From NCBI RefSeq assembly GCF_002286915.1, contig NZ_MVOG01000004.1, forward strand, positions 62,001 to 126,000: 64,000 nt of DNA, in the 5' to 3' direction. Under the pieces are notes generated by a model. That model was not told the DNA's origin and did not search any database. It saw only the letters and a program-made list of their open reading frames with translations. Shown in pieces: positions 1 to 64,000 of the stretch; positions within the stretch are counted from its first letter, which is position 1, and every line of letters starts with the position of its first letter. This DNA is from Bifidobacterium italicum. Its GTDB lineage: Bacteria; Actinomycetota; Actinomycetes; Actinomycetales; Bifidobacteriaceae. Made by a program: the position numbers and the translations under genes.

Positions 1-289
1 TCGACCACGAACTCGCCTCCATCGGCAAGGCCCGGCTGCTGATCATCGACGAATTCGGCTACAGCCCGGCGACGAGGAAGGAAGCCGCCTGCTCTTCCAG
101 ATCATCTCCGACAGCTACGAGACAAGGAGCGTCATCTACACCACCAACATCGAATTCAGCGGCTGGGGACGCATCCTGGGCGACGCCAACATGGCCGCCG
201 CCCTCATCGACCGCACCGTCCACCACGGCAGACTCATCAGATTCCAAGGCGAATCCTACCGAAGCCAACACGCGCTCATGACCAAATAA
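1..289 (+). pseudogene. IS21-family IstB-like ATPase, truncated and frameshifted remnant
   Basis: IstB is the AAA+ helper ATPase of IS21-type transposons. The first reading frame gives a Walker B-like LLIIDEFGY. The normal IstB continuation (DEEGSRLLFQIISDSYETR, then TTNIEFSGWGRILGD and LIDRTVHHG) resumes about 3 codons later in another frame. One base is therefore missing, or two are added, near position 69. The remnant ends at a TAA at 287-289, and its 5' part lies outside the window. No transposase (IstA) is visible here. It marks an old insertion-sequence boundary at the left end of the accessory region. The family call is firm; the exact mutation is inferred from family alignment recalled from memory. 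Confidence 0.85.
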
Positions 290-402
290 CCAAACCCGCG
301 GCCCGATACCGACCACCAAGCCGAAACCACCGCCACAAGTGCGGAAAACTAGTGACCACAATGCGGAACACAACTTGCCCAAACACAGACGCCGTCGGCG
401 CG

Positions 403-607
403 CAGCTGAACCGCGTGGCTTTTTCCGGGCACGCGTATCGAATCGATCAGTCTGCAGTATGCCACAGTCAGCGATGTCGATCTGCGCGGCGCACAACTAC
501 GCCGTATTGAGCGTGTGGAATACCTTCGCGGAACCACGATGTCGCTCGACCAGATCGCCGACCTCGCCGCCGCGTTCGCTGCGAGCCTCCGCATCCGCAC
601 AGATTGA
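403..607 (+). pseudogene. Decayed C-terminus of a pentapeptide-repeat protein
   Basis: One frame ending at the TGA at 605-607 reads VSDVDLRGAQLRRIERVEYL, followed by an LRGTT...QIADLAAAF tail. This matches the usual end of actinobacterial pentapeptide-repeat proteins (repeat coil, then LRG-type cap and a helix with QLxxLAPxLA). Just upstream another frame reads QLNRVAFSGHAYRID, which resembles the preceding repeats. The gene therefore seems to be broken by a frameshift near 430 and lacks its N-terminus. No start codon or ribosome-binding site precedes it. The rest of 290-742 holds no recognisable gene. Confidence 0.55.
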
Positions 608-701
608 AATCCAGTCGCCCCCACCACTTGTTTTGTTGTGATTGTTTTCGAAGTTGCAGTCAGGCCTCGTGTCGTGTTGTACGATAGAACGTAGTGTCAC
701 G

Positions 702-724
702 TATAAACGTAAAACACGTTTATA
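702..724. promoter_or_regulatory. Perfect 9-bp inverted repeat just upstream of the ATPase/TOPRIM-like pair
   Basis: TATAAACGT (702-710) and ACGTTTATA (716-724) are perfect inverted arms separated by AAAAC. They lie 6 nt before the AAGGAGG ribosome-binding site of the ATPase gene. Position and symmetry suggest a repressor operator overlapping the promoter or leader. Neither downstream protein shows an obvious DNA-binding domain, so the regulator is unknown. Confidence 0.5.
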
Positions 725-742
725 AATGCAAAGGAGGCGGAT

Positions 743-1954
743 GTGAAAATCGTCACGATGAGGGCGAAGGGGCTTAAGCTCTTTTCCGCTGATTGGACTT
801 CCATCGATCTGTATGCAACTGGGCGTGTGAGCGGTGATGATACGGGGACAAGGAGATTCAGTGGCCCTGGAGCATCCGTGGCATCCCAGACAGTTGTGGC
901 GTTCGCCGGTCTCAACGCCACTGGTAAAAGTACCACGTTGCGTCTTCTGTCCCTTGCCAGCCAAATGGTTATTGGTACAGCTCTCAATGATGGCACCTGT
1001 GTGGCAGTTGCGAAACTTCTGGAAGAGTCCGGCCTCGATCTGCAAATAGTGCTTGAGCATGCAGGCGAGTGGTATCTTCTGGAATCCCATGTGGACTCCA
1101 TGGGGAATCTGTGGAGAGAGCCAACCTCTGCCGATACTCAGTCCCCCTTCCGTTTTGGATCCGAAACGTTGTGGCAACATCGAGGCAGACGAATCAGCAA
1201 AAAGGAATTGGCTGATGTTGACGCTTTCCGGAGCCATTGTGAGATCATGCGTACAAGGGGCGAACTCAGCAAGGATCTTGCAGTCGCTCTGGGGCGGAAC
1301 CGTTCCATCGTCACCCTGCTGCGCGATGATGGCGCGCGTGGTCTTGGAATGGGCTACTACGATAGTTCTTTGAACATTCCGGTGCCGATGAGTCCGATAC
1401 CGACCCAGGTGGTCAGGTTCTTCGATAACACGGTGGAGCATCTCGATCTTGATGGGGAGAACGTCTTCCATGTCAAATTCGCAGGTGAGGAGCGTTCCTA
1501 TGACGTGTCTCCGATGGATTTGCCCCTACTCCTCAGTTCCGGCACGATGCGTGGATCTCAGATCATGCAGATGGTCATCAGCGTGCTGATGCATGGAGAC
1601 ATGCTGCTTGTTGACGAATTGGAGAATAGTCTGAACAAACGTCTTATACAGACCATTTTTGATTTGTTTACCAGTCAGGTGACCAATCCTCACGGCGCAT
1701 GCCTGATTTTCACCACGCATTATCCGGAGTTATTGGATTACCTCGATCGGACGGACTGCATATATTTCATGAGGCGTATGAAAAACGGCAAGGTTGATGC
1801 CAGCAAATTGTCTGATTTGGAACCGCGCTACGATATCAAGCGTAGCGAAATGTTCCTGTCGAACCAGTTTGGCGCCACGGCTCCCAAAGCCGCTGAAATC
1901 ATGATGTTGCGGAACTATATCACCCACAGGCTCTCTGCGGATTCGGGGCAGTGA
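743..1954 (+). CDS. AAA/ABC-type ATPase of a putative defence pair
   Basis: 403-residue P-loop ATPase of the SMC/ABC-like (AAA_15/AAA_21) class. The Walker A is GLNATGKST near residue 57. An ABC-signature-like LSSGTMRGSQ near 265 is followed by Walker B LLVDELENS near 288 and a switch-like TTHYPE near 325. The start is GTG at 743; the ATG at 741 runs straight into a stop, and AAGGAGG sits 5 nt upstream. The next gene overlaps it by one base (TGATG), so the two are almost certainly co-translated. ATPases of this class act with small nuclease-like partners in RloAB-, PARIS- or OLD-like phage-defence systems. Which of these applies, if any, is inference. Base composition is less GC-rich than the core genes, suggesting acquisition. 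Confidence 0.8.
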   Translation: MKIVTMRAKGLKLFSADWTSIDLYATGRVSGDDTGTRRFSGPGASVASQTVVAFAGLNATGKSTTLRLLSLASQMVIGTALNDGTCVAVAKLLEESGLDLQIVLEHAGEWYLLESHVDSMGNLWREPTSADTQSPFRFGSETLWQHRGRRISKKELADVDAFRSHCEIMRTRGELSKDLAVALGRNRSIVTLLRDDGARGLGMGYYDSSLNIPVPMSPIPTQVVRFFDNTVEHLDLDGENVFHVKFAGEERSYDVSPMDLPLLLSSGTMRGSQIMQMVISVLMHGDMLLVDELENSLNKRLIQTIFDLFTSQVTNPHGACLIFTTHYPELLDYLDRTDCIYFMRRMKNGKVDASKLSDLEPRYDIKRSEMFLSNQFGATAPKAAEIMMLRNYITHRLSADSGQ

Positions 1955-2523
1955 TGAGCGGTGCTTTCGATCCCGAATGTCTGCGGAACGCGAGGATTGC
2001 CATAATCTGCGAGGGCTCCATGGAGCGGGTGGTTATGGAAACCCTACTTGCGGCGCATGCACTGGTTTTTGATGCCGAACAGGTGATTCCGGATGTTGCC
2101 ACAGGTAGGGCAACCATACCTGTGCGGTCAGCGGACAAATTTGCCGATACGTATCTCACCATGGAATGGGATGCGCAAGTGGTCGTTATACGGGTGCTTG
2201 ATTCTCTTCGTGAACGATTCGTACTTCCGAAAGCATATAGGAATATGCCAGTGTATTCATTCCACACGCGACCGGAGATTGAGCATTTGGTGATTCTTGC
2301 GGAGGGCCAAGAGGGAGCATGGCAGTCCTATAGCCAAAAACAGAAGAATGCCAAGCCTTCGGGCTTCTGTCGCAGTGTATTGGGATATGCCGATGTGAAG
2401 CGCGAAGATTGGGCGCGTGTGTACTGGCAGGACCCTGACGATCTACGTAATGCAATCCGCGAATACCATAGAATCCACCGATGCGAGAAAAATGAATATG
2501 ATCTTATGTGGTTACTGAAGTGA
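1954..2523 (+). CDS. TOPRIM-like partner protein of the ATPase (putative effector)
   Basis: 189 residues if the ATG at 1954 is used (GTG 1951 adds one codon). The N-terminus has a hydrophobic strand ending in acidic ICEGSMERVVMETLL, like the EG motif of TOPRIM nucleases. Farther on, VVVIRVLDSLRE could supply the second acidic strand, and HTRPEIEHLVIL is followed by KPSGFCRSVLGYADVK. From memory, the PEIE-LVI...KPS pattern recurs in small proteins encoded beside similar ATPases. I cannot name the family with certainty. The TGATG overlap with the ATPase shows they form a unit. A nuclease effector gated by the ATPase is the likely role. Nothing in the protein suggests DNA-sequence recognition or a membrane location. 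Confidence 0.55.
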   Translation: MSGAFDPECLRNARIAIICEGSMERVVMETLLAAHALVFDAEQVIPDVATGRATIPVRSADKFADTYLTMEWDAQVVVIRVLDSLRERFVLPKAYRNMPVYSFHTRPEIEHLVILAEGQEGAWQSYSQKQKNAKPSGFCRSVLGYADVKREDWARVYWQDPDDLRNAIREYHRIHRCEKNEYDLMWLLK

Positions 2524-2879
2524 ATCAGACATCAACTCATTGTTGCAGCACAGTGTCGTCACTCCGTATCGTGTGGCAACAAACGATGTCGCGAACGCGT
2601 CCGCCAACGTGGACAGGCCGCCGCGGACAATGCGACGCAGCAGATCGCGCGCGGTTCTGTCGGATTCTTCGAATCGCGCGGTTCTGACTATGCGGTGAGT
2701 GTATTGCCCGATCCCGCATACGCGCCTCCCACGGTGACCGGTCGCGCATGCCGGATACGACGGCCGCTTGTGCAGTACCTCCGTGTACAGCACAAGCGGC
2801 CGCTTTTGTATCCTGCTGAACATCGTCGGATGGCTCGAATCGACATCCTTGTACCAACATTGGCGCATCATGAACATCA
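2524..2879. other. Gene-poor interval with a possible gene fragment on the minus strand
   Basis: No intact gene is supported. The minus strand between about 2700 and 2525 can be read as RFEESDRTARDLLRRIVRGG and onward with coding-like base use, but it lacks a start and a recognisable family. It may be the tail of a decayed gene. The right part carries a strong hairpin, listed separately. Confidence 0.4.
2761..2807. terminator. Hairpin terminator after the ATPase/TOPRIM-like pair
   Basis: CGGCCGCTTGTGC (2761-2773) pairs perfectly with GCACAAGCGGCCG (2790-2802), and CTTTTG follows on the plus strand. It lies some 240 nt downstream of the TOPRIM-like gene. It could end that transcript or insulate the Panacea-Doc module that follows. 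Confidence 0.55.
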
Positions 2880-3419
2880 ATGATACACAGCACAACGGCG
2901 GCCCCGATTCCCGCACTGCGAATCGCGCGGCGCATCGTCGCGGCATACGGGGGCACGTATTTCCTGACGAACCTCAAACTCAACCTGCTCGTCTACTGGT
3001 GCCAGGTCGCGGCACTACGGCGCACGGGTGCACCGTTGTTCGCGGATGAGGTCACGGTCGGCGAATGCGGACCCATCGTACCGCACGTGTGGGAAGCGTA
3101 CGAACACTTCGGGCTTCGTACGGTCCGCGAGCGCGACGAATGGCAGGAGGAACCGCTCAACGATGATGCGGAGGCCATCGTCGCGCACGTCGTCGGGGAG
3201 TACGCACCGCTCACCGTAGTCGATCTGCTCACGTTGTCGAGCGCGGACGATGGCGTATGGTCGCGCGCACATGCACGCGGCAGCGGCGATATCGGCATCG
3301 ACGACATCCTCATATCGGCGGATATGCGGCGCGCGGTGCCGACGCACACACTCGCGCACTGCGTCGCCGACGTGACCCGGGAATACGCGAACGCGCTGCG
3401 TCTGCTGGAGCGTTCATAA
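2880..3419 (+). CDS. Panacea-domain (DUF4065/SocA-like) antitoxin
   Basis: 179 residues. The core YGGTYFLTNLKLNLLVYWCQ (residues 24-43), then FADEVTVGECGPIVPHVWEA, is the Panacea/DUF4065 fold. In this family the N-terminal tyrosine/leucine-rich helix and the GPIV-type turn are the most conserved parts. Panacea proteins act as neutralising antitoxins for many unrelated toxins. Here the partner is a Doc/Fic protein starting 5 nt after the TAA stop. No clear Shine-Dalgarno precedes the ATG at 2880, so the true start could differ slightly. The C-terminal part (residues 100-179) varies in the family. Autoregulation is plausible but not shown by the sequence. Confidence 0.85.
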   Translation: MIHSTTAAPIPALRIARRIVAAYGGTYFLTNLKLNLLVYWCQVAALRRTGAPLFADEVTVGECGPIVPHVWEAYEHFGLRTVRERDEWQEEPLNDDAEAIVAHVVGEYAPLTVVDLLTLSSADDGVWSRAHARGSGDIGIDDILISADMRRAVPTHTLAHCVADVTREYANALRLLERS

Positions 3420-3424
3420 CGACG

Positions 3425-3973
3425 ATGGGGCGGAACATGGAACGACAGAACATGGAACGACGGAACGGGAAACAGGGCGTGGAACAACAGATGGAACGAT
3501 GTGTGGAACCGATCGAACTCGACGGCAAGCAGATGCGTATGGATGCGCTCGCGGAATCGGTTTTCGAAGTGTACATCGATACGATACGCGGCACCGGGCT
3601 TGACATTACGGCGACCGCGCCGGCGACGGTCGACGAGAGGATCCTCGGACGTGTGCAGTCGGTGCTCGGTTCGACGTTCCTGAGCTTCTTCGGCGTCACA
3701 CCGCGGCAACGCTACGCGGACGTCTTCGCGCAGATCTCCGATTTCGCGACGCGTTTCGCGAAAGACCACATCTTCCCCGACGGCAACAAACGTACGGCTG
3801 TGAAGATGGCGCTCGCGATCCTGAAGATGCACGGTTGGGATGTACGCGCGAACGACGCCGAGGACGCGGCGGACAACGAGCTGTACCAGTGGGTGCAGGG
3901 CATCGTCACCGGCCGCGGCGGCGCGGACGAACTCGCCGGTTTCCTGCGCGAGCACGCGGTGCGGGTGGGGTAG
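3425..3973 (+). CDS. Doc/Fic-family toxin
   Basis: 182 residues from the ATG at 3425. HIFPDGNKRTA (near residue 116) is an intact Doc motif (HxFx(D/N)xNKR). Doc proteins of this type phosphorylate, and other Fic proteins AMPylate, their targets; Doc itself inactivates EF-Tu. The YADVFAQISDFATRFAKD helix before the motif and VKMALAILKMHGWDV after it also match Doc. The N-terminus holds a tandem echo (MERQNMERRN) encoded by a short direct repeat, so translation may start at one of several in-frame ATGs between 3425 and about 3492. The Panacea antitoxin gene is immediately upstream. All catalytic residues are present, so the toxin is probably functional. Confidence 0.85.
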   Translation: MGRNMERQNMERRNGKQGVEQQMERCVEPIELDGKQMRMDALAESVFEVYIDTIRGTGLDITATAPATVDERILGRVQSVLGSTFLSFFGVTPRQRYADVFAQISDFATRFAKDHIFPDGNKRTAVKMALAILKMHGWDVRANDAEDAADNELYQWVQGIVTGRGGADELAGFLREHAVRVG

Positions 3974-4142
3974 CGTTGGGTCGGGAAATTGGGCGAGCGC
4001 GAGGGAAACGGCAATGCCCAGAAACCTTGAGGCCGGACGCACGATGCTGCCGTCATCTTGGGATGATCCCGAGATGATGCGTATGACGGGCTCTGAGTTG
4101 CGGCTATGCGAAAACCGAGCCTTGAGTCTGGCGAGGGATATC

Positions 4143-4712
4143 TCAGAATGAAGGTTGTATCGGATAGGTGGCAGCTTTGAACAGGCTTGTGTCGCCGAGT
4201 AACTGCCGGGTTGTGCAGGTCCGCACGTCCAAGGCCGACGCAACGTCGGGAATCTTCGGCTCTTTCCTGATGGATTGTTTTGGAGTCGGTTTGTCCATTC
4301 CCTCATCGGTGACGATTGCGACTCCATGTACCTTGGCGGCGGCGATGAGCCAAGGATCGGCTTTGGATTCCGCGCTCCACTGATTCACAGCGGACGGCTG
4401 ATAGCATTTGCAGGTAACGAGATAATCCTGAACTTCGACGTATGCGGCTAAGATCGCATCCGTTTTGCGGCTGAGAATCCTGCCTCTGAAGACCGCTTCG
4501 GTCCACTGGGCCAACACGTCCCATGTATTGGGCGGTGCTTGTTTGGGCACGAGCTCGTCGTACACCACATCGAGCATGAGGAGTATGCCGTCCGAGGCTG
4601 CCTGCTCCAGTGTTTGCCAGAAAGGCTGGAACATCCTAGTGCTGAAGGGATAATGCACCCGATGGGCGCTGATCAGTACATTGGAATCGACGAGATAGGG
4701 ATCAGACATCAT
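4143..4712 (-). CDS. DUF4411 PIN-domain protein (putative ribonuclease toxin)
   Basis: 189 residues. The start YLVDSNVLISA carries the first PIN acidic residue. MLDVVYDELVP, DPWLIAAAKVHG and IVTDEGMD supply the others, and the length fits DUF4411. PIN proteins are Mg-dependent RNases and often toxins. Its start overlaps the end of the ImmA/IrrE-like gene by 11 nt on the same strand. DUF4411 genes are typically found beside XRE-ImmA/IrrE genes, which supports a toxin-antitoxin or regulator pair. The MM start at 4712 or the second ATG at 4709 are equally possible. The preceding partner is broken in this strain, so control of the PIN protein may be altered. Confidence 0.75.
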   Translation of the reverse strand: MMSDPYLVDSNVLISAHRVHYPFSTRMFQPFWQTLEQAASDGILLMLDVVYDELVPKQAPPNTWDVLAQWTEAVFRGRILSRKTDAILAAYVEVQDYLVTCKCYQPSAVNQWSAESKADPWLIAAAKVHGVAIVTDEGMDKPTPKQSIRKEPKIPDVASALDVRTCTTRQLLGDTSLFKAATYPIQPSF

Positions 4713-5439
4713 TCAGTCCCTTCTCTCGTAGCAATCCATCGTAGGCGCGCAGCGAGCGTATTCCGAGCAGGTCGAGCCCATCGGTGTACGGCAACGATCC
4801 GCTCTTGATGCTTTCGCTGACCATCCATACGTAGCGGTCGTCAAGGTGGAACGCGGTATTCGCATTCTGATTTCCGCCGTCCCGCTTCTTATCGGCGCTT
4901 TTCTTTGCCTCCAGCATCTGCCGTGTGTGGGATTCGACGACTTCTACGTCCTGATGCGTCGCAAGCTTAAGCTCGCATGCATGGATGGCCATTGTCAAGG
5001 CGCTCAGTCCATATAGATGCGCACACTCATCTGCCGCGGCGATGGGACCGGAATCGCTGTGATTCATCCAGACCTGTCTGAAGGCATCATCCTTGACCAA
5101 TGCTTGAACCACGGCGTGATTGATGAGCCGCTCAGCGGCCACCCGATTAGCCTCGAACATCGGATCGTTGTAGAGTTCGCTGGTGCCCAACAGCACATGA
5201 CCCACCTCATGAAGCAGCGAAAACATCATGCCTCTGTAGGAATCGTTGCGGTTGATGAAAATCAGCGGAGCTATATCGTCCAGCAACACGAAGGCGCGGA
5301 ATTCGTCGAGATCCAAGCGCCTGCGAGTCGTGCCCACCATGGAATCGACCATCACCATCAGACCGGCGTCCGAAGCCTGCCTGCGTACATAGCGGAAGCG
5401 GTCATTGTCCTGCTTCTTCAGGATGTGACGATCATCCAC
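4702..5439 (-). pseudogene. ImmA/IrrE metallopeptidase half of a split XRE-ImmA protein
   Basis: 245 codons from a GTG at 5439. The zinc-peptidase motif LLHEVGHVLLG (HExxH) is intact. Upstream, FRAFVLLDDIAPLIFINRND is typical of ImmA/IrrE proteins that degrade repressors or antitoxins. There is no ribosome-binding site before the GTG. The frame stays open upstream (RIVLVDDRHILKK) and overlaps the preceding N-terminal half by 22 nt in another frame. In the family these two parts form one protein of about 390 residues. The split therefore looks like a one-base frameshift near 5420-5450. A programmed frameshift or sequencing error is not excluded. Confidence 0.7.
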
Positions 5440-5879
5440 AAGGACAATACGTCGCGAATGTTTGCCGCCAACGACTCCGAAGCCTTGCAGTTCTTCGCCA
5501 TGCCCACGATGGCGTTCTTCTCGAAACCGGCGGAGATCATCTCGTCGCGAGCCCAGTCTTGACGACTGCGCATCACGCGAATCACGTCCTTAAGGTCGTT
5601 GCTTATCGCGGCGCCATCGTTGTTGATCGTTCGATACCGCAGCAGCGGCTCCTCTTCCTGCGGAGTCGGGAAAGAACGGACCAGACTGCCGAAAGGCACA
5701 TGGAGGGCCTTGCTCAACTTGGAGACCTTCGTGAAGGAGAGTCGCAGCGGCTCGTCGGAATCCAGCCAGCTGGGCAGCTGTGCAAGGTCGCCGTTGGTCG
5801 CGGCCACTGCGCCGGCGTCAGCGTCGCTGCTGCGCACGGCCCACTGCAGTACACGCGGTTGTACCGTCAAGGTCGCCAC
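5418..5879 (-). pseudogene. N-terminal (HTH-linked) half of the split XRE-ImmA protein
   Basis: 153 codons, GTG start at 5879 with an excellent AGGAGGTGA ribosome-binding site. The part around LSFTKVSKLSKALHVPFGSL matches the end of the XRE/helix-turn-helix region (…K…A..L.VPFG.LF) of XRE-ImmA/IrrE proteins. RQDWARDEMISAGF matches the linker helix. It runs into a stop at 5418 after SLWMIVTS, where the family should continue into the peptidase now encoded in the other frame. If made, it would be a DNA-binding fragment without protease activity. Confidence 0.65.
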
Positions 5880-6013
5880 TGTTCACCTCCTTCCTGGCTC
5901 TTTCGGAACGGTAAAGCACTCTCAGCACTCTCAATGATAAGGAAGACAGCCGGGTCGGACAACAACGCGGAATGTTGTACGAAACGCGTGATGATGGTAT
6001 TGGGCGCGAAGAT

Positions 6014-6120
6014 TCAATCAAGCCGTCATAGGGCGTGTTGATGTGTTTGAGTGTCTTCCGGTTCTGGCGTTGCCGGTAGAGGTAGTCGTCTCAGGCGCTG
6101 GCGGTCTACGTCAGGTTCAT
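6014..6120 (-). pseudogene. yoeB/txe toxin remnant with two Trp-to-stop mutations
   Basis: Reading down from the ATG at 6120, 3 nt after the antitoxin stop, gives MNLT-stop-TASA-stop-DDYLYRQRQNRKTLKHIN. YoeB toxins have MxLxWTxxAWDDYLYWQxxDRKTLKRIN. Both stops stand exactly where the family has tryptophan: TAG at 6108-6106 and TGA at 6093-6091, each one base from TGG. After HIN the sequence jumps to TPYDGL, as if about eight codons were deleted, and then loses similarity. The RNase toxin is certainly dead. The match is from memory of the family consensus. Confidence 0.75.
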
Positions 6121-6123
6121 CGG

Positions 6124-6384
6124 TCAGTTCTCGTCGAGCAGTCCGTGCTCGTGCAGGTCGCCATGCTGCGCCTGACGCATGCCGCGGAGGATCTTCTCAA
6201 CCATCGCCGGATTGCGGTAGATGCGCACCGTCTCCATCAGGCTGTCGTAGTCGGACTGGTTCATGACGATGATGTTATCCTCGGCGTCCTTGTTGGTGAC
6301 GAGCAGCGGCTCCGCGTCCTCGCGGATCTGACGGATGCTCTCCTTGAGATTGTTGCGGAACGAACTGTAGGTTATCGCGCGCAT
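6124..6384 (-). CDS. yefM: YefM/Phd-family antitoxin, now orphan
   Basis: 86 residues from the ATG at 6384, preceded by AAGGAG at 6 nt. MRAITYSSFRNNLKESIRQI, then PLLVTNKDAEDNIIVMNQSDY and SLMETVRIYRNP are classic YefM. YefM is a DNA-binding antitoxin that represses its operon and neutralises YoeB. Its toxin partner directly downstream is a pseudogene, so it is an orphan. It may persist as a regulator or as an anti-addiction gene against YoeB carried elsewhere. Confidence 0.9.
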   Translation of the reverse strand: MRAITYSSFRNNLKESIRQIREDAEPLLVTNKDAEDNIIVMNQSDYDSLMETVRIYRNPAMVEKILRGMRQAQHGDLHEHGLLDEN

Positions 6385-6448
6385 GGTTGCTCCTTGTATC
6401 GTGGCGCCGATCAGCGAAGAGGAAATCGTATGCTGAACGGACGCATCT

Positions 6449-6949
6449 CTACAGGATCTGCTCAATGCCGTATTTGTAGACGCGCATGCCGAGCGACTCG
6501 TAGAACCTGACGGCGGCGGGATTCGCAGCCCAGGCGTTGAGCGTCACGTTGTGGTAGCCGTGCGCGCGGGCGTAGTCGAGGACGTGACGGTACAGCGCCG
6601 TGCCCACATGCTTGCCGCGGGCGGCCTCGTCGACGCAGATGTCGTCGATGTACAGCGTGGCGATCGGCTGTAGGTTGTTGCTGCCCGCATGGTCCTCGCG
6701 CACGCAGAAGGCGTAGCCGAGCACGTCGCCGTTATCGTCGGCGGCGACGAAGATCGGTCGGTCATCGTCGGCGATGATCTGCGCGAGCTCGTCGGGCGTG
6801 TACTTGGTGCGGCCTTCGACGAACAGGTCGGGCCGCCCGTGCGCGTGCACGTCGTTGACCTGACGCAGCAGATCCATGATGGTGGCGGAATCGGAGAGCC
6901 TGGCGCGGCGGATGGTGAGATTCGTGGTGGTATTCGACATGGCTCCCAT
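6449..6949 (-). CDS. GNAT-family N-acetyltransferase
   Basis: 166 residues from the ATG at 6949; an in-frame ATG at 6940 gives 163 and is equally likely. The acetyl-CoA fold is clear: IRRARLSDSATIMDLLRQV at the start, strand IATLYIDDICVDEAARGKHV with the ARGKHVGTALYRHVL pyrophosphate-binding segment, then LNAWAANPAAVRFYESLGM. This last block matches small-molecule or protein acetyltransferases of the RimI type. The substrate cannot be inferred. It is transcribed toward the yefM remnant locus, with 65 nt between them. Confidence 0.85.
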   Translation of the reverse strand: MGAMSNTTTNLTIRRARLSDSATIMDLLRQVNDVHAHGRPDLFVEGRTKYTPDELAQIIADDDRPIFVAADDNGDVLGYAFCVREDHAGSNNLQPIATLYIDDICVDEAARGKHVGTALYRHVLDYARAHGYHNVTLNAWAANPAAVRFYESLGMRVYKYGIEQIL

Positions 6950-7010
6950 CGTACGTCCGGGAAGGAACGGCGCGGTGGACGTGCGCCGGTTGGGACGGTG
7001 TGCGCTTATA

Positions 7011-8171
7011 TTATCGGTCGCGCGCCTGCTTCGCCTGCTGGAAGCGTTCCTGCAGCGCCTGCTGGATCAGATGGATTCGGGATTCCGCCATGAGACCATA
7101 TTCACTCAGATGATGGGCGACATCTTCGGGCCAGTCGTCCAGCGCATCGAGATCGTAGCGGCCCCAATCGCGTATCAGATGCAGCTGTCTGCGCGCCGTG
7201 GGAGATTTGGTTGTGACGAAGAACGGTCGGGTCCTGTAGTCCGCGTTGCTGATGCGCAGTTCACCAGCCCACAGCGAAGCGCCCGTATCGAAGAGGGGAG
7301 CGGGCCGCACGCGCAGGGTCTCCACATCGCGGATCAACGCGAAATTGTTGTAGTGGCGGTCGATGTTGCGCATAAGCCAGTCGATCAGCAGCCAGTCGTC
7401 GGTGGCGTCGGACGTCTCCTGCTCGTCGGCGCCCAATGCGGCTGCGGCGGCGATCCACTGGTCACGGGCGGACAGACGGTTGTTCCGCTTCGCGGTACCC
7501 AACGCCTGCCATGCGCTGATCAGCTCCTCGGTGTCCGAGAGCATCTCCGCGCAGATCGAGACGGGACGGTTGTCGTATTCGCCGAGCGTATACCGTACGG
7601 CGGGAATGTGCAGACGAGCCGCAAGACGGGACGCGATCAGCTCGTTGATTGGTTCCTGTCCGGTGCGACCGGCTTTGATGAGCAGTCGTGTCCCATCAGC
7701 CCCGACCGTCCATCGTTTCGGCAGATCGCCGCCGGTGGAGGCGTCGGGGGCGTTAAAACTGAACCGATGCGACGACGAGCGTTCGGACAGCAGCGCATAT
7801 CCGAGCTGTTCGGGGAAGGGATTGTCGAAGAAATTGACGTCCTCCCAGCGCACATCCTCGTCCGCATCCCGCACCCAGTATTGGTCGGACAGGCTCAGGC
7901 CTCGGGTGCGGTCGAGCAGTTCGACGGTATTGGAAAGACGCAGGTCCGCAAGCACGCGGGCGATGCCGTCGCGTGTGGAGGGAATCGCCCTTCCTCGCCA
8001 CCAGGAATCCACGCGATGCGCGTAGACGGCGTATTTGCCATGCGTGGTGAACTCCGGTGGCATGCGCTGCGCGTCGATGATGGAGGCGGCGCCCACGGCA
8101 TGCCCGGTGCGCTCGTCGAAATCGAACGCCAGGGTCTCGTGGGTGCGGTTCATGATGATTCTGCGCCGCAT
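7011..8171 (-). CDS. HipA-like serine/threonine kinase
   Basis: 386 residues from the ATG at 8171, which has GGAGG 9 nt upstream. The ATG at 8177 would put that site too close. The catalytic loop RNIDRHYNNFALIRD and metal-binding APLFDTGASL match HipA/CtkA-type kinases. LLIKAGRTGQEPINELIASR carries the ATP-contacting lysine and helix glutamate. HipA kinases phosphorylate tRNA synthetases or other targets and cause growth arrest. No HipB-type antitoxin is adjacent, so it is either a stand-alone family member or paired in trans. All catalytic motifs look intact. The toxin assignment is inference from family and location. Confidence 0.75.
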   Translation of the reverse strand: MRRRIIMNRTHETLAFDFDERTGHAVGAASIIDAQRMPPEFTTHGKYAVYAHRVDSWWRGRAIPSTRDGIARVLADLRLSNTVELLDRTRGLSLSDQYWVRDADEDVRWEDVNFFDNPFPEQLGYALLSERSSSHRFSFNAPDASTGGDLPKRWTVGADGTRLLIKAGRTGQEPINELIASRLAARLHIPAVRYTLGEYDNRPVSICAEMLSDTEELISAWQALGTAKRNNRLSARDQWIAAAAALGADEQETSDATDDWLLIDWLMRNIDRHYNNFALIRDVETLRVRPAPLFDTGASLWAGELRISNADYRTRPFFVTTKSPTARRQLHLIRDWGRYDLDALDDWPEDVAHHLSEYGLMAESRIHLIQQALQERFQQAKQARDR

Positions 8172-8281
8172 GACCATTCACCTCCCGTCGGATCCTCGTC
8201 CGCATACCCGAGCATAGCAGCAGAACCGCGTCTTCCAGCGAATGCCGGGAGGAGCGGCTCTGCCGCGCGAAGCGCTGAAGC

Positions 8282-9079
8282 TCAGCCGATGAGCCACTTG
8301 GCGTTGCTCAGGCTGTGCAGCGGGATGAACGGGATGAGGATCGGGGTGCGCTTGGCGTAGCGCCGGTAGTCGGGGTCGTCGGCGTACTCCTTGTTCTGGC
8401 GAAGCTCGAGCCTGCGCGCGCCGCCGAACATGATCCAGCAGATGCACAGATAGCCGCCGATCGCGGCGATCCACTGCCAGACGCCGTTGAGGATGGTGAC
8501 GCCGGAGACGAAGACACCGGTCCATGTGATGATCTCGCCCAGATAGTTCGGGCAGCGCACGAGGCGGAACAGGCCGACGTCGCAGAAGCCGTGCGGATGC
8601 CGCTGCTTGAAGCGGTTCTTTGTCAGATCCGCCGCGGATTCGAGGATGATGCCGGCCGCCATGATCGCGGCGCCCGTGATGGCGACGGCGTCGGTGCCCG
8701 CATGGTTCTGCAGACGGAACACGATCGGCGAGGCCTCGCACGCATACAGCAGCGCGCACCCGACCCAGGTCAGGAGCTTGAGCGGCAGCTTGACCTGCGA
8801 GCCGTTGTCGATTGCCTGCTGCATCACCTGCCGGTAGGAGGAGCTGCGGTATTCGCGGATGAGCAGATATCCGCCGAGCCGCAGCCCGTAGATGATGAGC
8901 AGAGCGGCCATGACGGTCGCAACCGTCGTCAGGCCGCCGCGGAGCCCGAAGTAGATGAGCAGCGCCGAGCCGATGCCGGCGATCGAGAAGCCGTAGCCGA
9001 TCGAGATGAACCAGATGTAGCGGTGGAAGCCCACTGCGCTGATCGCCAGCGCCACGATAAACACAATCAAGAATGCCAT
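8282..9079 (-). CDS. DUF1295-type integral-membrane enzyme
   Basis: 265 residues from the ATG at 9079, a start chosen because the longer reading frame upstream is unlike protein and lacks hydrophobic segments. It has about six membrane helices, for example FLIVFIVALAISAVGF at the N-terminus. The conserved C-terminal block HPHGFCDVGLFRLVRCPNYL, GEIITWTGVF and DPDYRRYAKRTP is shared by DUF1295/steroid 5-alpha-reductase-like and isoprenylcysteine-methyltransferase-like proteins. Reaction and substrate are unknown. It converges on the HipA-like gene and stands alone. Confidence 0.75.
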   Translation of the reverse strand: MAFLIVFIVALAISAVGFHRYIWFISIGYGFSIAGIGSALLIYFGLRGGLTTVATVMAALLIIYGLRLGGYLLIREYRSSSYRQVMQQAIDNGSQVKLPLKLLTWVGCALLYACEASPIVFRLQNHAGTDAVAITGAAIMAAGIILESAADLTKNRFKQRHPHGFCDVGLFRLVRCPNYLGEIITWTGVFVSGVTILNGVWQWIAAIGGYLCICWIMFGGARRLELRQNKEYADDPDYRRYAKRTPILIPFIPLHSLSNAKWLIG

Positions 9080-9375
9080 ATTCCAAGCGTATCGGGCGGC
9101 GGCCGGCCGCATCGGTCGCGCGGAGAATAGCGCCGTGGGCGCATTCCCGGGCGTGTCGGAGGCGTGCGACCGCAGATAGGCCGCGGATGTGAAAAGATGC
9201 GAATCCTGATGTCGCCAATGTGACCGGGGCAACGGGCGCTGGGTGGGGCGAGAGGTTGCATACTGCTGCGCTTAATGGGTGAGGATGATATACCGAACGT
9301 GCGCAGACGCCGTTCCCGTGGGTGTCTGATGCCTCAAAATGACAAAGACAATCATCACCCGTGAAATGAGATGGC
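9080..9375. other. Divergent intergenic region before the sialidase
   Basis: About 300 nt between the divergent DUF1295 and sialidase genes. It should hold both promoters, but I see no convincing operator, riboswitch or RNA. The only ribosome-binding candidate for the sialidase is a weak GAAATGAGATGG. Confidence 0.4.
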
Positions 9376-11337
9376 ATGACTGCATTGGAAAAGCGATATA
9401 AGAGATTCGGGACCATAGGCATATGTTGTATAGGGGCTTTGTCCTTGCTGTGCGGCTTGATCGCTCTGCCGGCGGTCGCTGAGGAGGCGGCTCCTGACGC
9501 AGCTGGAGCTGATGTCAATTCGGCGAAGTCGTTCAGGATGCCTGATGCCGATCCGAGCTTGGAACCGGATATTGGCGAACTGGATCGTATCGCGCAAGGA
9601 CTGGCCGGTAAATACACCATCCGCATCCCAGCACTGACCGAGGCGTCAAACGGTGATCTGCTGGCTTCCTACGACAGGCGTCCGCCGGCCGCCAATGGAG
9701 ACATTCGAGGAGGCGATGCGCCTAATCCGAATTCGATTCTGCAGCGGCGCTCCACGGACAAAGGAAAAACTTGGGGCGAGGAGATCGTGATCGCGCAGGG
9801 GGCATCAGGGCAGCATCCCCAAGGCTATTCCGATCCCTCATATGTGGTGGATCATGATACGGGCACCATCTTTAACTTCCATGTGTACAGTCAGATAGCC
9901 GGCGTTGTGGCGAACGCCCCTGCATATACCTATACGCCGGACGGCGCCATCGATGAGGCGAACGAGCATGTCCTGAATCTCGGTCTGTCTGTATCCACCG
10001 ATGATGGGCACACATGGAAGAATCGCATCATCACCGATCAGGTGCTCCGTGACGCCGCGAAACGTTACGGCCTCACCTCCTGCTTCATGACTTCGGGCGG
10101 TGGCGCCCAAAAGGTGCAGGAGCCGCACAGGGGACGATTGCTCAATCAGCTGACATGCGTCGTCAAAGGTAACCTCAACACCGTGGTCGCCGGCACGGTG
10201 TACTCCGACGATCACGGCGCCTCATGGCATTTGGGAGAGCTGACCTCCAACGTGACGGATGCCGGCAGGTGGAGCTTCAACGAGAACAAGGTCGTCGAGC
10301 TTTCGGATGGCCGGCTGCTGCTGAATTCCCGCGTGGCGAATCAAAACGCGAACGGATATCGCATTCAGGCCGTATCGGATGACGGCGGCGAACACTGGAA
10401 CACGGATTATCGGTCGACTGCGCCGTATCTGCGGGACTCGGGGAACAATGCCGACATCATCCGCGCCTATCCCAATGCCCGACCCGGTACGCTGCGTTCG
10501 CGGGTGCTGCTGTTCTCCAACACGAACGATGAGGACGGAGGCCGCCAGCGTGGCGTCATCAGTATGTCCGTGGACGATGGGGCCACATGGCCGTATACCA
10601 AGGAATTGCGGTCCAATGGCACCGGATACACCTCGATGACCGTCCAGTCAGACGGACGCATCGGCCTGTTGATGGAACCCGAGATTGGAGGTTGGAACGA
10701 TGTCGGATACCAGTCGTTCACAATGCGGTGGCTGCAGCCCGACCTCGTCACAGAGCTCAGGATGACGCCGCCGGAACACGTCGAAGCAACTGTCGGACAA
10801 CCGGTCAACATTCCCTTGGGCGTCGAGCACAACGACCCCTCTCTCAAGGACAGCGCCACGCTTGAGGGGTTGCCGGCCGGCTTGTCCTATGATGACAAGA
10901 CTCAGGCGATTGTCGGTACCCCGACCGACGGCATTGACGAAGTTCGGCAATACCATGCGACGGTAGTCGTGACGGAGGAAGACGACGGCACGGGCATGCC
11001 GCGTACGGCTGCGGCTTCATTCGAACTGACGCTGCATCCATCGCCGACGCGGACGGAATCGACCCGGACCGATGAAGGCAAGACCCAGCAGCCTGAAGTG
11101 TCACGCGAGAACGCAACGCCGAACACGAAGGGCGATGCGGATCGGAAACAGCGCGAGAACTCGCATGCATCCGGCAAGGATGCCGATGGCGCTGCAGCGC
11201 AGAATGGGGGTCTGGCGAGCACAGGAGCGTCATCGGTGTGGTTGTGTATGGCGGCCGTGCTGTCGGCGCTGCCGGGGGCGTGGATGCTGAGAGCCGCCAA
11301 GCGTCCCGCAGGGCGCCGATGCCGTAATCTGCGATAA
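9376..11337 (+). CDS. Cell-wall-anchored exo-alpha-sialidase
   Basis: 653 residues. Releases terminal sialic acid from host glycans (mucin, milk oligosaccharides) at the cell surface. A signal peptide covers residues 1-35, with cleavage after ALPAVA. The sialidase arginine motif YTIRIPALTE is near 81. Five Asp-boxes follow: STDKGKTW near 127, STDDGHTW near 207, SDDHGASW near 276, SDDGGEHW near 334 and SVDDGATW near 397. An Ig-like putative-binding domain occupies about 470-560 (VGQPVNIPL, GLPAGLSYD). A charged linker then leads to a sortase signal, LASTG near 613, with a hydrophobic helix and an RRCRNLR tail. This GH33 layout is known from mucin-using bifidobacteria. No sialic acid transport or catabolism genes lie nearby. 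Confidence 0.93.
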   Translation: MTALEKRYKRFGTIGICCIGALSLLCGLIALPAVAEEAAPDAAGADVNSAKSFRMPDADPSLEPDIGELDRIAQGLAGKYTIRIPALTEASNGDLLASYDRRPPAANGDIRGGDAPNPNSILQRRSTDKGKTWGEEIVIAQGASGQHPQGYSDPSYVVDHDTGTIFNFHVYSQIAGVVANAPAYTYTPDGAIDEANEHVLNLGLSVSTDDGHTWKNRIITDQVLRDAAKRYGLTSCFMTSGGGAQKVQEPHRGRLLNQLTCVVKGNLNTVVAGTVYSDDHGASWHLGELTSNVTDAGRWSFNENKVVELSDGRLLLNSRVANQNANGYRIQAVSDDGGEHWNTDYRSTAPYLRDSGNNADIIRAYPNARPGTLRSRVLLFSNTNDEDGGRQRGVISMSVDDGATWPYTKELRSNGTGYTSMTVQSDGRIGLLMEPEIGGWNDVGYQSFTMRWLQPDLVTELRMTPPEHVEATVGQPVNIPLGVEHNDPSLKDSATLEGLPAGLSYDDKTQAIVGTPTDGIDEVRQYHATVVVTEEDDGTGMPRTAAASFELTLHPSPTRTESTRTDEGKTQQPEVSRENATPNTKGDADRKQRENSHASGKDADGAAAQNGGLASTGASSVWLCMAAVLSALPGAWMLRAAKRPAGRRCRNLR

Positions 11338-11374
11338 TCCAACGTGCACAGACCGCAGGATGCGGTCCGCCGGA

Positions 11375-12472
11375 TTATTCGGCCGACGGCTGCGCGAAGC
11401 CCTCGACGACCCGCATCGCGTCGATGATCTGCTCGGCGGTCACGTCCGGCACCGCCGCGTGGAACGGCGAGCCCTCGGCGGCGGCGAAGTCGGCCACAGT
11501 CCGGAGGTTGTCGTCGGTGAACGGCAGGTTCATCTGCCTGAACGAATGCGGCAGCCCGATGCGGTCGTAGAACGGCAGCAGCGCCCGCGCCTCGTCCTCC
11601 TTGCCTTCGGTCACGAGCTGGACCATGACGCCGTACGCCACCTTCTCGCCATGCATCGTCTCGGCCGACCCGGGAATGCGCGTCAGGCCGTCGTGCACCG
11701 TATGCGCGCCGGATTCGCGGGCGCGCACGCCGCCGAAGCCGGCCACGGTGCCGGCCAGACCGATGATCGTGTCGATCAATGTGCGCACGTGCTGATCGTC
11801 GTACTTTCCGGCGCGCAGCGCTTCGAGCGCCGGCTCGCTTTCCTCGAGCAGCGTGTCGCGTATGAGGCGCGCGCTGTGCCGGGACAGTTTGTCGAAGACG
11901 GTCAGGTCGTCCGCCTGCGCGAACACCGGGTCGGACTCGTAGAACTTCGCAAGCGTGTCGCCGATGCCGCCGATGAACTTCTCGGACGGCGCCCGCGCGA
12001 TCATCGCCGCGTCGACGAGCAGCGCCGTGCTGTTCCTCGGATGCACCGGCACGCCGAGGAAGCGGTGCTCGTCGTCGTAATCCACCGAATACGGCGAGTA
12101 GGCGGCGCACGCGCAGGCGAGCGTCGGCACGATGACGAGGTCCGCGTCGAGGATCTCGGCGACGTTCTTCGCCGTGTCGGACAGTTTGCCTGCGCCGATC
12201 GCGACGATCGCGTCCGCGTCGAGCGCCTTCGCCTGCTCGGCGAGTTCGCGCGCGTTGCGTTCGCTCGACGTGCCGTCGTAGCGCAGCACCGGCGCGAAGA
12301 ACTCGTCAGCGCCGGTGTAGTCCAGGAACGCCTGCGCCGACTTGACACCGGTGATGACGACCGGATGGTCGTAGTCCTCGAGGTACTTCGGGACGATCTT
12401 GGCGACTCCCGGATCGCTCACGTAGCGGTTCGGGCCGGGGCGGACATCGGTGTCTTGGACGAAGGTGGCCAT
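11375..12472 (-). CDS. gldA: Glycerol dehydrogenase-type iron/zinc alcohol dehydrogenase
   Basis: 365 residues from the ATG at 12472. NAD-dependent oxidation of glycerol to dihydroxyacetone, or the reverse, in the cytoplasm. The NAD-binding region has AIVAIGAGKLSDTAKNVA and LVIVPTLACACAAYSPYSV. Metal ligands are GGIGDTLAKFYE (Asp), ESGAHTVHDGL (His) and ETMHGEKVAYG (His), matching the GldA arrangement and usual length. It stands alone, ending 37 nt past the sialidase stop in convergent orientation. Related dehydrogenases reduce other small carbonyls, so the physiological substrate is not certain. Confidence 0.88.
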   Translation of the reverse strand: MATFVQDTDVRPGPNRYVSDPGVAKIVPKYLEDYDHPVVITGVKSAQAFLDYTGADEFFAPVLRYDGTSSERNARELAEQAKALDADAIVAIGAGKLSDTAKNVAEILDADLVIVPTLACACAAYSPYSVDYDDEHRFLGVPVHPRNSTALLVDAAMIARAPSEKFIGGIGDTLAKFYESDPVFAQADDLTVFDKLSRHSARLIRDTLLEESEPALEALRAGKYDDQHVRTLIDTIIGLAGTVAGFGGVRARESGAHTVHDGLTRIPGSAETMHGEKVAYGVMVQLVTEGKEDEARALLPFYDRIGLPHSFRQMNLPFTDDNLRTVADFAAAEGSPFHAAVPDVTAEQIIDAMRVVEGFAQPSAE

Positions 12473-12945
12473 CGGAAGCTCTTCTTTCTTGTATCTGGTG
12501 TTTCCTCCGTTGGGGAAACGGTTGTTGGCCTGTCCGCGCATCGTATGCGGCGGACGGCGTTCGGGGCGGCCCGGCGTTCGGCTGCGGCGGGGTGTTCTGA
12601 TGGAACATGGCGCCGCATGCGGTCGGTTGCGGACCTGATGCGTTGCTGGCGACGGCGAAGAGCTTGTGGCGTACCGACGCGTTGGTGGCCATACTATGAA
12701 GCCCGACGAACGGCGTTCGCTTCAAGTGGAGCAAAGGGCGGCGAGCACCGTATCTGTCTAGTTTCGCGATGCTCCGGCGCATCTGCGGGACCGGCGCCGA
12801 AACCGGCAGGGCGAGGCTGCGGACGCCGTTCCCGTGCGCGGATACACTCACGGGGATACACTATGGGATGGCGTACGTCCGGGCCGGATCCCGCCGGATT
12901 CGCGACGCGACGCGACGAAGGACGACGAAAACGAAAGAGGAGACC
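12473..12945. other. Divergent intergenic region between gldA and luxS
   Basis: 470 nt between divergent gldA and luxS. I looked for a SAM- or SAH-type leader before luxS and did not find one I can support. Promoters for both genes must lie here. No repeat or hairpin stands out. Confidence 0.4.
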
Positions 12946-13440
12946 ATGGCACAGGAGCAGCAGGACAAGCCGGTCGTCGAAAGCTTCCAGCTTGACCACA
13001 CGAAAGTCAAGGCGCCGTACGTGCGCTACATCGACACGCAGACCGGCCCCAACGGCGACGTCATCTCCAACTACGACCTGCGTCTCGTCCAGCCGAACGA
13101 GAACGCGATCCCGACCGGCGGCCTGCATACGATCGAGCACACGATCGCCGTGCTGCTGCGCGAGCGCATCCCCGGCTACATCGACTGCTCGCCGTTCGGA
13201 TGCCGCACCGGCTTCCACCTGCTCACCTGGGGCGAGCACTCGACCGAGGATGTTGCGAAGGCGCTCAAGGAGTCGCTCGAGTTCATCGCGAACGAGGCGA
13301 CGTGGGACGACGTGCCGGCCACGGCGGTCGAAAGCTGCGGCAACTACCGCGACCACAGCCTGTTCACGGCGAAGGAGTGGGCGAGGGACATCCTCGCGCA
13401 GGGCATCAGCTCCGACCCCTTTGATCGCAGGCTCGTCTGA
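12946..13440 (+). CDS. luxS: S-ribosylhomocysteine lyase (AI-2 synthase)
   Basis: 164 residues from the ATG at 12946, ribosome-binding site GAAAGAGGAGACC. LuxS cleaves S-ribosylhomocysteine to homocysteine and DPD, the AI-2 precursor, in the activated methyl cycle. The metal site HTIEH (H61, H65) and C131 in [10 protein letters not shown] are present, as is catalytic C86 in SPFGCRTGF. Length and motif order are those of the family. The gene is followed by a GNAT gene 106 nt downstream and is likely transcribed on its own or with it. Very confident. Confidence 0.97.
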
Positions 13441-13546
13441 GACGCCCGTTCAGGGCCGATGCGCGCGGACGCCCGTGACGGGCGTCCTCGCGCATGGCGC
13501 GGCGGATCCGCCGGACACGGCATCGACAACAAGGAAGAGGCAGGCA

Positions 13547-14071
13547 ATGGGCAGCGCATCGACACGGCGGTTCCGCCATGCGACGATGAAGGACTATCCG
13601 CAGATCGAACGCAACTACGCCCGCGCGCGCGAGCTGATGGCGCGCAACGGCAACCCGACGCAGTGGGGGAGCACGTTCCCGAGGTCCGAAGTGGTTAAGG
13701 ACGACATCGCCAACCAACGCACGATGCTGCTCGTGGACACGGTCGGCGGCCATGAGCGCATCCTCGCGCAGTTCGCCGTGTGCCCGGGCATCGACCCGAC
13801 CTATGTGAAGATCAACGGCGCGTGGCTCGACAACGACTCCTATGTCACGATCCACCGGATCGCGTCGAGCGGTCTCGTGCGCCACGCGGCGCGCGACTGC
13901 GTCGAATGGTGCCTCAAGCATTACGGCAACGTGCGCGTCGACACGCATCCGAACAACAAGGCGATGCAGCATGTGCTCGAGACCTGCGGGTTCGCGCGTT
14001 GCGGCCTGATCCAGCTGCTCGACCGCGACGAGGACACGACGCGCATCGCCTACCAGCGGCACGAATGGTGA
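13547..14071 (+). CDS. GNAT-like acetyltransferase
   Basis: 174 residues from the ATG at 13547, with ribosome-binding site AAGGAAGAGG. RRFRHATMKDYPQIERNYAR at the N-terminus, IHRIASSGLVRHAARDCVEW in the CoA-binding region and RVDTHPNNKAMQHVLETCGF near the C-terminus show the GNAT fold. This subgroup has a short extended N-terminus and occurs in many Gram-positive bacteria. The substrate is unknown. It lies between luxS and alr on the same strand. Confidence 0.85.
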   Translation: MGSASTRRFRHATMKDYPQIERNYARARELMARNGNPTQWGSTFPRSEVVKDDIANQRTMLLVDTVGGHERILAQFAVCPGIDPTYVKINGAWLDNDSYVTIHRIASSGLVRHAARDCVEWCLKHYGNVRVDTHPNNKAMQHVLETCGFARCGLIQLLDRDEDTTRIAYQRHEW

Positions 14072-14183
14072 GCGAGTGGTGATCTGGTGATCGCGCGCTG
14101 AGCCCAGCGCGTGCGCAGGCGATGCCCCGCGCCGCGAACCGCCGCGCGCACCGACGTCACAGCGGTGCGCGACAATACCGGAT

Positions 14184-15551
14184 ATGACCGCACAAGCACT
14201 TGCCGAACCGCATTTCTCCTCACCCCGGGGCGAAGCCAACTACCGGGCCGCGCGCCGGCGGTATCCGGCGCAGGCGATCGTGGACCTCGCCGCCATCCGC
14301 GACAACATGCGCCATCTCGTCGACGTCGTGAACCGCGAAGGGGACAGGACCGCGGTGATGGGCGTCGTCAAGGCCGACGCCTACGGCCACGGACTGATCC
14401 CGACCGCGCTCGCCGCGCTCGCCGGCGGCGCCACCTGGCTCGGCACCGCGCAGGCGCACGAGGCGCTGCTGCTGCGTCGCGCCGGCATCGGCCCCGACCG
14501 CGCGCATATCCTCACCTGGGTCAACAACCCGCTCGAGGCGCCGTACCGCGAACTGATCGAGGAGGACATCGACCTGTCGGTGGCCACGACGACGGCGCTC
14601 GAGCGCATCGCCGCCGCCGCGCGCGAAGCGCGACGCCCCGCCCATGTGCACATCAAGGTCGACACCGGATTCGGCCGCAACGGCTTCACGTTCGAGAACC
14701 TTCCGGAGGCGGCTGGCGCGCTCGCCGCGCTGCGCGACGAAGGCGTCCTCAACATCGTCGGCCAGTGGAGCCACCTCGCCGTCGCCGACGCCCCGAGCAA
14801 CGCCGACTTCGTCGCGCAGACCGACGCGCAGATCGCACGCTTCGAGGAGTTCACGGCGCGCCTCGCGGACGCCGGCATCGAACCGCGGATCAGGCATCTG
14901 GCGAACACGGCGGCCACGTTGAGCCGCCCGTCGATCCACTACGAACTCGTGCGCCCCGGCGTCGGCCTGTACGGCTACGAGGCCGACCCGGACATGGGCA
15001 GCCCGGAACGCTACGGGCTCAGACCGGCGATGACGCTGCAGGCGCAGCTGAGCTCGGTCAAGGACGTCGACGCGCACAGCGGCCTGTCCTACGGGCGCAT
15101 CTACCTGACCGAGGATCGCACAAGCGTCGCGATCGTGCCGGTCGGCTACGCGGACGGCATCCACCGTTCCGCCTCCGGCGCCGACGCGCTCGGCGCGCTC
15201 GGCGAACGCGGCCGCACGATGCCCGGCGGTCCGGTGCGCGTCATGACGAAGGAAGGCCCCAGGCTCATGCGCGTCAGCGGCCGCGTCTGCATGGACCAGT
15301 TCATCATCGACCTGCACGGCATGGCCGACGACCTCGGCGTCGCGATCGGCGACACGGTGGAGCTCTTCGGCCCCGGCCGCGGCGAGGCGTACGGCGAACC
15401 GACCGCCGACGACTGGGCGCGCGCCGCCGAGACGATCAGCTACGAGATCTTCACCTGCCTGCGCAACCGCATCCCGCGGCTGTACGAACACGCAGCCGAA
15501 GTGCTCGGCCCCGACGATCTCGCGAAGCTCGACCCGGCGAGCATCCTGTAA
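14184..15551 (+). CDS. alr: Alanine racemase
   Basis: 455 residues. PLP-dependent interconversion of L- and D-alanine for peptidoglycan. The Schiff-base lysine is in GVVKADAYGHG near residue 60. HIKVDTGFGRNGF, LSYGRIYLTEDRT (the catalytic tyrosine region) and VSGRVCMDQFIIDL are the other family blocks. It is longer than the usual 370-390 residues owing to extended N- and C-terminal segments and an insert around 370-420, as seen in bifidobacterial homologues. The dGTPase gene starts 45 nt downstream on the same strand. Confidence 0.95.
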   Translation: MTAQALAEPHFSSPRGEANYRAARRRYPAQAIVDLAAIRDNMRHLVDVVNREGDRTAVMGVVKADAYGHGLIPTALAALAGGATWLGTAQAHEALLLRRAGIGPDRAHILTWVNNPLEAPYRELIEEDIDLSVATTTALERIAAAAREARRPAHVHIKVDTGFGRNGFTFENLPEAAGALAALRDEGVLNIVGQWSHLAVADAPSNADFVAQTDAQIARFEEFTARLADAGIEPRIRHLANTAATLSRPSIHYELVRPGVGLYGYEADPDMGSPERYGLRPAMTLQAQLSSVKDVDAHSGLSYGRIYLTEDRTSVAIVPVGYADGIHRSASGADALGALGERGRTMPGGPVRVMTKEGPRLMRVSGRVCMDQFIIDLHGMADDLGVAIGDTVELFGPGRGEAYGEPTADDWARAAETISYEIFTCLRNRIPRLYEHAAEVLGPDDLAKLDPASIL

Positions 15552-15596
15552 CGAATCCGCACGGCGCGTTCAACACTCAAGAGGGGAGGGGAGCCG

Positions 15597-16883
15597 ATGG
15601 ACGGGGAGACGACGGTCGGAGAGCCGACGCCGGAAGGCTACACGGCGCACGACATCGAACGATGGGCCGCCGAGCCGCCCAAATCGGGACGCCGCACGCC
15701 CTTCGAACGAGACCGCGCACGCCTCATCCACTCGTCGGCGCTGCGCAGGCTCGGCGCGAAAAGCCAGATCCTCGTCGCGGGCACCGACGACTTCGCGCGC
15801 ACACGTCTCACGCACACGCTCGAAGTCGCGCAGATCGGCCGCCAGATCGCGCGGATGCTCGGCTGCGACCCCGACGTCGTCGACTGCGCATGCCTCGCGC
15901 ACGACCTCGGCCATCCGCCATTCGGCCACAACGGCGAACGCGCGCTCGCCGCGCTCGCGAAGGACATCGGCGGATTCGAGGGCAACGCGCAGACCTTCCG
16001 TCTGCTCACCCGCCTCGAACCGAAGATCTTCCGCGCCTCGGGACGTCCGGCCGGCGTCAACCTCACGCGCGCATGCCTCGACGCATCCGTCAAGTACCCG
16101 TGGGGCTACATGCGCGCCGACGCGCATCCGAAAGGCGAGCGCGGCCGCAAGTTCGGCGTCTACCCGGACGATGTCGACGTCTTCCGGTGGCTCAAGGAGG
16201 GCGCGCCCGAGGAGACGGTGCCGCTCGAGGGGCAGGTCATGGACCTCGCCGACGACATCGCGTACAGCGTGCACGACTTCGAGGACGCCGTCGCCACCGG
16301 CGCCGCCGATCTGACCGAGCTGGACCGGACGGGGACCGTCGACGCCGTCGTGCGCGAGATCAACGCATGGTACGGGCCGCAGTGGGACGCCGACGAGCTT
16401 GTGCGCGCCTTCGGCAGGCTGCGCGCGATCGGCGCGTTCCCCGAGACCTTCGACGGTTCACGCCGTGCGCTCGCACAGCTCAAGAACGTCACGAGCATGC
16501 TCATCGGCAGGTTCGCGCTGAGCGTCGAGGCGGCGATGCGCGCGATCCACGGCGCCGGCGCGCTGACGCGGTACATGGGCGCGCTCGCCGTGCCTGAAGT
16601 GACGCGCTACGAGATCCTCGTGCTCAAGGGCATCGCCGTGCACTATCTGATGGAGCCGCGCGACCATTCGCCGATGCAGCAGGACGAACAGCGGATCGTG
16701 ACCGACCTCGTCGACATGATCATGGACGACCGGTCGACGCCGCCCTTCGCGTTGGAGCGCGTGTTCTGGGAGGACTGGATGGACGCGGCCGACGACGGGG
16801 CGCGGCTGCGCGTCGCGATCGACCAGGTCGCGAGCCTGACCGACGCGTCGGCGATGACGATGCACACGCTGCTGTGCTCGTGA
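15597..16883 (+). CDS. dgt: Deoxyguanosinetriphosphate triphosphohydrolase-like protein
   Basis: 428 residues, ribosome-binding site GAGGGGAGGGGAG. HD-domain enzyme that hydrolyses dNTPs to deoxynucleosides and triphosphate, tuning dNTP pools. The HD metal site is seen as RTRLTHTLEVAQIGRQIARM (His), LAHDLGHPPFGHNGE (His-Asp) and MDLADDIAYSVHDFED (last Asp). FERDRARLIHSSALRRL at the start is the standard dGTPase signature. It sits between alr and dnaG, likely one transcription unit with the primase. Confidence 0.93.
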   Translation: MDGETTVGEPTPEGYTAHDIERWAAEPPKSGRRTPFERDRARLIHSSALRRLGAKSQILVAGTDDFARTRLTHTLEVAQIGRQIARMLGCDPDVVDCACLAHDLGHPPFGHNGERALAALAKDIGGFEGNAQTFRLLTRLEPKIFRASGRPAGVNLTRACLDASVKYPWGYMRADAHPKGERGRKFGVYPDDVDVFRWLKEGAPEETVPLEGQVMDLADDIAYSVHDFEDAVATGAADLTELDRTGTVDAVVREINAWYGPQWDADELVRAFGRLRAIGAFPETFDGSRRALAQLKNVTSMLIGRFALSVEAAMRAIHGAGALTRYMGALAVPEVTRYEILVLKGIAVHYLMEPRDHSPMQQDEQRIVTDLVDMIMDDRSTPPFALERVFWEDWMDAADDGARLRVAIDQVASLTDASAMTMHTLLCS

Positions 16884-16971
16884 ACGCCGCCGTGCGCGTG
16901 AAACGCCGCGTTCGTGAAGCATCGGTGCACGACGGCCCCGCGATGACGGTCGGCTGATATGATGTTGGCTC

Positions 16972-19038
16972 ATGGCGGGCTTGATCAGGCAAGAAGACAT
17001 AGACAAGGTGAGGAACGCGGCCGATCTGTACGACATCGTGTCTGCGAGCGTGTCGCTCAAGCCGGCGGGCGCCGGCTCGTTCTCCGGCCTGTGCCCGTTC
17101 CATGACGAGAAGACGGCGAGCTTCTATGTGCGCCCGTCGATGGGCCTGTGGCACTGCTTCGGATGCGGACGCTCCGGCGACGTCTTCGGCTATGTGCAGG
17201 AACGGGAGAACCTCGACTTCCCCGACGCCGTCGAACTGCTCGCCGACAAATACCACATCGAGCTGCACCGCGAGCAGGGGCGCGGCTCCGACAACGCGCG
17301 CAAGGGTTCGAAGCGCACGCGGCTGCTCGAGATGAACGAGGAGGCGCAGCGCTTCTTCGTCGAACAGCTGACGACGCAGGAGGCGCTGCCGGCGCGCCAG
17401 CTGCTCGGCGGACGCGACTTCAGCCGCGAGGACTGCGTGCGCTTCGGGTGCGGCTACGCGCCGCAGGGCTGGGACAACCTCGTGCGTCATCTCGCCGACA
17501 AGGGCTACACGCAGCAGGAGATGCTCGACGCCGGCCTCGCGCGTCAGGGCCAACGCGGCGTCTACGACTATTTCCGCGGGCGCGCCACATGGCCGATCCG
17601 CGACTCGACCGGCCGCACGCTCGGCTTCGGCGCGCGCAAGCTGTACGACGACGACCAGATCGGCGCGAAATACATCAACACGCCGGACACGCAGCTCTAC
17701 CACAAGAACCAGGTGCTCTACGGCATCGACCTGGCCAAGGACGCGATCGTCAAGAAACGGCAGGTCGTCATCGTCGAAGGCTACACCGACGTCATGGCGA
17801 TGCATCTGGCCGGCATCGACACGGCCGTCGCCACCTGCGGCACCGCGTTCGGCGAGGAGCACGCGAAGATCGTGCGCCGCCTCATCCACGACGACTCGCT
17901 CGGCGCCGTGCAGCTCGTCGGTCCGCTCAAGGTCGAAGGGCAGGCGCTCAGCTCGCGCATCGTCTTCACGTTCGACGGCGACGCGGCCGGGCAGAAGGCG
18001 GCGCTGCACGCGTTCGGCCTCGACACGGCGTTCCTGTCGCAGACCTTCGTCGCCGTCGCCGAGGACAACCTCGACCCCTGCGACCTGCGCATCCGGCACG
18101 GCGACGACGCGTTGCGCGCGCTCGTCGAGAACGCGAAGCCGTTGTACGACTTCGTGCTTGGCGCCGCCGTCAACCGCTTCGACACCTCGTACACGACCGG
18201 GCGGATGGGCGCCGTCAAGGCGACGGCGCCGCTCATCGCGCAGATCCGCGACCGTTCGCTGTGGGATCTGTACGCCCGCAAGGAGGCGCGCGCGATCGGC
18301 GTCGACCTCGACGTCATGCGGCGCGAGGTCATCGCGGCGCGCAAGGCGCTGCATGTGCGCGACGAGGACGCGTACATGCCCAGGCGCAGCCGCTACCCGC
18401 GCGCCGGCGAAGGCGAGCGCCAGGGCGAGCCGACGGCCGTGCAGGCGCGGCTCATCGAGCAGGCGAACGCCGAGCGGCAGACCTTCTACCGCGTGCCCGA
18501 TCCGGTGTTCATCTGCGAGCAGCAGTTCATGGCGACGCTCATCCAGATCCCGCGCGCCGTCAACGCCGAACTGTTCCGCGGCCTCAACGTGCACTGCTTC
18601 CAGACGCCGGTGTTCCAGACGCTGTACCAGGCGGTCGACGTGGCCGGCGGACTGCCGCCGGATTCGGCGACGCAGCAGCAGTGGTTCGAGCATCTGCTCG
18701 AAGCGGGCGGTCCGATGCTCGGTCAGGTCATCAACGAACTCGCCGTCATGCCGCTGCCGCTGCGCTTCGACGAGGACGCCGTGCAACGTGAGCAGGAGGC
18801 GCACGGGGGCGCCGGCGTCGTCACGCAGCCGCTGCGCGAGGCGACGCAGGCGGAGCGGCAGTACGCGAACCAGCTGCTCGCGAAGCTGCTCGACGCCGGC
18901 TACATGCGCACGATCGAGCAGACGAAGCACCGCATCGCGCATACGCAGGACTCGAAGCAGCAGATCGAGCTGCTCGGCGTGCTGCAGCATCTCGAGACGG
19001 CGCGCAAGGAGCTCAAGGCGAGCATCTTCGGCGGGTGA
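16972..19038 (+). CDS. dnaG: DNA primase
   Basis: 688 residues. Makes RNA primers for replication with DnaB. An N-terminal CHC2 zinc ribbon has C41, H44, C62 and C65 (LCPFHDEKTA...HCFGCGRSGD). The catalytic core contains DNLVRHLADKGYT, RGRATWPIRDSTGRTLGFGA and the TOPRIM strands VVIVEGYTDVMAMH and FTFDGDAAGQK. A short insert before the second TOPRIM strand (VGPLKVEGQALSS) is unusual compared with E. coli. The C-terminal helicase-binding domain (about 510-688) is present. Third gene of the alr-dgt-dnaG run. Confidence 0.96.
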   Translation: MAGLIRQEDIDKVRNAADLYDIVSASVSLKPAGAGSFSGLCPFHDEKTASFYVRPSMGLWHCFGCGRSGDVFGYVQERENLDFPDAVELLADKYHIELHREQGRGSDNARKGSKRTRLLEMNEEAQRFFVEQLTTQEALPARQLLGGRDFSREDCVRFGCGYAPQGWDNLVRHLADKGYTQQEMLDAGLARQGQRGVYDYFRGRATWPIRDSTGRTLGFGARKLYDDDQIGAKYINTPDTQLYHKNQVLYGIDLAKDAIVKKRQVVIVEGYTDVMAMHLAGIDTAVATCGTAFGEEHAKIVRRLIHDDSLGAVQLVGPLKVEGQALSSRIVFTFDGDAAGQKAALHAFGLDTAFLSQTFVAVAEDNLDPCDLRIRHGDDALRALVENAKPLYDFVLGAAVNRFDTSYTTGRMGAVKATAPLIAQIRDRSLWDLYARKEARAIGVDLDVMRREVIAARKALHVRDEDAYMPRRSRYPRAGEGERQGEPTAVQARLIEQANAERQTFYRVPDPVFICEQQFMATLIQIPRAVNAELFRGLNVHCFQTPVFQTLYQAVDVAGGLPPDSATQQQWFEHLLEAGGPMLGQVINELAVMPLPLRFDEDAVQREQEAHGGAGVVTQPLREATQAERQYANQLLAKLLDAGYMRTIEQTKHRIAHTQDSKQQIELLGVLQHLETARKELKASIFGG

Positions 19039-19265
19039 GCGGCGCCTGTCGCGGCGACGAATTTAGTCATCCCGGTGAACTAATGGGGCGTAGTCTGTGC
19101 GACGATATGGGCCCGACTGAAAACGTCGGCGCGTAAGCGCAATGATTGCAACAGCTTGCGGCCTTGCACGCCGGAAACGGTCGGCGATACACCACGCCGA
19201 ATCGTTGCAACGGCGCGATTTCGTGTAGGATGGGCTTGTTTTTGCAAGTGCGTTCTGGAGGATGG

Positions 19266-20459
19266 ATGCGGCAACGGGTGCTCACGTTCATGCGCAGCGA
19301 GACCATATTGATCGTCGCGTCCATACTCGCATTGATATCATGCTTCATCGTGCCGCCGGACGGGGACTACGGCGGCTACGTGCATGTGAGCACGATCGCG
19401 CAGCTCATCTGCCTGATGCTCGTCGTGGCGGGATTCCAGCGCATCGGCGTCTTCAGGATCATCGGCGCGTCGCTGCTGCGCCGCGTGCACACGGCGCGCG
19501 GGCTCGTGCTCACGCTGCTGTCGCTGACCTTCGTCTCGTCGATGTTCATCACGAACGACGTCGCGCTGCTCACCTTCGTGCCCTTCGGACTGGCCGTGCT
19601 CACGATGGCGCACATGGAGGACAAGGCGATCGTCGTGTGCGCGCTGATGACGGTCGCCGCGAACACCGGCAGCATGCTCACGCCGATCGGCAACGCGCAC
19701 AACCTGTACTTCAAGGCGCTCACCGGCATCAGCACCGGACGCTTTCTCGAGATCATGGCGCCGTATTCGGCGCTCGCGGCCGTGCTGCTCGTCATCGTCA
19801 CGGCGGTCGTGTTCCGCGGCCGCACGATCACCGAGTTCGAAGGCATGGACAGCAAGGGCATCGAGCGCGGCGTGCTCGCGCCGGACTCCTCGCGCGCGCA
19901 GCCGGATGAGATCAAGGTCACCGGCTACGGCGCCGGATACGGAGGATGGCGTGCGATCGTGTACACCGGCGTGTTCCTCGTGTGCGTGCTCACGGTCAGC
20001 GACCTCATCCCGCTGTGGGTGATGTGCGTCGTGACCGTCGTCGCGATGCTCGTCTGCGACCGCAGATCCTTCCTGCACGCCGACTGGGGTCTGCCGCTCA
20101 CGTTCATCATGTTCTTCATCTTCATCGGCAACATGAAGCGTGTGCCGGAGTTCTGCGCAATCGCGCAGGCCTTCGTCGGGCAGCGTCCGCTCGAGGTGTC
20201 GATCATCTCCAGCCAGATCATCAGCAACGTGCCGACGTCGCTGCTGCTGTCCGGATTCTGCGACCAGTGGGTGCCGCTCATCATCGGCACGAACATCGGC
20301 GGCATGGGCACGCTCATCGCATCGATGGCTTCGCTCATCACCTACAAGAACTACGCCCGCGCCTATCCGCGCAAGAAGAGCCGATATCTGGCCATGTACA
20401 CGGCCGTGAGCGTGCTGTTCCTGCTGCTGCTGTACATCCTCGCGCTGATCATCGAGTAG
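19266..20459 (+). CDS. SLC13/ArsB-type anion permease
   Basis: 397 residues from the ATG at 19266 with GGAGG upstream. About ten membrane helices. FVSSMFITNDVALLTFVPFG and AANTGSMLTPIGNAHNLYFK are the paired hairpin/NxxT-type motifs of the ion-transporter superfamily that includes ArsB, NhaD and CitMHS. VSIISSQIISNVPTSLLLSG and GTNIGGMGTLIASMASLI are the second repeat's counterparts. Substrate may be a dicarboxylate, arsenite or Na+/H+; no arsenic or organic-acid genes are adjacent. Long reading frames on the opposite strand are compositional shadows. Confidence 0.85.
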   Translation: MRQRVLTFMRSETILIVASILALISCFIVPPDGDYGGYVHVSTIAQLICLMLVVAGFQRIGVFRIIGASLLRRVHTARGLVLTLLSLTFVSSMFITNDVALLTFVPFGLAVLTMAHMEDKAIVVCALMTVAANTGSMLTPIGNAHNLYFKALTGISTGRFLEIMAPYSALAAVLLVIVTAVVFRGRTITEFEGMDSKGIERGVLAPDSSRAQPDEIKVTGYGAGYGGWRAIVYTGVFLVCVLTVSDLIPLWVMCVVTVVAMLVCDRRSFLHADWGLPLTFIMFFIFIGNMKRVPEFCAIAQAFVGQRPLEVSIISSQIISNVPTSLLLSGFCDQWVPLIIGTNIGGMGTLIASMASLITYKNYARAYPRKKSRYLAMYTAVSVLFLLLLYILALIIE

Positions 20460-20499
20460 CGGGCGGTCGCGACGCGGCCGCATCCGCTCGTACGGGGTC

Positions 20500-20721
20500 G
20501 TTTCGTCGACGGGGCCTACGGTTCGGCCCGGAACGGGTCGTCTCGTCGGCGGGGCCGATGGTTCGTCCCGGAAAACAACCTGTTTGCGGGCCGGTCCGTC
20601 GGCGGGGCCGATGGTTCGGACCGGAGCGTCCTGTTTCGTCGGCGGTCTCGGCGGTTCGTCCCGTAGAACGGCTTGGTTGCGTCCCCGTTCGTCGATGGGA
20701 CCGATGGAACGGGACGCAATG
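20500..20721. repeat. Degenerate tandem repeat tract, about five units
   Basis: Five imperfect units start with TTCGTCGACGGGGCC or a close variant and continue as TACGGTTCG...CCGG. Unit starts lie near 20501, 20541, 20595, 20634 and 20688, so spacing alternates between about 40 and about 54 nt. The last unit is the most diverged. The tract fills most of the gap between the permease and the tRNA gene and has no good start codon in any frame. Function unknown. Confidence 0.7.
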
Positions 20722-20782
20722 CGGACGGTGACGGTCGGCGTTCGGTGACGTACCATGATGTGCGCTATACTGATTCAGGTTT

Positions 20783-20856
20783 GGCCCCGTAGCTCAGCTG
20801 GATAGAGCATGTGACTTCTAATCTCAAGGTCGACGGTTCGAGCCCGTCCGGGGTCA
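20783..20856 (+). tRNA. tRNA-Arg (anticodon UCU)
   Basis: 74 nt cloverleaf. The acceptor stem GGCCCCG pairs with CGGGGTC (one G-T pair). The D-arm GCTC...GAGC, anticodon loop CTTCTAA (anticodon TCT, reading AGA) and T-arm GACGGTTCGAGCCCGTC follow. The anticodon stem has one T-T mismatch. CCA is not encoded. A strong terminator follows at once. Confidence 0.95.
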
Positions 20857-20860
20857 CGAT

Positions 20861-20892
20861 CGGGGATGGCGTCCGCGCCATCCCCGTTGCAT
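20861..20892 (+). terminator. Rho-independent terminator of tRNA-Arg
   Basis: CGGGGATGGCG, a TCCG loop, then CGCCATCCCCG form a perfect 11-bp stem 4 nt after the tRNA, followed by TTGCATTT. Confidence 0.85.
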
Positions 20893-20961
20893 TTGGGGAT
20901 GCGGCAGGCCCGGCACGCCGCTCCGTGCACGGATGCATGTGCCGGGACGCCGGCCGTGCCG

Positions 20962-21960
20962 TCAGAACGTGAGCACGACCTTGCCGAAGAGGTCGGCGGA
21001 CAGCACGCGGGCGAAGGCGTCCTTCGCGTATTCGACCGGATAGGTCGCGTCGATGATCGGATGCAGGTTCGCGTGTTCGACGAAGCGCAGCATCCTCGCG
21101 AAATCGTCGCGTGATCCCATCGTGTTGCCCTGGATTCGGATGTCCTGGAAGAACACGCGTGTCAGCTCGGCGCCGGGCTGGTCGCCGCTCGTCGCGCCGC
21201 AGGTGACGATGACGCCGCCGGGACGCACCGAGCGGATCGAATGGGCCCATGTGGCCGAACCGACCGAATCGAGCACGGCGTCCACCTTGTGCGGCAGGCG
21301 TTCGCCGACATGCACGGCGGCGTCCGCGCCGATGCGTCGCGCCACGTCGAGCTTCTCCTGGCTGCGCGACGTGACGAAGACCTCGAGGCCGGCCGCGTGC
21401 GCGAGCTGGATCGCCGCGCTCGCCACGCCGCCGCCCGCCCCCTGGATCAGCACGCTGTCGCCGGGTTGCACCTGCGCGCCGTGCCCGCGCGAGAACAGCA
21501 TCGAATAGGCGGTGAGCCAGCTTGTGCCGAGCGCCGCCGCCTCCTCGATCGTGCAGTTCGCCGGCTTCGCGAACAGATTCGCCGCCGGGACCTGCGTCTC
21601 GTCGGCCATCGTGCCCGGATACCTCTCCGACAGGATCGTACGGCGCTCGCCGGCGGCCACGCCCGCTCCGTCCGCGCCGATGACCGTGTATGCGACGACC
21701 TCGTCGCCGGCCTTGAGCCCGGTGCGTCCCTCGGGCTCCTCCTCGAGCACGCCGCACACGTCGGTGCCGAGGATCATCGGCGTCATGTCCGCAGGCAGTC
21801 CGACGCCCTTGAGCGACCAGATGTCGTGATGGTTGACCGAGACGGCGCGCGTCCTGATGCGCGTCCATCCGTACGGCAGCCTCGCGGTGGGCAATTCGCC
21901 CACCGCGAGCGCCTCCAAAGGATGTTCCGGATTGATGCCCTGTGCGTATACGGCCCGCAT
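20962..21960 (-). CDS. MDR-superfamily (quinone oxidoreductase-like) dehydrogenase
   Basis: 332 residues. NAD(P)H-dependent medium-chain dehydrogenase/reductase. The GroES-like half carries SVNHHDIWSLKGVG and ILGTDVCGVLEEE. The Rossmann half has VLIQGAGGGVASAAIQLAHA and VFVTSRSQEKLDVARRIGAD. The catalytic-zinc cysteine of true alcohol dehydrogenases is replaced (NHHD), so it is probably a zinc-independent enone or quinone reductase despite database names for its relatives. It stands alone, converging on the tRNA. Substrate unknown. Confidence 0.85.
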   Translation of the reverse strand: MRAVYAQGINPEHPLEALAVGELPTARLPYGWTRIRTRAVSVNHHDIWSLKGVGLPADMTPMILGTDVCGVLEEEPEGRTGLKAGDEVVAYTVIGADGAGVAAGERRTILSERYPGTMADETQVPAANLFAKPANCTIEEAAALGTSWLTAYSMLFSRGHGAQVQPGDSVLIQGAGGGVASAAIQLAHAAGLEVFVTSRSQEKLDVARRIGADAAVHVGERLPHKVDAVLDSVGSATWAHSIRSVRPGGVIVTCGATSGDQPGAELTRVFFQDIRIQGNTMGSRDDFARMLRFVEHANLHPIIDATYPVEYAKDAFARVLSADLFGKVVLTF

Positions 21961-22117
21961 CGCCGCTCCTTACGTCCGTTCGGGCGGACGCGTCGTCCGC
22001 CCGCCAACCGTCATTCTAACGCGTCGCGGACCGCCCCGAGGCCGGCACACTATAATATGGTTCGCGGGGCGCGCACCCGCGTCCACCGAACGCAACCGTA
22101 AGGATCTGATCAGGCTC

Positions 22118-23980
22118 ATGACCGGCGACATTCTGGCGAACATGCATGCACCCGCGGACGTCAAGGGGCTCGGCGGGGACGAACTGGACGCCCTGTGCGC
22201 GCAGATCCGCGACACGCTCGTCGACTTCGGCAAACGCCACGGCGGCCATATCGGCTCGAACCTGGGCCTTGTGGAGGCGAGCGTCGCATTGCACCGCGTC
22301 TTCGAATCGCCGTTCGACAAGATCGTCTTCGACGTCTCCCACCAAAGCTACGTGCACAAGATGCTGACGGGGCGCGCGCGGGCGTTCCGCGACGCGGCGC
22401 TGTTCGACTCGGTGAGCGGTTTCACGAACCCCGACGAAAGCGAGCACGACCTGTTCGTGCTGGGGCATACCGGCACGTCGATCTCGCTCGCGTGCGGTCT
22501 GGCGAAGGAGCGTGACATGCGCCGAGCGGCCGGCCGCACGCCGCAGACGAACAACGTCGTCGCCGTCATCGGCGACGGCGCGCTGAGCTCCGGCATCGCC
22601 TTCGAGGGGCTCAACAACGCGGCCGAGCAGGGCGGCAACCTGATCATCGTGTTCAACGACAACGAGATGTCGATCGCCGGCAACCACGGCGGCATGTATG
22701 CGACGCTCGCCGAGATGCGCGCGTCGCGCGGCCGCTGCGCCACGAACTTGTTCCGCGCCTTCGGCCTCGACTACCGCTACGTCGGGGACGGCAACGACGT
22801 GCATGCGCTCGTGCGCGCCTTCGAGGACGTCAAGGACATCGACCATCCGATCGTGCTGCACATCCATACGACGAAAGGCCTGGGGCTGGACGCCGAGGAC
22901 GCCGCGCACGGCATCCGGGAAGGCCGCTGCGAGGCCAACCACTGGCAGTCGCCGATGGCCGACGCCGGCAGGCCGCTCGGCGCGCGCAAACATTACGGAC
23001 GGCTGGCGATGGAGACGCTCGAGCGGCGTTTCGACGCCGAACCCGGACTCGTCGTCATCTCGCCGGCGACGCCGGGGTCGAACGGCATCACGCCGGAGTT
23101 CCGTGCCCGCGCCGGCGCGCACTACGTGGACACCGGCATCACCGAGGAGCATGCGGTCGCGTTCGCGGCCGGCATCGCGAAGGCCGGCGGACGGCCGGTC
23201 GTCGCCACGTCGGCGACGTTCTTCCAGCGCGCCTTCGACCAGCTGCAGCAGGAGGTCGCGATCAACGGCGCGCCGGTGACGCTGCTGTCCTTCGGCGGCG
23301 GGGTCTCCGACGCCGACAACACGCATTCGGGCGCCTTCGACGTCACGATGTTCGGCAACATCCCGGGGCTGCGCTGCCTGGCGCCGACGTCGCGGCGGAT
23401 GTTCCTCGACATGCTCGCCTGGTCGACGTCGCCGGCGAACACGGCGCCGACGTTGATCCGCGTGCCCGGCAACGCGATCCTCGACGCCGAACGCGCGGGG
23501 ATTCTCGACGCCGAGGCGACGGCCGCGCCGCAGCGCACCGACGCGGACGCGCCGTGGAGCGGGTACCGCATCGCGCATGACGGGCGCGACGTGGCCGTGC
23601 TGGGGCTGGGCGACGCCTACCCGACGGCGCAGGCCGTCGTCGGCGCGCTCGCCGACGGCGCCGGCGGTGACTGCAGCGTCGACGCGACGCTGATCGACCC
23701 GTTGCAGTTCTCGACGCTCGACGAACGCACGCTCACGGCGCTCGCGTCGCGCCACCGCGTCGTCGTCACGCTCGAGGACGCGCAGCTCGAAGGCGGCTGG
23801 GGCGAGAAGGTCACCGCGTTCTATGCGAACATGCTGCCCGACGCGGGAGTGCATGTGCTCAACTTCGGCGCCGATAAGGAGTTCACCGACCGCACGCCGC
23901 TCGCCGAACTCGACTCGCGTTACGGGATGACGGTCGATGCGATCGTCGGCCGCATCCGCGAGCTGCCGCGCACGGCGTGA
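22118..23980 (+). CDS. 1-deoxy-D-xylulose-5-phosphate synthase-type transketolase
   Basis: 620 residues from the ATG at 22118. Thiamine-diphosphate enzyme that condenses pyruvate and glyceraldehyde 3-phosphate for isoprenoid, thiamine and pyridoxal synthesis in the MEP pathway. GGHIGSNLGLVEASVALHRV and FDVSHQSYVHKMLTGR match DXS. The TPP site is GDGALSSGIAFEGLNNA, and DTGITEEHAVAFAAGIAKAG is the pyrimidine-domain glutamate. Several positions differ from textbook DXS (SHQSYVHK rather than GHQAYPHK). It may therefore be a second, DXS-like paralogue. No other MEP genes are adjacent. The AAGGA site is far from the ATG, so the start is tentative. Confidence 0.8.
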   Translation: MTGDILANMHAPADVKGLGGDELDALCAQIRDTLVDFGKRHGGHIGSNLGLVEASVALHRVFESPFDKIVFDVSHQSYVHKMLTGRARAFRDAALFDSVSGFTNPDESEHDLFVLGHTGTSISLACGLAKERDMRRAAGRTPQTNNVVAVIGDGALSSGIAFEGLNNAAEQGGNLIIVFNDNEMSIAGNHGGMYATLAEMRASRGRCATNLFRAFGLDYRYVGDGNDVHALVRAFEDVKDIDHPIVLHIHTTKGLGLDAEDAAHGIREGRCEANHWQSPMADAGRPLGARKHYGRLAMETLERRFDAEPGLVVISPATPGSNGITPEFRARAGAHYVDTGITEEHAVAFAAGIAKAGGRPVVATSATFFQRAFDQLQQEVAINGAPVTLLSFGGGVSDADNTHSGAFDVTMFGNIPGLRCLAPTSRRMFLDMLAWSTSPANTAPTLIRVPGNAILDAERAGILDAEATAAPQRTDADAPWSGYRIAHDGRDVAVLGLGDAYPTAQAVVGALADGAGGDCSVDATLIDPLQFSTLDERTLTALASRHRVVVTLEDAQLEGGWGEKVTAFYANMLPDAGVHVLNFGADKEFTDRTPLAELDSRYGMTVDAIVGRIRELPRTA

Positions 23981-24148
23981 GCCGACGCGCGGCGACGCGC
24001 GCGGGGTCGAGGAGGGCCGACGCGGGGACGATCGGGAAGCGCGCCGCGATGTGAGACGGAGGCCGCGCGCCGCGGCGTCGCGCGTGCCGGGTCGGCGTAC
24101 AGTGGAACACGCAGCAAACCAACCGTCCACATCATTGCGGAGGTAACA

Positions 24149-24646
24149 ATGACAGCCAGCAAGCCCGAAGTGGCCGTGATCATGGGATCGGCCAGCGATT
24201 GGGAGACGATGAAGCACGCCTGCGAGATGCTCGACCGTTTCGGCGTCCCCTATCTCAAGCGCGTCGTCTCCGCGCATCGCACGCCCGAGCTCATGGGTGA
24301 GTTCGCGCATGCGGCGCGCGCCGACGGCATCAAGGTCATCATCGCCGGCGCGGGCGGCGCGGCGCATCTGCCGGGCATGGTCGCCGCGCAGACGACGCTG
24401 CCGGTCATCGGCGTGCCGGTGCAGTCGCATGCGCTCTCCGGCTGGGATTCGCTGCTGTCGATCGTGCAGATGCCCGGCGGCATCCCGGTCGCCACGACGG
24501 CGATCGGCAATTCGGGCGCCACGAACGCCGGACTGCTCGCCGTGAGCATGCTGTCGATGAACGACGCGGCGCTCGCCGAGGCGCTCGACGAATACCGCGA
24601 GGAACTCAAGGAGAAGGTGGACGAATCCAATGCCAAGCTTGTCTGA
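24149..24646 (+). CDS. purE: N5-carboxyaminoimidazole ribonucleotide mutase
   Basis: 165 residues, ribosome-binding site GGAGGTAAC. Converts N5-CAIR to CAIR in purine synthesis. [20 protein letters not shown] contains the substrate-binding GSx[17 protein letters not shown] carries the catalytic histidine, and [20 protein letters not shown] and [20 protein letters not shown] complete the class I PurE fold. Overlaps purK by 17 nt, so the two are translationally coupled. Confidence 0.97.
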
Positions 24647-25799
24647 GGAAACGAACGGCGCCGTCGACATGCTCGCGCCGGGCGCGACGATCGGCATCGT
24701 CGGCGGCGGACAGCTCGGCCGTATGATGGCGTTGTCCGCGAAATACATGGGATTGCGCGTCGGTACGCTCGACCCGACCGAGGATTGCCCGACCGCGCAG
24801 GTCGCCGACTTCCAGATCGTCGCCGACTACGACGACACGGCGGCGATCCGCGAACTCGCCGAACGCAGCGACGTGCTCACCTATGAATTCGAGAACGTGG
24901 ACGCCGACGCGCTCGACGCGGTGCGCGACCGCGTCGCGATCCCGCAGGGCACCGACCTGCTGCGCGTGACGCAGAACCGCGTCGCCGAGAAGACCTTCAT
25001 CAACGACCACGGCATCGCGACCGCCCCGTGGGCGCCGGTGAACGACCGCGCCGAACTGGACGCCGCGCTCGGACGGATCGGCTATCCGGCCGTGCTCAAG
25101 ACGGCCGAGGGCGGCTACGACGGCCACGGCCAGATCGTGCTGCGCGACGCCGCCGACCTCGGGCAGGTCTGGCCGGACGGGGACTTCCCGCCGGCGATCC
25201 TCGAAGGCTTCGTCGACTTCGCCTACGAGGCGTCGATCCTCGTGAGCGGCAACGGCGAGGACTACGTGACCTTCCCGGTCGTGCGCAACATCCACTGCGA
25301 CAACATCCTGCACAAGACGATCATGCCGGCGCCGATGGATGACGGCATGCGGGAACGCGCGCGGGAGCTGGCCGTCGCGCTCGCGAAGGGCTTCGCATTG
25401 GCAGGCACGCTCGCGATCGAGCTGTTCGTGCTCGCCGACGGCACGCTCATCGTCAACGAGCTTGCGCCGCGCCCGCACAACTCCGGACATTACACGATCG
25501 AGGCATGCGACTTCGACCAGTACGACCTGCATGTGCGCGGCATCTGCGGCTGGCCGCTCGCGCAGCCTCGGACGCTCACGCCGGCCGCCGTCATGGTCAA
25601 CGTGCTCGGACAGCACGTCGCGCCGACGCGCGAGGCGATCGCCGGGCATCCCGAGTGGCATGTGCACGACTACGGCAAGGCCGAGGCGAAGCACGACCGC
25701 AAGATGGGGCACATCACCGTCCTGACCGACGACGTCGAACGCACCGTCGCCGAGCTTGACGCGACCGGCTGCTGGGCCGACATCACCGACCGCGGCTGA
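24630..25799 (+). CDS. purK: N5-carboxyaminoimidazole ribonucleotide synthase
   Basis: 389 residues. ATP-grasp enzyme making N5-CAIR from AIR, ATP and bicarbonate, the substrate of Pur[21 protein letters not shown] is the N-terminal signature. [17 protein letters not shown] and [20 protein letters not shown] are the ATP-grasp and metal-binding parts, and [16 protein letters not shown] lies toward the C-terminus. Its start lies inside purE. A Fur-family gene follows 161 nt later. Confidence 0.97.
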
Positions 25800-25960
25800 G
25801 ACGATGCGCGACGGGCGCCGCATACGTGCACGTTCCGTGCGCATCGCGCGTCCCCGGGAATCAGCGGCGTGATCCGTCGGTAGAATCATAGGCGTCCGTG
25901 GACCGGACGGGCATCGGCACCGTCGTCAGGGCGCCGCATGGGAAGGAGCACAGCGACCGT

Positions 25961-26362
25961 ATGCGCAATACACGGCAGAAGGACGTGATCCGCGAATCGC
26001 TCAAAGGGGGAGACGGCTTCGTCTCCGCCCGTCAGCTGCACGACAGGCTCGAGGAGGCCGGCGAGCACATCGCCCTGGCCACCGTCTACCGTCAGCTCAA
26101 CGCGATGGAGGAGCAGGGCCTCGTGGACACTGTGCGCATGAACGGGCAGCAGCTGTTCCGCCTGTGCGGCGACGACCGCCACCATCACCACCTCGTGTGC
26201 GTGTCGTGCGGCAGAACCGTCCAGATCGATCCGCCGAGCGAACAGTGGCTGCGGAAGGTCGCCGACACCTACGATTTCACGATCGAGTCCCATACGCTCG
26301 AGGTCTTCGGCATGTGCGCCGAATGCCGCGAGCGCGAGGCCCGCGCCGCGGACGCCGACTAG
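25961..26362 (+). CDS. Fur-family metalloregulator (Zur-like)
   Basis: 133 residues from the ATG at 25961 (AAGGAG 12 nt upstream). DNA-binding winged helix with FVSARQLHDRLEEAGEHIAL and ATVYRQLNAMEEQGLVDTVR. The metal region has DRHHHHLVCVSCGRTVQID and FGMCAECRE, two CxxC pairs forming the structural zinc site. The HHHHLVC segment is common in both Fur and Zur. Iron or zinc specificity cannot be decided from sequence. No metal transporter is adjacent. Confidence 0.88.
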   Translation: MRNTRQKDVIRESLKGGDGFVSARQLHDRLEEAGEHIALATVYRQLNAMEEQGLVDTVRMNGQQLFRLCGDDRHHHHLVCVSCGRTVQIDPPSEQWLRKVADTYDFTIESHTLEVFGMCAECREREARAADAD

Positions 26363-26393
26363 AGAGAGCCGGCGCAGGAGCAGAGGCGGGGAG

Positions 26394-26455
26394 CGGCAAG
26401 AGGGGCGGAGCCGCGCACGATGGTTCATTCGTGCGCGGCTCCGCCCCTCTTGCCG
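26394..26455. terminator. 27-bp perfect hairpin, bidirectional terminator
   Basis: Arms 26394-26420 and 26429-26455 are perfectly complementary with an 8-nt loop. The stem begins CGGCAAGAGGGGCGG. It lies between the convergent Fur-family gene and the aminoacyl-phospholipid synthase gene. With CTCTT-type ends on both strands it can serve both. Confidence 0.8.
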
Positions 26456-26465
26456 ATTCGATGCG

Positions 26466-29147
26466 TTATGACCGATCCGCCGCCGTCCCCTCAGGGTCCG
26501 GCGCTCCCTGGGGTGCGCCCTTGACGTCCGCGGCCTCCGTCCTCGCGTCCGGTGCCGCCTTCTTCGCGGGCGTCTCCTTCTTCGGTTTGAAGGTCGACAG
26601 CATGCCGAGGGCGCCGCGGAACGTAAGCGTCGGCAGATACGCGCGCACGATCGCGATGCCGAGGTTCGCGAGCAGCGCCGAATCCGGGTAGCAGATGTAG
26701 ACCGGATGTTCGGAGGGCTGGAACTTCTTCTTGAAGTTGTACAGCGACTTGAAGCCGTAGGCGGGTTCGAGCAGGTCGGCGACGAGCGCGAGCGAATGCT
26801 GCAGCATGACGGTGCCGTCGATGTTCGTCTCGTCGTCCGGCTTCGCCTCGGACGCGTCGTGCAGTCCGGTCAGCGGCGCCGCCGACAGCGAGATGAAGTC
26901 GACCTTCTCGTCCGGATGCTCCTCGTCCCAGTCGTGCATGCGCTGCGCCATGCGTGCGATGAGGAACTCCATGATGCCGTTGTAGCTGCCGGGTCGGTAG
27001 CGCATGAAGTCGAGCGTCCAGCCGGAGACGTGCCCGTCGCGCCACGTCGGCAGCCAGCTCGTGACCGCCTGCACGACGCCGTCGGCGTCGATCGCGTAGA
27101 GGATGCGCACGCGCGGGTCCTTGAGCTCCTCGACGCCGCCGAGCGTGAACTTCATCTCCGGCAGCGCCTTGCCCTGCGACCACTGTTCGGAGATCTCCTG
27201 GATCTGCGTCTGCACGTCGGCCGGCGCATCCTCGTAGGCGCCCATCTCATCGGTGATGCCCTCGCGCTTCGCCTTGTTGATCGCGGTGCGCACGTCCTGC
27301 CATTTCTTGCCGGTCGTCTTCCAGCTCTGCGGGTCGATGACCATCTCGTCGCCGACCATGATCGAATGCCATCCGAGGCTCGCCAGATGGTCGCGCGCCG
27401 GCTGGTGCACGGCGTAGAACACCGGCGACCACGAATGGTCGCGGCAGAAGCGCGCGAACTCGTCGAGGTCGCTCGTCCATTCCTCGGCGTCGCCGAAGGG
27501 GCCGGTCGTCGTCAGCGCGATGTGGTTGAGCACGCGATAGGCGACGGCCGAACGGCCGGTCGGCGAGATCCAGTACTCGTTGCCCTCCCACGTCGTCATG
27601 AAGCTCATCGATTCGCCGCCGCGCTCGACGAGCTCCTCGGCGCGCGCACGCGCCTTCCTGTCGTAGTCGATCGTCGCGTTGAGCCATGCGAAGGCGACGG
27701 CGACGAAGACGATCCAGAACACGATGCCGACGCCTTGGTAGACGAGCGAGGCGAGCGCCGTGTCCGGCACGAAGGCCAGCCGCGTGTTCGTCAGGAAGCC
27801 GATCGGCAGGAACCGGCCGGGCAGTTCGGCGAGCAGCACGCGCAGGCCCGGACGCGGCGTGAAGTCGCCGGGACGCGTCAGGCCGAAGATCAGATAGACG
27901 GCCGCGCACACCACGAAGGTCGCGCCGAGCACGATCAGGCTGACGCGCAGCGGTCGCGCCTTCGTGCGGATCAAGAAGTCCGGCAGCTTCGCGATGAGCG
28001 CTATGGCGTACAGCAGAGGCACGAGCGCGTTGACGAGACACGTCTCGATCGCGCGGCCGGAGAACGCCGTGGCCGCGCCGCCGAGCGCGAAGGGCATGAC
28101 GAGGTAGTAGCTCACGGTGATCACGCTCGAGGCCAGGTAGAAGACGATGCTGCAGATCGCGGCCGTGCGCCGTCCCAGATAGACGCCCCAGGCGAGTGCG
28201 AGCATGACGAGCAGCGGCAGCACCGAGCGGATCAGGTCGCCGGTCATGCTCGCGCGCATCAGCTCGTACTGCTGGAAGCAGCCGCTTGTGATCTGCCCGT
28301 GCATGCAGCTCGCGAGTTTGCCGGTGTTGACCGAGCCGGGGCTGAGCACCCAAGCGAGTCCGGTGAGCGGCCCTGCATGCGAGCGCGACGTGGCAGCGAC
28401 GACCGGGCCGAGCGCGAGCACGGCGCCGATCGCGCCAAGGACGCGGCGCGTCTCGGACGAGCTGCTGTACTGCCAATGCCAAGCGCCGTCCTCGATCGGA
28501 GGCCCCGCCATCGCGCGGCCGATGAGCTGTCCGGCGACCGCGGCGACGAGCATGCAGTAGTCGCCGGGGTTGCCGCCGTAGAGCAGCACGACGAGGATCG
28601 CCGTGTAGCCGATCAGACGGATGCGCCGGCGCCACAGCTGGTAGGCGAAGGCCGTGGACGCGAACAGCGCGCCGATGACGAGCACGAGCGGCGACAACGT
28701 GAACCGCACATGGTAGATGATCGCGTTGTCCTGCAGCAGCGCGTTGAAGCCGGCGCACAGCAGCAGGCCGAACGCGATGCCGATGGCGGCGCTCGCCAGG
28801 CTCGCGCCGATTGTGCGCCACACGCCCATCATCGGCTCGGCGATGCACAGCATGCACAGGATCAGCAGCGCCTCGACGACGAGCTGGAACACGCTGCGCG
28901 TGAGCACGAGCGACGGCATGAGCCGCCCGAGGTCGAAGGCGCCGAGCGTCGTGTGCATCGACGCGTACGGCAGCGTGCGGTGCTGCACCGCGTACCACAG
29001 CCACCAGCACAGGTTGACGACGATGAATCCGAAGGTCGTCCACAGCGCGAAACGCTGCTCGTGCGCCCATCGGCGCAGGTCGCGGCCGAGCTGGACGCCC
29101 ACGCCGCCGTCGTTATGCGGCCGTGCGGCCGCCGTCCTTGCGTTCAT
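26466..29147 (-). CDS. MprF-like aminoacyl-phosphatidylglycerol synthase (DUF2156)
   Basis: 893 residues. The N-terminal 500 residues are a multi-pass membrane part (helices from FALWTTFGFIVVNLCWWLWY onward, with a rhomboid-like section). The C-terminal cytoplasmic domain (about 540-850) is a DUF2156 acyltransferase: ISPTGRSAVAYRVLNHIALT, FARFCRDHSWSPVFYAV and RYRPGSYNGIMEFLIARMAQ. MprF-type enzymes transfer lysine or alanine from aminoacyl-tRNA to membrane lipids, lowering surface charge and sensitivity to cationic peptides. It overlaps the upstream esterase by 4 nt (ATGA). The amino acid and lipid used are unknown. Confidence 0.85.
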   Translation of the reverse strand: MNARTAAARPHNDGGVGVQLGRDLRRWAHEQRFALWTTFGFIVVNLCWWLWYAVQHRTLPYASMHTTLGAFDLGRLMPSLVLTRSVFQLVVEALLILCMLCIAEPMMGVWRTIGASLASAAIGIAFGLLLCAGFNALLQDNAIIYHVRFTLSPLVLVIGALFASTAFAYQLWRRRIRLIGYTAILVVLLYGGNPGDYCMLVAAVAGQLIGRAMAGPPIEDGAWHWQYSSSSETRRVLGAIGAVLALGPVVAATSRSHAGPLTGLAWVLSPGSVNTGKLASCMHGQITSGCFQQYELMRASMTGDLIRSVLPLLVMLALAWGVYLGRRTAAICSIVFYLASSVITVSYYLVMPFALGGAATAFSGRAIETCLVNALVPLLYAIALIAKLPDFLIRTKARPLRVSLIVLGATFVVCAAVYLIFGLTRPGDFTPRPGLRVLLAELPGRFLPIGFLTNTRLAFVPDTALASLVYQGVGIVFWIVFVAVAFAWLNATIDYDRKARARAEELVERGGESMSFMTTWEGNEYWISPTGRSAVAYRVLNHIALTTTGPFGDAEEWTSDLDEFARFCRDHSWSPVFYAVHQPARDHLASLGWHSIMVGDEMVIDPQSWKTTGKKWQDVRTAINKAKREGITDEMGAYEDAPADVQTQIQEISEQWSQGKALPEMKFTLGGVEELKDPRVRILYAIDADGVVQAVTSWLPTWRDGHVSGWTLDFMRYRPGSYNGIMEFLIARMAQRMHDWDEEHPDEKVDFISLSAAPLTGLHDASEAKPDDETNIDGTVMLQHSLALVADLLEPAYGFKSLYNFKKKFQPSEHPVYICYPDSALLANLGIAIVRAYLPTLTFRGALGMLSTFKPKKETPAKKAAPDARTEAADVKGAPQGAPDPEGTAADRS

Positions 29148-30559
29148 TGCTGCACCTCGATTCCCGGATGCTCGTCCATCCGTCTCTCCTCACGTCGCCG
29201 TTCGTCGGCGCCCGACTCATGCCGGGACGCCGCGCCGGCGTCCAATCCCATCCGGTCGCACAACCAAGGCAGCGCGACGGCGAGGGTCTCGTTGACCGCG
29301 CGCCAGTCGTGTCCCGCGTCCTTGACCTTGATCTGGACGACCGTCCACCCGGATTTCCTGGCCTCCTCACCAATCGTAGCGATGTTGGCCGTCGAGACCG
29401 TGTCCTTTTCTCCGGCCGCCAGAATCATCACCTGATTCGACGGCGCGTGGGCCCGCAGCGCGTTGACCGGCACCTGACGCTCATAGGCGGCGCGGTCGCC
29501 GCCGAAGTAGCCTTCGACCATCTGCTCGACGCTGCCGTCGGTCGGCGCGATCTCGCCGTCCACGGCGAGCACGTTGCCGTAGAGCTCCGGATGGTTCGGG
29601 CCGAGCTGCGTCGAGCAGGTGCCGCCCTGCGAGTACCCGCCGATCGTCCAATCCGCCGGATCGGTGCTCACCGGCAGGTTCCTGCGGATCCAGTCGGGAA
29701 CGTCACGCGTCAGATAGGTCTCCGCCTTGCCCCATCGGGTTGTGTCCGCGCACAGCGAGTTGCGCGAGGCCGCCGTGTTCTGGTCGGGGGAGACGACGAT
29801 CGGCGCCAGGCCGTCATGCTCGTTCGCGTACCGCGTCAGGTCGGCGATCGTGTCGCTCGCCGTGAAGAAGCGCGTCGGGCTGCCGGGCTGCCCGGCGAGC
29901 ATGACCATGACGGGCAGCTTCGGAGGGTGCTTCGCGAGCGCCGCCGGCGGCAGCCATACGAGCCCCTTTCGTGCGCGGAACCTCGAGGCGGGGTTCGGGA
30001 TGTCCACCGACAGCAGCCTGCCTTCCTTCGCGGGCGTCTGCCGTCCCTCGTCGACCTGCCTGACCCATGCGTCGACGCTGACCGTGTCGAGCGAGATGTG
30101 CAGCGTCGAGATGTGCGGATAGGGCGAATAGTCGACAAGCGAGCCGATCGTCTGGTATTCGCCGTAAATCGCGTTGACGCGCACGCCGGTGGCGACGAGC
30201 GTCAACGGGACCATGGCGATCGCGAGCGCGCGCCGCCAGCCGCGCGTGCCGACGGCGGCGGCGACGAAGAAGCCGAGCAGCAGGAAGCCGACGGCGCAGG
30301 CGATGATGACGTCCCATCCCAGTTCGACGCCGAAGAGCACGATGCCGTTCGAGACGAACCAGACGGCGGCGCCCCCGACGAGACCGCAGCCGAGCGCGAC
30401 GAGGCATTGGCGCGCGAGCGCGCGCCGCCGCCCGCGGTCCGACTGCGTGATGACGAGCGTGGCGAGTCCGAGCGCGACGAGCGCCCAGAACAGGACCGGG
30501 AACCATCCGTGCGTGATGCGGATCGCGTAGAACCCCTTCCATACGGCGGCGGAAGCCAT
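29144..30559 (-). CDS. Membrane-anchored alpha/beta-hydrolase esterase
   Basis: 471 residues from the ATG at 30559 (GGAGG 7 nt upstream). Four N-terminal membrane helices (residues 15-130, such as FWALVALGLATLVITQ) precede an extracellular esterase-D-like hydrolase. The nucleophile is in TIGGYSQGGTCS, the probable catalytic histidine is in VKDAGHDWRAV, and APIVVSPDQNTA lies in the fold. Overlap with the MprF-like gene suggests linked roles. In corynebacteria a hydrolase (AhyD) removes the amino acid added by such a synthase, so a synthase/eraser pair is a reasonable inference. Mycolyl-esterase-like activity is an alternative. Confidence 0.75.
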   Translation of the reverse strand: MASAAVWKGFYAIRITHGWFPVLFWALVALGLATLVITQSDRGRRRALARQCLVALGCGLVGGAAVWFVSNGIVLFGVELGWDVIIACAVGFLLLGFFVAAAVGTRGWRRALAIAMVPLTLVATGVRVNAIYGEYQTIGSLVDYSPYPHISTLHISLDTVSVDAWVRQVDEGRQTPAKEGRLLSVDIPNPASRFRARKGLVWLPPAALAKHPPKLPVMVMLAGQPGSPTRFFTASDTIADLTRYANEHDGLAPIVVSPDQNTAASRNSLCADTTRWGKAETYLTRDVPDWIRRNLPVSTDPADWTIGGYSQGGTCSTQLGPNHPELYGNVLAVDGEIAPTDGSVEQMVEGYFGGDRAAYERQVPVNALRAHAPSNQVMILAAGEKDTVSTANIATIGEEARKSGWTVVQIKVKDAGHDWRAVNETLAVALPWLCDRMGLDAGAASRHESGADERRREERRMDEHPGIEVQQ

Positions 30560-30829
30560 GATCGTCCTCCTCGGTGGCGGCTGCAACGTCCTTCGATGCC
30601 CGCGTGCGGGCGGTACACACTGTAACGGCGCCGTCGGGGCGTGCGACGACGATTCGCCGCATCGCTGAACCGGGCGGCCGGGGCGCCGGCTCGTCGCACA
30701 GCGGATTGTCAGCTTGTCGGGGGACAATGGTCGCGCCCTTTCCCATCGGGGAGACCGTACCGCCGACGCACCGCGGACGGATCGGCACCCACGAATCCAA
30801 GAACCCAAGACATCTGGAGCGGCACGACA
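30560..30829. promoter_or_regulatory. Divergent promoter region of two envelope operons
   Basis: 270 nt separate the divergent esterase and LTA-synthase-like genes and must hold both promoters. I see no clear inverted repeat. Coregulation of the two envelope operons is possible but not shown. Confidence 0.35.
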
Positions 30830-32926
30830 GTGGACAACGAACAACGGCGGCCGGACGCCGACATCGAGGAACTGACGATCCGGACGATCGATCCGGAAGA
30901 CGCCCGTGACGCGCGTCCGCGCGGCGCGCACGGCTCACGCACCGTCTGGGCGGTCGTCTACGCCGTCCTCTTCCTGCTCGCCGACTACGCGGCGTTCGCG
31001 ATCATGCAGTGGGGCGTCGCGCTGACGTCGACGCGCGTGCAGCTGTCGAGCGCGAACGAGGGGATCGGGGCGATGTGGCACAAGATGTTCACGCAGGGCA
31101 ACTGCGTGCTGCCGCTCAACCTGCTGCTCATCGGGCTCGTCTATCTGATACTGCTCATGGCGACGAACCGCTTCTGGGTGGCGACGCCGATCCTGCTGTC
31201 CGCCGCCGCCGTCATCGCGGCCGCGGAGAAGATGAAGATCGCGACGCGCTACGAGGCGATCCTGCCCTCCGACCTCAACTTCCTGGGCGGCAACACCGGC
31301 GACCTGATGAAGTTCCTGCCGCCTGAGGCACCGGGCATCATCGGCGTCGCCGCCGCCGTCATCGCCGTCTCGGTCGTCCTCGCCGTCGTCTGCTGGCGTC
31401 TCGACCCGCGCCGCGGCGCGCTCGTCGCCGGCGGCAACAAGGCGGTCGGCGCGTGCACGCGCATCCTGCTCGTGCTGCTGCCCGCGCTCGGTCTCGCCGG
31501 CTACGCGACGTCCGTCGGCAGCGTCGGATCGTGGGGGTACCACGTCTCGCGCGGCATGGGCGACAAGCCGTCGATGTGGGACTCCGTCTACGACGCGCAG
31601 CGCAACGGCGTCGTCGTCTCCTTCCTGCGCCAGGTCCACCCGAAGGTCATGGACATGCCGTCCGACTACAGCAAGGAGACGATGGAGCAGGTCGCCGCGC
31701 GCTACGCGAAGGAGGCGGCCGCGATCAACCGCACGAGGACGCATTCGCTCGACGACAGCACCGTCGTCTACGTGCTGTCCGAATCGTTCTCCGATCCCAC
31801 GCGTGTGCCCGGCGTCGAGCTCAACAAGGACCCGATGCCCGACATCCGCAAAATCAAAGGGGAGACGACGAGCGGCCTGATGCTCTCGTCGGGCTACGGC
31901 GGCGGCACCGCGAACCTCGAGTACATGGGCCTGACGGGCATGAGCATGACCAACTTCGACGCGTCGCTGACGAGCCCGTACCAGCAGCTCGTGCCCGGCG
32001 CCTGCTGGACGCCGAGCGTCAACCAGCTGTGGGGGCCGCCGAAGAACTCGATCGGGCTGCATCCGTACGAGCCGAGCATGTACTCGCGCGAGACGAACTA
32101 CAAGAAGCTCGGGTTCTCGCACTTCTACGCGCTCAAGGGCGACGATATCATCGCGCATCAGGACCGCATCGACGATTCGCCGTACGTCTCCGACGATGCG
32201 ACCTACAGGAGCACCGTCGAGGAGATCAAGAAGACCGACGGCAACCAGTTCCTGCAGGTCATCACGATGCAGAACCACATGCCGTACAACGACTGGTACA
32301 AGGACAACGAGTTCGAGGTCACCGACGCGGCCGGCTCCCAAAAGCCGCTCACCGATAAGGAGAAGAAGTCGATCCGCACCTACGCGAAAGGCATGGAGCT
32401 GACCGACGCGGCCACGAAGGACTTCCTCGAGGAGCTCGACGAAATCGACAAGCCGATCACCGTCGTCTTCTACGGCGACCATCTGCCCGGCATCTACTCG
32501 ACGGCCGGCGCCGACACGAGGAACTCGATCGGTCTGCATCTGACCGACTACTTCATCTGGTCGAACGAGGCGTCGTGGAGCCACGACACGAAGATTGAGG
32601 ACAGCGCGTACACGTCGCCGAACTTCTTCATCGCGCAGGCCGCCGAACAGATGAACGCGAAGGTCTCGCCGTACATCGGCTTCCTGACACGCATGCACGA
32701 GCATGTGGCCGCGATGGAGCCGCCGGTCGTCAACACGATCCAAGGCTGGGACCGCATCCCCGAAGGCCAGGCGATCTACCTCGACGAGGACGGCGAGCCG
32801 ATGAGCGTCGCGGACATGGACGAGGCCACGAAGCGGCTGCTCGCCGACTACCGCCTCATCCAGTACGACATCACGGCCGGCGCGAACTACCTCAAGGACA
32901 CCGATTTCATGACGCTGCCGAAGTGA
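30830..32926 (+). CDS. LtaS-like phosphoglycerol transferase (sulfatase fold)
   Basis: 698 residues from a GTG at 30830 with GGAG 10 nt upstream. Four to five N-terminal membrane helices (about 35-240) are followed by an extracellular sulfatase-type domain. The catalytic threonine lies in SSGYGGGTANLEYMGLTG. VVYVLSESFSDPT carries the first metal-binding acid, and ITVVFYGDHLPGIY the later Asp/His. LtaS enzymes polymerise glycerol phosphate for lipoteichoic acid; others decorate surface glycans. The substrate in this organism is uncertain. A clear terminator follows. Confidence 0.88.
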   Translation: MDNEQRRPDADIEELTIRTIDPEDARDARPRGAHGSRTVWAVVYAVLFLLADYAAFAIMQWGVALTSTRVQLSSANEGIGAMWHKMFTQGNCVLPLNLLLIGLVYLILLMATNRFWVATPILLSAAAVIAAAEKMKIATRYEAILPSDLNFLGGNTGDLMKFLPPEAPGIIGVAAAVIAVSVVLAVVCWRLDPRRGALVAGGNKAVGACTRILLVLLPALGLAGYATSVGSVGSWGYHVSRGMGDKPSMWDSVYDAQRNGVVVSFLRQVHPKVMDMPSDYSKETMEQVAARYAKEAAAINRTRTHSLDDSTVVYVLSESFSDPTRVPGVELNKDPMPDIRKIKGETTSGLMLSSGYGGGTANLEYMGLTGMSMTNFDASLTSPYQQLVPGACWTPSVNQLWGPPKNSIGLHPYEPSMYSRETNYKKLGFSHFYALKGDDIIAHQDRIDDSPYVSDDATYRSTVEEIKKTDGNQFLQVITMQNHMPYNDWYKDNEFEVTDAAGSQKPLTDKEKKSIRTYAKGMELTDAATKDFLEELDEIDKPITVVFYGDHLPGIYSTAGADTRNSIGLHLTDYFIWSNEASWSHDTKIEDSAYTSPNFFIAQAAEQMNAKVSPYIGFLTRMHEHVAAMEPPVVNTIQGWDRIPEGQAIYLDEDGEPMSVADMDEATKRLLADYRLIQYDITAGANYLKDTDFMTLPK

Positions 32927-32979
32927 CGCCCGCGCCCGTCCCCATGTGACGAGGCCTCGCCGACGTATGCCCATCCATG

Positions 32980-33023
32980 ATCCCCTGACATTTTACCCAG
33001 AGTAAAACGTCAGGGGATTTTTG
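32980..33023 (+). terminator. Rho-independent terminator after the LtaS-like gene
   Basis: ATCCCCTGACATTTTAC and GTAAAACGTCAGGGGAT pair with one mismatch and are followed by five T residues. The stem shares TTTTAC/GTAAAA with the operator 30 nt further on. Confidence 0.85.
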
Positions 33024-33048
33024 TCGTCCGTGCTTATCCTTGTAACTG

Positions 33049-33064
33049 GTAAAACGTTTTACCG
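33049..33064. promoter_or_regulatory. LacI-type operator of the nucleoside hydrolase operon
   Basis: GGTAAAACGTTTTACC is a perfect 16-bp palindrome with the central CG typical of LacI-family operators. It lies 88 nt before the nucleoside hydrolase start, where a promoter is expected. A direct repeat of GTGACGATGCG follows it. The regulator is not in the window. A ribose- or nucleoside-responsive LacI protein is the likely ligand. Confidence 0.7.
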
Positions 33065-33151
33065 ATGTGGTGACGATGCGGTGACGATGCGGGACGGACA
33101 TGCGGACGACCCGCCACCACGGCACTGCGATTGGATTCAAAGGAGAATACC

Positions 33152-34093
33152 ATGGGAAAGAAGATCATCCTCGACTGCGACCCCGGGCACGACGACGCCG
33201 TGGCCATCCTGCTCGCCCTCGGCAACCCCGCGATCGACCTGCTGGGCGTGACCACCGTCGGCGGCAACCAGAGCCTCGACAAGGTGACCTACAACGCCCG
33301 CGCCGTCCTCGAGAAGGCGCACGCCGTCGATGTGCCGGTGCACATGGGCTGCGGCCGCCCGCTCATCCGCGAGCCCGAGGCCGCCGCGACGATCCACGGG
33401 CAGAGCGGGCTCGACGGCGTCGAACTGCCGGTGCCGAGCCGCCCCCTCGACGAAGGCCACGCCGTCAATTGGATCATCGACACGATCATGGCCAATCCGC
33501 CGCAGACGATCACGCTCGTGCCGACCGGGCCGTTGACGAACATCGCGCTGGCGGCGCGCCTCGAGCCGCGCATCGTCGAACGCGTCAAGGAGGTCGTCCT
33601 GATGGGAGGCGGCTACCATGTGGGCAACTGGAGCGCCGTCGCTGAATTCAACGTGAAGGTGGACCCCGAGGCCGCACACATCGTGTTCAACGAATCCTGG
33701 CCCCTCACGATGGTGGGCCTCGACCTGACGCATCAGGCGCTGTGCACGCCCGCCGTGCAGCGGCGCATGGAGGCGCTCGGCACCGACCTCGCCTCCTTCG
33801 TCAGCGGGCTCATGGACTTCTTCCGCGCCTCCTACCGCGAGAACCAGGACTTCGTCGACCCGCCGGTGCACGACCCGTGCACGGTCGCGTACCTCATCGA
33901 CCCCACCGTCATCACGACGAGGCGCTGCCCGGTGGACGTGGAGATCCACGGCGATCTCACCCTCGGAATGACCGTGGCCGACTTCCGCGGCGCCGAACCC
34001 ACCCCCGAGGAATGCCATACGCAGGTGGCCGTCCACCTGGACGTCGAGAGATTCTGGGATCTCGTCATCGACGCCATCAGGGCGCTCGGCTGA
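33152..34093 (+). CDS. Ribonucleoside hydrolase
   Basis: 313 residues, ribosome-binding site AAAGGAG. Hydrolyses nucleosides to ribose and base. The N-terminal metal site ILDCDPGHDDAVAILLAL has the DxDxxxDD motif. LVPTGPLTNIALAARLEP, LMGGGYHVGNWSAVAEFNVK and the late VHDPCTVAYL aspartate complete the IunH/RihA-C site. It is followed after 76 nt by an MFS transporter gene, probably its uptake partner. The LacI-type operator upstream suggests induction by a sugar or nucleoside. Pyrimidine or purine preference cannot be read from sequence. Confidence 0.93.
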   Translation: MGKKIILDCDPGHDDAVAILLALGNPAIDLLGVTTVGGNQSLDKVTYNARAVLEKAHAVDVPVHMGCGRPLIREPEAAATIHGQSGLDGVELPVPSRPLDEGHAVNWIIDTIMANPPQTITLVPTGPLTNIALAARLEPRIVERVKEVVLMGGGYHVGNWSAVAEFNVKVDPEAAHIVFNESWPLTMVGLDLTHQALCTPAVQRRMEALGTDLASFVSGLMDFFRASYRENQDFVDPPVHDPCTVAYLIDPTVITTRRCPVDVEIHGDLTLGMTVADFRGAEPTPEECHTQVAVHLDVERFWDLVIDAIRALG

Positions 34094-34169
34094 AGGCCGC
34101 ATAGGACCATAGGACCAGAGGAACCAACCCAGAGGAATCAACGAGGATTCAACGAAGGAAGCATCCATC

Positions 34170-35597
34170 ATGACTACCGCATCGACGAAGCCCGTCATAC
34201 CCGCGAAAAACGACGGCGACGGCAAATCCATCATCGCGCTCATGGTCGCGCTCATGGCGGCCATCTTCGCGTTCCAGCTCAACGCGTCCATGCTCTCCCC
34301 GGCGCTCACCACGATGGCCAACCAGCTGCGCAGCGACGACGCCCAGATAGGACTGACGCAGACGGTGTTCTTCACCGCATGCGCCGTGTTCTCGCTGTTC
34401 CTGCCGCGATTGGGCGATCTGGCCGGGCGCAAGAAGGTGCTCATCGGCATGCTCGCGCTCACCGGCATCGGCTGCTGCATCTCGGCGCTCGCCGTCAACG
34501 TGCCGATGCTGATGGTGGGACGCGTCATCCAGGGCGTCGCCGGACCGGTCGTGCCGATGACGCTGCTCATGCTGCATGCGCGCGTCACCGACGACGCGCG
34601 CTATGCACGGCTCATGGCCATCCTGACCGCCGTCAACGGCGGCATTGGCGGCGTCGACGCGCTGCTCGGCGGCTGGCTCGCCGGCCACTTCGGCTTCCGT
34701 TCGATCTTCTGGGTGATGGCGGGCGTCGCGCTCGTCGCGATCATCCTCGTGTGGCTCTTCGCCGGCGAAAGCCATGCCGAGGAGAGCCAGAAGATGGATT
34801 GGCTCGGCGTGGTGCTGCTGTCCGCGGCCTTCCTGTCCATCTACCTCGCCATCGACCAGATCCAGAAGCTCGCCGGGGCCAATTGGTGGCTCGTGGCCGT
34901 CGAGCTCATCGTCGGCGCCGCGCTGTTCATCGGCTTCTGGCATGTCGAGAACCATAAGAAGAATCCGATGGTCGCCACCAAGTACCTCAAACAGCGCCGC
35001 ACCTGGGGCCTGCTGCTCACCACGCTGCTGACGATGACCGGCGTCTTCGCGATCATGAACGGCATCGTCCCGGCGCTCGCGCAGGACACGCGTTTCGGCG
35101 CGGGCATCTCCACCGACACCGTCTCGCTGTTCACGCTCACCCCGTACGCGCTCGTCGGTCTGGCCTTCGGCCCCGTCGCCGGCGTGCTCGCGTCCAAGCG
35201 CGGATACCGCTTCGTGCTGCGTGCGGGCCTTGTCGTCTCCGCGATCGCGATGGTCTTCGGCGTCTTCGTCTGCCACGGCCCGGCGATCTGGAACCTCATC
35301 GTCCTGTCGGTCGTGCTCGGCGTCTCGTATGCGGGCACCGCGAACATCATGCTCAACGGATTGGGCATCGTGCTGTCCCCGGAGGACAATCCGGGCTACC
35401 TGCCCGGCCTGAACGCCGGCGCGTTCAATCTGGGATCCGGATTGAGCTACGCGATCCTGTACGGGCTGCAGAAGGCGTTCACGGCCTCCGGCGGGGCCAC
35501 CTTCGGATACATGGCGTCGATGGTCGGCGGCATCGTCCTGCTCGTTCTCGCCCTCGCCTGCTCGTTCCTGATCCCCAAGCCGCAGCAGGAGCGCTGA
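34170..35597 (+). CDS. MFS transporter, probable nucleoside or related uptake/efflux
   Basis: 475 residues with about 14 predicted helices, as in DHA2-type major facilitator proteins. The loop motif PRLGDLAGRKKVLIGML lies between helices 2 and 3, and IQGVAGPVVPMTLLMLHARV is near helix 4. Ribosome-binding site GAAGGAAG. It is in an apparent operon with the nucleoside hydrolase, so nucleosides are the obvious substrate. DHA2 proteins are, however, often drug exporters. The spacer before it contains short echoes such as AATCAACGAGGATTCAACG. Confidence 0.8.
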   Translation: MTTASTKPVIPAKNDGDGKSIIALMVALMAAIFAFQLNASMLSPALTTMANQLRSDDAQIGLTQTVFFTACAVFSLFLPRLGDLAGRKKVLIGMLALTGIGCCISALAVNVPMLMVGRVIQGVAGPVVPMTLLMLHARVTDDARYARLMAILTAVNGGIGGVDALLGGWLAGHFGFRSIFWVMAGVALVAIILVWLFAGESHAEESQKMDWLGVVLLSAAFLSIYLAIDQIQKLAGANWWLVAVELIVGAALFIGFWHVENHKKNPMVATKYLKQRRTWGLLLTTLLTMTGVFAIMNGIVPALAQDTRFGAGISTDTVSLFTLTPYALVGLAFGPVAGVLASKRGYRFVLRAGLVVSAIAMVFGVFVCHGPAIWNLIVLSVVLGVSYAGTANIMLNGLGIVLSPEDNPGYLPGLNAGAFNLGSGLSYAILYGLQKAFTASGGATFGYMASMVGGIVLLVLALACSFLIPKPQQER

Positions 35598-35669
35598 CCC
35601 GGCTTCATCCATGACGCGGTCGCCGGCGGACATCCCGCCGGCGACCGCGTCTGTGCTGTAGGGCCGATG

Positions 35670-36821
35670 TCATATGCGGCGCTTGAAATAGGCGAAGAGA
35701 TCGCGCTCGCGCACGCACAGCGACGCGGCCACGGCCCCGGCAACCGCACCCAAAGCGGCGGCGAGCATCGGGCGCAGCGTCAGCACGACGATCTGCTGCG
35801 GCGCGGAACCCGCCCACAGATGCATGACGGCCAGCGGCAACGGCAGGCACAGCACGATGGCCGCGAACGTCCAGCTGGCCGTCTCCAGCATCATCTGGAG
35901 CACCAGAGCCGGTTTCGGCACACCGCAATGCAACGCGGAAGCCAATTCGAGACGCCGCGTCCACACGGCGACGAAGCCCAGCGCCAATGCGACGCCACCG
36001 GCCAGCGCGGGCATCCATGCCGTTGCGCGCGATGAGAACAACGCGGAGGAGTCAAGCCCGGCTCCGAACCTCGTGTTGAGCTGGCGTACGGTGGGGCGGT
36101 TGTCCCCGTCGTCGGACACGGTGCCGACGCTGAGCAGCGCCAACGATTCGATCGAATCGGGCACGGGCCATGTCTTGATCAGGCATTCGTCGAATACGCC
36201 GTCCCGGGGCACCGGCTGCACGACGGCATAGGTCGCATTGGAGCTGCGTCCGTCCTCGGGGGAGGGGTAGACCCCGGCGATCGTCGCCGGCGTGTCGTCG
36301 GCGAGCCTCGCCGTCTGTCCGCTTGTCAGGCCGAGCGTCTCGGCGGCCTGTCCGGACAGCCAGACACCGCTCGATTCGGAGCCGGTAAGCGCGCGTGTGT
36401 CGCGGCTGTTCGCCGAGGCCAGCGCCTGCACCGCGCCCGGCGTCGCCTCCAGCAGCGGCAGCGACGTGGAGGGAAGCACGGCGAACGATATGCGCGAATC
36501 GGCGGTCCGGATCGCACCGGCGGCATGCACTCCCGGGGCGTCGGCGAGTGATTCGCAGGATCGCGCGTCGATGCGGCCGGGATATTCCACGACGTAGGTC
36601 GAGGCCCCCGAGGAGACGTAGTCGTCGATGCGTTCGTCGATCGAGCGCAACTGGAGCAGCTCGGCGCCCGCGGCGGTGAACATGATGGCCATAAGCGCCG
36701 CCGCGTACAGCAGCGCATGCGTCGTGCCGGAGAGGATGTCGCGCATGGCTTCGCCGGTCACGCCGCGCAGTCGCATCTGCGCTCGTTGTGCGCGACCGTG
36801 CCCGTTTCGTGCGGCGCTCAT
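35670..36821 (-). CDS. FtsX-like ABC permease of the bacteriocin locus
   Basis: 383 residues from the ATG at 36821, which overlaps the ATPase stop (ATGA). One membrane helix near residues 24-45 (HALLYAAALMAIMFTAAGAE), a large extracellular domain, then three C-terminal helices (AWMPALAGGVALALGFVAVW, SWTFAAIVLCLPLPLAVMHL, MLAAALGAVAGAVAASL). This is the MacB/FtsX layout. With the ATPase and adaptor it forms a MacAB-like exporter or protection system. It is the last gene of the bacteriocin cluster. Sequence similarity to named MacB proteins is weak. Confidence 0.7.
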   Translation of the reverse strand: MSAARNGHGRAQRAQMRLRGVTGEAMRDILSGTTHALLYAAALMAIMFTAAGAELLQLRSIDERIDDYVSSGASTYVVEYPGRIDARSCESLADAPGVHAAGAIRTADSRISFAVLPSTSLPLLEATPGAVQALASANSRDTRALTGSESSGVWLSGQAAETLGLTSGQTARLADDTPATIAGVYPSPEDGRSSNATYAVVQPVPRDGVFDECLIKTWPVPDSIESLALLSVGTVSDDGDNRPTVRQLNTRFGAGLDSSALFSSRATAWMPALAGGVALALGFVAVWTRRLELASALHCGVPKPALVLQMMLETASWTFAAIVLCLPLPLAVMHLWAGSAPQQIVVLTLRPMLAAALGAVAGAVAASLCVRERDLFAYFKRRI

Positions 36822-37465
36822 TGGTAGTCCCTCAGATCGATCACGTCGGTGCATGCGTCGCGGGTATCCGGATCGTGGGTGGCGATGACGACGATGACGC
36901 CGGACCGACTCAACGCATGAAGATGGTCGTTCACTTCCCTCGCGGTGTGCCGGTCGAGCTGCGCTGTCGGCTCATCCACAAGCAGCAGCTGCGGTGAGGT
37001 GGCGACGCCGCGGGCGAGCATCAGACGTTGCGCTTCGCCTCCGGACAGGTCGCAGAACCTGCGCATGGCAAGGGATCCAAGTCCAAAAGCGGCGAGCAGC
37101 CCAAGCGCGTGGCGGTTCGCCGCCTCGCGACGCTCACCTCGTGCGATGAACGGCAGCGCCACATGGTCAAGGGCGCTGCGGTGGGCGACGCCATGCGGGT
37201 TCTGCTGCACCCAATGCAGCTGTTCGCAATGCACGCGCTCGACGCTTCCCTCCAACGGCGCGATCCATCCGGCGATGATCGAGAGCAACGTGGACTTGCC
37301 CGAGCCGGACGGTCCGATCAATGCATAGACGTGGCCTGCGTCCAATCGCCGCGTGAGTCCGTGGAACAGCATGTCCGCACCGTCATGGCCCCTCTGGTTC
37401 GCATGGAAGGCGTGACCCACATCATGCAGCAGGACCATTGCATCCGTCTTGTCCGCCGCGTTCAT
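36818..37465 (-). CDS. ABC transporter ATP-binding protein (LolD/MacB type)
   Basis: 215 residues from the ATG at 37465, which overlaps the adaptor stop by ATGA. Walker A is ALIGPSGSGKSTLLSIIAGW. The Q-loop is WVQQNPHGVAHRSALDHVAL, the signature CDLSGGEAQRLMLARGVA, Walker B LLLVDEPTAQLD and the switch VVIATHDPDT. It powers the permease encoded immediately after it. Such systems export peptides or protect against antimicrobial peptides. Here export of, or immunity to, the lactococcin 972-like peptide is likely. Confidence 0.9.
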   Translation of the reverse strand: MNAADKTDAMVLLHDVGHAFHANQRGHDGADMLFHGLTRRLDAGHVYALIGPSGSGKSTLLSIIAGWIAPLEGSVERVHCEQLHWVQQNPHGVAHRSALDHVALPFIARGERREAANRHALGLLAAFGLGSLAMRRFCDLSGGEAQRLMLARGVATSPQLLLVDEPTAQLDRHTAREVNDHLHALSRSGVIVVIATHDPDTRDACTDVIDLRDYQ

Positions 37466-38616
37466 CGGCAACTCACCGTCTTGTCGGCGGGTACGTCAAC
37501 ATGCTCCAATGTGCCCGATTGCGGGGAGACCATCGATCTTCCCAACTGTGAGGCCACGATCGTCACCTGCTGCGGCTCGCCGTCGACGGTCACGCAGCCT
37601 TTCCCGCTGCTTACATCGGTCAGTGCCGACGGAGGGATGATCGATACTGCGCGCGGTTCCGCCAGCGACCACTGATAGATGACGTCGACGGGCGAGCCGT
37701 CTGCGACGGCGGATTGCTGTGATGATGCGCCCGAGGACGACGATGCCGAAACGCCCGATCCGCTGCCGGAGAGCATCGACTGGTATTCGTGGCTGGCCGC
37801 GATTGCGTTGAGGAAAGCCGGATCGTTCATCTGTGTGACATCGTCGTCTATTTCGAAGGTTTTGTCGGCTACCGTCACCGTGCGTTTACCCGCGGCCGGC
37901 TGCCCGTCCGCATTTTCGGAAGTGCGGATGATGATGGCGTTGGTGATGATCGGCGCAGTCTGCGCGATGCCGTCTCCTGCATGGACCTGCGTACCGACTC
38001 GCACCGAGCATTGACGGATCGTCATCGCCTTGGCGGGTTGCCACAGAATCTGAGCCGGATCGAGGTTCCATCCGTTGTCCGCCGTGATGAGGGGAGCTCC
38101 GGTCTTCTCGGCGAGCGCGTTGAACGCGGCGATGGAGTCGGAGGAGAACGTATCCGTATCGGGGGCCGCATATCCAAGGTCACGCAGCGCGTCATGCAAC
38201 GAGCGCACATCGTTCCCCTGTGTGCCGATGGCGAGCGGCCGATACAACGGGATGCTGGTATGCAGCGACAGCACGGCATGATCGTTGATGGAGAACATCG
38301 ACGTTCCCGATTGCAATGCGGCGCCGGCGGTGCAGGTGGAGGATGTGAGCGTCCCGTCCTGCGGCATCTGCAATGTCGAGGCGTCGCTTTGGGCGAGACG
38401 GAAGGTCACGGCGCGCCGATCGTCGAAGACGCCGTCCTCGACGGTCATCGTGCCGGCTGTCGTCTTCGAATCAAGGTCCGAGGGAGGGACGGGCCGTATC
38501 AGGAGCAATGCAAGCCCCATGCCGATGGCGAGCATGACCGCGCAAAGCAACACGATGACTGACATGCTGATACGCGGTGTGTGGCGCATGATCCTTGGGC
38601 GCGTGTGATTGCTCAT
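37462..38616 (-). CDS. Membrane-fusion/adaptor-like protein with peptidoglycan-binding segment
   Basis: 384 residues. An N-terminal signal anchor (SMSVIVLLCAVMLAIGMGLA) is followed by an extracellular part. PLAIGTQGNDVRSLHDALRD, then DTFSSDSIAAFNALAEK, resembles a peptidoglycan-binding domain of type 1. Around it, TLTSSTCTAGAALQSGTSMF and VRVGTQVHAGDGIAQT recall the lipoyl-like halves of HlyD/MacA adaptors. A Ser-rich linker lies near 295-315. Its stop overlaps the ATPase start, so the three exporter genes are coupled. It likely bridges the permease and cell wall. Confidence 0.7.
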   Translation of the reverse strand: MSNHTRPRIMRHTPRISMSVIVLLCAVMLAIGMGLALLLIRPVPPSDLDSKTTAGTMTVEDGVFDDRRAVTFRLAQSDASTLQMPQDGTLTSSTCTAGAALQSGTSMFSINDHAVLSLHTSIPLYRPLAIGTQGNDVRSLHDALRDLGYAAPDTDTFSSDSIAAFNALAEKTGAPLITADNGWNLDPAQILWQPAKAMTIRQCSVRVGTQVHAGDGIAQTAPIITNAIIIRTSENADGQPAAGKRTVTVADKTFEIDDDVTQMNDPAFLNAIAASHEYQSMLSGSGSGVSASSSSGASSQQSAVADGSPVDVIYQWSLAEPRAVSIIPPSALTDVSSGKGCVTVDGEPQQVTIVASQLGRSMVSPQSGTLEHVDVPADKTVSCR

Positions 38617-38652
38617 GGGGGTGGCTTCTCTCGTGACGTTGCGGATTCGGCC

Positions 38653-39279
38653 TTATGCGTTGGGGTTGGCGTTGCAGGCCCAGTAGGCTGGTGATTTCTC
38701 GGCGTCGTAGTCGGAACGTTGCTCGTTGAAGTACTTGCCGAAATACTCGTCGTCGAGGTCGGGGTCGGTGACGATGCGCTTGTAGTCTTCCGCCGTCATC
38801 GTTTCGTCGGCGATCCCGTGGCGCTTGAGACAGTCGACAAGCGGCGTGACAGTGTCTTCGCCAGAGGCATAGCCCTCGACGCTATGAAGGATTTCGATGT
38901 ATGGCAAGGCGGTTCGTGTTTCACATTGTTTGGCGTCCTTGAGCGCCTGCTCGCCGCTTACGCCTACGGGGGCATGTTCGCTGCGAGCACCGGCATTCCC
39001 CTCAAATTCGACTTCGTATCCTTTTTCTTCAAGACAGTTTGAATACATTTCTCTGACTTGATCGAATTCGGCATCGGTAATATGTTCATCGATGAGTATC
39101 TTTCGTACGACATCGGATTGTGTCATATCGTATGCTTTTTGAAAAGTGACGGAGTTTGCCCCTGAGAATGTAACACTATCCTTGTTGAAATCTACATCTG
39201 TGGACTTGGAGTTTTGTCCACAACCTCCAAAAGCAAGAACTATGATAAAGGAAGTAAATATATAAATTGTTTTTTTCAT
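38653..39279 (-). CDS. Lipoprotein paralogue 1 of the bacteriocin locus
   Basis: 208 residues. Lipoprotein signal with FIIVLAFGGC (lipid-anchored cysteine near 20). Its last 45 residues (from YKRIVTDPDLDDEYFGKYFN) are identical, apart from the final residue, to lipoprotein 2 encoded 1.5 kb upstream. The middle is more diverged but keeps VVRKILIDEHITDAEFDQ. No known domain recognised. Position between the bacteriocin gene and its exporter suggests an immunity or sensing role. It follows the prepeptide gene after a hairpin and has no obvious promoter of its own. Confidence 0.75.
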   Translation of the reverse strand: MKKTIYIFTSFIIVLAFGGCGQNSKSTDVDFNKDSVTFSGANSVTFQKAYDMTQSDVVRKILIDEHITDAEFDQVREMYSNCLEEKGYEVEFEGNAGARSEHAPVGVSGEQALKDAKQCETRTALPYIEILHSVEGYASGEDTVTPLVDCLKRHGIADETMTAEDYKRIVTDPDLDDEYFGKYFNEQRSDYDAEKSPAYWACNANPNA

Positions 39280-39316
39280 GATGGGTATCCCTGTGGTATG
39301 GCTAAGTGAGGATAAT

Positions 39317-39342
39317 GAGGGCGAGATAAGTATCTCGCCCTC
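39317..39342 (-). terminator. Hairpin between bacteriocin gene and downstream genes
   Basis: GAGGGCGAGATA and TATCTCGCCCTC are perfect 12-bp arms around a 2-nt loop, 26 nt after the prepeptide stop. No T-tract follows, so it is more likely an attenuator or an mRNA 3' stabiliser that keeps prepeptide transcripts more abundant than the downstream lipoprotein and exporter genes. Confidence 0.6.
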
Positions 39343-39368
39343 TGATTCATGCTGATGGGGAAAGCTTC

Positions 39369-39656
39369 TTACTTGAAGAAATCAGCTCCAAAATCCAGCA
39401 CGGGCAATCCTCTAGAATACGCAGAGGACTTATGATAGGTGGCCGCAGTCTCTCCCCTGAAGGTCTGGACAGAGCCGTCCGGATACTGGGCTTGGTGGTA
39501 ATGACGAGAATAATAAGGGACGAAGGTGGCCATGGAATAATCCAGATAGACCACGCCTTTTCCGTACACTTCATACGCTTGCGCGATGCCGGTGAATCCG
39601 AATAACGATCCCAGTACCGCAGTGGCAGCCAGCAGCTTGCGTGTCTTTGACTTCAT
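39369..39656 (-). CDS. Lactococcin 972-family bacteriocin precursor
   Basis: 95 residues from the ATG at 39656 (AAAGGAGAGG upstream). A Sec signal peptide (KLLAATAVLGSLFGFTGIAQA) is probably cut after AQA, leaving about 68 residues, close to the 66 of lactococcin 972. The mature part is rich in Tyr, His, Gly and Ser: VPYYSRHYHQAQYPDG, then ATYHKSSAYSRGLPVLDFGA. The YYS-HYH pattern resembles the S-Y-h-H core of that family. Such peptides block cell-wall synthesis through lipid II. Neighbouring adaptor/ATPase/permease genes fit a bacteriocin locus. Assigned from recalled family features, not a search. Confidence 0.7.
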   Translation of the reverse strand: MKSKTRKLLAATAVLGSLFGFTGIAQAYEVYGKGVVYLDYSMATFVPYYSRHYHQAQYPDGSVQTFRGETAATYHKSSAYSRGLPVLDFGADFFK

Positions 39657-39685
39657 CGTCAATCCTCTCCTTTCTTTGATAATCG

Positions 39686-39707
39686 AGGAACACATCGTTA
39701 TGTTCCT
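39686..39707. promoter_or_regulatory. Inverted repeat upstream of the bacteriocin gene
   Basis: AGGAACA and TGTTCCT are separated by 8 nt, 30 nt before the prepeptide start. The half-site resembles part of the conserved element found upstream of the response regulator and lipoprotein 2 (AGAACAT), so it may be bound by the same regulator. Confidence 0.4.
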
Positions 39708-39830
39708 TATCTTCTAGTATTGCATGTCTATGATTTGTTTGTTGGTGTTTGTAGCAGTTCTATGACATCGCGTGCGGTGAAGACTGATATGCTATACCCG
39801 CGAAAATGCGAATTGAAATGCATGCTGTCA

Positions 39831-40493
39831 TCATATGTATTTATGTTTATTATCTTCTTGAAATCTATATATAGCTGCTGTAATTGTATCTACTTGCAGT
39901 TTTTCCATCGCTCGATGTGCAAAGGTATAGACGGTGCTTAGTGAAACACCAAGCTGATTCGCGATTTGTTGGGTCGTGTTGTGTCGGGAATAGAGGTGCA
40001 GAACCTGTGCTTCCCGTACGCTGAGCGGTTTCTGCTGTATGGTTGTGGTGCCTGCAAGGTCCGCATGTGCCTCCGTTGTATTCTTGAAACGCGCGGGGTC
40101 GATGCTTTTCCCGACGGCTAGGAGGGATAGGGCGGATGGGAGCCGTTTAGCGAGATGCCTCTTCGCTATGATGCCTTGTGCGCCGGCCTGCGCCAACACT
40201 TCGATATATGACTCACACATCCCAGATGACATGCCGAGAATGCTTATAGAGTCTGTTTCGGACCGTATCTGACGGCAGATCTCCGGAGCGCTCGCGATGT
40301 CGAATGACATATCGAGAAGAAGCGCTTGAGGTTGTTGTGCATTTCGCCCATTGAGGCAACGCTGCAATGCTTCATCGGACGACGATGTTTGCCAGAGAAG
40401 CGTACACAGATGAGGTCGGCCGCCTAGCCATGATCCGAGCGACTTAAGACACCAGATATCATCATCCATAATGGCGATGGTTGTCTTCCTCAT
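39831..40493 (-). CDS. Orphan NarL/LuxR-type response regulator
   Basis: 220 residues from the ATG at 40493, preceded by GGGAGGG. Receiver domain: acidic pocket IAIMDDDIW, phosphoacceptor aspartate in ALLLDMSFD, and IIAKRHLAKRLPSAL with the conserved lysine. C-terminal LuxR helix-turn-helix: LSVREAQVLHLYSRHNTTQQ, then IANQLGVSLSTVYTFAHRAM. There is no histidine kinase gene beside it, so the partner is elsewhere or absent. It lies directly upstream of the bacteriocin gene on the same strand and probably controls it, lipoprotein 2 and itself through the conserved 33-nt element. Confidence 0.9.
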   Translation of the reverse strand: MRKTTIAIMDDDIWCLKSLGSWLGGRPHLCTLLWQTSSSDEALQRCLNGRNAQQPQALLLDMSFDIASAPEICRQIRSETDSISILGMSSGMCESYIEVLAQAGAQGIIAKRHLAKRLPSALSLLAVGKSIDPARFKNTTEAHADLAGTTTIQQKPLSVREAQVLHLYSRHNTTQQIANQLGVSLSTVYTFAHRAMEKLQVDTITAAIYRFQEDNKHKYI

Positions 40494-40554
40494 GCTGTCC
40501 CTCCCCATGTTGTTTTCGTCTTTGAAACCTGAAGTCATTGTAGGAGAACGCCAA

Positions 40555-40587
40555 ATGTTCTGTCCATTGGTCTACCCATTTCGGGTA
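40555..40587 (-). promoter_or_regulatory. Conserved 33-nt element upstream of the response regulator
   Basis: Read on the minus strand it contains TACCCGAAATGGGTAGA, an inverted repeat, and then ATGGACAGAACAT. It is 29/33 identical to the element at 41469-41501. Both lie about 60 nt before the next gene. Probable response-regulator binding site or promoter. Confidence 0.65.
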
Positions 40588-40784
40588 GGTGATTAGATAT
40601 GTTGCCATTCTGCGCTCTCTGCCCCTTCATCGAACTGCTCAACACCGTGCAATACGTTTAATGAAGAACACAACCACAATGAAGCGTTGCAACGATTACT
40701 ACTACCCTCTAGATTGCGCGCCGAACTCGTGGCGCAGCGCCATGAGCGCCAGCCGGTGGCCGCAGCCGTTGAGGAGTATGGCAA
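40588..40784. other. Interval between the response regulator and lipoprotein 2, no gene supported
   Basis: About 200 nt without a credible gene. It carries a 12-nt repeat, AATGAAGCGTTG (40679-40690), that recurs at 41457-41468 beside the second regulatory element. This suggests that a longer segment was duplicated with the lipoprotein. Confidence 0.35.
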
Positions 40785-41411
40785 TCAGGAGTTGGGGTTG
40801 GCGTTGCAGGCCCAGTAGGCTGGTGATTTCTCGGCGTCGTAGTCGGAGCGTTGTTCATTGAAGTACTTGCCGAAGTACTCGTCGTCGAGGTCGGGGTCGG
40901 TGACGATGCGCTTGTAGTCGTCGGCGGTCATTGCCTGATCGGCGATATCATGACGCTTGAGGCAGGCGACAAGCGCATCCACGGAATCGGAGTCGGGATC
41001 TTGCCCATCGAGCTGATGCAGCTGCTCCACATAAGGCAACGCAGTGTCTGCGACACACTCTTGTATGTATTCATCTATTTGATCGACGCTGACTCCGGGA
41101 GGAAAACGTTCGCTTCTTCTGCCGTCCGTTCCCTCGTATTCCACGGTGGCGCCCTTTTCCCCGAGGCAGTCGGCATACAGTTGTCTTATCTGGTCGAATT
41201 CGGCATCAGTGATATGCTCGTCAATCAATATCTTCCGGACAACATCTGACTTCGTGGAATTGTATGCCTTTTCATAGGTGATGGAGTTAGCTCCTGTGAA
41301 CGTGACATCGTTCTTGTCGAAATCGACCGGTTGTGCGGATTGTGACTGCCCGCACCCTGCCAGCATGGCCACGATGCACAATGCCGATAGTGAGGTGAAT
41401 GTCTTTCTCAT
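40785..41411 (-). CDS. Lipoprotein paralogue 2 of the bacteriocin locus
   Basis: 208 residues from the ATG at 41411, the same length as paralogue 1; an ATG at 41432 would add seven codons. Lipobox AMLAGC. Shares KILIDEHITDAEFDQ and the whole C-terminus from YKRIVTDPDLDDEYFGKYFN. The DNA of the shared 3' end is also nearly identical, pointing to recent duplication or gene conversion. It has its own regulatory element upstream. The cysteines (DC or EC near 80, 115 and 155) are conserved between the copies and may form disulfides. Function unknown; immunity is a guess. Confidence 0.75.
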   Translation of the reverse strand: MRKTFTSLSALCIVAMLAGCGQSQSAQPVDFDKNDVTFTGANSITYEKAYNSTKSDVVRKILIDEHITDAEFDQIRQLYADCLGEKGATVEYEGTDGRRSERFPPGVSVDQIDEYIQECVADTALPYVEQLHQLDGQDPDSDSVDALVACLKRHDIADQAMTADDYKRIVTDPDLDDEYFGKYFNEQRSDYDAEKSPAYWACNANPNS

Positions 41412-41468
41412 CGCCGTCCCCCGTTTCTTCATCGTTGAAGCTTTGGGGTCATCATAAATGAAGCGTTG

Positions 41469-41501
41469 ATGTTCTGTCCATCACTCTACGCATTTCGGGT
41501 A
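41469..41501 (-). promoter_or_regulatory. Conserved 33-nt element upstream of lipoprotein 2
   Basis: Minus-strand TACCCGAAATGCGTAGA, three variable bases, then ATGGACAGAACAT. It lies 57 nt from the ATG at 41411, compared with 61 nt for the copy before the response regulator. This spacing also supports the 41411 start. Confidence 0.65.
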
Positions 41502-41610
41502 TGGGCCTGTATTGTGAAGCCATTGAGATATGCGGTTGAATGACATGGACGCCGAGATCATGTCGGATGACGGGACTGAGCATGACATGCGCATCCGGCC
41601 CGAACGGATA

Positions 41611-41639
41611 GCGGGGCGGCATCATCGATGCCGCCCCGC
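41611..41639 (-). terminator. Hairpin downstream of purD
   Basis: GCGGGGCGGCATC, loop ATC, GATGCCGCCCCGC: a perfect 13-bp stem 25 nt after the purD stop. No T-tract on the purD strand, so termination strength is uncertain. Confidence 0.65.
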
Positions 41640-41664
41640 GCTATGGGGATGAGGTCAGGTGCCG

Positions 41665-42930
41665 TCAGCCCTTGAGCGCCTTCGCGCCGATGTCGTGACG
41701 GTAGAACATGCCGGTCGTGTCGGCGGCGTCGAGGATCGCGTAGACCTTGCGCTGCGCCTCGGCGAGCGTCGGCGCCGAGGACTCGACGAGCAGCACGCGG
41801 CCGGAGTTCGCGACGAGGCCGTCGCCGTCGCGCGCGACGCCCGCGTAGTAGACGTGCGAGTCGTCGTCGACGTGCAGCTCGGGGATGCGCGCGCCCTTGA
41901 CGACGTCGTTCGGATAGCCGTCGGAGGCGAGCACGACGCCGAGCGTCGCGTTGTCCTCGTCCCATGTGAACTCGGGCGTCTCGCCGTTGAGGATCGCGTC
42001 GATCGCGGCGCCGAGGTCGCTCGTGAGCTTCGGCAGCACGACCTCGGTCTCCGGGTCGCCGAAGCGCGCGTTGAACTCGATGACCTTCGGGCCGTCGGCG
42101 GTCGCGATGAGGCCGGCGTAGAGGATGCCGGTGAACGGCGTGCCGTCCTGCGCCATCGCCTCGACGGTCGGCTTGACGATCGTCGAGATCGCCTCGTCGA
42201 CGACGTCCTGGCCGATCTGCGGGACCGGGCTGTAGGCGCCCATGCCGCCGGTGTTCGGACCCTGATCGTCGTCGTAGGCGCGCTTGTGGTCCTGGCTGAT
42301 CGGCATCGGCCAGAAGTCGGTGCCGTTGACGAAGCTCATCAGCGAGAACTCCTGACCCTCGAGGAAGTCCTCGATGACGACCTTCGCGCCGGCGGAGCCG
42401 AAACGATGGTCGACGAAGATGTCGTTGAGCGCGGCGACGGCCGTCTCCTCGTCCATCGCGACGGTCACGCCCTTGCCGGCGGCCAGGCCGTCCGCCTTGA
42501 TGACGATCGGCGCGCCGTGCCCGTGCACGTACTCGACGGCCGGGGCGAGCTCGTCGAAGGTCCTGTAGGCGGCCGTCGGAATGCCGTAGCGTTCCATGAG
42601 CTGCTTGGCGAAGTCCTTCGAGCCCTCGATCTGCGCGGCGGCCTTGCGCGGGCCGAAGGCCTTGATGCCGGCCTCGGCGAAAGCGTCGACGATGCCGTCG
42701 ATGAGCGGGACCTCGGGGCCGACGAAGACCCAGTCGTAGCCGTTGTTGCGCACGAAGTCGATGAGCGCGGCCTGATTCGAAGGCGCGAGCTGCAACGTGC
42801 GGATGCCGTCCTCGAGCTCCATGCCCGGGTTGCCGGGGGCGACGGTGACCTCTTCGACGCTGCCGCCACGCAGCAGCGCGTCGGCGATCGCGTGCTCGCG
42901 CGCGCCGGAACCGATGACCAAAACCTTCAT
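41665..42930 (-). CDS. purD: Phosphoribosylamine-glycine ligase
   Basis: 421 residues, GAAGAAAGAAGAG upstream of the ATG. ATP-grasp enzyme making GAR from phosphoribosylamine and glycine. VLVIGSGAREHAIADAL is the N-terminal signature. IVIKADGLAAGKGVTVAMD, DDQGPNTGGMGAYSPVPQIG and VIEFNARFGDPETEVVLP mark the ATP-grasp and metal sites. Last gene of the purF-purM-purD block on the minus strand; 115 nt separate it from purM, including a hairpin. Confidence 0.97.
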   Translation of the reverse strand: MKVLVIGSGAREHAIADALLRGGSVEEVTVAPGNPGMELEDGIRTLQLAPSNQAALIDFVRNNGYDWVFVGPEVPLIDGIVDAFAEAGIKAFGPRKAAAQIEGSKDFAKQLMERYGIPTAAYRTFDELAPAVEYVHGHGAPIVIKADGLAAGKGVTVAMDEETAVAALNDIFVDHRFGSAGAKVVIEDFLEGQEFSLMSFVNGTDFWPMPISQDHKRAYDDDQGPNTGGMGAYSPVPQIGQDVVDEAISTIVKPTVEAMAQDGTPFTGILYAGLIATADGPKVIEFNARFGDPETEVVLPKLTSDLGAAIDAILNGETPEFTWDEDNATLGVVLASDGYPNDVVKGARIPELHVDDDSHVYYAGVARDGDGLVANSGRVLLVESSAPTLAEAQRKVYAILDAADTTGMFYRHDIGAKALKG

Positions 42931-43008
42931 GTCTCTTCTTTCTTCGGGGGAGTGGTTGGGAAAAATCGTTGGAAACGACGTGAGGAAAAACGTCGGGAGA
43001 CAACGTGG

Positions 43009-43037
43009 AAGGCCGCACGCGTGACGCGCGCGGCCTT
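43009..43037 (-). terminator. Hairpin between purM and purD
   Basis: GAAGGCCGC pairs with GCGGCCTTC, with an ACGCG/GCGCG inner part, 9 nt after the purM stop. It may attenuate transcription into purD. Confidence 0.55.
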
Positions 43038-43045
43038 CGGAGGGC

Positions 43046-44080
43046 TCAGACGAGCTCCACGTCCCGGTCGGACCTCTCGACGACGGAGCCGATGCGGTAC
43101 GCCGCCTCGTTGGCGTGGTCGAGCAGGTTCATGACCTCGTCGACGCGGTCGGCGGGCACGGCGACGACCATGCCGATGCCCATGTTGAAGATGTTGTACA
43201 TCTCCATATGGTCGACGTCGCCGGCCTTCTCGATGACGTCGAAGATCGGCGGCACCGGCCACGCGTCCAGGTCGATGCGCGCGGCGAGGCCGTCGGGCAG
43301 CATACGCGGCACGTTCTCGATGAAGCCGCCGCCGGTGATGTGGGCGACGCCGTGCACGAGGCCGGCCTCGAACAGCGGCATCAGCGCGTTCACGTAGATC
43401 TTCGTCGGCGTGAGCAGCACGTCGCCGAGCTCGCGGTCGCCCAGTTCGGGCAGACATGTGTGCACCGTGTAGCCGGCCTGCTCGAAGAGCGCCTTGCGCA
43501 CGAGCGAGAAGCCGTTCGAATGCACGCCGGTGGACGGCAGCCCGATGAGGACGTCGCCGGAGCGGATCGCGGAGCCGTCGACGATCTTCGAGCGTTCGAC
43601 GCAACCGACCGTGAAGCCGGCCAGATCGTACTCGTCGGCGTCGTACATGCCCGGCATCTCGGCGGTCTCGCCGCCGATGAGCGCGGCGCCGGCCTGCACG
43701 CAGCCGTCGGCGACGCCGGAGACGACCTGTTCGAGCACGGCCGGATCGTTCTTGCCGCAGGCGATGTAGTCGAGGAAGAACAGCGGCTGCGCGCCCTGGG
43801 CGACGACGTCGTTGACGCACATCGCGACGCAGTCGACGCCGATCGTGTCGTGCTTGTCCATGAGCTTGGCGATGACGAGCTTCGTGCCGACGCCGTCGGT
43901 GCCGGAGATGAGCACCGGCTCCTTGTAGTCGAGCGAGGCGAGGTCGAAGAGGCCTCCGAAGCCGCCGATGCCGCTGACGACGCCCGGGCGGTCCGTGCGT
44001 GCGACGTGCGATTTGATGCGCTTGACCACTTCGTAGCCGGCTTCGACGCTCACACCCGCGTCTTCATATGCTTGTGGCAT
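43046..44080 (-). CDS. purM: Phosphoribosylformylglycinamidine cyclo-ligase
   Basis: 344 residues, AGGAAGG before the ATG. Converts FGAM to AIR using ATP. Key blocks: [15 protein letters not shown], the phosphate loop [40 protein letters not shown] and [34 protein letters not shown] lies near the C-terminal domain. Standard length. Sits between purF and purD. Confidence 0.97.
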
Positions 44081-44170
44081 GGTGACCTTCCTGTCCGCCG
44101 CGTAGATCGGCGGGTCGTTTCATTGGTGTTCGGATGGTTGGTGGGGCGGTCCGCGGACGCAAGGGGCGCC

Positions 44171-45727
44171 TTAGATGTTCGGGACCATGTATTCGGTGGG
44201 CGCGTCGGAGGCGTGCTCGCCGAAGGGCTTCTGGTGCATCGTGTACTCGGTGCCCTCGTACATCGTCTTCTTGCCGTTGTATCCGGGCAGCGTGACGCGG
44301 TCCTCCGGCGTGAGCGAGGCGAGGAAGTCGGCCTCGTAGTCGTCGAGCGCGGTCGGGTAGTCGCCGTTGAAGTAGGCGACGCACAGGCCGCCGTACGGGG
44401 CGTCCGCGTTCAGGCCGATCGATTCGATCAGGCCGTCGAGTGAGAGGAAGGCGAGGGAGTCCGCGCCGATGAACTCGCGGATCTCGTCGACCGATTTCTT
44501 CGCGGCGATGAGCTCCTGCGTCGTCGAGATGTCGATGCCGTAGAAGCACGGGTACTTGAGCGGCGGCGAGCTGATGCGCATGTGCACCTCGGCGGCGCCG
44601 GCCTCCTTGAGCAGCTGCACGATGCGCTTCGACGTCGTGCCGCGCACGATCGAATCGTCGATGACGACGATGCGCTTGCCGTTGACGACCGATTTGACGG
44701 CGGAGAGCTTCATGCGCACGCCCTGCTCGCGCAGCGCCTGCGTCGGCTGGATGAAGGTGCGCGCGACGTACTGGTTCTTGATCAGGCCCATCTCGTTGGG
44801 CAGTCCGGCCTCCTCCGAATAGCCGGAGGCCGCCGACAGCGACGAGTTCGGCACGCCGATGACCATGTCCGCCTCGACCGGCGACTCCTGCGCGAGGCGC
44901 GCGCCCATGCGCTTGCGCGCCGAATGCACGTTGACGCCGTAGATGTCGGAGTCGGGGCGCGCGAAGTAGATGTACTCCATCGAGCAGATCGACAGCTGCG
45001 TGCGGCTCGTGTACTTGACGGTGCGGTAGCCGGAATCGTTGATGATGATCATCTCGCCGGGCTGGATGTCGCGGATGCGCTCGGCGCCGACGACGTCGAG
45101 CGCGCAGGTCTCGGAGGCGAGCACGTAGGCGCCGTTCGTCATGCGGCCGAGCGAAAGCGGGCGGAAGCCGTTGGGGTCGAGCGCGCCGATCATCTCGTGC
45201 TCGGTCATGATCAGGTAGGCGAAGCCGCCGTGCACGGTGTTGAGCGCCTCCTGCAGCTTGTCGACGACGGTGCTGCGCACCGAGCGGCGCACCAGATGCA
45301 TGAGCACCTCGGTGTCCGAGTTGGAGTGGAAGATCGCGCCCTCGTTCTCGAGCGCACGGCGCAGCGAGAAGCAGTTCGTCAGGTTGCCGTTGTGGCACAG
45401 CGCCATGTCCCCGTCATGGAAGCGGAAGACGAAGGGCTGGATGTTGTCGATGCCGCCGGAGCCGGCGGTCGCGTACCGGACATGGCCGATCGCGGCGTCC
45501 CCCTGCAGCCGCTGGATGTCCTTCTCGTCCTGGAACACCTGGGTGAGCAGGCCGAGGCCGCGGTGTCCGATGAGATGGCCGTGGTCGTTGGAGACGATGC
45601 CCGCCCCCTCCTGGCCGCGGTGTTGCAATGCGTGTAATCCGAAGTAGGTGAGGCGCGCGGCATCAGGGTGTCCCCATACGCCGAAAATGCCACATTCCTC
45701 ATGGATCTCTTCGAGCTCAGCCGACAA
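44171..45727 (-). CDS. purF: Amidophosphoribosyltransferase
   Basis: 518 residues, with a TTG start at 45727 (AAGGAG 7 nt upstream). Commits PRPP to purine synthesis. The glutaminase nucleophile is the cysteine in [13 protein letters not shown], exposed after removal of an 11-residue propeptide. [16 protein letters not shown] and LCHNGNLTN are glutaminase blocks. [20 protein letters not shown] is the PRPP-binding site. First gene of the block, so the rare TTG start may limit its synthesis. Confidence 0.96.
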
Positions 45728-45903
45728 GCCAAAACTCCTTCCACAACTGGAGACAAGGGATTCGCTACGGGATAAACCCTAGCAAGTGTCGGCTACATCG
45801 GGAAACGTGGATTTTGCGAAAACGGCGCCGTTGCAACGAATCCGGACCGTCCGCCCATTCACATGCCGGACACGGGCGGTCCGGAGGCCGGCGGGACGGG
45901 GTC

Positions 45904-47241
45904 TCAGGCGCGTGCCAGCAGCTCCGTCCCGTCGGCGATCGGCAGTCCGCCCGTCAGATGGTCGGCGAGCAGCGGCACCGACGTGGCGACGTCTGTGACG
46001 GCCCGGAACAGCGTGCGGCCCGCGCGCACCGACATCACGACGTCGGCGCGCGCGTAGACGGCGCCGAACGCGTCGTGGGCGTCGAGCACGACGAAGTTCG
46101 CCGGCCTGCCCTCCTCGATGCCGTAGACGTCGCGCAGGTGCATCGTCGTGGCGCCGTTGACGGTGAGCAGGTCGAGCGCGCGGTCGATCTCGGGCGGCGT
46201 CATCATCTGCGCCAGATGCAGCACGTAGTCGAGGATGATCATCATGTTGCCGTTGCCGAGCGGATACCACGGGTCCTGCATCGAATCCTGCCCGAGCGAG
46301 ACGTTGACGCCGGCGTCGGTGAGCTCCTTGACGCGCGTGATGCCGCGGCGCTTGGGGAACGTGTCCTGGCGGCCCTGCAGATACAGGTTCTCGGTGGGGG
46401 CGCACGCGAAGTTCATCCGCGAGTTCCTCAGCAGCTTGGTCAGATGGAAGAAATAGCTGTCGTCCGCCGATCCGAGCGAGCAGGTGTGGCTCGCCGTCGT
46501 CATCGCGCCGATGCCCTCGGCATGGGCGAGCGCGGCGAGCAGCTCGACGAAGCGCGAGTTCGGGTCGTCGGTTTCGTCGCAATGCACGTCGATGAGGCGT
46601 CCGTAGCGGGACGCGAGCTCGACGGTCGTATGCATCGAGCGTTCGCCGAACTCGCGGCAGGCCTCGTAATGGGGGATCGCGCCCACGCAGTCGGCGCCCA
46701 TCCGCAGCCCCTCCTCGACGAGGCCGGCGCCGCCGGGATACGAATACATGCCCTCCTGCGGGAACGCGACGATCTGGATCGTCACGAGGTCGGCGAGCTC
46801 CTCGCGCAGTTCGAGCAGCGCGCGCAGCGACGTGAGCTGCGGATCGGTGACGTCGGCGTGTGTGCGGATGTACTGCACGCCGTGGCGCATCTCCATCGCC
46901 ACCGCACGGCGTGCGCGCGCCTTCACCTCGTCGACCGTCAGATCCGCCTTCGTCTCGCCCCAGCGTTGGATGCCCTCGAACAATGTGCCCGAGGTGTTCG
47001 CGGCGCCGGGCTTGCGGGACGTGAACACGTAGTCGAGGTGCAGATGCGTGTCGCAGAACGGGGCGCTGACGAGACGGCCCCCGAGGTCGACGACGGCCGC
47101 GCGCGTCAGGTCGTACCCTTGCGCGGCGAGCGTCGCGGGCAGATCGGGGCCGATCATGCGGAACCTGCCGTCCTCGACGAGCATGTCCTGCGGCTGGGGG
47201 CGTCCGCGCAATATGGCGTTGGTGAAAAGCGTGACGGTCAT
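45904..47241 (-). CDS. codA: Cytosine deaminase-family amidohydrolase
   Basis: 445 residues from the ATG at 47241 (an ATG directly before it is also possible; AAAGGA upstream). TIM-barrel amidohydrolase with the full CodA metal set: FCDTHLHLDY (H66, H68), DVHCDETDDP, a histidine in TASHTCSLGS and aspartate in SLGQDSMQDPWYPLGNGNMM. Deaminates cytosine to uracil. Bacterial enzymes of this family can also deaminate creatinine to N-methylhydantoin. Divergently transcribed from a PucR regulator that also leads into a transporter and a creatininase, which makes the second activity worth considering. Cytoplasmic. Confidence 0.9.
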   Translation of the reverse strand: MTVTLFTNAILRGRPQPQDMLVEDGRFRMIGPDLPATLAAQGYDLTRAAVVDLGGRLVSAPFCDTHLHLDYVFTSRKPGAANTSGTLFEGIQRWGETKADLTVDEVKARARRAVAMEMRHGVQYIRTHADVTDPQLTSLRALLELREELADLVTIQIVAFPQEGMYSYPGGAGLVEEGLRMGADCVGAIPHYEACREFGERSMHTTVELASRYGRLIDVHCDETDDPNSRFVELLAALAHAEGIGAMTTASHTCSLGSADDSYFFHLTKLLRNSRMNFACAPTENLYLQGRQDTFPKRRGITRVKELTDAGVNVSLGQDSMQDPWYPLGNGNMMIILDYVLHLAQMMTPPEIDRALDLLTVNGATTMHLRDVYGIEEGRPANFVVLDAHDAFGAVYARADVVMSVRAGRTLFRAVTDVATSVPLLADHLTGGLPIADGTELLARA

Positions 47242-47394
47242 CATGGGTCCTTTCTCGTATCGGTGCGTCGCCCGTGACGTGCAGGTAACGCGAACCGGGC
47301 CTGTGCGTAATCTGTGCCCGTTATTCTCGCCGGCATCATTTGCGTGCGTATGGCGGCCATGTGAATGCATGGCGATGAGGAATGGACGGTTTGT
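47242..47394. promoter_or_regulatory. Divergent promoter region, codA and pucR-like gene
   Basis: 150 nt between the divergent genes. Contains ribosome-binding sites for both but no palindrome that I can single out as the PucR operator. Confidence 0.35.
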
Positions 47395-48975
47395 ATGACG
47401 GTGACGGTGAAGGATGCGCTCGAACGATCCGTGCTCGCGCAGGCGGACCCGACGGTGGAGGCCGCGCCCGAGGCGCTTGGCAACGCGGTCCGGTGGGCGT
47501 ATACGAACGAACGGTACGATGTGGCGCGCTTCCTGTCCGGCGGCGAGCTCGTCATCGTCGAGGGCAGCGCGTTGTTCGCGCGTCTCGATGATGTGGAACT
47601 CGCGGGATACGTGGATTCGCTCGCCCGGATCGGCGCGGCCGGGCTCGTCGTCGAACTCGTCGAAGGGCTGCGCGACGTGCCGGCGGCGCTGCGCTCGCGC
47701 GCAGGGGAACGCGGCGTGCCGGTCATCGGGCTGCGCTCGCGGGTGCCGTTCGTGGACGCCTGCCAGAGCGTGAACACGCTCATCGTCAAGGACCAGTTCC
47801 TCATGCAGATGGAGGTGGACGCATTGTCCACCGTGCTGCGGCGTGAGCTTGCGCAGGCGGACGACGCGCAGCAGGTGGGCGCATGCCTGTCGCGCATCTG
47901 CGGTGAGTCGGTCGCGATCTTCGACGCCGACGGGCTGCCGGTCGCGTTCGCCGGTCCGGCGATGGCCCGCGGGGAGACGACGGTGCTCATCGCGATCGGG
48001 CGGCAGGACGTGCCGGTCGCCACATTGGAGCTTTCGCAGCGGGTGCGCCTGTTCGACGAGCGCACGCGGACGCAGATCGCGCAGGTCGTCGGCCAGGTCA
48101 TGGCGGCGCTGACGCCGTCGGACGTCTCCGCCTCGATGATCGCGCGCGTCCTGGCGGGTCCCGTCGACGGCGTGCACGTCGGACGCGAGGAGGCGCATGA
48201 CGTCGGGCAGATGCTCGGGGCGCTCGGGTTCCCGGAACGCACACTGTATTATCCCTTCGCGCTGGGCATGCGTTCGCTCGTGTCGTCCGCGGAAGGCATG
48301 GAACGCCTGCTGTCCGGATTCGCCGCGATCGACGGGGCGCAGACGCTGTGCCTGCTGGACGGCGGCGTATTGTTCGGACTGGTCGGCAAGGAAGTCTCGG
48401 ATGCGGCGGACGGCGCGCCGCGAATGGATGGGGAGGCGGCCGGCATGGCCGGCGCCGGCGCGTTCGCCTCGGCATGCGCCGATGTGTTGCGCGGCGTCGC
48501 GCGGGAGGATGGCGGCGTCTGGGCGTTCGGCGGCCGCGCGGTCGCCGAGGCGGGGATGCTCGTCGACGTGATCGGCGTCATGCGCGCATGCATCCGCGTG
48601 TCCGCGCCGCGGTGGGGGTCGGTGCGCACCGTATACGACGAGCTGCTCGTGCGCTTCGCGCAGGTGGGGCGCACGGAACGGGCGGTCGCGATGCTGCTCG
48701 GCGTGATGCTGGGGGAGGCGCTGGCGTCGGACGTCACGCTCGTCGGGACGCTCGCCGCCTGCTTCGATTCCGGCGACAACAAGACCCGGGCGTGCGGGCG
48801 GCTGGGGATCCGACGCCAGACGCTGTACAACAGGTTGGACAAAGTGCACAGGATGTCCGGCATCGCGTCGGACGACGGGGCGGCCTGGTCGCTGCTGCTG
48901 TTCGCGGCGAGGCTCGCGCTCGACGTGTGCGACGACGGGCCGCAGGCGCGTTGGCGAGCAGGAGGAACGTCTTGA
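47395..48975 (+). CDS. PucR-family transcriptional activator
   Basis: 526 residues from the ATG at 47395. N-terminal PucR domain (VKDALERSV, then ELVIVEGSALFA, GAAGLVVELVEGLRDVP). A central GAF/GGDEF-like region follows, then a C-terminal helix-turn-helix: TLAACFDSGDNKTRACGRLG and RRQTLYNRLDKVHRMSG. PucR proteins sense purine catabolites such as allantoin and activate nitrogen-scavenging genes. It probably controls codA and the downstream transporter and creatininase. Ligand unknown. The ribosome-binding site is weak. Confidence 0.85.
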   Translation: MTVTVKDALERSVLAQADPTVEAAPEALGNAVRWAYTNERYDVARFLSGGELVIVEGSALFARLDDVELAGYVDSLARIGAAGLVVELVEGLRDVPAALRSRAGERGVPVIGLRSRVPFVDACQSVNTLIVKDQFLMQMEVDALSTVLRRELAQADDAQQVGACLSRICGESVAIFDADGLPVAFAGPAMARGETTVLIAIGRQDVPVATLELSQRVRLFDERTRTQIAQVVGQVMAALTPSDVSASMIARVLAGPVDGVHVGREEAHDVGQMLGALGFPERTLYYPFALGMRSLVSSAEGMERLLSGFAAIDGAQTLCLLDGGVLFGLVGKEVSDAADGAPRMDGEAAGMAGAGAFASACADVLRGVAREDGGVWAFGGRAVAEAGMLVDVIGVMRACIRVSAPRWGSVRTVYDELLVRFAQVGRTERAVAMLLGVMLGEALASDVTLVGTLAACFDSGDNKTRACGRLGIRRQTLYNRLDKVHRMSGIASDDGAAWSLLLFAARLALDVCDDGPQARWRAGGTS

Positions 48976-49105
48976 CGAAACGTCATCCGTATGCATGCGC
49001 GCATTAACGGCATGTTCATGACGCGGCAAACGCGGCGCGGGATAGTGCGCATATCGCGGCGCGACGTCGCGGATATGACCAATCCGAGCAGAAAGGTGGG
49101 ATGCC

Positions 49106-50479
49106 ATGAGTGCCATAACGGAGGCGGGGCTGAAAGTCCGGGAACTGGAAGGCGTCGAGCGCGGGCCCGAGGACGAGCGTCAGGGCATGGTGCGCAAGGT
49201 CGCGCTGTCGTCGTTCCTCGGCAACTTCATCGAATGGTTCGACTATGCCTCGTATTCATATTTCGCCACGGTGATCGCCGGCGTGTTCTTCCCGTCGGCC
49301 GACCGCACCGTCGCATTGATGCAGACCTTCGGCGTGTTCGCGCTGTCGTTCGTGCTTCGGCCGGTCGGCGCGCTGTTCTGGGGTCATTTTGGCGACCGCT
49401 TCGGCCGCAAGCGTGCGCTGAGCCTGTCCATCCTGCTGATGTCCGGCGCCTCGTTCCTCATCGGCTGCCTGCCGTCGTACGCATTGATCGGCCTGGTCGC
49501 GCCGCTGCTGCTGCTGGCGCTGCGCATGGTGCAAGGCTTCTCGGCGTCCGGAGAATACGCCGGCGCGGCCACGTTCCTCGGCGAATACGCGCCGGTGAAG
49601 CGCCGCGGCATCTACTGCTCGTTGATCCCGGCGTCGACCGCCATCGGCCTGCTCGCCGGTTCGACGCTCGCGATGGTGATGACCTCGCATCTGAGCGCGG
49701 CCGCGATGGGCGGCTGGGGTTGGCGCGTGCCGTTCCTGCTGGCCGGCCCGCTGGGCCTGATCGTGCACTACATCCGCAACAACGTCGCGGATTCGCCGAT
49801 CTACGAGCAGATGAACGCTGAACTCGAGCGCAAGCAGGAGGGTGCACACGATGCCGGGCGTCCCGTCTCGCCGCTGCGCACGCTGTTCCGCCACCACTTC
49901 AAGCAGGTGCTGCTGAGCTTCGGCGCGTGCATGCTCAACGCGGTGGGCTTCTATACGGTGCTGACCTATCTGCCCACCTATCTTTCGGAAACCGTCGGCA
50001 TGGCGGCCTCCGAATCCTCGCTCGTCACGACGATCTGCCTCGTGCTGTACATCGGGCTCGTCTTCGCGATGGGGCACATCTCCGATCGATTCGGACGCAA
50101 GAAGGTGCTCATCGGCGCCTGCGTGGCCTTCATCGTGCTGACCGTCCCGGCCTTCATGATCCTCGAGACCGGAGCATTCTGGCCCGTGCTGCTCGTCGAG
50201 CTCGCGCTGTGCGCGACGCTCACCGCCAACGACGGCACCCTGTCGAGCTACCTGACCGAGACCTTCCCGACGAGCGTGCGTTTCACCGGATTCGCCTTCA
50301 GCTTCAACCTCGCGAACGCGATCTTCGGCGGCACGGCGCCGTTCATCGCGACATGGCTCATCTGGGCCACCGGCTCGCCGATCGCGCCGGCCTGGTACAT
50401 GGTGGCGATCGCCGCCGTCGCGCTCGTGGCGATGTGCCTGTCGCACGAGAACACCGAGAAGGATCTGGGCACGATCTGA
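49106..50479 (+). CDS. MHS-family MFS transporter
   Basis: 457 residues with 12 helices. SSFLGNFIEWFDYASYSYFA and GHFGDRFGRKRALSLSILLM are signatures of the metabolite:H+ symporter group (ProP, ShiA, KgtP). FSASGEYAGAATFLGEYAPV is the MHS helix-5 region. Ribosome-binding site GAAAGGTGGG. Located between the PucR regulator and creatininase, so creatinine, creatine or a similar compound is the plausible substrate. Confidence 0.85.
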   Translation: MSAITEAGLKVRELEGVERGPEDERQGMVRKVALSSFLGNFIEWFDYASYSYFATVIAGVFFPSADRTVALMQTFGVFALSFVLRPVGALFWGHFGDRFGRKRALSLSILLMSGASFLIGCLPSYALIGLVAPLLLLALRMVQGFSASGEYAGAATFLGEYAPVKRRGIYCSLIPASTAIGLLAGSTLAMVMTSHLSAAAMGGWGWRVPFLLAGPLGLIVHYIRNNVADSPIYEQMNAELERKQEGAHDAGRPVSPLRTLFRHHFKQVLLSFGACMLNAVGFYTVLTYLPTYLSETVGMAASESSLVTTICLVLYIGLVFAMGHISDRFGRKKVLIGACVAFIVLTVPAFMILETGAFWPVLLVELALCATLTANDGTLSSYLTETFPTSVRFTGFAFSFNLANAIFGGTAPFIATWLIWATGSPIAPAWYMVAIAAVALVAMCLSHENTEKDLGTI

Positions 50480-50484
50480 AATCA

Positions 50485-50577
50485 GCATCGATCAGTCGAA
50501 TCAACGCGGCGACAATCAATCAACGCAGCAGTAATCAATCAGCGGAACATCAATCAACGGAGCACATAAGGAGAAGA
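50485..50577. repeat. Short tandem echoes of AATCAACG before the creatininase gene
   Basis: The 100-nt spacer repeats AATCAACG or CAATCAACG several times (near 50501, 50515 and 50551), ending with AGGAGAAGAAG, the ribosome-binding site. A similar AATCAACG echo occurs in the spacer before the MFS gene at 34170. Confidence 0.5.
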
Positions 50578-50579
50578 AG

Positions 50580-51332
50580 ATGACCTACCGCATGGACGAA
50601 ATGACATGGCCTCAATTCGCGGCGCGCAAGGACAAGCCGGTGATCGTGCCGATCGGGTCGACCGAACAGCACAGCCAGCACCTGCCGATGCAGACGGACG
50701 CGACGCTCGCCGCATGCATCGCCGAGGACCTCGCACAGGCCGTGGACGGCACCGTCATGCCGACGCTCAACTACGGATACAAATCGAAGCCGCTCTCCGG
50801 AGGCGGACCGCTCTTCCCCGGCACGATCGACATGAACGGCGCCACCGTCATCGCGCAGATGCACGACGTGCTGCGCGAACTCATCGACGACGGCTTCACG
50901 AAGATCGTCGTCATGAACGCACATTTCGAGAACGAGGCGTTCATCGTCGAGGCCATCGATCTGGTGACGCGCGAGACCGACGGCGTCGCGACGATCATCG
51001 AGACGAACTGGTGGGATCCGCTCACCGCGGACGTCATCGACGAAGTGTTCGCCGGCGACCTCGAGTTCCCCGGATGGGCGCTCGAACATGCGGCCGTCAC
51101 CGAGACCGCGCTCATGCTGCACTACGCGCCCGAACTCGTGCACATGGACCGCATCGTCTACGAGGAGCCGGTGACGCCCAAGCCGTACGTGCGCTACCCG
51201 GTGCGCGAAGGCGACGTGCCCGCCTACGGCGGCCTCGCCGATCCGCGCGGCGCGACGGCGCAGGCGGGAAGGCTGATGGCCGAGGCGTGCGTGCGCGAGG
51301 TCGCGGCGATCTGCGCGGCGGAGTTTGCGTGA
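50580..51332 (+). CDS. Creatininase (creatinine amidohydrolase)
   Basis: 250 residues. Interconverts creatinine and creatine. The metal ligands E29, H31 (GSTEQHSQHL), D40, H115 and E117 (MNAHFENEAF) have exactly the spacing of Pseudomonas creatininase (E34, H36, D45, H120, E122). LNYGYKSKPLSGGGPLFPGT, AFIVEAIDLVTRE and GWALEHAAVTETALML also align closely with that enzyme as I recall it. This is a much closer match than to the broader creatininase-fold families such as MftE or ArfB. Ribosome-binding site AGGAGAAGAAG. No creatinase or sarcosine gene is in the window, so the fate of the product is unclear. Confidence 0.88.
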   Translation: MTYRMDEMTWPQFAARKDKPVIVPIGSTEQHSQHLPMQTDATLAACIAEDLAQAVDGTVMPTLNYGYKSKPLSGGGPLFPGTIDMNGATVIAQMHDVLRELIDDGFTKIVVMNAHFENEAFIVEAIDLVTRETDGVATIIETNWWDPLTADVIDEVFAGDLEFPGWALEHAAVTETALMLHYAPELVHMDRIVYEEPVTPKPYVRYPVREGDVPAYGGLADPRGATAQAGRLMAEACVREVAAICAAEFA

Positions 51333-51402
51333 CGGGACACGCGTAAGGCGGGGCGCGTGCGGCAGGCACGACGGCGCTCGCGGCACGCGGGATTCGACAG
51401 AT

Positions 51403-51418
51403 TCGAACGTTTGTTCGA
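51403..51418 (+). promoter_or_regulatory. SOS box (LexA operator)
   Basis: TCGAACGTTTGTTCGA matches the actinobacterial LexA consensus TCGAACNNNNGTTCGA exactly. It ends 2 nt before the ATG at 51421 of the Y-family polymerase gene, so LexA would sit on the very start of the gene. Confidence 0.9.
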
Positions 51419-51420
51419 TA

Positions 51421-53043
51421 ATGGAGGGCATGGATGCACGGAGCTATCTCGCCATAGATCTCAAGTCGTTCTACGCATCCGAGGAATGCGTGGAGCGCGG
51501 GCTCGATCCGCTCGACGCCAATCTGGTCGTCGCGGATCGCTCGCGCACGTCCAAAACGATCTGCCTCGCCGTCTCGCCATCGCTCAAGGCGTTGCTCGGC
51601 ATCGGCGGCCGTCCGCGGCTGTTCGAAATCGAGGAACGCATGCGCGACATCAACGAGCAACGGCGGCTGCGCGCGCCGGGACGCCGCTTCGCAGGTGCAT
51701 CGACGAGCGCGGCCGCGCTCGCGGCGGACCCGTCGCTCAAGGCGGAGGTCATCGTCGCGAAGCCGCGCATGGCGCATTATCTCGAAGCGAGCGCGCGCAT
51801 CTACGGCATCTATCTGCGCTATGCGGACGCGCGGGACATCCACGTCTACTCGATCGACGAGGTCTTCATCGACGCCACGTCGTATCTGGGATACTTCGGC
51901 TGCGACGCGCATGAACTCGCGCGGCGCATCGTCGCGGACATCATGCGCGAGACCGGCATCACAGCGACGGCAGGCATCGGCACGAACATGTATCTGGCGA
52001 AGGTTGCGATGGACGTCGTCGCCAAGCACATTCCGGAGGACGAGGACGGCGTGCGCATCGCGCGGCTCGACGAAATGGAATACCGGCGCGCGCTGTGGGC
52101 GCACCGGCCGCTCACCGACTTCTGGCGCATCGGGCCGGGCATGTCGCGCATGCTCGAACATCACGGGCTGCTGACGATGGGTGACGTCGCGCGCTGCTCG
52201 GTCGGCTCGCCGAACGACTACTACAACGAGGGGCTGCTCTACCGGCTGTTCGGCGTCAACGCGGAGCTGCTCATCGACCACGCATGGGGATGGGAGCCGT
52301 GCACGATCGCCGACATCAAGGCGTACCGTCCGCACGACTCGACGAGGAGCTGCGGGCAGGTGCTGCACGAGCCGTACGCGTACGCGCGGGCGCGCACGAT
52401 CGTGTTCGAGATGGCCAACGAGCTCGCCTACGACCTGCTTAGGCACGGCGAGATGACCGATCTGGTCACGCTCACCGTCAGCTACGACGCCACGAGCCTC
52501 GGCGGGGCACGCGGCGAGGGGTATGCGGGACCCGTCGTCGCCGACCGCTACGGAAGACGCGTGCCGAAAAGCGCGCACGGTTCGCATCGGATGGGCCGGG
52601 CGACGGCGAACGCGGCACGGCTGCGTGAAGCCTTCGCCGAGATCTTCGAGCGGACCGTCGACCCGGACCTGCTCGTGCGGTACGTCGCCGTGAGCGCGAC
52701 GAGGGTCGGCGGGGCGGATGCTGGCGGATCGGATGATGGTGGAATGGGCGAGCGGGGCCTCGATGGAGATGGAACGCTCGGCGGGAGATATGAGCAGCCG
52801 GATCTGTTTGCGGCTGTCGACGATGCGGATGGCGTGAGCGATGCCGGCGCAGATGATGGTGGTGACGTGCGTGGGGCGGACGACCGCGACGGCGACCGCG
52901 ATGCGCGCGAACTCGCCGTGCAGCGCGCGTTGCTTGGCATCAAGGGACGCTTCGGCGGCAACGCCGTGATCACCGGGCGCAACCTCGAGGACGGCGCGAC
53001 TGGTGTCGAACGCAACAGACAGATCGGAGGGCACGCCGCATGA
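51421..53043 (+). CDS. Y-family DNA polymerase (UmuC/ImpB type)
   Basis: 540 residues from the ATG at 51421; the ATG at 51430 is an alternative. Error-prone translesion polymerase. The catalytic acids are in YLAIDLKSFYASEECVERG and DIHVYSIDEVFIDATSYL. The helix-hairpin-helix region is FWRIGPGMSRMLEHHGLLTM. The little-finger domain runs from about 320, followed by a low-complexity Gly/Asp-rich tail (about 430-490). The start lies almost on the SOS box, so the mRNA may be leaderless, or the start may be the 51430 ATG just after GGAGGG. Overlaps the next gene by 4 nt. Confidence 0.9.
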   Translation: MEGMDARSYLAIDLKSFYASEECVERGLDPLDANLVVADRSRTSKTICLAVSPSLKALLGIGGRPRLFEIEERMRDINEQRRLRAPGRRFAGASTSAAALAADPSLKAEVIVAKPRMAHYLEASARIYGIYLRYADARDIHVYSIDEVFIDATSYLGYFGCDAHELARRIVADIMRETGITATAGIGTNMYLAKVAMDVVAKHIPEDEDGVRIARLDEMEYRRALWAHRPLTDFWRIGPGMSRMLEHHGLLTMGDVARCSVGSPNDYYNEGLLYRLFGVNAELLIDHAWGWEPCTIADIKAYRPHDSTRSCGQVLHEPYAYARARTIVFEMANELAYDLLRHGEMTDLVTLTVSYDATSLGGARGEGYAGPVVADRYGRRVPKSAHGSHRMGRATANAARLREAFAEIFERTVDPDLLVRYVAVSATRVGGADAGGSDDGGMGERGLDGDGTLGGRYEQPDLFAAVDDADGVSDAGADDGGDVRGADDRDGDRDARELAVQRALLGIKGRFGGNAVITGRNLEDGATGVERNRQIGGHAA

Positions 53044-53537
53044 GCCTCGAACGCACGCATCGCTACGACGACATCATCGACATGCCGCATCATCGTTCGC
53101 AAGTCCATGCACCGCTGTCGGCGGCGCAGCGGGCCGCGCAGTTCATGCCTTTCGCGGCCCTCGCTGGATACGAGGAGATCGTCGAGGATGCTGCGCGCCC
53201 GCGCGTGCGACGCATCGAACTGGGGCAGGACGCGCGCGAGGAGCTCGATCGGCGTCTCGCCGCGCTGCTCGCGCGCTTCGACGATGCGCCGCGCGTCGCA
53301 GTGACGTACTTCGTGCCTGAGGATGGCGGGAGCCGGCATCGTGGTGGAGGTCAGCATGGCGGAATCAATGGTGGAATCAACAGCGAAGTCGACGAGGAAT
53401 TCGGCACGTATGTGACGGTGCGCGGCGCGGTGACGCGCTATGACGGGACGGCGCGCCGGCTGCTGATCGTGGATGAACACGGCGCGGTGTGCGTCGTACC
53501 GTGGGCGGACATCGTGCGCATTGTCGTCGACGGATGA
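53040..53537 (+). CDS. YolD-like partner of the Y-family polymerase
   Basis: 165 residues; starts within the polymerase stop (ATGA). YDDIIDMPHHRSQVHAPLSA, then AQRAAQFMPFAALAGYEEIV, matches the YolD-like proteins that are encoded beside UmuC-type polymerases in Gram-positive bacteria. A Gly/His-rich linker lies at about 98-112 and a beta-rich C-terminus follows (VVPWADIVRIV). Presumably it modulates the polymerase during SOS. Expression should follow LexA control through the shared operon. Confidence 0.85.
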   Translation: MSLERTHRYDDIIDMPHHRSQVHAPLSAAQRAAQFMPFAALAGYEEIVEDAARPRVRRIELGQDAREELDRRLAALLARFDDAPRVAVTYFVPEDGGSRHRGGGQHGGINGGINSEVDEEFGTYVTVRGAVTRYDGTARRLLIVDEHGAVCVVPWADIVRIVVDG

Positions 53538-53834
53538 GGGCGGCGGTGTCGGCGGATGCAATCGGTGGATGAACTCGGCGCATGAAAGTGGTGTGCGCGG
53601 CGTGAAGGTGGATGCGCGAAGCGTGAAGGTCGCGCGTGAAGCGTGAAAATTGTGTCGAAAAACATCGTGAAACAGTCGTAGTGGCCGACGTTGTCATCGT
53701 CTGATTTGTTAGGATGGAAGATAAGTTGAGACCATCGTTCTGCAAACGATGGATGCGCGACGGACACCGGTCGCATGTCGGTCGCGCGCAAGGAGGACGG
53801 CGCCACCCGCCGTCGCCGAGGTCAAGGAGTTCGG
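53538..53834. other. Intergenic region with short repeats and a hairpin
   Basis: 297 nt. It begins with echoes of GCGTGAAGGT and GCGTGAAG. CCATCGTT and AACGATGG (53731-53751) form an 8-bp hairpin. The promoter for the next gene lies somewhere here; TTGTTAGGAT near 53706 could be part of it. No gene supported. Confidence 0.4.
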
Positions 53835-54476
53835 ATGGAAACCACGGAACCGCAGCAGACGGAATCGAAGCAGCCGATGTTGAAGAAGAAGATCTGGATC
53901 ATCGCCGTTGTTGGCGTCGTCGCCGCCGCGCTCGTCGCCGTTGGCGTCATCGTCGCGCTGCGCCTCAACGCGAAGGGGGACGCGGTGGCCGAGGCCAAGC
54001 CGGCCGCATCCGCGTCGCAGAGCGCGGCATCGGGGGACGAGGACGGCGAGAAGAAGAAGGTCACGCCATCGACGACCGATCCGGAACAGGTCATGAAGAA
54101 CTACGAGGAGTTCATGACGAAATATGCGTACTACGCGAAGCTGCTCAACAGCCAGGACGGCCTGCCGGCGGACGAGGTGGACGGCTACATCGAATGGAAC
54201 AGCCAGATGGAGGACATCCTCGCGCAGTTTGAGGCGGTCCAGGACACGGAACTCACCCCCGAGCAGAAGAAGGAGTTCGACGCGATGCTCGACCGTGTCG
54301 ATGACATGATGGTTGAGGCCACCGGTTCGGAACTTGTGCGCACGCCGCGCACGGCCGAGGAGGCGGAAAAGCTCGCCGAGGAACGCAAGAAGGCCGCCGA
54401 GGAGTCGAGGAAGGCGCTGACTGGAGGCTCCGGCTCGAGCGACGATGAGTCGGGATCGTCGTCGCAGACGAAGTGA
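53835..54476 (+). CDS. Membrane-anchored extracytoplasmic coiled-coil protein
   Basis: 213 residues from the ATG at 53835 with AAGGAG 6 nt upstream. A single membrane helix (WIIAVVGVVAAALVAVGVIV) near residues 21-42 follows a short cytoplasmic start. The outside part is Ala/Glu/Lys-rich. EVDGYIEWNSQMEDILAQFE and AEEAEKLAEERKKAAEESRK should form helices or coiled coil. The C-terminus is a Gly/Ser tail. No family recognised. It is followed 73 nt later by the DUF697 GTPase gene. Confidence 0.8.
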   Translation: METTEPQQTESKQPMLKKKIWIIAVVGVVAAALVAVGVIVALRLNAKGDAVAEAKPAASASQSAASGDEDGEKKKVTPSTTDPEQVMKNYEEFMTKYAYYAKLLNSQDGLPADEVDGYIEWNSQMEDILAQFEAVQDTELTPEQKKEFDAMLDRVDDMMVEATGSELVRTPRTAEEAEKLAEERKKAAEESRKALTGGSGSSDDESGSSSQTK

Positions 54477-54549
54477 GGGCGTAGGCCGACGCATATCGCC
54501 GGAGCGGCCGCCATGGCGCAACCGCGCCGGATGCGGCTAAGATGGCGGC

Positions 54550-55770
54550 ATGGCATACGATAATGGCAAGACGGACGGCGCGCGGCCCATGCCGCCGTCG
54601 CGGCAGCTGGCTCCCAAAGGCAATGTGCTCGTGCTGGGCAACTCGGGCGTCGGCAAATCGACGCTCATCAACGCCGTCATCGGCGACGACGTCGCGAAGA
54701 CGAGCTTCGGCACAAGCGGCACGACCAAGGAGCTCTCGATCTACGAAAGCCCGTCGGTGCCGTTCCGCGTCATCGACTCGATCGGCTTCGAGCCGTCGCC
54801 AATCGCGGCTTTGCGCGCCGTGCACGCGGTGCGCGCATGGTCGCGGGCGAGCGCGAAGGAAGGCAACGAGAACACGCGCATCAACGTGATCTGGTTCTGC
54901 GTGGACGGCACGGCGGCGAAGCTGTTCCGTGAGACAATCCGCAATCTGGCGAACGCGGTGCGGATGTGGAAGTCGGTGCCGATCGTCGCCGTCGTCACGA
55001 AATCGTATTCGCAGCCGGACCGCGAACGCAACGTCGCGATGGTGCGGGAGGCTTTCCACGGCACGCGCATCGAGCACAACCTGCGCGCGATTGTGCCGGT
55101 CGTCGCGCAGACCTACGTCATCAACGACACGGCGTTCGCGGCGCCGGAGGGTGTCGCCGACCTCATCGACGCGACGATGGAGGCGATGCCCGACGGGCTT
55201 CGCGGCGGCGCGCACGACCTGCAGCAGTTCAAACTGACGCGCAAGCGCATGCTCGCGCAAGGTCTGATCGGCGCATGCGTCGCGGCCGGCGCCACGGTGG
55301 GCGCCGTGCCGATCCCGATCGCCGACACGCTCGTATTGTCCCCGCTGGAACTCGCCGAGCTGAACGGCCTGGCGCGCCTGTACGGCATCGACAAGGACGA
55401 GGATTCGAAACGGCTTTTGGACGAGGTGGTGCAGGTGGGCGCCGCAAGCGTCGTAGCGCATTCGGCGATCAGCGCGATCAAGGCGATTCCTGGAATCGAT
55501 CTCGCGGCGAGCGTCGTCAACGCGATCGTCGCCGCGAGCATCATCGCCGCGCTCGGCGAGGGCGCCGTCGCTATGTTCGAACAGATCTACACCGGCAAAC
55601 GCAGCGTGCATGACCTCGGCTGGGCGCGCCATCTGATGGAGGAGCAGTTCGGCGAGGGGTTCCTCGGCAAGGTCAATGGCATCACCGTGGCCGCGCAGGC
55701 CGGCGGCAAGGACATGCGGCAGATGATCATTGAACTCGTCAAGGCCGCCTTCTTCGGCCGTGGAAAGTGA
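54550..55770 (+). CDS. GTPase with C-terminal DUF697 domain
   Basis: 406 residues. The G-domain has G1 VLGNSGVGKSTLINAVIGDD, G2-like TSGTTKELS and G3 VIDSIGFE. A poor G4, VVTKSY, replaces NKxD, so nucleotide specificity may be altered. The C-terminal part (about 225-400) is a DUF697-like hydrophobic domain (GACVAAGATVGAVPIPIADT, SVVNAIVAASIIAALGEGAV), probably membrane-associated. Similar to proteins annotated as 50S-ribosome-binding-like or dynamin-like GTPases. Cellular role unknown. Confidence 0.85.
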   Translation: MAYDNGKTDGARPMPPSRQLAPKGNVLVLGNSGVGKSTLINAVIGDDVAKTSFGTSGTTKELSIYESPSVPFRVIDSIGFEPSPIAALRAVHAVRAWSRASAKEGNENTRINVIWFCVDGTAAKLFRETIRNLANAVRMWKSVPIVAVVTKSYSQPDRERNVAMVREAFHGTRIEHNLRAIVPVVAQTYVINDTAFAAPEGVADLIDATMEAMPDGLRGGAHDLQQFKLTRKRMLAQGLIGACVAAGATVGAVPIPIADTLVLSPLELAELNGLARLYGIDKDEDSKRLLDEVVQVGAASVVAHSAISAIKAIPGIDLAASVVNAIVAASIIAALGEGAVAMFEQIYTGKRSVHDLGWARHLMEEQFGEGFLGKVNGITVAAQAGGKDMRQMIIELVKAAFFGRGK

Positions 55771-55957
55771 ATGGGCAGACGAAATACATTACTTGTTTTC
55801 TGTATTCTATATAAAAGTACTATGAATAGCATACCGTCATTTTGAATGTTGAATTATTAATTTGTTAAATGATGTGTCACATCAGGTATGCTGCAGGTCA
55901 TGGCGAGCAGATAGACTATGCCTACCAATGGTGACGAGAAAGTGTTAGTGAAGAGGG

Positions 55958-56641
55958 ATGGGGCGTATGTCTGGGATGAAGCCGAGTATAACCGCTCAAC
56001 ATGTTTTCCCATATTCCATGAGTAAAATGTTTGAAGCGATAAGACAGACGTTGGAGTTTAATGCATCGTATGATCTTGTGGAGGAGCGGAGTGATCAGGC
56101 TCTTTTCCTTTTTTGTATCCCACAATGTGAAGATACCCTATATGCGTATGTAGTCAGTCTTGGTGATAGTAGAACTAGAGTCGATATATGCGTTCCTCCG
56201 AGTGTGCATGATTCAATTCATGTATGTGATATACTGTATAAGAATATTCTAGAGCAGGCGGTTGCGATAAGCTCATTCAATAAACAAGATAATTTATTTT
56301 ATCGATTGAACTATTTGTTCAGAAGAGCTATGAGAGGTTTCGGAATCAAAGATGCGAGACCAATTAATAATATCGTATACTATGCATTAATTGCTAATGG
56401 TATAGTCTTGGTTTTGGGAATTGCTCTGATATTTGATCGTGAGTCGGATGAAAAGTTGTCCGTTCTACTATTTTTAATTGCGTTGATGTGGTGTGTCTCT
56501 ATTGCTGCTTTTGTGGCCACTGGGCCAAGTGCAAAACAATCAGGTCGAAGATATGCAATCCTAAGTATAGTATTTAGTTTCATTGTTACGATTATTTTAA
56601 TCGAATTGATTAAATATGCGAAGAGTGAATATTTATTCTAA
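55958..56641 (+). CDS. Uncharacterised two-to-three-helix membrane protein, AT-rich
   Basis: 227 residues; several close in-frame ATGs. The N-terminal 130 residues look like a soluble alpha/beta domain (FPYSMSKMFEAIRQTLEF, then SLGDSRTRVDICVP). Three hydrophobic helices follow from about 140 (IVYYALIANGIVLVLGIALI, VLLFLIALMWCVSIAAFVAT, AILSIVFSFIVTIILIELIK). Codon use is strongly AT-rich, unlike both flanks, so it was probably acquired. Next gene begins 14 nt later. No family recognised. Confidence 0.75.
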   Translation: MGRMSGMKPSITAQHVFPYSMSKMFEAIRQTLEFNASYDLVEERSDQALFLFCIPQCEDTLYAYVVSLGDSRTRVDICVPPSVHDSIHVCDILYKNILEQAVAISSFNKQDNLFYRLNYLFRRAMRGFGIKDARPINNIVYYALIANGIVLVLGIALIFDRESDEKLSVLLFLIALMWCVSIAAFVATGPSAKQSGRRYAILSIVFSFIVTIILIELIKYAKSEYLF

Positions 56642-56655
56642 AAGGATTGATGTAA

Positions 56656-57531
56656 ATGAAAAAGAAATGTCCTATTGCTTCCAACGAATCAATCCTGCGC
56701 GATGAGATTGATGTTTTGTGGAGTTGCGGCGCAGAGCGGGATAAAGAAGTCGGTGGCCTCGTTGTAACCGATCAAAGGATTATACTTTGTAAAAAAGTTG
56801 TTAGAATGTTCCGAAAAGATAAAATCGAATATATCTCTATATTAGTATCTGATGCATCAAAGGTCAATATTGTGCGTTATCCCCGAAGAAGGTTGTTGGG
56901 TGAGTCGCAGCGGGGAGAGATTCAGATTATTGCAAGTGGTCAAGTTTATGATATTGCATTTATCGATGATGAGGAATTTAGAGTAGTTACAAATAATATA
57001 TATCATATGATTACTGGTAAATATGATGATATTGTGGAAGCGCCACAAACTTTCGGTGATAAGATCGTTGCGGCTGTGGGCGGGGCGACTGGACTCTTCT
57101 TTGAATCAATCTCCTCTCAAGCTACGGTGAGTGACAAGAAGATTGAACGCAATGAAGTTGATGGGAGTGTGGGGTCTCGGGATGGGGTCGCGTCCAAAAG
57201 GAATGCGGCGCCGAGCGCAGAAGGGAGGTCTACGCAAAGGAGGGGCTCTCGTCCGAGGTCCGCATCGCATGGTTCCAATGCTGCGGCGATTGAACGCGAG
57301 GATTCGTCGGAAGTGACCGGTGCGAGGGCTGGGGGTGCGCGACGTGATGCTGTGAAATCGGACAGGCATACTGACCGCGATGCTGCCGGATCTCGTCGTA
57401 GGCGTGCTGATGAGGCCCGGTCTGCGAACCGGGTAGTGGTTCAGTGTCAAACATGTGGAGCCAAATGTGCGGGAGTGAGTGGTCGCACGGTACGATGTGA
57501 GTACTGCGATAATCCAGTGCAGCTGCGGTAG
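56656..57531 (+). CDS. PH-like domain protein with C-terminal zinc ribbon
   Basis: 291 residues. Residues about 15-120 look like a bacterial PH-like fold (EVGGLVVTDQRIILCKKVVR, then QRGEIQIIASGQVYDIAFID). A long basic Ser/Arg-rich linker (about 165-260) follows, and then a zinc ribbon with two CxxC pairs: VQCQTCGAKCAGVSGRTVRC and EYCDN. The 5' half is AT-rich and the linker and zinc ribbon GC-rich, so the gene is mosaic. Such zinc ribbon/PH layouts recur next to SPFH genes, as here. Likely a membrane-associated scaffold or sensor. Confidence 0.7.
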   Translation: MKKKCPIASNESILRDEIDVLWSCGAERDKEVGGLVVTDQRIILCKKVVRMFRKDKIEYISILVSDASKVNIVRYPRRRLLGESQRGEIQIIASGQVYDIAFIDDEEFRVVTNNIYHMITGKYDDIVEAPQTFGDKIVAAVGGATGLFFESISSQATVSDKKIERNEVDGSVGSRDGVASKRNAAPSAEGRSTQRRGSRPRSASHGSNAAAIEREDSSEVTGARAGGARRDAVKSDRHTDRDAAGSRRRRADEARSANRVVVQCQTCGAKCAGVSGRTVRCEYCDNPVQLR

Positions 57532-57561
57532 ACCAGTTGCGATAGGTGAGGAGAAGTCGTT

Positions 57562-58776
57562 ATGGCTTTGATAAAAGCCTTTGAGGGAGCGCTCAAGGGA
57601 ACTTTTGCTGATTTGTGGCTCGATATCATAACATGCGATGGTTTTGATGAGCATACAATCCTGCAGCCTGGAAAGTATATAGAGAAAAATAAAGGGAGAG
57701 GTGAGAATACCAAGCATTCTGAGGCCTTTATATCGAATGGCTCGCATATATATGTACCGGAAAATACTGCTGCATTTATATTTGATCAGTCTGGAATCGA
57801 ATACGTCGTGACTCAAGCCGGTGGTTATGAGTATCGCTCGGTAGGTACGGAAAGTATATTTGCTGGCGATGGAATAGGTGCCTCCATATTTAGACAAATT
57901 GGAGAAAGATTCAAATTTGGTGGGGAACCTGTTGCGAACAAACGCATTGTATTTGTCAATCTCCGCGAAATTAGAGGTATTAAGTTTGGCACTTCGTCTC
58001 CTCTGATTTATCATGATAAGTTTTATGAAGCTGACCTTGAAATTAGAGCGCGGGGAAAAATCTCGATTCAGGTTACTGACCCTTCTATGTTTATACGTAA
58101 ATTCGTGCCTGCAAATGTTGGGTATATGACTTTTGATAACCCTGACGCAAAATCGCAATTAATTGCTGAGTTCATGCAATCATTCTCGGTAGCCTTGAAT
58201 TCCCTCTCGAAAGATTATCGCATTTCGGAAGTTCCAGGTAAGTCCAACGCAGTGCAGGAAGCGATTATGCATGACGCGGCGAATGCCGGTACGTGGGAGT
58301 CGCGTTTCGGTATCCATCTGGCGGGTATCGGCATCGAGAGCATCGAGTTCACGCCGGAGTCGCGTGAGTTGGTCAAGCAGTATGCGGCGAACCGCATGAA
58401 CGTGACGGCGTATGAGAACGTCTCGCAGCAGGCGTCGAACATCGCGGCGCAGCAGAAGATCGCTCAGGGTGTGCAGGAGAACGGCTTCGGGGACATGGGC
58501 GGCATGATGCTCGGCGTCGGCTTCGCGCAGGGCGTCAACCCGATGACCGGGGCGATGCCCGGGCAGCAGATGGGGCAGCCCGTCAATTCGGCGAACGCCG
58601 CGGTGACGCCGTCGACCGCGCAGTCCGACGCGGCTGCGCAGAACGGTTCCGCGCAGCCGTCGATGTCGCTGTCCGATCAGATGGAGGCGCTGAAGAATCT
58701 CAAGGAACTGCTGGACGCCGGCATCCTTACGCAGGAGGAGTTCAACCTCAAGAAGCGGCAGATTCTGGGATTGTAG
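57562..58776 (+). CDS. SPFH/band-7 protein with SHOCT tail (YdjI-like)
   Basis: 404 residues, ribosome-binding site AGGTGAGGAG. The SPFH domain (about 45-250) includes EAFISNGSHIYVPENTAAFI and IEYVVTQAGGYEYRS. A helical region of about 250-310 (VTAYENVSQQASNIAAQQKI) and a Gly/Met/Gln/Ala linker lead to a SHOCT domain (DQMEALKNLKELLDAGILTQ, then EEFNLKKRQIL). YdjI-type relatives are linked to PspA-like membrane-stress modules and are sometimes misnamed virion core proteins. DNA composition shifts abruptly from AT-rich to GC-rich near 58240, inside the SPFH domain. Confidence 0.85.
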   Translation: MALIKAFEGALKGTFADLWLDIITCDGFDEHTILQPGKYIEKNKGRGENTKHSEAFISNGSHIYVPENTAAFIFDQSGIEYVVTQAGGYEYRSVGTESIFAGDGIGASIFRQIGERFKFGGEPVANKRIVFVNLREIRGIKFGTSSPLIYHDKFYEADLEIRARGKISIQVTDPSMFIRKFVPANVGYMTFDNPDAKSQLIAEFMQSFSVALNSLSKDYRISEVPGKSNAVQEAIMHDAANAGTWESRFGIHLAGIGIESIEFTPESRELVKQYAANRMNVTAYENVSQQASNIAAQQKIAQGVQENGFGDMGGMMLGVGFAQGVNPMTGAMPGQQMGQPVNSANAAVTPSTAQSDAAAQNGSAQPSMSLSDQMEALKNLKELLDAGILTQEEFNLKKRQILGL

Positions 58777-58811
58777 TCTTCACGGGAATTGGAAATCAAA
58801 GGAAAGGGGAC

Positions 58812-59333
58812 ATGATGTCCAATCAGACCACTGTCAGGAATCTGACGATTCCGAAGATCATCGCAATCGTGGGCAACGCGCTCATGCTGTTGTGCATCTT
58901 CCTGCCATACGCTTCGGCGCCGAAGGATTCGCCGTACCGGGAATTCGCCGATGAGACGATCGACGGCGTGCGCGCCGGCGAACTGGCCGATCCGTCATTG
59001 TTCAAGTTCGTGACGCTCTACAACAAGCTCAAAAACGACGTCGCCGGCGGCTCCGAGGTCGCGACGATCATCATGGTGATGGTCATCGCCATCGCCGTCG
59101 CCGCGATCCTCGCACTGATCTTCGCGTGCGTCTCGAAGGGTATTCCGGCGCTGGTGTTCAGCGTCGTTGGATTCATCCTGTTCCTCGTGCTGAACTGGGA
59201 CTTCAGCGAGCGCGGTGTCATCTCCTCGGACAATTACGGTTGGGGCTTCGGCTACTACCTGTTCTTCCTCGCCGCGATCGTCGCCGTCATCGGTGCGATC
59301 TGGATGATTGCAGCCAAGCGCCAGTCCAAGTAA
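58812..59333 (+). CDS. Four-helix membrane protein of the SPFH cluster
   Basis: 173 residues (172 if the second ATG at 58815 is used), ribosome-binding site AAAGGAAAGGGG. Four hydrophobic segments: IIAIVGNALMLLCIFLPYAS, ATIIMVMVIAIAVAAILALI, IPALVFSVVGFILFLVLNWD and YYLFFLAAIVAVIGAIWMIA. An extracellular loop lies between helices 1 and 2. GC-rich, unlike the upstream islet genes. Follows the SPFH gene by 35 nt, then a strong terminator. No family recognised. Confidence 0.8.
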   Translation: MMSNQTTVRNLTIPKIIAIVGNALMLLCIFLPYASAPKDSPYREFADETIDGVRAGELADPSLFKFVTLYNKLKNDVAGGSEVATIIMVMVIAIAVAAILALIFACVSKGIPALVFSVVGFILFLVLNWDFSERGVISSDNYGWGFGYYLFFLAAIVAVIGAIWMIAAKRQSK

Positions 59334-59349
59334 TCCGACGGCGGATTCC

Positions 59350-59393
59350 GAACGCGGGGGCGCGCATCCGGTTGGGTGCGCGCCCCCGCGTTC
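59350..59393 (+). terminator. 17-bp hairpin after the SPFH cluster
   Basis: GAACGCGGGGGCGCGCA (59350-59366) pairs perfectly with TGCGCGCCCCCGCGTTC (59377-59393), 17 nt after the membrane-protein stop. GTTGTG follows. Confidence 0.8.
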
Positions 59394-59962
59394 GTTGTGA
59401 AAGGCAAGGAGGAGGGCGGTCGGGGCGCATAGCCGGCGCGGAATGGTGCTTGGGCATGAATTCGGCGGCATCGATTCATGTCGCCTGCCGAACCAGCCAA
59501 GGTCGGACGCATATCTCGGTGATTCATATGAGAAAACGAGATATGCGCCGCAGGGAAGGAGGCTATCTCGGCTTGGATCATCGTATGCGCACATATTTGC
59601 ACATGATTGGCGGTTATGTGCACATATTGTCTCAGATCCGCATACAACCGTTCATTCTGTCCATGCGCATTCCCGCTGGATGCCACCGTGGCCGCACAGC
59701 TCGGTTGTTTAGGCAAACAATCGAGCTATGCGGTTGGGGGGTTGCGGTTGGGCGGTTGATTCATCGTCATGGAACGATGGCGGATGGGTGTTGTGGCCCT
59801 ATCTGCGATTTTGGGGTGGGGCTTCCGGAGATCAAGCGCGTAAATGTGCTGTTATTTCGCATTTATTCGCATATGGTAGCTTTAGAAGCTGCTGGAGCCG
59901 GCGTCTTCGAGAATGACCACCCCAAAATCGCAGATAGGGTCTCGATGGCGCGGAGAGGACGC
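59394..59962. other. Long intergenic region rich in inverted repeats
   Basis: 570 nt with no credible gene and lower GC than its flanks. GCATATCTCG/CGAGATATGC (59509-59518, 59537-59546) and TGCACAT/ATGTGCA (59598-59604, 59616-59622) are inverted pairs. A 23-bp perfect inverted repeat is listed separately. It may hold regulatory sites, a small RNA or a decayed mobile element. Confidence 0.55.
59797..59939. repeat. 23-bp perfect inverted repeat around a 97-bp core
   Basis: Arms 59797-59819 (starting CCCTATCTGCGATTTTGG) and 59917-59939 are perfect reverse complements. The core has TTATTTCGCATTTATTCGCA. The 143-nt unit could be a non-autonomous element (MITE) or a paired protein-binding site. 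No target-site duplication is evident. Confidence 0.75.
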
Positions 59963-60505
59963 TCATTCGCAGCGTATGGGCGGGGCGGGATGGCGCTTGG
60001 CCGTGAATTCGGTGGAATCGATGCGCCACACGGCCACCTTGCTCACCTGACGGGGGAGCAGCGGCGCGTCGGGCATACCGGCGCACTGCTCGAGCAGCAG
60101 GCGCAACGCGGCGATCTTCTCCTCGTCATCCTCGACCAGGCTCGCCGTGCCGGTGCCGATGAGCGAACGGAACTCCGTCGTCGTGGCGCACGGCGTGCGT
60201 CCGGTGTGGATCCTCGCATCGCAATCCATCTCGAATGCGACCGGCAGCGCGTTGGCCGCCGTGCGGATCGCATCGATCTTGCGCCCCTCGAGCGCCGAAT
60301 GCGCGAAGAGCCGCAGCCGATGCGGCCGCTGTGTGAAATCGGCGACGTAGGCGAAGTTGACCGGTACGATCGTCAGGCCCTGCGCATCCTGATAGGCGAC
60401 GCATACGTCGTCGCAGTCACGCAGGATCTCCTCGATCTCCTCCGGCGGCGTCACCTCGCGGTCGGCGCGCCGCATCGGACGGGGTTGTGCGATGGATGGG
60501 GGCAT
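59963..60505 (-). CDS. PNPOx-fold flavoprotein (pyridoxamine oxidase/NimA-like)
   Basis: 180 residues from the ATG at 60505; the ATG 10 codons later is also possible. The split-barrel FMN-binding fold has VCVAYQDAQGLTIVPVNFAY and RLRLFAHSALEGRKIDAIRT. Small proteins of this type (Nim, FMN-binding oxidases) reduce nitroimidazoles or other compounds. Substrate unknown. The upstream reading frame through GHPACIYKEH is not needed and contains the purL terminator. Confidence 0.8.
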   Translation of the reverse strand: MPPSIAQPRPMRRADREVTPPEEIEEILRDCDDVCVAYQDAQGLTIVPVNFAYVADFTQRPHRLRLFAHSALEGRKIDAIRTAANALPVAFEMDCDARIHTGRTPCATTTEFRSLIGTGTASLVEDDEEKIAALRLLLEQCAGMPDAPLLPRQVSKVAVWRIDSTEFTAKRHPAPPIRCE

Positions 60506-60549
60506 GGTGCTGTGCTCTTTATATATACATGCTGGATGGCCGGATATAC

Positions 60550-60587
60550 GAATCGGCCCCGCGGAACGGATTCTGCGGGGCCGATTC
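60550..60587 (-). terminator. Terminator downstream of purL
   Basis: GAATCGGCCCCGC and GCGGGGCCGATTC form a perfect 13-bp stem, 29 nt after the purL stop on the minus strand; the next minus-strand bases (GTATAT) are AT-rich. Confidence 0.75.
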
Positions 60588-60616
60588 ATGCGCCCGAGCG
60601 AGCGTCGAGCGCCCGG

Positions 60617-63600
60617 TCAGGCGAAGTACTCGACGCCGGCTTCGAAGATCGGCTGGTAGGTGTTGCCCGGCACGTTGAGATACAGGCCGTTACCGGAACG
60701 CTCCGAATGGCCCATCTTGCCGAAGACGCGGCCATCAGGGCTCGTGATGCCCTCCACGGCGAGCATCGAGCCGTTCGGATTGACCGACAGGTCCATGCTC
60801 GGCACGCCATCCTCGTCCACGTACTGCGTGGCGATCTGGCCGTTCGTGGCCAGCTGCGCGAGCATGTCGTACGAGGCGACGAAGCGGCCCTCGCCATGCG
60901 AGATCGCGACGGTGTGCACGTCGCCGACCTCGGTCTTCGCGAGCCACGGCGAGAGGTTCGACGCGACACGCGTGCGCACGAGGCGGCTCTGGTGGCGTCC
61001 GATCTCGTTGAACGTGAGCGTCGGGCATGCGTCGGTCATCGGCACGATGTCTCCGAAAGGCACAAGGCCGAGCTTGATGAGCGCCTGGAAGCCGTTGCAG
61101 ATGCCGAGCATCAGGCCGTCGCGGTTCTTGAGCAGGTCGCGCACCGCCTCGGTGACTGCCGGCGCGCGGAAGAACGCCGTGATGAACTTCGCCGAGCCAT
61201 CCGGTTCGTCGCCGCCCGAGAATCCGCCGGGGATCATGACGATCTGGCTGCGGCCGATCTCGTCGACGAGAGCCTGCGCGGAGTCGGCGACCGCCTGCGG
61301 AGTGAGGTTGTTGACGATGAGCGTCGTCACCTCGGCGCCCGCACGTTCGAACGCCGCCGCCGTGTCGTATTCGCAGTTGTTGCCGGGGAACACCGGGATG
61401 ACGACGCGCGGCTTGGCGATCTTCGGTCCCGCATACTGCACGCGGTGTTCCGTCTCGAAGGAGACGGTCTCGACCTGCTCGGGTTCGCCGTCGGCCGGCG
61501 TGCGGTACGGGAACACCGATTCGAGGCCACGCTCCCACGTCTCCTGCAGCTGCGCCATCGGTAGGTCCTCGCCGGCCGCGTGGAAGACGTAGTCGGCGGT
61601 GGTTTCGCCGATCAGCCCGACCTCGATGAGGTTCGACGTCGCCGGGAGCTTCGCGTCGTCGGCCAGTTCGACGATGAACGATCCGTACGCCGGCGCGAAC
61701 AGGTCGTCGACGGCGATCGAGTCGTCGAGCCTGACGCCGATCCGATTGCCGAGCGCCATGCGGAACAGCGACTCCGCGGTGCCGCCGTATCCCGGCGTGG
61801 CCACGGCGAGCGCATCGCGGAAGTCGACGAGCTCCTCGACGACACGGAACGCCTCGAGCAGCGCGTCCTTGTCCGGCGTGAGGCCATCGGCGAGGTAGCG
61901 CGGCGCGATGCGCACGACGCGGTGCCCGGCCTGCTTGAACTCCGGGCTCGTCGCGCGGTTCATGTTGCCGACGGCGACGGCGAAGGAGATCAGCGTCGGC
62001 GGCACGTCGAGGTCCTCGAAGGATCCGGACATCGAATCCTTGCCGCCGATCGCGCCGACGCCGAGGTCGACCTGCGCCATCAGCGCGCCGAGCACGGCCG
62101 CGAGCGGCTTGCCCCAGCGCTCCGGTTCGTCGCGCAGCTTCTCAAAGTACTCCTGGAAGCTCAGATACGCCTTCTCGTGCTCGAAGCCGGCGGCCACGAG
62201 CTTGGCGAGCGATTCAACGACGGACAGGTAGGCTCCGGTGAACTGGTTCTGCTCCATGATGTACGGGTTGAAGCCCCACGCCATCGCCGACGCGGTCGTC
62301 GTCTCGCCGAACACCGGCAGCTTGGCGACCATCGCCATCGGCGCGGTCAGCTGCGTGCGGCCGCCGAACGGCATCAGCACGGTGCCGGCGCCGATCGTCG
62401 AGTCGAAGCGCTCGGACAGGCCCTTGTTCGAGGCGATGTTGACGTCGGAGAGCATCGTGTCCATGCGCTCGGCGAGCGTGCCCTCGTTGAACGGCGTGAC
62501 GTAGGTGCCCTGGACGGTCACGTGCGCGTCCTGATGCTTGTCGGCGCCGTTCGACGCGAGGAACTCGCGCGACAGGTCGGCGATCGCGTCGCCGTTCCAA
62601 CGCATGACCATGCGCGGCTCCTCGGTGACGGTCGCGATGACCGACGCCTCGAGGTTCTCCTCGCGCGCGTACTTGAGGAACTCGTCGACGTCCTCAGCGG
62701 CCACGTCGACGGCCATGCGCTCCTGCGATTCGGAGATCGCGAGTTCGGTGCCGTCGAGGCCCTCGTACTTCTTCGGCACCTGATTGAGATCGACGTCGAG
62801 GCCATCGGCGATCTCGCCGACCGCGACCGAGACGCCGCCGGCGCCGAAATCGTTGCATCGCTTGATCAGGCGGCACGCGTCGCCGCGGCGGAACAGGCGC
62901 TGCAGCTTGCGTTCGACCGGCGCGTTGCCCTTCTGCACCTCGGCGCCGTCGAGCTCGAGCGATTCGACGTTGTGCGCCTTCGATGCGCCGGTCGCGCCGC
63001 CGATGCCGTCGCGGCCGGTGCGACCGCCGAGCAGGATGATGCGGTCGCCGGGCGCCGGCGTCTCGCGGCGCACATGGTCGGCGGGCGTCGCCGCGACGAC
63101 GGCGCCGACCTCCATGCGCTTGGCGACGTATCCGGGATGGTAGATCTCATCGACCTGCCCGGTCGCCAGACCGATCTGGTTGCCGTAGGAGGAGTAGCCG
63201 TGCGCGGCCGTCGTGACGATCTTGCGCTGCGGCAGCTTGCCTTCGAGCGTCTCGTCGATCGGTGTGCGCGGATCGGCCGCGCCGGTCACGCGCATCGCCT
63301 GATAGACGTAGGAGCGTCCCGACAGCGGGTCGCGGATGCAGCCGCCGATGCAGGTCGCCGCGCCGCCGAAGGGTTCGATCTCGGTCGGATGGTTGTGCGT
63401 CTCGTTCTTGAACAGGAACAGCCAGTCCTCGTCCTCGCCGTCGACGTCCACCTTCACCTTGACGGTGCACGCGTTGATCTCCTCGGATTCGTCGAGGTTC
63501 GTCAGGATGCCGTTCGCCTTGAGCCACTTCGCGCCGAGCGTGCCCATGTCCATCAGCGTCACCGGGCGGTCGGCGCGGCCGAGCTCCTCGCGCATCCGCA

Positions 63601-64000
63601 GATAGCGTTCGAAGGCCGCCTTGACGGTCGCGTCGTCGATCGTCACATGGTCGAGCTGCGTGCCGAAGGTCGTGTGGCGGCAGTGGTCGGACCAGTACGT
63701 GTCGATGACTTTGATCTCGGTGATCGTCGGGTCGCGGTCCTCGTTGATGAAGTAGTCGCGGCAGAACTGCAGGTCGGCGACGTCCATCGCGAGCCCACGG
63801 TCGGCGATGAAGCGTTCGAGCTGCTCGTCGTCCATCCTGCGGAAGCCGTCGATGATCTCGACCTTGCCGGGCGTCGGGATCTGCGTCGCGAGCGTGTCGC
63901 GCGTCGCAAGGCTCGCCTCGCGTGCCTCGACCGGGTTGATGACGTACTTTTTGATCGCGTCGATGTCGGGCGTGCTCAGATTGCCTTGCAGCGCGTAGAG
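60617..64000 (-). CDS. purL: Phosphoribosylformylglycinamidine synthase, large single-chain form (5' end outside window)
   Basis: 1128 codons in the window; the frame stays open to the right edge, so the start is beyond 64000 and the internal ATG at 63835 is not the true start. Converts FGAR and glutamine to FGAM. TYWSDHCRHTTFG and FKNETHNHPTEIEPFGGAAT mark the ATP site. The C-terminal glutaminase is fused on, with IPVFPGNNCEYDTAAAFER and the catalytic cysteine in MLGICNGFQALIK. This is the E. coli/eukaryotic-type PurL, not the PurLQS complex, and matches the lack of purQ and purS here. Confidence 0.97.
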   Translation of the reverse strand, partial: LYALQGNLSTPDIDAIKKYVINPVEAREASLATRDTLATQIPTPGKVEIIDGFRRMDDEQLERFIADRGLAMDVADLQFCRDYFINEDRDPTITEIKVIDTYWSDHCRHTTFGTQLDHVTIDDATVKAAFERYLRMREELGRADRPVTLMDMGTLGAKWLKANGILTNLDESEEINACTVKVKVDVDGEDEDWLFLFKNETHNHPTEIEPFGGAATCIGGCIRDPLSGRSYVYQAMRVTGAADPRTPIDETLEGKLPQRKIVTTAAHGYSSYGNQIGLATGQVDEIYHPGYVAKRMEVGAVVAATPADHVRRETPAPGDRIILLGGRTGRDGIGGATGASKAHNVESLELDGAEVQKGNAPVERKLQRLFRRGDACRLIKRCNDFGAGGVSVAVGEIADGLDVDLNQVPKKYEGLDGTELAISESQERMAVDVAAEDVDEFLKYAREENLEASVIATVTEEPRMVMRWNGDAIADLSREFLASNGADKHQDAHVTVQGTYVTPFNEGTLAERMDTMLSDVNIASNKGLSERFDSTIGAGTVLMPFGGRTQLTAPMAMVAKLPVFGETTTASAMAWGFNPYIMEQNQFTGAYLSVVESLAKLVAAGFEHEKAYLSFQEYFEKLRDEPERWGKPLAAVLGALMAQVDLGVGAIGGKDSMSGSFEDLDVPPTLISFAVAVGNMNRATSPEFKQAGHRVVRIAPRYLADGLTPDKDALLEAFRVVEELVDFRDALAVATPGYGGTAESLFRMALGNRIGVRLDDSIAVDDLFAPAYGSFIVELADDAKLPATSNLIEVGLIGETTADYVFHAAGEDLPMAQLQETWERGLESVFPYRTPADGEPEQVETVSFETEHRVQYAGPKIAKPRVVIPVFPGNNCEYDTAAAFERAGAEVTTLIVNNLTPQAVADSAQALVDEIGRSQIVMIPGGFSGGDEPDGSAKFITAFFRAPAVTEAVRDLLKNRDGLMLGICNGFQALIKLGLVPFGDIVPMTDACPTLTFNEIGRHQSRLVRTRVASNLSPWLAKTEVGDVHTVAISHGEGRFVASYDMLAQLATNGQIATQYVDEDGVPSMDLSVNPNGSMLAVEGITSPDGRVFGKMGHSERSGNGLYLNVPGNTYQPIFEAGVEYFA

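Follow-up and report, generated by a model that had tools for sequence, protein, structure and literature searches.

We describe here a locus of Bifidobacterium italicum that is probably a bacteriocin cassette recurring in the Bifidobacteriaceae, in which a Sec-secreted peptide with a predicted lactococcin 972 (Lcn972) fold is combined with a putative immunity system of lipoproteins and a wall-anchored ABC pump. The locus lies in a 64,000-nucleotide stretch of DNA (the window), where seven genes on the minus strand occupy positions 35670-41411, with the gene content given in a preliminary description made from the letters alone. In order of transcription, they encode lipoprotein 1 (40785..41411, with a start, MRKTF, at 41411 as previously placed), a NarL/LuxR-type response regulator (39831..40493), a peptide of 95 aa that is the proposed bacteriocin precursor (39369..39656), lipoprotein 2 (208 aa, 38653..39279), a membrane-fusion-type adaptor (37462..38616), a MacB/LolD/FtsE-like ABC ATPase (36818..37465) and a MacB/FtsX-like permease (35670..36821). 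The two lipoproteins, described before as related, are paralogues with 64% identity, and the organisation as a unit, proposed from gene order and overlaps, is supported. Both pump junctions, adaptor-ATPase (at about 37465) and ATPase-permease (at about 36821), are 4-bp ATGA overlaps.

The small peptide has the Sec signal that had been attributed to it, with a K/R-rich start, a hydrophobic core and an AQA cleavage site. Cleavage after AQA is predicted to give a mature form of 68 aa (39369..39575, 7.8 kDa, pI 7.0) containing 10 Tyr and 3 His. In B. cuniculi, B. apri, B. thermophilum and one further species, the same partner genes stand next to orthologues with 38-46% identity, which likewise have a Sec signal and a mature part of comparable length (69 residues and 8.1 kDa in B. 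thermophilum), and more distant orthologues occur in a second genus. The Trp residues of these relatives are missing from the window peptide. Overall, the peptide is conserved beside the lipoprotein, adaptor, ATPase and permease genes in at least six other Bifidobacteriaceae, the gene set being kept together in B. cuniculi, B. apri, B. thermophilum and the genomes G069, G171 and G173. The contig scan with a profile of the peptide alignment recovered B. apri, B. thermophilum and B. cuniculi, while the scan with a single peptide sequence as query gave no match; one match in genome G107 (L016) was rejected, having no start codon. The dN/dS of 0.12 between B. apri and B. thermophilum shows that the peptide gene is under purifying selection and, together with the position of the orthologues beside the same partner genes, that it is a true gene.

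By sequence, the peptide is not a member of the Lcn972 family, since it had no match to PF09683 or TIGR01653 and the profile-profile tests failed. In the HMM search that the preliminary description had proposed as a check, neither family, nor any other Pfam or NCBIfam entry, matched the window peptide, at E up to 10 for PF09683 and TIGR01653, for which Lcn972 itself scores 55.5 bits, and a whole-genome search for the two families found none. In the profile-profile comparison with Lcn972 by hhalign (mature reference sequence taken from pBL1), the observed score fell inside the range of the column-shuffle controls and was not significant. Sequence searches of solved structures with the adaptor, lipoprotein and peptide families found no relatives.

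At the level of the fold, modelling pointed to Lcn972. The AF2 model of the mature B. thermophilum orthologue is a beta-sandwich with a pLDDT of 94.9 and a pTM of 0.80. When this model was aligned with 941 PDB chains by VIA-align, the first two chains were 9hkj (Formosin D), aligned over 64 of 69 residues at 2.4 A with a Z of 7.1, and 2lgn (lactococcin 972), aligned over 56 residues at 2.7 A with a Z of 5.0, about level with an unrelated domain at 4.8. Both lie at Z below 8, where a match can reflect a common beta-sandwich arrangement. These are the only two PDB chains that a sequence search with Lcn972 found. Foldseek alone with the orthologue model was not significant (9hkj, E 2.5), and the AF2 model of the full-length window peptide was poor (pLDDT 60) and uninformative in a fold search. 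A Lcn972-type beta-sandwich is thereby predicted for the B. thermophilum orthologue, which is 38% identical to the window peptide. The absence of a family match, one half of the refuting outcome named in the preliminary description (no family match and no secreted peptide), holds for HMMs and profiles; the likeness to Lcn972 that it proposed is supported at the fold level.

The same idea is supported by another Bifidobacterium, where a true Lcn972-family peptide is encoded in the identical slot. At this locus (L100, G072:C20), a TIGR01653/PF09683 peptide scoring 43.9 bits (cut-off 32.1) directly adjoins homologues of the lipoprotein, the adaptor, the ATPase and the permease, and a divergent regulator/kinase pair is also present. 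At other cassette loci the slot encodes unrelated and unrecognised Sec peptides; the automatic clustering of small ORFs also grouped antisense and regulator ORFs, and only the slot clusters were used. Loss of the peptide was found as well: in G014 and G100 the peptide region (about 300 bp) is absent, its flanks sharing 84-90% identity with those of B. apri, and in G069 an in-frame TGA interrupts the peptide gene. The lipoproteins and the pump are intact in all three species, as expected of immunity genes. This persistence would also suit an envelope-stress detoxification module, in which the lipoproteins, the pump and the regulator primarily sense and remove foreign wall-active peptides and the small protein is a decoy, a signal or a sensor ligand and no toxin, as would the two-component system found beside most relatives and the fact that the adaptor/lipoprotein set is common (of the 189 family genomes, 85 have the adaptor and 91 the lipoprotein), present in many copies and often without a recognisable peptide. 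We nevertheless regard such a module as unlikely, since the L100 slot holds a genuine Lcn972-family bacteriocin and the predicted fold of the orthologue is that of a bacteriocin family.

In the bacteriocin reading that we prefer, the 95-aa product would be exported by Sec and cleaved after AQA to give an extracellular Lcn972-type beta-sandwich. By analogy, the peptide might attach to a precursor of the wall, for example lipid II, in competing Gram-positive bacteria and block their wall or septum synthesis. The producer would be protected by its membrane-anchored lipoproteins and by the adaptor/ATPase/permease, whose adaptor would extend into the peptidoglycan; they would trap the peptide or remove it from its target.

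Pfam and NCBIfam were run on every gene of the locus. The ATPase matches ABC_tran above cut-off (84.9 bits), whereas the permease, with fewer than 400 aa, matches MacB_PCD at 18.4 bits, below the Pfam cut-off of 27. The peptidoglycan-binding segment that had been noted in the adaptor (at about 38140-38220) is divergent, with 11.9 bits for PG_binding_1 against a cut-off of 23, but 9 of the 39 homologous adaptors match PF01471, the best with an E of 2.5e-8. The lipoprotein family has four invariant cysteines, that of the lipobox and three others. No TIGR01654/DUF1430 protein with an ATPase was found adjacent at this locus, which has the adaptor, the ATPase and the MacB-like permease instead, while the permease of canonical Lcn972 loci in other Bifidobacteriaceae is about 660-740 aa long and in several of them resembles TIGR01654. 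The adaptor had already been singled out as not the usual partner of the family, and the partner set is indeed unusual in comparison with the canonical TIGR01654 permease and ATPase.

The preliminary description had taken the adaptor/ATPase/permease for an exporter. As a dedicated export system, it would pass the peptide through the wall or set it free once Sec had translocated it, in the way that MacAB-type pumps release folded substrates. Although the tight ATGA coupling, the wall-binding adaptor and the MacB-like permease would agree with this role, we consider it quite improbable; a role of the lipoproteins and the pump in immunity or detoxification fits better, because the peptide carries a Sec signal of its own and these genes are kept in genomes that have lost the peptide gene or have a disrupted copy of it. 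Still less probable is that the peptide acts at the surface or in host interaction, without relation to bacterial competition, for example as an enzyme inhibitor or a glycan binder: small beta-sandwich proteins have many roles, and tendamistat-like 1hoe and carbohydrate-binding modules appear in the same fold list at Z near 3, but the Lcn972-type matches lie at least 2 Z units higher, and the peptide is coupled to lipoproteins and a wall-binding pump and interchanges with Lcn972 in the same slot.

With the Lcn972 family (PF09683, TIGR01653; 2LGN, 9HKJ) the locus shares the Sec signal, the mature part of 66-69 residues, a compact arrangement with an ABC pump and, as predicted for the orthologue, the small beta-sandwich; it differs in the absence of a sequence or HMM match and in having a lipoprotein with adaptor, ATPase and MacB-like permease in place of the TIGR01654 (DUF1430) permease and ATPase. 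The streptococcin B (scbABC) and mediterrocin loci are alike in encoding a Sec-secreted Lcn972-type bacteriocin beside ABC genes, and unlike in their DUF1430 permease and in lacking lipoproteins and a wall-binding adaptor; the control of scb is by competence or through a ComR homologue. In pneumococcal streptococcin B loci, natural loss of the bacteriocin gene with retention of the B and C genes has been reported (PMC11796350), as in G014, G100 and G069. The pump resembles MacAB-type tripartite pumps with a PG_binding_1 adaptor in its candidate peptidoglycan-binding adaptor segment, LolD/FtsE-like ATPase and MacB/FtsX-like permease, although most adaptor and permease matches fall short of the Pfam cut-offs; it differs in being tied to a family of cysteine-conserved lipoproteins and to short Sec peptides. 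The antimicrobial-peptide detoxification modules BceAB and YsaDCB, the latter in L. lactis (PMC7438565), likewise join an ABC pump to a two-component system against wall-active peptides, but with another permease architecture, and the lipoproteins and adaptor are additions of the bifidobacterial cassette.

We found no paper describing the cassette. Tentatively, the Bifidobacteriaceae may possess a widespread class of bacteriocin cassettes, as yet without a name, that are modular: a constant immunity chassis of cysteine-conserved lipoproteins, wall-anchored adaptor, ATPase, permease and usually a two-component system would be joined to an exchangeable short Sec-secreted protein, the different payloads being the Lcn972-fold window type, true Lcn972 and a 'YPVSSGS...QD' type; profile-profile homology between the window-type and QD-type peptides was not significant. 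To our knowledge, few bacteriocins with known genes exist in bifidobacteria, which would, if this reading holds, gain a common class of secreted antagonists, and the lactococcin 972 kind would extend past HMM detection. The cassette locus is present in B. thermophilum JCM 1207, which makes its peptide an unproven candidate for the bacteriocin-like activity that has been reported for B. thermophilum RBL67 (PMC3642284, PMC3295705).

The regulator has GerE and Response_reg domains in Pfam. It had been called an orphan, which holds for the B. italicum strain, where no histidine kinase gene adjoins it, but not for most relatives, in which it is paired with one. A 33-nt promoter element, composed of the palindrome TACCCGAAATGGGTA followed by a -35-like TGGACA, is present in only two copies in the genome, both on the minus strand, one upstream of the regulator gene (40555..40587) and the other, 88% identical, upstream of lipoprotein 1 (41469..41501). 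The NarL-type regulator may act at this element, which overlaps the -35 of its own promoter and of that of lipoprotein 1. The most likely start of the regulator is 40493 (MRKTTIAIMDD, 220 aa); a -10-like hexamer with its end at 40537 speaks against a start at 40538.

The seven-gene cassette at 41411-35670 on the minus strand begins with lipoprotein 1 and a NarL/LuxR-type response regulator, continues with a 95-aa Sec peptide and lipoprotein 2, and ends with the genes for adaptor, ABC ATPase and permease. It is probably a Sec-secreted bacteriocin cassette whose product would adopt a fold like that of lactococcin 972 (Lcn972) and act on the cell wall. As proposed in the preliminary description, adaptor, ATPase and permease are tightly coupled, two ATGA overlaps joining the three genes; the peptidoglycan-binding segment attributed to the adaptor was clear in 9 of 39 homologous adaptors and sub-threshold in the window protein. 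At their 3′ ends (38655-38735 and 40790-40870), the two lipoprotein genes are near-identical in DNA, which suggests a recent duplication or gene conversion.

By sequence, the peptide is not a member of the Lcn972 family to which it had been likened: it gave no Pfam or NCBIfam match at E up to 10 (Lcn972 itself scored 55 bits), PF09683 had no match across the window's own genome, and a profile-profile comparison of the two peptide families, with 15 to 31 sequences on the Lcn972 side, was not significant against column shuffles. Members of the Lcn972 family can have a common fold at 18% identity, as described for mediterrocin (PMC12345188). AF2 modelled the full-length window peptide poorly (pLDDT 60), and the mature Bifidobacterium thermophilum orthologue, to which the window peptide is 38% identical, as an all-beta sandwich (pLDDT 94.9, pTM 0.80) from an alignment of nine family members that contained no Lcn972 sequence. 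When this model was compared with 941 PDB chains by VIA-align, where Z below 8 can mean a common arrangement, Formosin D (9hkj) ranked first (Z 7.1, 64/69 residues, 2.4 Å) and lactococcin 972 (2lgn) second (Z 5.0, 56 residues, 2.7 Å), the latter tied with the third-ranked chain (Z 4.8). These two were the only chains found by phmmer with Lcn972 against the PDB; the Foldseek E-value against 9hkj was 2.5. The orthologue model points to a probable Lcn972-like fold for window-type peptides.

The peptide is conserved within the same gene neighbourhood in B. cuniculi, B. apri, B. thermophilum and genome G069, with more distant relatives in a second genus of the Bifidobacteriaceae (two genomes). Its dN/dS of 0.12 between B. 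apri and B. thermophilum shows it to be a functional gene. Among B. apri, B. thermophilum and genome G014 (L013, L015, L176), the lipoprotein genes show zero synonymous difference, against a permease dS of 0.66 between B. apri and B. thermophilum, which indicates, as judged from these values, mosaic recombination inside the locus.

The pump had been described as an exporter. A dedicated exporter is not needed, because the peptide has its own Sec signal, and the pump genes outlast the peptide: in G014 and G100 (L176, L177) about 300 bp with the peptide gene are missing between flanks 84-90% identical to B. apri, and the lipoprotein, adaptor, ATPase and permease frames are still open. In G069 the reading frame of the peptide (L014, 8407-8619) is interrupted by a TGA in place of a tryptophan codon, and the lipoprotein and pump genes are intact. 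Such retention of partner genes fits the prediction of immunity and resembles the pneumococcal scb loci, where scbBC is kept where scbA is lost (PMC11796350). Lipoproteins and pump would thus serve immunity rather than export, the immunity set consisting of lipoprotein and wall-anchored ABC pump.

The window has two copies of a 33-nt element, one ahead of the regulator gene and the other ahead of lipoprotein 1 (coding strand, TACCCGAAATGGGTA; copy 2, TACCCGAAATGCGTA); the element is absent upstream of the peptide. Its palindromic part is followed by a -35-like TGGACA, an 18-nt spacer and a -10-like hexamer, and the two element-linked sites are the best two promoter-like matches of the region. 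Its 17-nt core had no match with fewer than two mismatches elsewhere in the genome. The regulator, whose start probably lies at 40493 and not at 40538 because a -10-like hexamer ends at 40537, probably activates its own gene and that of lipoprotein 1. Its designation as an orphan holds in the window, where no kinase lies beside it, and fails for most relatives, which have one.

Lcn972-family peptides are already known in Bifidobacterium (B. longum infantis Blon_0434 and Blon_1750; PMC4289311), and a PF09683 search of 189 Bifidobacteriaceae genomes gave matches in 35, of which 24 exceeded the family cut-off. At nearly all of the 18 loci whose context was examined, a permease of ~660-740 aa and an ATPase come after the peptide, several permeases being TIGR01654-like, whereas the window cassette has lipoproteins, adaptor, ATPase and permease; it differs in this from the known Lcn972 kind. 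In L107 and L108 (G035, G070), the gene of an Lcn972-family peptide is immediately followed by that of a second, divergent relative. At L100 (G072:C20), a peptide above the TIGR01653 cut-off (43.9 vs 32.1 bits) is followed by homologues of the window lipoprotein (6e-38), adaptor (5e-96), ATPase (2e-97) and permease (4e-108), with regulator and kinase divergently upstream; therefore, a genuine Lcn972-family peptide occupies the cassette slot. We found no paper describing the window-type cassette. A bacteriocin-like substance, thermophilicin B67, has been reported from B. thermophilum RBL67; the JCM 1207 genome of this species has a window-type locus.

The adaptor and lipoprotein profiles matched 85 and 91 of the 189 family genomes, respectively, often several times per genome; the lipoprotein is rare in the rest of the class (5/344 other genomes). 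Across 60 further loci and nine earlier ones, the slot held a window-type peptide, a 'YPVSSGS...W...A.QD' type, a true Lcn972 or other short Sec peptides, and many loci had no recognisable peptide. The 'YPVSSGS...W...A.QD' type has 11 members, without known-family match among those scanned, some of them at L017 and L018 in the window's own genome. There, a second cassette (L017, G000:C3:73000-89000) has a 118-aa Sec peptide (9500-9856, minus strand), adaptor/ATPase/permease (10011-12894, plus strand), three related lipoproteins, two response regulators and a probable kinase ORF. A third set (L018, G000:C4:19000-32060), with no adaptor nearby, has two Sec peptides (5839-6234, minus; 7271-7681, plus), each beside a related lipoprotein. 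Four family lipoproteins stand in tandem in G029 (L174, 6322-9634) and three, two of them adjacent, in G062 (L175), with no adaptor within either stretch examined; these clusters are possibly immunity-only arrays.

Follow-up and report, generated by a model that had tools for sequence, protein, structure and literature searches.

The window, a stretch of 64 kb from Bifidobacterium italicum, harbors a four-gene cassette consisting of codA, pucR, an MHS transporter gene and a creatininase gene (45904-51332; Table 1), which probably serves the PucR-controlled scavenging of nitrogen from creatine and creatinine. The same four genes occur in the same order in all 16 creatininase-bearing Bifidobacteriaceae species (189 searched), an arrangement that is far beyond chance; the cassette is shared by many bifidobacteria, among them B. 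catenulatum subsp. kashiwanohense, rather than being peculiar to the B. italicum genome. This reading is supported by the equivalog assignment of the creatininase and its position in the tree, with creatinase-linked enzymes among its relatives, by the neighborhood of CodA and creatininase in bifidobacteria, Bacillota, a haloarchaeon and an alphaproteobacterium, and by MHS relatives that adjoin creatinase and creatininase in other actinobacteria. Counted against it are five differences from the P. putida creatininase in the pocket and the occurrence of the same CodA subtype without creatininase. The CreT-like MHS symporter would import creatine, and perhaps creatinine as well, the creatininase would turn creatine into creatinine, and CodA would deaminate creatinine to N-methylhydantoin and NH3, by which one ammonia is gained. 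PucR may sense creatine, creatinine or N-methylhydantoin and act at an inverted repeat between codA and pucR. All substrates, the direction of flux, the regulator ligand and the operator are those that we infer for this scheme.

The sequence-only reading had placed the MHS gene between creatininase and pucR, and pucR divergent from codA, and this holds for all four genes. codA starts with the ATG at 47244 on the minus strand. The conserved start of pucR is the ATG at 47395, with the same start codon in 16 bifidobacterial loci; a start at 47365 was ruled out by the sequence TTGTATG, which the relatives have in common. In GC and GC3 the cassette is in line with the neighboring pur genes, which argues against a recent foreign island by composition.

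Table 1. Coordinates of the cassette genes and the candidate operator in the window
Feature	Position	Strand	Assignment or proposed role
codA-like amidohydrolase, Tyr66/Ser314/Tyr281 subtype (E. coli numbering)	45904..47244	-	Proposed creatinine deaminase, nitrogen-releasing step
Candidate PucR operator, between codA and pucR	47285..47311		Interrupted inverted repeat GTWACG-N15-CGTAAY
PucR-family transcription regulator, divergent from codA	47395..48975	+	PF07905 and PF13556 above cut-off
MHS/MFS metabolite:H+ symporter, CreT-like	49106..50479	+	Proposed importer of creatine, possibly creatinine
Creatininase, creatinine amidohydrolase family	50580..51332	+	Proposed creatine/creatinine interconversion; TIGR04448, PDB 1j2t, catalytic residues, tree

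Identity and pocket of the creatininase

The window enzyme (250 amino acids) is a member of the creatininase family. It passes the NCBIfam equivalog TIGR04448 "creatininase" with 318.5 bits (cut-off 235) and matches Pfam PF02633 with E = 1e-57 and the P. putida creatininase (PDB 1j2t) with E = 2.3e-51. The residues E29, H31, D40, H115, and E117 as well as the blocks YGYKS, SGGG, FPGT, and GWxxEH (here GWALEH), which the sequence-only reading had claimed, were all found. The five residues align with E34, H36, D45, H120, and E122 of 1j2t, and W154, W174, H178, and E183 (P. putida numbering) are retained too; according to the alignment, all binuclear metal ligands of the P. putida enzyme are thereby conserved, including H178 and E183. 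In a maximum-likelihood tree the enzyme lies inside the creatininase branch and outside MftE and the other creatininase-fold families included, the gut clade having a support of 100/100, and a group of 42 rows (97/85) holds the gut clade, P. putida and the creatinase-linked enzymes. An identity as MftE was rejected on the basis of this tree and of TIGR03964, which gave 103.7 bits with a cut-off of 172, and an identity as IolN on the basis of its score (NF041098, 74.6 bits, cut-off 245).

Five pocket-lining positions are changed in the alignment with P. putida, namely G119A, Y121F, Y153W, D175A, and F182T. The substrate pocket of creatininase is said, in a structure paper of 2004, to consist of W154, W174, G119, Y121, Y153, and F182, of which W154 and W174 are kept and positions 119, 121, 153, and 182 are changed. 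A119, W153, and T182 are absent from the creatinase-linked enzymes examined, and positions 121 and 175 are variable among creatinase-linked creatininases as well. The substitutions were therefore rejected as proof of a new substrate, since variation at several of the same positions in creatinase-linked creatininases makes them not diagnostic. The designation "true creatininase" is borne out by the metal ligands and the phylogeny, but in view of the five differing positions the substrate is putative. Creatininase is a reversible enzyme.

Proposed release of nitrogen and the CodA subtype

No creatinase homolog was found in the genome, in a search run without a positive control, which speaks against the creatinase route, and hydantoinase B had no match in the genome, which speaks against the ATP-dependent N-methylhydantoin route. 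N-carbamoylsarcosine amidase was rejected as well, as the one isochorismatase of the genome looks like a nicotinamidase, judged by eye from the sequence. Since creatininase alone frees no nitrogen and neither creatinase nor hydantoinase B was found, CodA would have to be the nitrogen-releasing step. The use of creatine or creatinine as a nitrogen source, as suggested before, is supported by a gene set that fits uptake and use and by the experimental precedent of C. glutamicum (PMC8864220); the revision concerns CodA, which changes from a divergent neighbor to a proposed member of the pathway.

The window CodA is the only CodA found in the genome. Against the cytosine deaminase subfamily PRK09230 (NCBIfam) it reaches 473 bits, just below the cut-off of 483, with a query lacking the first six residues, and it matches the structure PDB 4r7w (E = 1.9e-124), which we take to be the Klebsiella 5-methylcytosine deaminase Kpn00632. 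Both proteins share the fold, the metal ligands and Ser314, but they are ~51% identical, and the window CodA has Tyr66 and Tyr281 where Kpn00632 has Ala and His. Position 314 (mature numbering), on the C5 side of the substrate, is Ser and not the Asp of E. coli-type cytosine deaminase, and in the CodA family Ser314 makes room for a base that bears a methyl group at its C5 (PMC6186785). In our own mapping, the N-methyl group of creatinine would fall onto this C5-methyl position near Ser314. The subtype is also present without creatininase in ~10 bifidobacteria, where an NCS1 permease and, in most cases, an Asp314 CodA are its neighbors, as well as on plasmids of Citrobacter, Aerococcus, and Latilactobacillus. 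It is therefore not dependent on creatininase, and exclusivity of Ser314 CodA for creatininase loci is ruled out. Because bifidobacteria with the NCS1 version carry two CodAs, the window subtype and a separate Asp314 cytosine-type protein, a role as plain cytosine deaminase is unlikely for the window type.

The pairing of the gut-clade enzyme with CodA instead of creatinase, together with the five pocket differences, would also fit a creatininase homolog that follows CodA in the pathway and, as an ATP-independent N-methylhydantoin amidohydrolase, opens the N-methylhydantoin ring to N-carbamoylsarcosine. Such an activity exists in Clostridium FS41, for which the genome report describes one subunit gene only of the usual two-subunit N-methylhydantoin enzyme (PMC4417704). 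However, the genome offers no candidate N-carbamoylsarcosine amidase, so that the cell would gain no additional nitrogen, the transporter of the cassette resembles creatine transporters, and two of the changed positions also vary in creatinase-linked creatininases. We consider this function unlikely, and it is equally doubtful that the creatininase branch common to bifidobacteria and gut Bacillota represents a separate enzyme of this kind; if true, it would supply the gene for an anaerobe activity for which no assignment was found in the literature.

Transporter, regulator and related gene sets

The MHS protein matches TIGR00883 with 376.8 bits (E = 1e-112), under the curated cut-off of 443. 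It is 49-52% identical to MHS genes adjoining creatinase and creatininase in actinobacterial loci (L070-L072) and 52-55% identical to those adjoining creatininase in L075-L079, and orthologs with at least 74% identity are confined to the 16 creatininase genomes. The assignment of this MFS transporter beside the creatininase to the CreT type is judged from these actinobacterial relatives. A relative with 57% identity in two bifidobacteria adjoins a ureohydrolase (best PDB match 7esr, "probable agmatinase 2"), which may likewise be pointing to guanidino substrates.

Both PucR domains exceed their cut-offs (PF07905, 75.1 bits; PF13556, 42.7 bits). The candidate operator repeat has one match in the 64 kb, compared to 0.02 expected. 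Its spacing is exact in 12 of the 16 loci and off by one in three more, and L084 has no repeat; nor was it found in the codA-pucR-NCS1 loci examined. A sigma-70 scan of the gap between codA and pucR found no promoter.

Outside of the bifidobacteria, CodA adjoins creatininase in five of seven Bacillota loci, in a haloarchaeon and in an alphaproteobacterium. Clostridia, Negativicutes and one haloarchaeon pair both enzymes with an SSS symporter in place of MHS, and the full Bacillota kit comprises PucR, SSS symporter, creatininase, and CodA, which shows that the enzymes and the regulator are retained whereas the transporter comes from another family. The closest creatininases (57-63% identity to that of the window) are those of Clostridium neonatale and other Bacillota (L011, L012, L014, L015, L017). 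Their CodA is 59-65% identical and a PucR regulator is present in both, whereas the sodium/solute symporter (SSS) and the gene order are different.

Known systems and significance

C. glutamicum requires creT-crnA to grow on creatine, and its CodA converts creatinine to NH3 and N-methylhydantoin (PMC8864220, PMC1578569). In its gene types, the cassette matches this partly tested system, i.e., creT-crnA with crnT-codA of strain ATCC 14067 (PMC8864220), in having an MFS transporter with a creatininase, a CodA and a putative role in nitrogen nutrition on creatine or creatinine. However, C. glutamicum has creT-crnA in an operon of its own and controls the genes by AmtR, whereas the window has one PucR-associated cassette without an NCS1 permease, and its genome, that of a gut anaerobe, has no HyuB and no carbamoylsarcosine amidase that could be found. 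With the creatininase-creatinase route of Pseudomonas, Arthrobacter, and Paracoccus the window shares the creatininase metal ligands and, in some actinobacteria (L070-L072), a related MHS transporter beside the genes, but no creatinase was found in its genome and nitrogen release is proposed to proceed via CodA.

As the creatininase reaction is reversible, the cassette might alternatively import creatinine and hydrolyze part of it to creatine against toxicity, with CodA deaminating the remainder, and the authors of the C. glutamicum study propose that CrnA can lower toxic creatinine (PMC8864220). This is improbable, since no creatinase was found for the further use of creatine, mutation of creT in C. 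glutamicum abolished growth on creatine but not on creatinine (PMC8864220), and the creatinine transporter of that organism is CrnT and not CreT. Least credible is a cassette for another nitrogen heterocycle, e.g., 5-methylcytosine or a modified base, with the creatininase acting on the deaminated product. In its favor, Ser314 is common to the window CodA and 5-methylcytosine deaminase, the regulator is of the PucR type and the alternative bifidobacterial locus has a nucleobase-type NCS1 permease and a cytosine-type CodA. Against it, Tyr66 and Tyr281 set the window CodA apart from the group of 5-methylcytosine deaminases, the identity of the two proteins is ~51%, MHS relatives adjoin creatinase, and the branch of the window creatininase falls within the creatininases.

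With nitrogen scavenging from creatine and creatinine as the preferred function, the role of gut bifidobacteria in removing these host compounds, so far vaguely suspected, becomes directly testable, and this with available strains, because 16 Bifidobacteriaceae species, with B. catenulatum subsp. kashiwanohense among them, carry the intact cassette. If true, gut microbes could turn creatine and creatinine into N-methylhydantoin, which would bear on the clearance of creatinine in the gut.

The creatininase and its cassette

The genes that the sequence-only reading had grouped into one locus, codA, pucR, an MHS transporter gene and a creatininase gene, are present in this arrangement (see table), and their order is identical in all 16 creatininase-bearing Bifidobacteriaceae genomes, i.e., those 16 out of 189 in which TIGR04448 was matched above cut-off. 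The nearest locus is that of B. criceti, with 92% creatininase identity. The cassette is flanked by purF and a Y-family polymerase gene, and lies at the equivalent site in B. criceti and B. phasiani; these neighbors were not found within 8 kb of the cassette in the remaining loci checked. Since GC content and GC3 equal those of the neighboring genes, a recent foreign insert is ruled out as far as composition is concerned. The literature searched, which excludes most subscription journals, yielded no description of bifidobacterial creatininase loci.

Features of the cassette region
Feature	Position	Strand	Remark
codA	45904-47244	-	
GTWACG-N15-CGTAAY	47285-47311		interrupted inverted repeat between codA and pucR; candidate PucR operator
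pucR	47395-48975	+	
MHS transporter gene	49106-50479	+	
Gap	50480-50579		short AATCAATCA-type repeats, not in B. criceti
Creatininase gene	50580-51332	+	
Y-family DNA polymerase gene (PF00817) together with 165-aa ORF	51433-53537		gene overlaps the downstream ORF
165-aa ORF	53040-53537		no Pfam match

The enzyme scores 318.5 bits on the NCBIfam creatininase equivalog TIGR04448 (cut-off 235), stays below the NCBIfam cut-offs for MftE and IolN, and matches the solved P. putida creatininase with E = 2.3e-51. In alignment to the latter (numbering of PDB 1j2t) all metal ligands, E34, H36, D45, H120, and E122, are conserved, as are W154, W174, H178, and E183. A maximum-likelihood tree was built from 65 proteins; in it, the 16 bifidobacterial and seven Bacillota creatininases form one clade (support 100/100), the gut clade, which is nested in a group with P. 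putida and creatinase-linked creatininases (support 97/85), with the MftE proteins outside. Score, failed MftE cut-off and tree position thus bear out the assignment to the creatininase branch. Compared to P. putida, G119, Y121, Y153, D175, and F182 are replaced by A, F, W, A, and T in every gut-clade member, save one exception at position 119. Since positions 121 and 175 also vary among creatininases encoded next to creatinase, the substitutions alone are no argument for a different substrate.

Partners of creatininase and transporter

In Bacillota, creatininase adjoins or is near CodA in five of seven loci, together with PucR and an SSS symporter, and it adjoins codA on a Terrarubrum plasmid, whereas in other proteobacteria and actinobacteria its neighbor is a creatinase-type M24 protein. 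The nitrogen-releasing partner of creatininase is therefore either creatinase or CodA. A plasmid of the haloarchaeon Halobellus limi (L065) carries, in this order, codA, creatininase and a sodium:solute (SSS) symporter, which suggests that the CodA-linked version occurs in archaea, too. The gut-clade creatininases of Lactonifactor longoviformis (L016) and Clostridium polynesiense (L013) have no CodA within 8 kb; in L016, a TRAP transporter and an MttB-family methyltransferase are nearby.

MHS orthologs with at least 74% identity are present in exactly the 16 creatininase genomes of Bifidobacteriaceae, followed by two relatives at 57%. In other actinobacteria, relatives (49-55% identity) adjoin creatinase plus creatininase, or creatininase alone; transporters homologous to CreT of Corynebacterium glutamicum usually adjoin creatinase or creatininase (PMC8864220). 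In two other bifidobacteria (L151:7058-10616 and L152:4518-8150) the approximately 57% relative adjoins a ureohydrolase (top hit in the PDB: 7esr, "probable agmatinase 2"), and in L151 urease gamma and beta subunit genes are near this pair. These loci point to possible use of guanidine compounds in bifidobacteria.

CodA and the regulator

CodA is approximately 51% identical to E. coli CodA and to the Klebsiella enzyme 4r7w alike, and differs from both by Tyr66 and Tyr281 (E. coli numbering). All creatininase-linked CodA proteins examined have Ser314 instead of the Asp of E. coli cytosine deaminase, a residue reported to govern acceptance of 5-methylcytosine (PMC6186785, numbering including the initiator Met). 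With the amidine and carbonyl of creatinine aligned with those of cytosine, the N-methyl group of creatinine would occupy the 5-methyl position.

Ten bifidobacterial loci (L139-L148) contain this CodA type and pucR without MHS transporter and creatininase; an NCS1 permease is the transporter in L140, L142, L145, and L148, the loci in which the transporter was scanned. The head (codA-pucR) and the tail (transporter and enzyme) are therefore interchangeable. Nine of the ten encode a second CodA, with Asp314, beyond the transporter, and in the tenth, G063, the Asp314 copy lies elsewhere. As Ser314 and Asp314 proteins occur together, the former is unlikely to be just the ordinary cytosine deaminase there. 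Additional sequence separates codA and pucR in L140, L146, and L147, in L140 including a gene for an ammeline-hydrolase-type amidohydrolase. Tyr66/Ser314 CodA proteins are also encoded on plasmids of Citrobacter, Aerococcus, and Latilactobacillus (L155-L157). None of these has a creatininase close by, and in Citrobacter and Latilactobacillus the CodA protein adjoins an MFS transporter.

The putative operator motif matches once in 64 kb (0.02 expected). Its spacing is exact in 12 of 16 loci and one off in three more, a count that is not a probability because the loci share ancestry; it was not found in the NCS1-type loci examined.

Proposed route from creatine

No creatinase (searched without a positive control) and no hydantoinase B were found in the genome, and its single isochorismatase is nicotinamidase-like; the single-copy CodA is therefore the only visible nitrogen-releasing step. 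In the best supported mechanism, for which we infer substrates and direction, the MHS transporter would import creatine, creatininase would convert it to creatinine, and CodA would convert creatinine to N-methylhydantoin and ammonia. The growth pattern of C. glutamicum is as this route predicts: all strains use creatinine, but creatine is used only where creT-crnA is present. When creT is deleted, C. glutamicum no longer grows on creatine, while it still grows on creatinine (PMC8864220). The sequence-only reading, use of creatine or creatinine as a nitrogen source, is probably largely right, but CodA, rather than being a mere neighbor, would be the central step, and creatininase may be retained without creatinase because CodA follows it.
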